Source: a virus. Taken from it: 20,205 bases of DNA. The notes below the pieces were generated by a model. That model made no database searches. It was given only the letters and a program-made list of their open reading frames with translations, and was not told the DNA's origin. Both the position numbers and the translations under genes were made by a program. Of this stretch, positions 1-20,205 are shown piece by piece. The stretch is from IMG/VR virus record IMGVR_UViG_3300042914_001479, positions 1-20,205 of that record. The stretch is one strand, 5' to 3'. Every line of letters begins with the position of its first letter. Position 1 is the stretch's first letter.

Positions 1-205
1 ACCCCCGACACGCAATCTGTGGCGGAACCTCGTTCCATCCCGCAAGAACGATCCCACCACCCCAAGACACAAGTGCAGACGCTACCTGAGTGCTAGGGTC
101 TTTGCTGTGCTGTGATGCCATGTTCCACACATCATTCAGGTAAATGCCATCACGATCCTCGTTTTCGGGATCGTATTCAAGAAGACTGTCCCAATCACTG
201 ACCAT
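1..205 (-). CDS. dCMP/cytidine deaminase-like protein (partial, C-terminus cut by window edge)
   Basis: Only the first 68 codons are inside the window and they are open to the edge. The start ATG at 203-205 has a strong GGAGGAA Shine-Dalgarno 8 nt upstream and overlaps the end of uvsY by 11 nt, which suggests translational coupling. Residues 27-60 read WNMASQHSKDPSTQVASALV, then GGGIVLAGWNEVP. This matches the N-terminal part of zinc-dependent dCMP deaminases (the A..SKDPSTxVGA.I and G.N..P pattern). Such enzymes convert dCMP to dUMP for dTTP supply, and T4 itself encodes one (cd). The catalytic H-A-E and PCxxC motifs would lie beyond the left edge and cannot be checked, so another member of the cytidine deaminase superfamily is possible. 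Confidence 0.7.
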   Translation of the reverse strand, partial: MVSDWDSLLEYDPENEDRDGIYLNDVWNMASQHSKDPSTQVASALVSWGGGIVLAGWNEVPPQIACRG

Positions 206-629
206 TGGTGAATTTCCTCCATTCAATGGCATTGCGAATTTTCCAGTGGCGGGTGTTCAGTTCCTTGACCACCTCTTCAAGCAGCGACACCTTTTCTTTT
301 TGAAAGATGAACTTCTGCGACAGTTTGCAGAGGTCTTCATCAGAGTTCATGTACAGATCAAGATCGTTTCGCAGAATCTTCAGGGGAAACGGCTCCCAAC
401 CACGGGTGGTAAGTTCTTCCTGAGACATCTTGCCCGTGTAATATTCCCATTTCACCCGCATCATGCAGTTATAGTCTGCCTCTGCCTTACGCATGGACAG
501 CCGCTCGTCCATGAGAAAGTTCAAGTACTTGCCGTGCAATTGGGGAATCTTCAGCGACTCTAGGTCAAGAGCCGCGTCATCAAGTGCCATGTCTCGCTGT
601 ATTTCTTTTCGTATTTCGTCTAGGGTCAT
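195..629 (-). CDS. uvsY: UvsY-like recombination mediator protein
   Basis: The protein is 144 aa from the ATG at 627-629; T4 UvsY is 137 aa. This start is chosen over one 16 codons upstream because GGAG lies 8 nt before it, the upstream start would lie inside the promoter, and the N-terminus MTLDEIRKEIQRDM matches the MRLEDLQEELKKD-type start of T4 UvsY. Residues 31-66 (LHGKYLNFLMDERLSMRKAE, then KWEYYTGK) match the T4 region ending in ARLDYYSG. The C-terminus (WKIRNAIEWRKFTNGQ) corresponds to the end of the family. UvsY loads the UvsX recombinase onto gp32-coated single-stranded DNA for recombination-dependent replication and repair. The gene has its own sigma70-type promoter and overlaps the deaminase-like gene downstream. 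Family assignment is from remembered sequence patterns. Confidence 0.85.
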   Translation of the reverse strand: MTLDEIRKEIQRDMALDDAALDLESLKIPQLHGKYLNFLMDERLSMRKAEADYNCMMRVKWEYYTGKMSQEELTTRGWEPFPLKILRNDLDLYMNSDEDLCKLSQKFIFQKEKVSLLEEVVKELNTRHWKIRNAIEWRKFTNGQ

Positions 630-649
630 TATGAAGTCTCCGTTGCAGG

Positions 650-677
650 AGTATACACGCCCAACACAACAAGTCAA
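650..677 (-). promoter_or_regulatory. sigma70-type promoter for uvsY
   Basis: On the minus strand, TTGACT (672-677) and TATACT (650-655) are separated by 16 nt. Each box matches the consensus at 5 of 6 positions. The predicted transcript start, near 643, falls just before the GGAGA ribosome site (637-641), giving a leader of about 14 nt. The element lies in the 55-nt gap after the tube-like gene. It is the only clear host-type promoter I saw in the window. Confidence 0.65.
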
Positions 678-684
678 GACGGAA

Positions 685-1212
685 TCACAGAACTTCTATT
701 TCATAACTCCGATACTTGAATGTGCATGATCCAACGAATGGCTCTGGATCTATGACCGTGGAACTGAAGTCAATGGAGGACAGGGTTCGTGGGTAGATAT
801 CGTAGAATGTCACATTCAATTTTGGATTTTTAGTGGAGTTCAAAATGATGAGATTTGCGGTGGACACATGCGTGTTCACTGCCCGAAACTCTTCGTAATT
901 TTCAACATTAGTGACTGACCGCATCCAGTTGTATAGTTCAAGCCAATTGCCCATGTTTTCGTCCACCACGAATCCGATAGTCAACTCATCGAAATCAAGT
1001 TTGGAGGGACGAGAAATCTGTACGAACGGGGTGGGCATTATCACCTCGCTCATGGTAATGGTTGGCAAGGACGCGCTTTGGCAAAAATACGAAACTTTCG
1101 GAAGACGAGTAATGCTGAACCGATAGTAGGTCGGCAGCAGTGGGTTCATGTGCTGCGGATACCGATTCAGTATTCCGTCTTCTATGTCCGTGAAATTGTA
1201 AGGAATTGCCAT
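685..1212 (-). CDS. tail-tube-fold protein, gp19-like paralogue (possible baseplate tube component)
   Basis: The protein is 175 aa. It aligns by eye with the gp19-like tube protein in this window. SYFCQSASLP (41-50) matches SFLCKAAQIP (42-51). LDFDELTIGFVVDEN..WLELYNW (72-96) matches RTFQDWQLTVISDSN..LRSAFENW. The C-terminal LNVTFYDIYPRTLSSIDFS..FKY strand pattern matches ALRTYSFVGCFPSEVGTIDLS..INY. In T4, gp19, gp48, gp54 and gp27 share tube-like domains, so a role as tube initiator or baseplate-proximal tube component is plausible but inferred. T4 gp3 has a similar length, but gp3 resembles gp15, which this protein does not. A GGAGG lies 13 nt before the ATG, a long spacing, directly after the U-tract of the gp23 terminator. 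No promoter is visible between that terminator and the gene, so it probably depends on read-through. Confidence 0.6.
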   Translation of the reverse strand: MAIPYNFTDIEDGILNRYPQHMNPLLPTYYRFSITRLPKVSYFCQSASLPTITMSEVIMPTPFVQISRPSKLDFDELTIGFVVDENMGNWLELYNWMRSVTNVENYEEFRAVNTHVSTANLIILNSTKNPKLNVTFYDIYPRTLSSIDFSSTVIDPEPFVGSCTFKYRSYEIEVL

Positions 1213-1230
1213 ATGAGTATGTATGCCTCC

Positions 1231-1263
1231 AAACGAAAAGGGGGAGAGGTTTCCCTCTCCCCC
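1231..1263 (-). terminator. intrinsic (Rho-independent) terminator after the capsid gene
   Basis: The transcript reads GGGGGAGAGG, GAAA, CCTCTCCCCC and then TTTTCGTTT. This is a perfect 10-bp GC-rich stem (1254-1263 with 1240-1249) closed by a GNRA-type GAAA tetraloop (1250-1253) and followed by a U-rich tail (1231-1239). It lies 24 nt after the gp23 stop and 18 nt before the next gene's start. It is the only strong terminator in the window. Confidence 0.93.
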
Positions 1264-1287
1264 GATCCGTAAGGTTGATGCCGTCTA

Positions 1288-2748
1288 TTACGAAGCCACG
1301 CCGTGGAGGTTGTCCACGCGGAAGATACGGTAATAGCGGTTGCTACGAGCGTTGAGTGCGCCTGCGCCTGCTCCAGCACCCTCAGCGAAGGGGTTCGCAA
1401 CCATGCCGTAGCGGGTCTTGAACGCCATCTTGGGCTGGAAGGTGGTGGTGTCAACGGCACGCATCATCTGTAGCGGGACATAGGGGCAGTAGAACAGACC
1501 CGCATCGTAGGGGCTGGTTCCCTTGTACCCAACGCAGACGAAGTTGGTGTTCGTGCCGCTGGCAACATCCTGATAGGGGTCGATGTAGACCTTGATCTTG
1601 CCGTTGAGCGTACCCGCAAAGGTGTTGCCCGTGTCGTCAACATCAAGGCTGACATTCAGCGCGGGGCTGATGTTCAGGAAGCCACCCATTGCGAGGGCAG
1701 AGGCAACATCTGCCGAGCAGATGATGAAGTTGCCCTTGCCGCGACGGGTATCCTTGGCGATCTGATTGCACTCACGCTCAATCTGGAACATCAGACCACG
1801 GAACTTTTCCGCGCTCCAACGACCGTCAGAGTCCTGAATGAGATCGTAAACGCCACCGTACTTCGTGCCGTCACCAGCGGTGGTTAGACCACCAACAACG
1901 GTCTTGTAGTACAGGTCGCTCTGCTGCGCTCCAAGACGAGCAGTGCGATAGACGGTGCGAACAACCTCGCGGTTGATTTCAGCAAGGATTTCCGTGCTGA
2001 GAATGTTGGCGAGTTCGGTTTCAGCATCCAAGCCGTGAACAGCCTTGAGGTCTTGGGCAAGTTCAACGCTGTACGAAGCAGCCAACATGCGGGTTGCTGC
2101 CTGTACACCGACGCGCTCAATGCTGAATGCCATTTCCGCAGGGGCATTGGCTTCACCGAAAGCGGTTGTCAGCGGAGAACCGACAGTCAGACCGCTAGCC
2201 GATGTGGGGATGTTGGTGGTAGAGTATCCGAAGAACGGATCAACACCGTTGGTGTCGTAAGCAAGCGTTCCGGTTGGGCCGGTGTTACCGGAAGCCGTGC
2301 TGCTTGTTCCGTTGGTGTTTGTTCCAGCAGCACCGGAGAAGGTGGCTTGAGGCTCGTTGTAGAAAGCCTCAGTGCCGTTGGGGCCAAGATAACGGCTACG
2401 CATTGCGAAGATCAAGCCTGTCGGAGCCGACATGGCCTGAACGCCGCAGATATCGTAAGCCATCAGGTTGGGCATGGCACGGCGAACCAACTGGATCAGA
2501 ATTGGATCGTAGCCCTTGATGTTTCCAGCACCCGAGGGGCTGGCAAGGGTGTCCATGCCAACGCCGAGGCTTGAGGTTGGGCTTGGGCCTTCAACGAGCA
2601 TCTGCTCCTTGATTGCCTTCTCTTGGTTCTCCAAGAGGGTGGCAGTGGTGGCGCGACGATGTGGATCCGTGATGGGAGCCATGTCGCTGTGATCAAGAAC
2701 GGGCTTCCACTTGCGAAGAGCCTGTTCGGTTAGAACCTTATTCTCCAT
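1288..2748 (-). CDS. gp23: major capsid protein (gp23-like)
   Basis: The protein is 486 aa; T4 gp23 is 521 aa. It carries the HK97-type T4 capsid signature: an N-terminal propeptide, then NIKGYDPILIQLVRRAMPNL and MAYDICGVQAMSAPTGLIFA-type motifs at about residues 76-115. The C-terminal region holds IKVYIDPYQ..., FVCVGYKGTSPYDAGLFYCP, YVPLQMMRAVD and KTRYGMVANPF. MLVE at residues 50-53 fits the gp21 cleavage consensus (L/I-x-E), so the mature protein probably begins at G54; LLE at 38-40 is a second candidate. The start ATG has AAGGAGAT upstream. The gene ends with tandem stops TAA TAG and a strong terminator, as expected for the most abundant late product. It forms the hexameric capsid shell on the gp22 scaffold. 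Confidence 0.97.
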   Translation of the reverse strand: MENKVLTEQALRKWKPVLDHSDMAPITDPHRRATTATLLENQEKAIKEQMLVEGPSPTSSLGVGMDTLASPSGAGNIKGYDPILIQLVRRAMPNLMAYDICGVQAMSAPTGLIFAMRSRYLGPNGTEAFYNEPQATFSGAAGTNTNGTSSTASGNTGPTGTLAYDTNGVDPFFGYSTTNIPTSASGLTVGSPLTTAFGEANAPAEMAFSIERVGVQAATRMLAASYSVELAQDLKAVHGLDAETELANILSTEILAEINREVVRTVYRTARLGAQQSDLYYKTVVGGLTTAGDGTKYGGVYDLIQDSDGRWSAEKFRGLMFQIERECNQIAKDTRRGKGNFIICSADVASALAMGGFLNISPALNVSLDVDDTGNTFAGTLNGKIKVYIDPYQDVASGTNTNFVCVGYKGTSPYDAGLFYCPYVPLQMMRAVDTTTFQPKMAFKTRYGMVANPFAEGAGAGAGALNARSNRYYRIFRVDNLHGVAS

Positions 2749-2802
2749 TGTAGTATCTCCTTGTTGTTAACAGTCAGGAAGACTGATTAGGGGTGTAGTA
2801 AA

Positions 2803-3936
2803 TTAGTCCTTGGATCGGCTCATGGACTTGATATACGCCTCCATGAGTGGTGATGCTTCAGACTCTTCCTCGTAAGATTCCTCAAGGGAGTCTTCGTTGG
2901 ATGGTTCGCTGGCAACAGAGGTGTTGCCGATGTTTTCGATGTTCTCGCGCAGAACAGAGAGTTTTTCGGCAAACTGCTCAACCGAATCAAACTCAATGCT
3001 TTCCGCGAGGTTGCGGAGTTTCTGAGTTTCGGTGTCGGTGAGTCCTTCTGCCATCTCGCGGAACAGGAGTTCGCAGCGGAGTTGTTCACACTCATCGCTG
3101 ACTTCCATGTTCTTGCTGACCTGTTCATCTAGTTCAGTCTTGAGGGTTTCGTAATCCTCAACAGTGGACTCAAACAGGTCAAGTTTCTCCTCGGGAACTT
3201 CAATGTACGACTCCGCGAACACGCCGCGCAGTTTCTCAATGAAGCCTTCGGTAATCTCGGTGCGAAGACCGTTGCTGACCGCAAGACGGTTTTCCTGCAT
3301 CCACTCTTCAACCACATAGTTCAGGTACTCGTCAATGCGCTCAACCATTTCTTCGGTGACCGCAAGAGTGTGTTCCTCAAGGAGAGTGGAGTACTTGGCT
3401 TGCAGTTCCTCCTCAATCTCCTGTGTACGGGCAACAACCTGAGCCTCAAACAGCGTGGCTGCTTCGGTCTTGAACTCCTCGGTTAGATCCTTGCCAGCAA
3501 ACAAGGTTTCGATGCTCTCCTTCATGGAGGGCTTCTCAATCTTGCCACTGGCTGCGCTTGGTTTGGGCTTGATTGTACCACGATTCTTGTCAGCACTGAC
3601 ATCCGTGGGTTCAGCAATCTTTGCACCCTTCTTGTTCACATCGTGGGTGATCTTGGTATCGGCATAATCTGAAGCGGCTTCCTTCATGGACTTCTTCTTC
3701 AGGAAGGCAGGCTTCTTGTCCTCCTCTTCCTCTTCCTCTTCTTCGCCCTCTTCTTCTTCAGACTCGTCTTCCTCTGACTCGTCTTCATCCTTCTTGGCTT
3801 CCTCAATGTCTTCTACTTCCTCCTCAAACACCTCTTCCTCAACCTGTTCGGGTTCGGTGGACTCGGTGTTCTCGGCAAGGAAATTCTCCCCGAGGATTAC
3901 CTTCTTGATGACATCTTCGATCTTTTCGTTAGCCAT
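2803..3936 (-). CDS. gp22: prohead core scaffolding protein (gp22-like)
   Basis: The protein is 377 aa, longer than T4 gp22 (269 aa). Residues about 24-73 are extremely acidic, ending in nearly uninterrupted Glu (E/D-rich from 48 to 73). The rest is predicted to be mostly helical and charged (about 140-340), as in coiled core scaffolds. The C-terminal MEAYIKSMSR tail resembles the short end motif of the family. Position supports the call: it lies between the gp21 protease and gp23, as in T4. The protein should form the internal prohead core and be degraded by gp21; several L/I-x-E sites are present. AAGGAGA lies 9 nt before the start. The similarity is more in composition and synteny than in sequence, and the acidic N-terminal extension may be specific to this lineage. 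Confidence 0.85.
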   Translation of the reverse strand: MANEKIEDVIKKVILGENFLAENTESTEPEQVEEEVFEEEVEDIEEAKKDEDESEEDESEEEEGEEEEEEEEDKKPAFLKKKSMKEAASDYADTKITHDVNKKGAKIAEPTDVSADKNRGTIKPKPSAASGKIEKPSMKESIETLFAGKDLTEEFKTEAATLFEAQVVARTQEIEEELQAKYSTLLEEHTLAVTEEMVERIDEYLNYVVEEWMQENRLAVSNGLRTEITEGFIEKLRGVFAESYIEVPEEKLDLFESTVEDYETLKTELDEQVSKNMEVSDECEQLRCELLFREMAEGLTDTETQKLRNLAESIEFDSVEQFAEKLSVLRENIENIGNTSVASEPSNEDSLEESYEEESEASPLMEAYIKSMSRSKD

Positions 3937-3969
3937 GACTGGAGTTCTCCTTTGAAATATGTAGACGCT

Positions 3970-4611
3970 TCAGAGTCTTGAGATAAAGTCTTTGAACAGG
4001 TTCATTGCCTGCTCTTCTAGTTTGCGTGATGGGGTGTTTTGAATTACCTTCTTGTAATTCTCAATGACTACTGGCTTGAGAACCCCGTTTTCCCAAATCC
4101 ATTCCCGACCTTCCATGATTCCGTTGACGAAAGCGTTTGGCGCAGACGGGTCAGCGACCACATCCACTGCCGCAAGCATGAAGTCTTCCTGTACCACATT
4201 TACCCCGTCCTGCTCCTTCAGACTGCCCATGCCACGGGACGAAACGCCTAGTTTCACGCCCTCGTCAATGAGGTTGCGGACAATCTTGCCGTATGGGGTG
4301 TCAAGAATCTTGGCTTTGCCGTACACATCGTTCTTCTCTAAGCGCAAGTCCTTGATGAGATGGGACACGCGCTCCAAGTTCACGGTTGGGCCCTCGGGGT
4401 GACCCAGTTCGCCCATTGCGCGGTTGGTCTTCACATATTCCTTCTGATACCGATCCAGTTCCTTCTCCATGACGGCAATGGGATACACGCGACCGTTGCG
4501 GTTCTTCGCTTCAGCCTGCATGAACACGCCTTCAATGAAGTAGTGCTTCTGACCGTCTTTGGTTTCGGTCAGAATGTTGATGTCCTGAACTGTTTCGGTG
4601 ATTAGTTTCAT
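3970..4611 (-). CDS. gp21: prohead core protease (gp21-like)
   Basis: The protein is 213 aa, close to T4 gp21 (212 aa). It belongs to the herpesvirus-assemblin-like serine protease family (peptidase U9/S78-like). AKNRNGRVYP (35-44) and AMGELGHPEG (65-74) contain the candidate catalytic His71. VKLGVSSRGMGS (119-130) contains the candidate nucleophile, Ser124 or Ser125. DFMLAAVDVVADPSAPNAFV follows as the usual third conserved block. It cleaves scaffold, core and capsid proteins after L/I-x-E during head maturation and is expected to process itself; LEE occurs near its C-terminus. Its ATG overlaps the stop of the upstream core protein (TGATG), so the two are coupled. Confidence 0.95.
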   Translation of the reverse strand: MKLITETVQDINILTETKDGQKHYFIEGVFMQAEAKNRNGRVYPIAVMEKELDRYQKEYVKTNRAMGELGHPEGPTVNLERVSHLIKDLRLEKNDVYGKAKILDTPYGKIVRNLIDEGVKLGVSSRGMGSLKEQDGVNVVQEDFMLAAVDVVADPSAPNAFVNGIMEGREWIWENGVLKPVVIENYKKVIQNTPSRKLEEQAMNLFKDFISRL

Positions 4612-5093
4612 CAGTCCTTAGCCTTCTTGTTGTACTGCTTCCAAGCGGTGGCGTACATTACTTCCTTGCCGCGCTTGCCGTACTGCTTGGCGAACGAAGC
4701 CTTGGTCTTCTTGGAGCCTGTCATCTTCTCCATGCCCGGAGGCGACACTTCATCAATCTGCTCTGCTTCTTCCTTCATGCTGCCAGCAGGAACGCCCTTT
4801 CCAAGTTTAGCCTTGTGACCAGCCTTCTTGATCTCTGCACGGGCAGCGGTGAACTTGTCCTCGCTTGCGCCTGCGGGAACGCCTGTGGTCTTCGCGGCTT
4901 CTTCGATTTCTTCTTCCTGAGTTTCTTCGGCTTCTTCGCCCTTTGCCTCAGCAAAAAGATCGGCAGCAATCTTTACCCGCTCCTCGTCCATCAGGACTGA
5001 AGCCTTGGCATACAGGGACTTGAAAACGCTTTCCTTAGCGTCCACATAGTTCTTCTCTAGCAGGGCTTTTACGATCTTCTTGTTGGTATCCAT
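4611..5093 (-). CDS. prohead core protein (gp68-like)
   Basis: The protein is 160 aa; T4 gp68 is 141 aa. The N-terminus (KIVKALLEKNYVDAKESVFK...ERVKIAADLF, about 6-47) resembles the gp68 start, where a short helix precedes an 'AEK..ID..K.EVA..LF' segment. A Glu-rich middle (52-68) and a Lys-rich region follow. The last about 35 residues (SFAKQYGKRGKEVMYATAWK and the end) match a small basic motif (FKxxYGxxxxxVMYATA) seen in many T4-like phage head proteins. Location between portal gp20 and protease gp21 is the T4 position of gp67/gp68. AAGGAGA precedes the start. It could equally be labelled gp67-like; no gene for a second core protein is present in the gap. Confidence 0.62.
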   Translation of the reverse strand: MDTNKKIVKALLEKNYVDAKESVFKSLYAKASVLMDEERVKIAADLFAEAKGEEAEETQEEEIEEAAKTTGVPAGASEDKFTAARAEIKKAGHKAKLGKGVPAGSMKEEAEQIDEVSPPGMEKMTGSKKTKASFAKQYGKRGKEVMYATAWKQYNKKAKD

Positions 5094-5112
5094 GTGTTCT
5101 CCTTGTCTGACC

Positions 5113-5123
5113 TATTTATTTAG
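5113..5123 (-). promoter_or_regulatory. candidate T4-type late promoter before the prohead core genes
   Basis: The minus strand reads CTAAATAAATA in the 69-nt gap between gp20 and the core protein. It contains both a CTAAATA and an AATAAATA element, close to the T4 late TATAAATA -10 box. The start of the core gene is 20 nt downstream, with the ribosome site between. AT-rich boxes are easy to find by chance, but this one lies in a gap and is doubled. Confidence 0.45.
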
Positions 5124-5162
5124 ATTGGCTATATTTTCCGCGAAATAGACGGGTTTGAAAAA

Positions 5163-6860
5163 TCATTCCTTGGGGTTGCCAAACTCGTCTTCATCCTCGT
5201 CACCCCCGACAATTTCCCCGATTGTGATATTTGACGGAGGTGTTCCTGCTCCCTCCTCCGGGGCAGTCGCTGTCCCCGGCTGAGGCACACCTTGGTCTGC
5301 CACCGGGGTCTGTGTCCCTTCGGGGGCAACAATCTTGCCCTCTGCCATCTCTTCCTTGATGGCATTGTCGATTTCTTCAATGTCTTCAGCGGTCTGTTTC
5401 AAAATATGACGGCGCACGAAATCGCGGGAGTAATATTTGCCAACAAAATCCTCTGCGTCCCGTGCTGTCTGTAGACGATCCTTGAGTACTTCGCTCTCCT
5501 TGAGTTCGGAGAAATGCGAGTCTTTGTTGAATTTAAAGGCAATTTTTGGTTCAATGTCCTTCCACTCGTCTTCACGAATGATTCCCTTCAGAATCAACTG
5601 TATGCGGAGCAAGTTCAGGAATACCTCAGAGAATTTCATGCGGAGGCGTTCCACAAACTTGAAGAATTTTACTTCGTCCCGACTGATCTCTGATGCACGA
5701 CCAATATTGAAGCCTGTGCTTTCCTCCAACCGAGTAGTGGGAACATTCAGGGATTGAAATAGTTTCTTCTGGAAGTACTTGACATCTTCCATTTCGCCAA
5801 GATTCTGTCCACCTTGCAGGGTGCTGACTTCCGTGCCCTTGCCACCTTCTCGGCGTGGCATCCAGAAATCTTCAAGCATGGACATGTGCTTGCGCTGATC
5901 GTTTATCTCACCAGTGGTGGGATCGTACATGAGTTTGTTGCGATATCGCTGCATCAGCCCACGCACATACTCTTCTGCCTTTTGCTTGGGAAGATTTCCC
6001 ACATCCACATAGAATATGCGCCGCTCGGGGGCACGGGCAAGACGATAGATGATCACAGCGTCCTCAATCATACGCAACTGATTGAGTGCCTTGATTGCTT
6101 TGTGTAGATAGCCAATGATCTTCTTGCGCCGAGAATCATACAATCCGCTGTGGACAAAGCAAACAGCATCAGGATTGATCTTCAATCCGTCAAGAGTCAT
6201 GGTTGAAGACGACTGGTCTTGTTCACTGTAAATGTAGAACTCTTCTATGTCCGAAACCAAGTTTATGCCAAGTGGGTTGGCACTGTTTTCTACGCCTTTG
6301 CCTCCCGATGGCATGGGCTTCTTCTTTATCTTGCGAACCTTTCTGATCCGTGTGGGATCAATAGGACGCAATTCCAGTATGCCCTTCTTCTTGTTCTTTT
6401 CGTCAATAATGATGTGATAGTAGATTCTGCTGTCCACATACCACTTACGAAACAACTCGTATCCACGGCGAGTAAAGTCAAGCAACTGCATGACTTCGTG
6501 GAACTCGTCTTCAATTTTGTCCTTGATTGCCTTGGACTGCTTTACTGCGGACACATCAATTTTCACGGCATCAAGCGTGTCGTTGTACACAATGCTTTCG
6601 TTGCAGATGTCAGCGATTGCACTTTCGCACTCCGGGTGAAGTGCCATTTCGCGGTACTTGTAGATTAGTTCAATATCGGATTTTACAGAACCATCAAAAT
6701 CAACATATGCTCCAAAGTACCCACCCACCTCAATTGGTGTTGCTCCGTCATCGTAGTCAGGAGGCACAAAAGAAACAGGCTTCTTGAGGATGTCCTCCGC
6801 AGAAGCCGTGTCCCTTGCGTCCTTTTTGCCAATACTAAAACCAAACAAGTTGATTGCCAT
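5163..6860 (-). CDS. gp20: portal vertex protein (gp20-like)
   Basis: The protein is 565 aa, slightly longer than T4 gp20 (524 aa) and similar to cyanophage-type portals. Clear family blocks include HPECESAIADICNESIV (75-91), LELRPIDPTRIRKVRKI (162-178), ARAPERRIFYVDVGNLPK (276-292), LMYDPTTGEINDQRKHMSML (310-329) and EDFWMPRREGGKGTEVSTLQ (330-349), followed by GQNLGEMEDVKYFQKKLFQS. The C-terminal about 55 residues are Pro/Gly/Glu-rich and probably disordered. The dodecameric portal nucleates head assembly, docks the terminase and carries DNA. The ribosome site (AAAGGG, about 10 nt from the ATG) is weaker than those of its neighbours. gp19 stops 25 nt upstream. Confidence 0.97.
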   Translation of the reverse strand: MAINLFGFSIGKKDARDTASAEDILKKPVSFVPPDYDDGATPIEVGGYFGAYVDFDGSVKSDIELIYKYREMALHPECESAIADICNESIVYNDTLDAVKIDVSAVKQSKAIKDKIEDEFHEVMQLLDFTRRGYELFRKWYVDSRIYYHIIIDEKNKKKGILELRPIDPTRIRKVRKIKKKPMPSGGKGVENSANPLGINLVSDIEEFYIYSEQDQSSSTMTLDGLKINPDAVCFVHSGLYDSRRKKIIGYLHKAIKALNQLRMIEDAVIIYRLARAPERRIFYVDVGNLPKQKAEEYVRGLMQRYRNKLMYDPTTGEINDQRKHMSMLEDFWMPRREGGKGTEVSTLQGGQNLGEMEDVKYFQKKLFQSLNVPTTRLEESTGFNIGRASEISRDEVKFFKFVERLRMKFSEVFLNLLRIQLILKGIIREDEWKDIEPKIAFKFNKDSHFSELKESEVLKDRLQTARDAEDFVGKYYSRDFVRRHILKQTAEDIEEIDNAIKEEMAEGKIVAPEGTQTPVADQGVPQPGTATAPEEGAGTPPSNITIGEIVGGDEDEDEFGNPKE

Positions 6861-6885
6861 GATGAAGATACCCTTTCAGAGTGTA

Positions 6886-7500
6886 TTAGAACCCAATACC
6901 GATGTTGATTCCAAGATTCTGTAGGAGGGCATTGAGGTTGATGCCCGAGCCACTGCCAATTGCCGGGATAGCACCACCGGGTGCTGCTTCCCACCAAGAG
7001 TAATTGATGGTTACCGGGAATTCTGCAATCTGATCGTTGTTCTCGTAAGACAGGTCGATGGTTCCGACCTCGGACGGGAAGCAACCAACAAAACTGTATG
7101 TGCGAAGTGCTTCGCCGTCACGGTGCAGTTGCGTGACCGACCAAGTTGGCATGAACTCCATGAAGTTGCGTGGGGCAACATTGGAGGTGTGCGAATTGAA
7201 GATTGCGCTCCAGTTTTCAAATGCAGAACGGAGTGACAGGTTGGAGTCAGAAATGACCGTCAACTGCCAGTCTTGGAAAGTGCGATCACCGGGCAGTTTG
7301 ATCCGGCGACCACGATACGGAACCTCAATGGTTCCAAGAGATGACGCAGGAATCTGTGCGGCTTTGCACAAGAACGATACGGCTCGGTTGTTTGCAAAGC
7401 CGGGAATCGTGCCATTAACCACGAACAGATTTGTGCGTACACCACCGCCTGCAAAGGCATTCACAAATCCTGAAATGTTGTTGGTTGGATCTACTGGCAT
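6886..7500 (-). CDS. gp19: tail tube protein (gp19-like)
   Basis: The protein is 204 aa; T4 gp19 is 163 aa. SFLCKAAQIPASSLGTIEVP (42-61), RGRRIKLPGDRTFQDWQLTV (63-82) and FPVTINYSWWEA (161-172) are typical T4-type tube motifs. The last about 30 residues (IPAIGSGSG, then INLNALLQNLGINIGIGF) form a Gly/hydrophobic extension beyond the usual WWEA-type end. Hexameric rings stack to form the tube inside the gp18 sheath. AAGGAG lies 7 nt before the ATG, and the gp18 stop is 37 nt upstream, the T4 order. Confidence 0.95.
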   Translation of the reverse strand: MPVDPTNNISGFVNAFAGGGVRTNLFVVNGTIPGFANNRAVSFLCKAAQIPASSLGTIEVPYRGRRIKLPGDRTFQDWQLTVISDSNLSLRSAFENWSAIFNSHTSNVAPRNFMEFMPTWSVTQLHRDGEALRTYSFVGCFPSEVGTIDLSYENNDQIAEFPVTINYSWWEAAPGGAIPAIGSGSGINLNALLQNLGINIGIGF

Positions 7501-7526
7501 TTACTTGCTCCTTTTTTTAGCCTCAA

Positions 7527-7534
7527 TATCTATA
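7527..7534 (-). promoter_or_regulatory. possible late promoter element before gp19
   Basis: TATAGATA on the minus strand lies in the 37-nt gp18-gp19 gap, one mismatch from the T4 late box TATAAATA. It is 26 nt before the gp19 start, with the AAGGAG ribosome site between. The tube protein is needed in many copies, so an extra late promoter here would make sense, but this rests on a single 8-nt match. Confidence 0.3.
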
Positions 7535-7537
7535 CGA

Positions 7538-9574
7538 TCAGCCACCGACTTCGCTGAAATTCACGCCTGTCTTGGTGGCAATGAAGTTCAACTGGATGAA
7601 GTTGATGCTGCGGGTCGGCTTGACAAAGATATCGGCTACAAACTCGTTGCGGTCGATGACTTCGCCAGTGTTGTTGGTTTCGTCGCACACCACCTTGAAG
7701 TCGGTGATGCCACGGCGTTGCTGAACCGTCTTGAGGAACGGAACCACAAGGTTCTTGAACTGTGCGCGGGTGAACGCATCGTTCTGTTCAAACAAGAAGA
7801 ACTTAGATGCGGTGGCAATTGCCTTCTCAAGAATAATGAACAGGCGACGAACATTGATGCGGTCAAAAGCGGATGGCTTTGTCTGCATGGTCTTGTCACC
7901 GAACAGGATCACGCCTTCGCCGGGGAACGACACGACAGGATTTACCTGACGGGTGTACAGTTCATCGCGGTGCGCTTCGGAAGACGGGTTGTATGCCAAC
8001 TTCACAACGCTCTTGACCTGACCACGGTTGAATCCCGCAGGCGAGAACCAAGCCTCGTTGGTGAATTCAGTACGCGCCACCAGTCCTGCAATGTCAGCGT
8101 TCAGGGGCATGGGTCGGATGACATTGTTGTAGGTATCAAGTTGATACTTCCAACCGCTGTCAAGAACCGCATACGAAGAGTTGACATTGAAGGTGCTGTC
8201 ACGGAAAGTCTTGAGGTTGTTCAAGGCTTCGTAGGGCAGGGCATTCACAACATCCGTGGAAGAGGGTGAAGCAAATGCCATGCAGTCCAGACGCTTCTCG
8301 CAAACATTGTTGATCACGAGTTTTGCAAGGGTGGGCGAAGCGTTTCCGAGAGGCAGAAGCGAAACATCCACAAGGTCTGCGTCCGCGAAATAACTCCAAC
8401 CATCGTTCCACCGTTCGCTGTCGGTGGGAGTTGCGTTTGCTCCGTTTCCGAGGGGCAGAGAAACAACATCGTGATTCATCAGACGCGCTCCGCTGATTGC
8501 GCTCAACTTTGTCCAGTCTGTCTTGGTAGACAACTGGTTGTCTGTGTTGTTTGCAAGATCGCGTGAAATTGCGTAGATGTAGTTGGACTGCTCACGAATC
8601 ACATCCTTATAGTAGTTGCCTGAACCGTCACCGTTGCGTGCGTCCTTGGCACGGGAAACTCCCTCAAACTTCTCAAGCAAGGAGTTTGCCGTTCCTGTCC
8701 ACTTTCCGTCACGATCCATGACGAGAACACTGATCAAGTCACCGGAACCACCCACGCTGTCTGCGTAGTTTGTGGTAGTGGCAACAGTGTTCACAAATTT
8801 GCTGTACACGCTCTTGACTTCAAAAGTCGATCCAGCGTTTTGAGCCTTTGGAATGGGATTTTGGAAAATAACCTTCATATAGCCGAAGGCTTCGGAGGTT
8901 ACTCCCTGATACTCGCCGTTTGCGGGAGTTATATCAACGAAAGAAGAAGTGTTTCCTGCCAAGTTGCGCTGAATGCTTGACACAAGAACGCTTGTGCCGT
9001 CTGCAAATCGGATTTCGTCACCGTAAGCAAAATTGTATTTCTCTGCATCATCCTTTACGCAGAAAGTCATGCCAGCGTCACCGAAGGAAACCGGGCTAGC
9101 CAGCGTAACTCCTCCGTATGTGGTGATTCCTGCTCCACTAATCACAACCACCCGTAGGCTGTTTCCAAGCGCACCGGGGAATTTTCCGGTAAAGACAACT
9201 CCATTGGTTGCGGCTGTGGAAATATTACTGGGATTGGCATCGTATTCGTTTTCGTTGTTGATGTCTATCCCACCAGTAGAACCGCTGATCAGCGCAGCAG
9301 AGTTGGTGGCAGAAGAACCCACCACGCGAACCACTTGCATACTGTTGCCGTACTGCAAGAAGTTGGCAGGAGTGAAGAAATCCACATAGTTGGTGGAATC
9401 GGGCTTTCCAAAAATTGAAGCCAATTCGGTTTCATTGGCAACAGTCACGATCTGCTTGCAAGGACCCCAATAGTAGTAACCAGCGTAGCCTCCGGGGGTG
9501 GTGGCAACAGCAGGAACAATTGTGGTCAGGTCGATTTCTTTGATGCTTACGCCGGGGCTAACTCTGAATCCCAT
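7538..9574 (-). CDS. gp18: contractile tail sheath protein (gp18-like)
   Basis: The protein is 678 aa; T4 gp18 is 659 aa. The N-terminus SPGVSIKEIDLTTIVPAVAT (6-25), followed by YYYWGPCKQIVTVANETELA and FGKP, is diagnostic of T4 sheath proteins. The C-terminal part contains VKLAYNPSSEAHRDELYTRQ, VNPVVSFPGEGVILFGDKTM, INVRRLFIILEKAIATASKF and RNEFVADIFVKPTRSINFIQ, then LNFIATKTGVNFSEVGG. These are the conserved inner sheath domain strands that exchange between subunits. The middle is the variable outer domain. AAGGAGAT precedes the ATG. An 83-nt gap separates it from gp17; it holds CCAAATAATAC, a weak resemblance to the late-promoter motif, and no convincing terminator. Confidence 0.97.
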   Translation of the reverse strand: MGFRVSPGVSIKEIDLTTIVPAVATTPGGYAGYYYWGPCKQIVTVANETELASIFGKPDSTNYVDFFTPANFLQYGNSMQVVRVVGSSATNSAALISGSTGGIDINNENEYDANPSNISTAATNGVVFTGKFPGALGNSLRVVVISGAGITTYGGVTLASPVSFGDAGMTFCVKDDAEKYNFAYGDEIRFADGTSVLVSSIQRNLAGNTSSFVDITPANGEYQGVTSEAFGYMKVIFQNPIPKAQNAGSTFEVKSVYSKFVNTVATTTNYADSVGGSGDLISVLVMDRDGKWTGTANSLLEKFEGVSRAKDARNGDGSGNYYKDVIREQSNYIYAISRDLANNTDNQLSTKTDWTKLSAISGARLMNHDVVSLPLGNGANATPTDSERWNDGWSYFADADLVDVSLLPLGNASPTLAKLVINNVCEKRLDCMAFASPSSTDVVNALPYEALNNLKTFRDSTFNVNSSYAVLDSGWKYQLDTYNNVIRPMPLNADIAGLVARTEFTNEAWFSPAGFNRGQVKSVVKLAYNPSSEAHRDELYTRQVNPVVSFPGEGVILFGDKTMQTKPSAFDRINVRRLFIILEKAIATASKFFLFEQNDAFTRAQFKNLVVPFLKTVQQRRGITDFKVVCDETNNTGEVIDRNEFVADIFVKPTRSINFIQLNFIATKTGVNFSEVGG

Positions 9575-9657
9575 TGTGGTATCTCCTTCGTCTGTGAAGC
9601 ACGGGGTTCGGTGTCGTTACTTCTACTTGTATGTATTATTTGGATTTTTCTGACGGA

Positions 9658-11307
9658 TCACCTAACAGGATCGTCGCCCCAATTCCAAGCAGTTCCGGTG
9701 CTATCCGTGAAGTTTTGTGGTTCTCCGCCATCGTCTATGAATCCAAACGGGGTCATTTCTTCCTCTAAATTTTTCATTTGGTCTTCGTACAGGTCACGCC
9801 GAATATCGCTGCCCGTGATATCTTTAAAATATGCCTGTGTGGTAAGCCACCCAAACAGCACCAGAGTCATAACCAAGTCGTCGTGATGGTTTTCTTCTGC
9901 CTCGAAAGAATCGCCCTTGGCAACAAACGAACACAACTCGTCCACCACATTAAAGTCTTCAACAATTAGTTTGGAGTCTTCAAGCAGATTTTTCAGAATG
10001 GAGCAGCCTATTCGTTTCACTGCACCGGATGTCTTTACGCCCTTCATGGACGATCCGCCGCGACCGAATCCACCGTTCACCACCTGTCCCTTGCGCCCTT
10101 GCATCTGCACATAAATGATGTTGTCGTACTCCAATTCATCATGCAGGATGTCTGCAACCTGTTGCCCAATGTCATTGATTTCTATCAACACATACGCATT
10201 GTTGTACTGCCGTGCTATGGGATAGATGGCATTGGGGTACAACATGGGCGGGAGTTCGTTGTTCCTGAAGGTGGCAGCAACCCGATACGGCATCTGCGAC
10301 ACATCAATCACGGAGTATGCGTGGTAGTCCTGACCAACGCCTCGGGAGGTATCAACCACTATGACATACTTGTGGTTAGGAAGCGGACGAGCGTACACAC
10401 GCAACCCTTCTCCATTGGAAAATTCCGGGGTTCGATATGCCATGCACTTGAGTTTTTCTGGATGGACAAGGGTGTGAACCGATCCCAAGAATTCGCATTC
10501 AAACTCTGTTCGGAACTGCTCTTCCGATGTGTTTGAGATGGTCTGCTTTTTCCACTCGTCATCACGACCGGGCACATCGCTCCAATGCACCTCTATTGGC
10601 ACATACTCGTTTTTTCCTTCTTCTCCCAGTCGCTTGTTGGCATTCACCCACAGGCGGTAAAACATATTCAAGCCCTTGGGGGTGGACACGATGATGACCT
10701 TGGTTTCCTTGCCGCTTGTGATCGTGGGGTACACCGATGAGAAGAACTCTTCTGCGACATTCTGCGGCACATACGCAAACTCGTCCAACATAATGCAGTT
10801 AAACGATCCACCACGAACAGCGGACGACGATGTTGCTGCGGCAAGCACCTTGGAGCCGTTCTCCAACACGATTGAACCCTTGTTCCACTCCACCACACCC
10901 TGCTGCAACCACAGTGGCAAGTACTCGTAGGCAAGTTTCAGACGACCGAGCAGTTCACGGGCAGTAGCCAGTTTGTTGGCAAGAATGGCTACGCTCATGC
11001 TCTGGTTGAAAAGGATGTAGTGGAGCAAAGACGCAACCACTGTAGTGGACTTGCCGCTCTGACGGGGAAGTTTGGCAATCACGAATCGGTTGTTGTGTAT
11101 CTTTCGAACAATATCCTCTTGAAAATCGTATGGCTCAAAAGGAACCAAGCCCTTGTCCAACGACACGATCTTCACATAATTCTTGATGAAGTACAGGGGG
11201 TCTTGGGAACACTTCACATACTCCTCAATCTGCTTGGGCGTGAAATTGATGTTCACTCCCGCTGCCTTCAGGTTGGAATTTCCCAAATAACTTTCGCTTT
11301 TGTTCAT
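9658..11307 (-). CDS. gp17: terminase large subunit, packaging ATPase/nuclease (gp17-like)
   Basis: The protein is 549 aa; T4 gp17 is 610 aa. The ATPase domain shows Walker A PRQSGKST (81-88, with Lys86) and Walker B CIMLDEFAYV (171-180, with Asp175 and Glu176). The coupling motif is IIVSTPKGLNMFYRLW (205-220). The nuclease domain shows IVVDTSRGVGQDYHAYSVID (316-335, with Asp319), VLIEINDIGQQ (373-383, with Glu376) and ENHHDDLVMTLVLF (472-485, with Asp476 and Asp477). These correspond to the T4 D401/E458/D542 metal site. The protein cuts concatemers and pumps DNA through the gp20 portal. Its ATG overlaps the preceding small gene's stop (ATGA), a 4-nt coupling. In T4, gp16 directly precedes gp17; here two small genes intervene. 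Confidence 0.98.
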   Translation of the reverse strand: MNKSESYLGNSNLKAAGVNINFTPKQIEEYVKCSQDPLYFIKNYVKIVSLDKGLVPFEPYDFQEDIVRKIHNNRFVIAKLPRQSGKSTTVVASLLHYILFNQSMSVAILANKLATARELLGRLKLAYEYLPLWLQQGVVEWNKGSIVLENGSKVLAAATSSSAVRGGSFNCIMLDEFAYVPQNVAEEFFSSVYPTITSGKETKVIIVSTPKGLNMFYRLWVNANKRLGEEGKNEYVPIEVHWSDVPGRDDEWKKQTISNTSEEQFRTEFECEFLGSVHTLVHPEKLKCMAYRTPEFSNGEGLRVYARPLPNHKYVIVVDTSRGVGQDYHAYSVIDVSQMPYRVAATFRNNELPPMLYPNAIYPIARQYNNAYVLIEINDIGQQVADILHDELEYDNIIYVQMQGRKGQVVNGGFGRGGSSMKGVKTSGAVKRIGCSILKNLLEDSKLIVEDFNVVDELCSFVAKGDSFEAEENHHDDLVMTLVLFGWLTTQAYFKDITGSDIRRDLYEDQMKNLEEEMTPFGFIDDGGEPQNFTDSTGTAWNWGDDPVR

Positions 11308-11612
11308 GGGGATTCCACCTTTCCAAGAATCACACCTTTGTATTTCAAAGTGAACGGCGCACCAACAGCAAGAACAGCATTTGTCTTTTCCGTTGGACTG
11401 TACTCAACAATCTTGCAGTAATCATGTTCCACGCTTTCACGGGTGATTCCCCCTTTGCACGATGCACACAGGGACGAATCGTATATCCGTTTTGCTCTGG
11501 TATACCACCCAAAAAGCGCACTTGGCGCACGGCAAATTCCTGTGCGGGAGTCTTCTCCTGCGTACAGGTGCTTCAACAAATCAAGGGGAGATTCGAAAAT
11601 CAGTTCGTCCAT
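11304..11612 (-). CDS. small four-cysteine protein of unknown function between terminase genes
   Basis: The protein is 102 aa from the ATG at 11610-11612, with GGTGGG about 8 nt upstream. A longer reading begins at 11729, but its extra 39 codons overlap the upstream membrane-protein gene in another frame and have no good ribosome site. The chosen start overlaps that gene by 13 nt. The stop overlaps gp17 (ATGA). Cysteines at 27, 49, 52 and 66, including LCASC, could form a small zinc-binding site, but spacing and the lack of other hallmarks make this tentative. No family recognised. Tight coupling on both sides argues for a real gene co-expressed with the terminase. Confidence 0.68.
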   Translation of the reverse strand: MDELIFESPLDLLKHLYAGEDSRTGICRAPSALFGWYTRAKRIYDSSLCASCKGGITRESVEHDYCKIVEYSPTEKTNAVLAVGAPFTLKYKGVILGKVESP

Positions 11613-11944
11613 CTGATCACCCACCGAAAAACATAAAATGACAACAACCCACCCCCGTACACAACTGGAATCTGCCACACGCAACCAAACAGCAGAGAAA
11701 CCCCCGCTGCAATCCACACCCCAAAGCAAACAGGACAGGAGAACAGTTTCACGAAGAAACCGGGACGGTGCGTAAGCATGAAATCGCTGTACTGCAACTG
11801 CGGATCGTGTTGCTTGAAATCCAAGTATTCACGAACCCGCATGGGAACACACACAAAAGGAATACGAGAACCGTACTCGTAGACGGCATTTGTGCCGTAC
11901 AGAATCCAAAGCAAAAAAGCAGTCCACGCTAATGCCAAAACCAT
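11600..11944 (-). CDS. small membrane protein with CPVC motif, unknown function
   Basis: The protein is 114 aa and starts after a near-perfect GGAGGTGA ribosome site, 4 nt from the ATG. Hydrophobic segments at about 3-22, 74-90 and 92-111 suggest three membrane helices. A polar linker of about 50 residues lies between the first and second helices. SCPVCFGVW (69-77) places a CxxC just before the second helix, resembling the C-P-x-C-x-G-x-W pattern of DUF1360-type small membrane proteins; that family link is uncertain. The linker contains many aromatic and charged residues. It lies between gp16 and gp17, overlaps the next gene by 13 nt and has a possible late promoter upstream. A role in packaging is not implied by the sequence; host-membrane modification or lysis-related functions are other options. 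Confidence 0.75.
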   Translation of the reverse strand: MVLALAWTAFLLWILYGTNAVYEYGSRIPFVCVPMRVREYLDFKQHDPQLQYSDFMLTHRPGFFVKLFSCPVCFGVWIAAGVSLLFGCVWQIPVVYGGGLLSFYVFRWVIRWTN

Positions 11945-11961
11945 GAGTTCACCTCCAGCAG

Positions 11962-11969
11962 TATTTATT
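11962..11969 (-). promoter_or_regulatory. candidate late promoter before the membrane protein/gp17 group
   Basis: AATAAATA on the minus strand, one mismatch from the T4 late box, overlaps the gp16 stop codon and lies 17 nt before the next ATG. A start about 6 nt further on would give a leader that begins at or just before the GGAGGTGA ribosome site. Because it overlaps a TAA stop it could be coincidental. Confidence 0.35.
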
Positions 11970-12453
11970 CGGATGCCGGATCGACAAATGCCTTGTTCGT
12001 GGAACGGGCACTGTTGATGATGTCCTGCAATTCTCGGGTTGATCCCACATAAATGGCATTGTTCGTGGTGTTGTTCGTCGTGGTCTTCGTGTCTTCTTTT
12101 CGTATTGCCTTCATCTGATCGTGCAGGCTCAACAGATCACGATTGGTTTCAGATAGTGTCTTTATCATCTGTGCCACCACCTCATACGCTCGGGGAGAAT
12201 CGCCTTCCTGTGCCACTGCAAGCACACCGTCAAGGGCATTCTTGCCTGCGTCAACCAGTTCACGCAGATTTCCCCGCACGGTGTCGTAGTCGTGCTTCAG
12301 GTCACGGGCAAGCCCCTCTTCAGTAAGGGGAGCAGACGGTATCCTGACAACGGGCATACGCTGATCAGATTCGGACTTCAGGATTTCGCTGCCAGCCGAC
12401 TCCGTTGGCGGCAGTCCGAGTGCTGTTTCAATATTGGAAAAACTGTCAGCCAT
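11965..12453 (-). CDS. gp16: terminase small subunit (gp16-like)
   Basis: The protein is 162 aa; T4 gp16 is 164 aa. The central helical core, LARDLKHDYDTVRGNLRELV, then DAGKNALDGVLAVAQEGDSP and RAYEVVAQMIKTLSETNRDL (about residues 49-108), matches the T4 pattern 'DFDxxRRTMKDLMxKGxEALEGLMxVAxExxHPRAFEVAAxMIKxLSDxNKDLL'. The C-terminal part is Thr/Asn-rich (TKTTTNNTTNNAIYVG) and ends in a short acidic tail. It forms an oligomeric ring that recognises viral DNA and regulates gp17. Its start overlaps the gp15 end by 8 nt, and GGGAGC lies upstream. Confidence 0.93.
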   Translation of the reverse strand: MADSFSNIETALGLPPTESAGSEILKSESDQRMPVVRIPSAPLTEEGLARDLKHDYDTVRGNLRELVDAGKNALDGVLAVAQEGDSPRAYEVVAQMIKTLSETNRDLLSLHDQMKAIRKEDTKTTTNNTTNNAIYVGSTRELQDIINSARSTNKAFVDPASE

Positions 12454-13318
12454 AGAATGCTCCCATGCTCTGTGTTACACCCGAAGAATCAAACCACCCA
12501 ACAGTGACCCCGGCTGCAAGCGTGGTTCCGCTGTGGTATTCGAATATCTTGGCATACGGATCGTAGTTGTACTTGCTTGAACTTGCACCGCTTGGGCCAG
12601 AGATTCCAATGAATATCTTTGCAAGGTCTGCTGCTGTTGCGCCCGATCCCGTGTATCCGGCAGTGTAGCCGCTGTCGTAATACGACATGTCCAAGAAACG
12701 GGGAACCACCTTCCTGATCTCGCTGTAGGTCTTTGTTGGGCCAAAGATGTAGGTCTTCATGGTGAAGTTCAGCGTGAATATGATGGAACGCCGCGTTTGA
12801 AAGTCTCCCTCGTATTCTTCCTCCGATGTCACGGAATTCAAGTAGATGGGAACATCCACCTTTCGGTTCACATCATCGAAATTCATGGTGGTCACGAATT
12901 CAGGCGCAAAGTACGGCAGAATCTGCTCTACTATCTGCAAACCATCGTCCATGTTGCGGGTATAGATGTACAATCCGAAATCTATGTTGTACGGAACCTC
13001 CGCAAAGGTGTACTTCACCGCTGCTGTCTGCGTGTCGCGGACAATATTTTTCTGTAGGCTGTTGCGCTTGCGGGTTGGATCGTATGCAAATCCCGTGATC
13101 TCAAATGCCATTCGTGGCAGCGTGATTTGCATGGGGTTCTGCAAGTACGGATCGCCTGCCAAACGAACCTTGTACTTTTCCTTTGGAGCGTAGGCAATGG
13201 GCACTTCGATGTATTTTGTGCCTGCGGACTCTTGGCGAGATATGGTTACCTGATTGAATATGGAACCAAATGCCACCACCATCTTGCGTATGGAGCCGTT
13301 GTAGAATTGGGTAAACAT
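12446..13318 (-). CDS. gp15: tail terminator / proximal sheath stabiliser (gp15-like)
   Basis: The protein is 290 aa; T4 gp15 is 272 aa. The N-terminus FTQFYNGSIRKMVVAFGSIF (2-21), followed by NQVTISR, matches the family start 'F.YH.T.R.YV..FG.LF..I.I.R'. Later blocks KYIEVPIAYAPKEKYKVR, LPRMAFEITGFAYDPTRKRN and VPYNIDFGLYIYTRNMDDGL are typical of gp15. It caps the finished tail and joins it to the gp13/gp14 neck. The ATG overlaps the gp14 stop (TGATG), with GAGGGG upstream inside gp14. Confidence 0.95.
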   Translation of the reverse strand: MFTQFYNGSIRKMVVAFGSIFNQVTISRQESAGTKYIEVPIAYAPKEKYKVRLAGDPYLQNPMQITLPRMAFEITGFAYDPTRKRNSLQKNIVRDTQTAAVKYTFAEVPYNIDFGLYIYTRNMDDGLQIVEQILPYFAPEFVTTMNFDDVNRKVDVPIYLNSVTSEEEYEGDFQTRRSIIFTLNFTMKTYIFGPTKTYSEIRKVVPRFLDMSYYDSGYTAGYTGSGATAADLAKIFIGISGPSGASSSKYNYDPYAKIFEYHSGTTLAAGVTVGWFDSSGVTQSMGAFYG

Positions 13319-14208
13319 CAGTACAGCCCCTCGGAGAACGGATCTTTCTCGGTGAAATCGAAGATTTCGTCACGATTGGCTTCAAGATCAAGTGCTTCGT
13401 TGTCCTGTATTTTGGCATTGGTTGTGCGGATGTTGGTATCCGTAACTGCCGTAATGGGATACGATGCTGCACTTGTCTTGCCAACAATGGTGTCGCCCAC
13501 CTCAAACTTGCCGCTGCTGATGTTAACCGTAAGGTACTTGATCGGCGGATCGTCATTCGTGACCGTGTACGCATCAACATAACCTACCGCATGTGGACTG
13601 CTGACGCTTCCTGCGTACACTTCTTCTCCCTTCGTGTATGTGCCGCTTCCGCTGCCAAGGGTGAACCGTTTCTTGTAGGTGGCAACTGCCTGCACCACCG
13701 AATCCATGTCGCTTTCACCTGTGTCGATCTCTTCCTGCGTGTACTTGAAGGCTTCGCAATACAGTTTAAACGAATACCGTTGCCCCAATGGATAGAACGG
13801 ATTGTCGTGTTCCACAAACTTGATCTCAAACAGATTGTACGGATAGTCAAAATAAATCAGATCGCCTTCGCGTGGACGACCAAGATCACGAATGGACAAG
13901 TTGTGTCCCATGACTTCCAAGAATCGTCTTTTTGAAACAATGAATGTGCAGTTCTCGCGGATGTCTAACCCGAACCGCGTCATGTCGCTTTCGCCGTCAA
14001 ACCCTTCCGCATTCTCCATGTACATTTCAATCCGATTTGCATCATTGAAACGCGAGACTTCCTCACCAAATATCTTGTCGTCCTTCACCGTGTCCCGTGG
14101 AATGTACACCATTTCGTGACCGTGGATTTTTATTGCTTCCGTGGTCAGCGATTCCAAGAGAGCCTGCTCTCCCGTTACATTCCTGCGAAAATACGGGTTT
14201 ACTGCCAT
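13318..14208 (-). CDS. gp14: neck / head completion protein (gp14-like)
   Basis: The protein is 296 aa; T4 gp14 is 256 aa. N-terminal NPYFRRNVTGEQALLESLTT (4-23), GHEMVYIPRDTVKDDKIFGE (30-49) and FLEVMGHNLSIRDLGRPREG (96-115, then DLIYFDYP) are characteristic. Residues about 184-258 look like an inserted beta-rich module (YTKGEEVYAGSVSSPHAVGY, then KFEVGDTIVGKTSAASYPIT). The acidic C-terminus IFDFTEKDPFSEGLY resembles cyanophage-type gp14 tails. It joins gp13 to the portal to form the neck after packaging. The gene begins 3 nt after the gp13 stop, and AGGAT within the gp13 end serves as a modest ribosome site. Confidence 0.94.
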   Translation of the reverse strand: MAVNPYFRRNVTGEQALLESLTTEAIKIHGHEMVYIPRDTVKDDKIFGEEVSRFNDANRIEMYMENAEGFDGESDMTRFGLDIRENCTFIVSKRRFLEVMGHNLSIRDLGRPREGDLIYFDYPYNLFEIKFVEHDNPFYPLGQRYSFKLYCEAFKYTQEEIDTGESDMDSVVQAVATYKKRFTLGSGSGTYTKGEEVYAGSVSSPHAVGYVDAYTVTNDDPPIKYLTVNISSGKFEVGDTIVGKTSAASYPITAVTDTNIRTTNAKIQDNEALDLEANRDEIFDFTEKDPFSEGLY

Positions 14209-14211
14209 GCT

Positions 14212-14967
14212 TTATCCTGTGATGAAATCGGGTGGCAATTGGTACTTGCTCTGCACATCCTCTTCCAGTTTGGAGAGTTCTTCCATTGCTTCTTGGTAAA
14301 TCTTGGAGCCATTGAAGGTGACATTTCCCGGCAGTGGCATCCCTTCGTACTTGGACAGATTCACTCCCCACTGCCGCTTGATGAGGGCAATGGTGTACTT
14401 CTTGAGAAAATTGTCGTTATAGATTTCCGTGGCAACTTCAGGATCGTTGGCAGTATACGCTTCAATCAACAGGTATGTTCCTGCAAGCATGTCAGTGGTG
14501 GTGGCATCAAAATACAGCCGATTGGTCACACGATTAAACCTTATCTGCTTTTCGGGATCAAGAAGTTGTTGCAGCAGTTCAATGTACTGCATGGTGGACA
14601 CATAGTAGTTTAGGTTGGTCTGCCCGGTACGCAATCCGTAGAAGTCGTTCAATGCCAACTGATACCGGATGTTGAAGATGTTGTGTGTGGAGATGTTGAA
14701 GCCCATCTGAAATATGCGATTAATGGTCAGGATGGACGGGTCGATGGGGGTGGTGTCTATCCACTTGCGGGAAATGTCTTCCGCAGTTAATGGGTAGGTG
14801 TAATACATCTTCGTACCGCCGTCGTGATGCCACTTGGCAAAGTACTGCAAGGCTTCGTCTATGCGGTCTTCTACCTGTGAGTCTTCGACATTCACCTCAA
14901 TGACAGGCTGACCCAATGCCCGGAGGCAGTAGTCCTTGAGTTCTTGTCGTGTGGTTGGCTTGGCCAT
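14212..14967 (-). CDS. gp13: neck / head completion protein (gp13-like)
   Basis: The protein is 251 aa; T4 gp13 is 309 aa. Family features include TRQELKDYCLRALGQPVIEV (6-25), VEDRIDEALQYFAKWHHDGG (32-51), FNIRYQLALNDFYGLRTG (98-115) and the strongly conserved YEGMPLPGNVTFNGSKIYQE (207-226). gp13 binds the portal after packaging and, with gp14, forms the tail attachment site. AAGGAGA lies 5 nt upstream of the ATG. This is the first gene of the conserved virion block, separated by 61 nt from the fibre genes. Confidence 0.95.
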   Translation of the reverse strand: MAKPTTRQELKDYCLRALGQPVIEVNVEDSQVEDRIDEALQYFAKWHHDGGTKMYYTYPLTAEDISRKWIDTTPIDPSILTINRIFQMGFNISTHNIFNIRYQLALNDFYGLRTGQTNLNYYVSTMQYIELLQQLLDPEKQIRFNRVTNRLYFDATTTDMLAGTYLLIEAYTANDPEVATEIYNDNFLKKYTIALIKRQWGVNLSKYEGMPLPGNVTFNGSKIYQEAMEELSKLEEDVQSKYQLPPDFITG

Positions 14968-14984
14968 GCAGTCTCCTTTTCAAG

Positions 14985-14991
14985 TATTTAG
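14985..14991 (-). promoter_or_regulatory. candidate late promoter before gp13
   Basis: CTAAATA on the minus strand, in the 61-nt gap between the fibre locus and gp13, lies 17 nt before the gp13 ATG with AAGGAGA between. The same motif occurs before the prohead core gene. The gap also contains a short inverted repeat, CTCT-ACGG-AGAG, too weak to call a terminator. Confidence 0.42.
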
Positions 14992-15028
14992 ACTCTACGG
15001 AGAGCCGCACGATCATGCTGAATAAATG

Positions 15029-16516
15029 TCAAGCAAACACAGCAACACTGAAATTTCTTGGATTGTAGAACGCACCATCACCAGCACCTTTGAAAGCCAC
15101 ATAAAAAGTACTTGCCGTGGGTGCTACCCTAGCATTAGACGCATTGGTATGCAATTCCGCACAAAGTGTTCGATTGCTTCCATCCAACGATGTGCTTACA
15201 ACAACGGTATATGTTGCAGTAGGCATATTTGTAGTAAAATCAAACTTGAATACTCCTCTTGCGTTTTGAGTGACTGTTAGATTTTCACTATCTTGCGATA
15301 CTATAACTGCACTTGCTGCTGTAGAAGCAGCAGCACTATCGGTGTTTACAACCGCTGAAAACGCACGACAGGCATACATTGGAGCAGAACCGCTTGGAGT
15401 AAGGGTGGCATTTGCAACTTTCAGTGAGGATGCGATTTCCACTGAACCATCACCACGAATAAGCATTGCTGGTGCTGATCTAGCATCGGCAGTGAGTCCA
15501 GTTGAACGATTAATCAGATCAATGTTTAGTCTGTTGTTTGATGGGGTTGCGTTTCCTGTTCCTGTTGTCCACACCTTGAAGGCATTTGTGGAGTTCTGCG
15601 AGAACAGTATGCCACCCCAACCATCGTCATTGCTGTCTGATGTGAAATCCGCAGCGTAATCAGTTATGCTGCTATATCCTCCATCACCAACAGTAAGTGT
15701 TGCGGTTGGGTTTGTTGTTAAGATTCCAACATATCCGTTGGAGGTGATTCGCATCCGTTCCACATTTGAACTTCCGTCAGCAGGAGTGGTGAAAAATTTC
15801 AGGAATCCGCTGTGGTCAGTCGTGCCCTCGTTTCCTCCATCAATGTATCCGCCTGCAAGTGTGACACCGGATTGGGAATTCCGCGAACCAATACCAATTC
15901 GTCCGTATCGTTCAGCCGCAACCGAAGACCCGTCGTCCCATACGAAAATACCAGCACCTGTTCCACCAACCAGTAAACGATTGTATCCAAAAAAAGCACT
16001 ACCTGTCGGGAATACGCCCCTGTCGCTGATGGACACCGTGCCACGCACATCAAGTTTGGCTACGGGAGATGTTGTTCCAATTCCAATTTCACCATCAGCA
16101 GTCAACCGCATCTTCTCCACATGTCCGATGGCAAACATGAGATTGGTGGCAGTTGTGTTGTAACTCTCATTCAACACAATACCTTCGCTTGTTGCGGTCA
16201 CGAACAGTCTTGGGCGATAGTCCGATCCACTCGAATTGTTTGATATAAATGACGCAAGAGTGATTCCCGCTGTTGTAGCAGCGGTAACAGGCACAGTGCT
16301 TACCACGCTGAATACGGCATTACCCCCGCTTGGCTTAACTCCATTGTCTGAAACCCGAGAAGTTCCATCAACATGAAGGGTTGCAAGTGGACTTGAAGTT
16401 CCTATTCCTACAAGACCATCACTTCCCACTCGTACCCGCTGAGTAGCGTTGGTGGAAACAATCAGCGGATCGCTGTCGCTCTGTGGTTGGATGTTGCTTG
16501 CCTTTAGTGTACTCAT
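15029..16516 (-). CDS. tail fibre-like protein with VGIG repeats
   Basis: The protein is 495 aa. It shares the start MSTLKASNIQP and R(V/I)R(V/I)...G pattern with the paralogue at 18418-19818. A repeat of about 24 residues occurs three times, at about 26-49, 134-157 and 253-276: (E)(R/K)MR(I/L)T..G..(V/I)GI.T..P.A.L.V. This repeat is common in phage fibre shafts. The remaining sequence is Ser/Thr/Gly/Asn-rich with beta-strand patterning. The C-terminus (ARVAPTASTFYVAFKGAGDG and the rest) lacks an S74 chaperone and probably forms a distal beta domain. GGAGA lies upstream of the ATG. Virion attachment point and receptor are not known from sequence. Confidence 0.82.
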   Translation of the reverse strand: MSTLKASNIQPQSDSDPLIVSTNATQRVRVGSDGLVGIGTSSPLATLHVDGTSRVSDNGVKPSGGNAVFSVVSTVPVTAATTAGITLASFISNNSSGSDYRPRLFVTATSEGIVLNESYNTTATNLMFAIGHVEKMRLTADGEIGIGTTSPVAKLDVRGTVSISDRGVFPTGSAFFGYNRLLVGGTGAGIFVWDDGSSVAAERYGRIGIGSRNSQSGVTLAGGYIDGGNEGTTDHSGFLKFFTTPADGSSNVERMRITSNGYVGILTTNPTATLTVGDGGYSSITDYAADFTSDSNDDGWGGILFSQNSTNAFKVWTTGTGNATPSNNRLNIDLINRSTGLTADARSAPAMLIRGDGSVEIASSLKVANATLTPSGSAPMYACRAFSAVVNTDSAAASTAASAVIVSQDSENLTVTQNARGVFKFDFTTNMPTATYTVVVSTSLDGSNRTLCAELHTNASNARVAPTASTFYVAFKGAGDGAFYNPRNFSVAVFA

Positions 16517-16529
16517 CGTTTTCTCCGTG

Positions 16530-16826
16530 TCAGGTCAGCGATTGCAGTTCGTTACGCAGGGCAATTGCCTGTGTGTTCAGCCCGTCCAAGTATGCCGTGT
16601 CGCCCTCTGCAAGCGGACGAATGCGCCGTGCGTCAAGTGCTGCCAGTTCTGCTTTGATCTGTGCAATGCGTGGATTGGGGAGAGGGTCGGCAGGGAGTGG
16701 GGTATTTCCCGCTGCACACCACGCCAAGTACTGTGCATAGTCGGTGTTCAGTGGGTCGGTTGGAATCACTGCGCCGTCGTCTACGCGGAGAACATGAGTG
16801 GCACGATTGAATAATTTGTAGTTCAT
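16530..16826 (-). CDS. tail fibre assembly / tail chaperone-like small protein
   Basis: The protein is 98 aa from the ATG at 16824-16826, which has GAGGAA 6 nt upstream. An 11-codon longer reading would overlap the preceding fibre gene and has no support. The motif YAQYLAWCAAGNTPLPADPL (30-49), followed by a helix 'RIAQIKAELAALDARRIRPL' (53-72), is typical of small proteins next to tail fibres annotated as tail assembly chaperones or fibre assembly proteins. It lies directly after the receptor-binding-type fibre gene (10 nt gap) and 13 nt before the next fibre gene, so it probably helps fold or assemble one of them. Function is inferred from pattern and position. Confidence 0.7.
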   Translation of the reverse strand: MNYKLFNRATHVLRVDDGAVIPTDPLNTDYAQYLAWCAAGNTPLPADPLPNPRIAQIKAELAALDARRIRPLAEGDTAYLDGLNTQAIALRNELQSLT

Positions 16827-16836
16827 CGGGGGTTCC

Positions 16837-18408
16837 TCACAGTTCTGCTGAGTAGTCAAATCCAGCAGCCGTACTGTTGTTGAATTGGAAGGATCCTGTT
16901 GTAGTAACTGTTACATGCATAATATAGTTGTGGTTGGAGTACGCTTCTCCGTGTACTCCTGTTCCGCTTGACGCAGAACAGTTGCTGAATGCAAATGCTG
17001 CGGGGTTGTATCTTGTCATTGTTGGTATTGCTCTCATGGGACGGAGCAGGGTTAGTGTCTGCACTACTCCTGCTCCAGCAGCACCGTATCCCGCAAAGTT
17101 TTGGTAAATGTTTCTCTGAAAATATCGCTGACACAACGCCAGTTCTGTTTCATACGGACGGTGTTCAAACGGAGTGGCAACATTTCCAAGTTCCCACTGC
17201 ACACCAGTAATGTCCAAGTATCCGCCCGAGTATCCGGTTATTTGCACTCCTGTTCCGTCTGTGTACGGAGAATACGACAAATACACTCCATCACGGGTTA
17301 GCCATGTGTTTCGGGTTCCGTATCCAGATAGTCCTGAACCAAGATTGAAACCTAAATACGCAAATCCCCTAGAAGCAGTGTTGTCCACAAGAGTTGTAGG
17401 AGCAATATCATAAGTCCATCCCGTGCTAGTGGTGTCTCCGGGAATAGTTACAGTCTTGTACTCCCATGTGTCTGCGGAATTTATCGTGTACGGGAAAAGG
17501 TATGATCGGGTTCCGCTTGGATACGAACCTATTTGTCCCTCAAATGTTCCGGTTTGGTTGGAACGAACCCAAAATGACACGGTTGATGTTTTTGCAGTGG
17601 ATTTGCCGTAATCAAAATCCATTAGTGTGGACGCTTCAATAGGCTGAAAGAATGACGAAACTGATGTGTTTGCATACGAACCGCCTGCGACTCCACCCGC
17701 AGTGGCTCCGCTCAGAATGCGGCAGTAACGAGTAAATCCCTGTGGGGGTGAAACAGTCAAGCCGCCATAGAACTGGAATGTGATTCCCGGACTTCTTTGG
17801 AATTGCCATCTGTCGTATAGTTTAGAGGTGGTCGGGGAAGAAATACTTACAGGGCCTGTAGTTGGACCAAATCCGTTGATGTTTGGATTGGTGGTGGTTC
17901 CGCGCTGATTCACGATCATGCTGCCGTTAATGACACGGTTTCGGAACATGAACGGAGAAGCCATTACTGCTGTTCCACTCACCGAAACATTTCCGGCAAC
18001 GGAAAGTGAAGCACCGGGAGTAATAGTTCCTATTCCCACATTTCCTTCTTTGGTGATGGTCATGGCAGTTATACCATCATGTACAATATTTGATGATCCA
18101 GTAGACTCTCTGACCTGTGTTCTGTTGTTAACGACGAAATACAAACTTCCGTTGGTTTGCCCTTCCCCGGCAACAATCCAGTTCAAACCATTATTTCCTA
18201 ATTGCAGGTAATTCCAAGCAAGTTTGGAAGAATAACTCAATCCAATAGCACCATCTCCGTAACGAGCCATGAAATAATTTCCTGGTCCAACCGTAGCATT
18301 ACCCGAAATTGAAGCAGAACCACCCATGAAAGTGGTAACTGCATCAACAGTCACGGTTCCTGCGGTTGAGCCTACGGGTTCGATTCGGTTGGTCTTGATT
18401 GTACTCAT
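16837..18408 (-). CDS. tail fibre-like receptor-binding protein with beta-sandwich module
   Basis: The protein is 523 aa. The start MSTIKTNRIEPVGSTAG is shared with neighbouring fibre genes. A single NVGIGTITPGASLSVAG repeat lies at 123-139. From about 157 to 432 there is a well-known phage module: NRVINGSMIVNQRG (157-170), KLYDRWQF (196-203), TSTVSFWVRSNQTGTFEG (274-291), SADTWEYKTVTIPGDTTSTG (311-330), YLDITGVQWELGNVATPFEH (397-416) and RPYETELALCQRYFQRN (417-433). It is widespread in tail fibres and is thought to be a carbohydrate-binding-like beta-sandwich. The last about 90 residues form a separate tip. The gene is followed closely by a small assembly-type gene. AAGAGA lies upstream of the start. 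Receptor and position on the virion are unknown. Confidence 0.85.
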   Translation of the reverse strand: MSTIKTNRIEPVGSTAGTVTVDAVTTFMGGSASISGNATVGPGNYFMARYGDGAIGLSYSSKLAWNYLQLGNNGLNWIVAGEGQTNGSLYFVVNNRTQVRESTGSSNIVHDGITAMTITKEGNVGIGTITPGASLSVAGNVSVSGTAVMASPFMFRNRVINGSMIVNQRGTTTNPNINGFGPTTGPVSISSPTTSKLYDRWQFQRSPGITFQFYGGLTVSPPQGFTRYCRILSGATAGGVAGGSYANTSVSSFFQPIEASTLMDFDYGKSTAKTSTVSFWVRSNQTGTFEGQIGSYPSGTRSYLFPYTINSADTWEYKTVTIPGDTTSTGWTYDIAPTTLVDNTASRGFAYLGFNLGSGLSGYGTRNTWLTRDGVYLSYSPYTDGTGVQITGYSGGYLDITGVQWELGNVATPFEHRPYETELALCQRYFQRNIYQNFAGYGAAGAGVVQTLTLLRPMRAIPTMTRYNPAAFAFSNCSASSGTGVHGEAYSNHNYIMHVTVTTTGSFQFNNSTAAGFDYSAEL

Positions 18409-18417
18409 GGTGTTCTC

Positions 18418-19818
18418 TTATTTAGCCTTTAGTTCCGCGATTTCCGCTGCCTGTGCGTCCACGATGCCCTTGAGTTCCTGAACGGACTTCACCAATACTG
18501 CTATGATTGCGCGATCACTGTAGTTCTTGAATTTTTCTGCTGTTTCCGGTTCGGGTGATGCCTCGGGAATGACTGCTGCCACCTCTTGTGCCACAAATCC
18601 CAGTTCCTCGTATGGATGGGCAAAGGGTGAGTCATCGTTCCAGCGATAGTAGGTGGGCAACAGGCGGGAAACCTTGTCCAAACCGCTGTCAAGTGAGCGT
18701 GTTTTGGTCTTGTGGCGACCGTCTGATGCGCTTATAACTCCGGTGGAAGAGGTGGTGAGCGTTCCCGCTCCATATGAGTGAAATGTGATTGTTCCTGTTC
18801 TGGCTATGGTCATTTTAATTGTTTCGGCTGTGGTTGCCGTACCGCCGTTGTTCGTGAAGATGTTTATCTCTCCACCACCATTTGCACCACTTGACGGTGA
18901 AACGCAAGTGATTGCCGCTTTTATCTTGTTGTCATTTGCCTGACCTCCTGCCACAAAGAAAATTCGTCCAAATGTGGTGTTTGTCGTTATTGCAGATGAT
19001 GCCTTTGGGTTGTTTAGTTCTATGCGACCGTCTGCTGAGTCTGTATCGGTTGCTCGTCCAATCAAGGAAAGAACAGACGAATACTGTGTACTGCCTGTAT
19101 TATTCGTGTATGATTGCGGGGACATTCCACTAGTCAGTCCTATTCCAACCTGACCGTATTGGTCAATCCAAAATCGGTCAACATATGTTGATGGATGGGA
19201 TCCAAGTCTGCGATCAAGTATGCGAAACATCTTTACGGAATTGTTGGTCTGTGCCAAAATTCCCCAGTCCGCTCCATTCACATACTCATCTGTCAACCGG
19301 ATTTCTGCCTGCGTGTATCTTGGCCCACCATATACATGAAGTGGAGCAATACCAACAGTAGCACCAACCACAACGCTGCCACCAACAGGGTTCAGCGCAA
19401 GAGAGCGTTGTGTATTGTCTGAATTTTGCACTTGCAGCCAAGCAGCACTGACCCCGCTGTTCCCAAAAAACAGCGTAGTGTTTCCTGCACTGGCGCGAAT
19501 TGAGGCATTTGCCCGGTTTCTAGTGGTCGTGAATGTGTTGAGTTGCGGGTCAAGCAAACCAGAGTTTGACGCACTGACAACTTCCAAATCCACATTAGGC
19601 GTTCCGCTCACGGCAGAGCCAATAGCCAACTTGCCATTAAAGTTTGACGCACCACTGACCGTAAGCGAACCGCTGAATGTGCTGCTCACAGTGCTTGAAA
19701 CCGTCATCACGCCGCTTGGGGTGATACGAATGCGCTCGGTGTCTGCCGAGCCTGTCTTCAAGATCAGGTTGTTGGTTCCAAGTGTTGGTTGAATTGAATC
19801 AGACTTAATGGTACTCAT
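18418..19818 (-). CDS. tail fibre-like protein with C-terminal S74 intramolecular chaperone
   Basis: The protein is 466 aa. N-terminal MSTIKSDSIQP plus ERIRITPSG repeats the start of the paralogous fibre. The middle is beta-rich and contains GQVGIGLTS-type sequence. Residues about 363-466 match a peptidase S74 / endosialidase-type chaperone: SASDGRHKTK (363-372), LLPTYYRWND (386-395), YEELGFVAQEVAAVIPEA (403-420) and a final helix with SVQELKGIVDAQAAEIAELK. Ser365-Asp366 is the expected self-cleavage site that releases the chaperone after trimer folding. GAGGAA lies upstream of the ATG. The preceding partial fibre gene stops 9 nt before the start. Confidence 0.87.
   Translation of the reverse strand: MSTIKSDSIQPTLGTNNLILKTGSADTERIRITPSGVMTVSSTVSSTFSGSLTVSGASNFNGKLAIGSAVSGTPNVDLEVVSASNSGLLDPQLNTFTTTRNRANASIRASAGNTTLFFGNSGVSAAWLQVQNSDNTQRSLALNPVGGSVVVGATVGIAPLHVYGGPRYTQAEIRLTDEYVNGADWGILAQTNNSVKMFRILDRRLGSHPSTYVDRFWIDQYGQVGIGLTSGMSPQSYTNNTGSTQYSSVLSLIGRATDTDSADGRIELNNPKASSAITTNTTFGRIFFVAGGQANDNKIKAAITCVSPSSGANGGGEINIFTNNGGTATTAETIKMTIARTGTITFHSYGAGTLTTSSTGVISASDGRHKTKTRSLDSGLDKVSRLLPTYYRWNDDSPFAHPYEELGFVAQEVAAVIPEASPEPETAEKFKNYSDRAIIAVLVKSVQELKGIVDAQAAEIAELKAK
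18419..18425 (-). promoter_or_regulatory. possible late promoter element between fibre genes
   Basis: CTAAATA on the minus strand overlaps the last codons and stop of the S74 fibre gene and lies 10 nt before the next fibre ATG. The sequence identity to the boxes before gp13 and the core gene is notable. However, a transcript starting here would have almost no leader, and the match could be a by-product of a Lys-stop ending. Confidence 0.2.
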
Positions 19819-19827
19819 GGCTTCCTC

Positions 19828-20205
19828 TTATAGAATTACCAGTGATCCGCCGCTTTCAACGGTCAGTGTTGCACCGCTTGCAACGGTGAGCGTTCCGCTC
19901 ATAATTGCATTTTCCGTGCTTCCGATTGATCCGCACACACCCGCAGGCACTGTGATGTTAGAGTTAACAAAGAATCCGCCGCTAGGAATGCGAATGTCTC
20001 CAACCACCTCAAGTTTTCCACGCGCCGTGTTTGCTCCGGTTCCGCGTATGATGCGCGGACCAATGTTCTGCCCTGTTACACCAATACCCACATTTCCCAA
20101 CACATACGCGCCGCCGCTCACACCAAGAGTTCCTGCGCTGTATCCTGCGGCAGTGTTGTAGTGGAACAGGAAACTGCTTGTTGCACCGGGTGCGCCGCCT
20201 TGGTT
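19828..20205 (-). CDS. tail fibre-like protein (partial, N-terminus cut by window edge)
   Basis: The frame is open from the right edge to the stop at 19828-19830: 125 codons plus stop. An internal GTG near 20121 would make a shorter reading, but there is no reason to start there because the frame continues upstream. The fragment contains YVLGNVGIGVTGQNIGP and KLEVVGDIRIPSGG, the same NVGIG...L.V.GD pattern as the other fibres. It ends in a repetitive beta stretch, SGTLTVASGATLTVESGGSL, reminiscent of beta-solenoid or collar/fibre tails. The end lacks a chaperone domain. It is probably the first of four adjacent fibre or structural genes. Confidence 0.7.
   Translation of the reverse strand, partial: NQGGAPGATSSFLFHYNTAAGYSAGTLGVSGGAYVLGNVGIGVTGQNIGPRIIRGTGANTARGKLEVVGDIRIPSGGFFVNSNITVPAGVCGSIGSTENAIMSGTLTVASGATLTVESGGSLVIL

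Follow-up and report, generated by a model that had tools for sequence, protein, structure and literature searches.

Why would two small genes separate the terminase genes of a T4-like phage? The stretch analyzed here, called the window below, spans an IMG/VR record of 20,205 bases from end to end. Its minus strand reads in the T4-like order gp13/14-15-16-[two genes]-17-18-19-20-(small)-21-22-23, in which gp13, gp19, gp20, gp21, and gp22 were named by position and by eye. The original prediction placed two small genes between gp16 and gp17, and both are confirmed as minus-strand ORFs there. Gene 1 (11600..11944, minus strand) encodes a 114-aa three-helix membrane protein, apparently of a divergent DUF1360/phrog_781 type, and gene 2 (11304..11612, minus strand) encodes a 102-aa protein, predicted to be cytosolic, that has one conserved cysteine pair and belongs to no described family. 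The flanks were identified by Pfam and PHROGs: upstream lies gp16, the terminase small subunit (11965..12453, minus strand; PF11053; phrog_445, 7e-35), and downstream lies gp17, the terminase large subunit (9658..11307, minus strand; Terminase_6N/6C). The two terminase genes had been said to adjoin in T4, and in the T4 genome examined gp16 and gp17 overlap directly. Thus, genes 1 and 2 are an addition relative to T4. The proposed translational coupling could be read directly as a 13-nt overlap of the two genes (11600..11612, minus strand) and an ATGA in which the gene 2 stop overlaps the gp17 start (11304..11307, minus strand). Elsewhere in the window, three tail-fibre-like ORFs (15029-19818, minus strand) have common GIGTxxP repeats, and the last ends in a region that by eye is S74-intramolecular-chaperone-like.

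A conserved gene pair at an insertion hot-spot

Small ORFs, one of which lacks a strong family match, might be spurious. When the window was compared with the relative L003, differences by codon position were 43/29/57 for gene 1 and 19/14/48 for gene 2, with dN/dS of ~0.24 and ~0.22, respectively. Both genes are under purifying selection and are protein-coding. The synonymous bias of the divergence, the conserved overlaps, and the recurrence in four lineages refute the reading as spurious ORFs, to which we assign next to no probability. Amino acid identity to L003 is 55% for gene 1, 71% for gene 2, 85% for gp16, and 96% for gp17, such that the pair diverges faster than the terminase genes around it.

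Absence or breakage of the pair in close relatives would have counted against the prediction; it is instead kept together in three more T4-like lineages with the gene order unchanged, making four with the window. In L003/L004 (on the 63-kb contig G002) and in L132, the pair lies between gp16 and gp17 with overlapping ends; the overlap is 8 nt in L003 and exactly 13 nt, with a GTG start, in L132. Every contig that spans the pair site carries both genes, and two contigs from one sample (L002 and L012) each cover one end of it. The most distant relative, G003 (77.6 kb; gp17 55% identical), is arranged differently. There, gp16 and gp17 (11638-13766) overlap with nothing between, and the pair sits ~40 kb away at 53373-54030 with an 8-nt overlap, flanked by two ORFs that by eye resemble ribonucleotide reductase and metallopeptidase genes, and not at head genes. 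A profile built without G003 sequences retrieved the G003 membrane protein (E=5e-25), and the G003 partner was the top non-self match of ~11,900 ORFs at 12.4 bits (next, 7.2). Thus, the pair is a portable two-gene unit that is not tied to the gp16-gp17 junction.

Outside these lineages, no homologue of either protein was accepted from INPHARED isolates by tblastn, and none was found in the bacterial genomes searched or in four complete Kyanoviridae/Llyrvirus genomes. One weak tblastn match, H1, runs antisense to SusC/SusD-type genes of bacteria and was discounted as a homologue. We conclude that genes 1 and 2 are a previously undescribed, real, and conserved gene pair. Two other features of the relatives were seen by eye: a 150-aa ORF with NUMOD3/homing-endonuclease-like repeats between gp14 and gp15 of L132 (reverse strand, 11837-12289), and a long run of ORFs resembling sugar- or glycosyl-transfer genes at ~27-43 kb of the T4-like contig G002 (L029/L030).

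Position between the terminase genes had been taken as meaningful, but it is not special. Published work on cyanophages and marine T4-like phages describes the gp16-gp17 region as a hot-spot for insertions (PMC3037559, PMC2984593), and this hyperplastic region resembles the window in having small genes between the terminase genes and differs in that its contents are unrelated to the window pair. Melnitz, for example, has an F5/8 type C gene annotated at the junction, and S-SKS1 has several genes there. Because the junction is a hot-spot, insertion there is ordinary and is no evidence for a packaging role, and in G003 the pair lies elsewhere altogether.

Expression signals point to late synthesis. 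A GGAGGT (11951..11956, minus strand) 6 nt before the gene 1 ATG is among the best ribosome sites in the window. The claim that it is the strongest stands only if the GGAGG core is weighted, as six other genes have 6-base matches in a different register (AAGGAG or TAAGGA). The heptamer ATAAATA is the core of the T4-type late promoter. It occurs only twice in the window, at 11962..11968 (minus strand), 17 nt before gene 1, and at 5113-5119 (minus strand), both times on the coding strand and 17 to 19 nt before a start. A copy also lies 16 nt before gene 1 in L003/G002 and is the only one in L003, and part of this conservation is forced because the heptamer shares the gp16 stop codon (TAA in the window) in both. 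L132 has no ATAAATA at a comparable distance before gene 1. In G003 and G002, ATAAATA is often found within ~45 nt of late-gene starts (group range, 9 to 45 nt), which supports a promoter element in the T4-like group. Sigma-70 promoter and Rfam searches yielded nothing useful. Judging from the promoter-like element, the pair is probably expressed late. Moreover, because the overlaps hold and ATAAATA precedes gene 1 in the window and in L003/G002, co-expression with gp17 is likely. To that extent the pair may be made with the packaging motor, as had been proposed, but the distant pair of G003 shows that it need not be made in one operon with the motor.

A DUF1360-like membrane protein and its cysteine-bearing partner

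Gene 1 had been described as a three-helix membrane protein with SCPVCFGVW, and the description is accurate. Hydropathy gives three transmembrane (TM) segments, and SCPVCFGVW is the window version of an S-C-x-x-C-F-G-x-W motif that is invariant in the four lineages. The CxxC of this motif (C70-P-V-C73, counting M1 as 1; codons at 11726..11737, minus strand) falls at what is predicted to be the cytoplasmic end of TM2. TM1 and TM2 are joined by a long loop with basic residues, the external loop has none, and by the positive-inside rule the protein would sit N-out, C-in in the inner membrane with the CxxC in the cytoplasm where TM2 begins. Eight DUF1360-like proteins were tested, and each has basic residues in the CxxC-bearing loop and none at its N-terminal end, which likewise argues that the CxxC faces the cytoplasm. 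Where it could be resolved, the predicted external loop of these proteins also lacks basic residues, except in L132, for which the scan sees four segments.

Gene 1 matches PF07098 (DUF1360) at 18.0 bits (E 0.003), under the Pfam gathering cut-off of 21 bits, as do its relatives in L132 (18.0 bits) and G003 (19.6 bits). The C-x2-C-x-(G/S)-x-W motif that DUF1360 carries at a TM start is present, and a match to phrog_781, a family with no curated cut-off, reaches E 3.4e-5 and is confined to 58 residues around the motif. Judged by these profiles, the gene 1 product is DUF1360-like, that is, a divergent relative of the DUF1360/phrog_781 group rather than a DUF1360 member, and it is not an orphan. 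Like gene 1, proteins of that group have ~80 to 120 aa, 2 to 3 TM segments, a basic cytoplasmic loop, and CxxC-x-(G/S)-x-W where TM2 begins, and they are often encoded inside a head or packaging module. Gene 1 differs in its longer TM1-TM2 loop, its site at the gp16-gp17 junction of a T4-like phage, and its dedicated small partner.

That partner, gene 2, was said to belong to no recognizable family, and searches of Pfam (nothing below E 0.1), PHROGs, NCBIfam, PADLOC, and PDB bear this out. The product is predicted to be cytosolic and mostly helical. All four cysteines attributed to it (C27, C49, C52, and C66) are present in the window, but only the C49/C52 pair is conserved. C49 is invariant over the four lineages and is followed by a second cysteine as CxxC or CxC (CASC, CGSC, CPAC, or CSC), such that C49-A-S-C52 (codons at 11457..11468, minus strand) is the sole pair with a counterpart in all four; no relative has C66, and G003 also lacks C27. 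AlphaFold2 single chains built from three-row family alignments scored pLDDT 60 and 63 with pTM <0.5, and in the low-confidence gene 2 model the cysteine pair sits in a loop between two helices. No interface between the two products was discernible in these weak models, which carry no weight in the argument, Foldseek found no match for the models of either family among viral models, and a PDB sequence search with the proteins of the pair found none either.

The original prediction suggested that both proteins share a membrane- or metal-linked function. The suggestion is plausible in that each protein has two conserved cysteines and both pairs are predicted to be cytoplasmic. A similar arrangement is found in the CD4/CD8-Lck zinc clasp, in which a membrane protein and a soluble protein, with two cysteines each, hold one zinc (PMC8005572). 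Two conserved cysteines per partner on the same side of the membrane are also what we find here, with the side assigned by the charge rule only. The likeness is one of chemistry, not of homology.

Cysteine-bearing neighbors of DUF1360-like genes are seen in several other phages. One to two genes upstream of the DUF1360-like gene, Atuin, Pumpernickel, DSL-LC01, and L065 encode a small protein whose longest conserved block is the invariant CGCGS(R/K)LR. These proteins, which have no PHROG match and among the actinophages are seen in one family, lie just before the portal, both in the large actinophages and in a lake phage (L180:3991-4311, L181:3457-3837, L182:4486-4929, and L065:5354-5716). In L063, L069, and L099, a CxxC gene overlaps the 3' end of the DUF1360-like gene; profile comparison of gene 2 with these small genes aligned the cysteine motif only and did not establish homology. 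Many DUF1360-like genes, such as that of AWGoat, have no cysteine-pair partner, and across families a C-x(1,2)-C neighbor was not above background (15% of small ORFs; P ~0.1-0.2). A general rule that DUF1360-like genes have cysteine-pair neighbors was therefore rejected, and the idea of a two-plus-two cysteine site is thereby confined to the window and CGCGSRL families. Separately, in L077, L073, L054, and L141, an overlapping CSSC...CxGC zinc-ribbon-like ORF follows the DUF1360-like gene ~550 nt from its start, and a protein with an EKFLDNPGCACHxPLYRK block is also encoded; no head genes were recognized nearby.

DUF1360-like genes beside portal and terminase genes

Where DUF1360-like genes lie in other phages is more informative than the terminase junction. 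An IMG/VR scan with the pattern L/F-x-C-x2-C-F-G-x-W, blind to context, matched at least 119 stretches, and among the matches listed ~18 DUF1360-like families, grouped by eye, could be read in context. The metagenomic portal, TerL, and protease genes were identified with PHROGs. The DUF1360-like gene lies directly before the portal in L058, L065, and L107 (phrog_776 portals), before or near a phrog_21 portal in L085, between TerL-portal and the head protease in L044, before TerS-TerL in L069, L099, and probably L063, and at the gp16-gp17 junction in the window group. Among the matches listed, 8 of the 18 families are thus at portal or terminase genes, and against an expectation of 8 to 15%, itself a guessed null applied to families grouped by eye, P is 4e-5 to 3e-3. 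Roughly half of the families surveyed among the matches listed are not at packaging genes.

Annotated isolates give the same picture. The DUF1360-like gene is upstream of the portal in all eight examined, directly in AWGoat, Pointis, Atuin, Pumpernickel, DSL-LC01, and LittleMunchkin and with one gene between in SadLad and Sunfish; the eight are not mutually independent because many have a common portal family. The Atuin and Pumpernickel genomes are 186 to 194 kb, and in Atuin and DSL-LC01 the link to the portal persists where the terminase lies several genes off. Moreover, PF07098/phrog_781 itself includes genes annotated as membrane proteins before the portal in Arthrobacter, Microbacterium, Curtobacterium, and Gordonia phages. 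The recurrence of DUF1360-like genes beside head-assembly genes in unrelated viruses suggests a role in building heads at the membrane, and this family link to portal genes is a stronger lead than the gp16-gp17 position.

A possible role in head assembly at the inner membrane

How might the pair contribute to a phage head? In T4, head assembly begins at the inner membrane with the gp20 portal and the chaperone gp40; the initiator requires gp40 for its assembly, and by the time the motor binds the prohead has already left the membrane (PMC9958956). By comparison, genes 1 and 2 may form one functional unit that is expressed late. The gene 1 product would be a three-TM inner-membrane protein whose long basic cytoplasmic loop ends in CxxC, the two cysteine pairs would come together on the cytoplasmic side, probably in a Zn(Cys)4 bridge by analogy with the zinc clasp, and the soluble gene 2 product would thereby be tethered to the membrane. 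The tethered complex could then help head assembly at the inner membrane as a dock or chaperone for the portal or for packaging intermediates, a part comparable to that of T4 gp40, to which it is unrelated. The steps of this model differ in strength. The two genes very probably act together. A role in head or portal assembly is a serious possibility that falls somewhat short of an even chance, and it is a more doubtful matter that the paired cysteines hold a metal between or within the two proteins. The combined reading, in which an inner-membrane anchor and a cytosolic partner are joined through their cysteine pairs and act in head assembly, with the metal detail left open, is offered tentatively as the best guess, at well below an even chance.

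The comparison with gp40 (PF11113, Phage_head_chap) is one of action. Gp40 is a chaperone needed by the membrane-bound gp20 portal initiator (PMC9958956), and its site of action would be similar, but it has no sequence match to gene 1, is not a three-TM CxxC protein, and its family is not among the Pfam matches of the gene 1 protein. PF11113 was found in T4, whereas G002, G003, G006, and four related complete cyanophage genomes were negative. Replacement of gp40 by DUF1360-like proteins in all marine T4-like phages was considered and rejected, as the cyanophages searched show neither, and the family is thus no general gp40 substitute. Together, the cyanophages that lack both and the G003 unit that lies far from head genes are the strongest evidence against a head-assembly role.

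The main rival to a role in head assembly is that the pair is an accessory cassette, a portable late membrane unit that changes the host envelope or blocks superinfection and is parked in a hot-spot, with terminase adjacency incidental. The status of the junction as a hot-spot (PMC3037559, PMC2984593) and the unrelated inserts in Melnitz and S-SKS1 are in its favor, as are the G003 pair, which sits beside unrelated genes while gp16 and gp17 touch, and the faster divergence of genes 1 and 2 than of gp16 and gp17. It leaves unexplained why DUF1360-like genes in unrelated phages are at portal or terminase genes above the rough expectation, and the pair resembles no PADLOC model. We regard a cassette of this kind as a substantial possibility that nonetheless falls well below even.

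Two further readings turn on the chemistry and topology of gene 1. The CxxC pairs could be a redox couple in which gene 1 relays electrons to or from gene 2 at the membrane, and the invariant CxxC of gene 1, the cysteine pair of gene 2, and the ribonucleotide-reductase-like ORF that adjoins the pair in G003 would fit. Thiol chemistry is quite unlikely, however, as both cysteine pairs are predicted to be cytoplasmic, the gene 2 pair varies between forms such as CASC and CSC in a way unusual for a dithiol active site, and neither Pfam, NCBIfam, nor PDB gave a thioredoxin-like match. Alternatively, gene 1 might encode a class-I-like holin or holin regulator with gene 2 as its soluble modulator, given three TM segments, an N-out/C-in topology, and ~110 residues. 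We consider this very unlikely: no holin family in Pfam, PHROGs, or NCBIfam matches, DUF1360-like genes of annotated isolates lie beside portal or terminase genes and not beside the endolysin, and holins are not known for a long loop that carries an invariant CxxC.

More broadly, DUF1360-like phage proteins might be a widespread and so far unrecognized class of membrane docking factors for the portal or packaging vertex, to which several lineages add a small cytosolic partner through a shared two-pair metal site and which take the place of gp40. We think a scheme of such breadth rather unlikely to hold in full. DUF1360 has received little attention, with one incidental mention in the paper library searched, and the association with portal genes provides a functional lead for the family. 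Because DUF1360-like genes lie beside the portal genes of many cultivable actinobacteriophages, that lead is testable by gene deletion. In this way it becomes possible to ask by experiment how head formation begins at the membrane in phages beyond T4, and whether a membrane factor is required for it.
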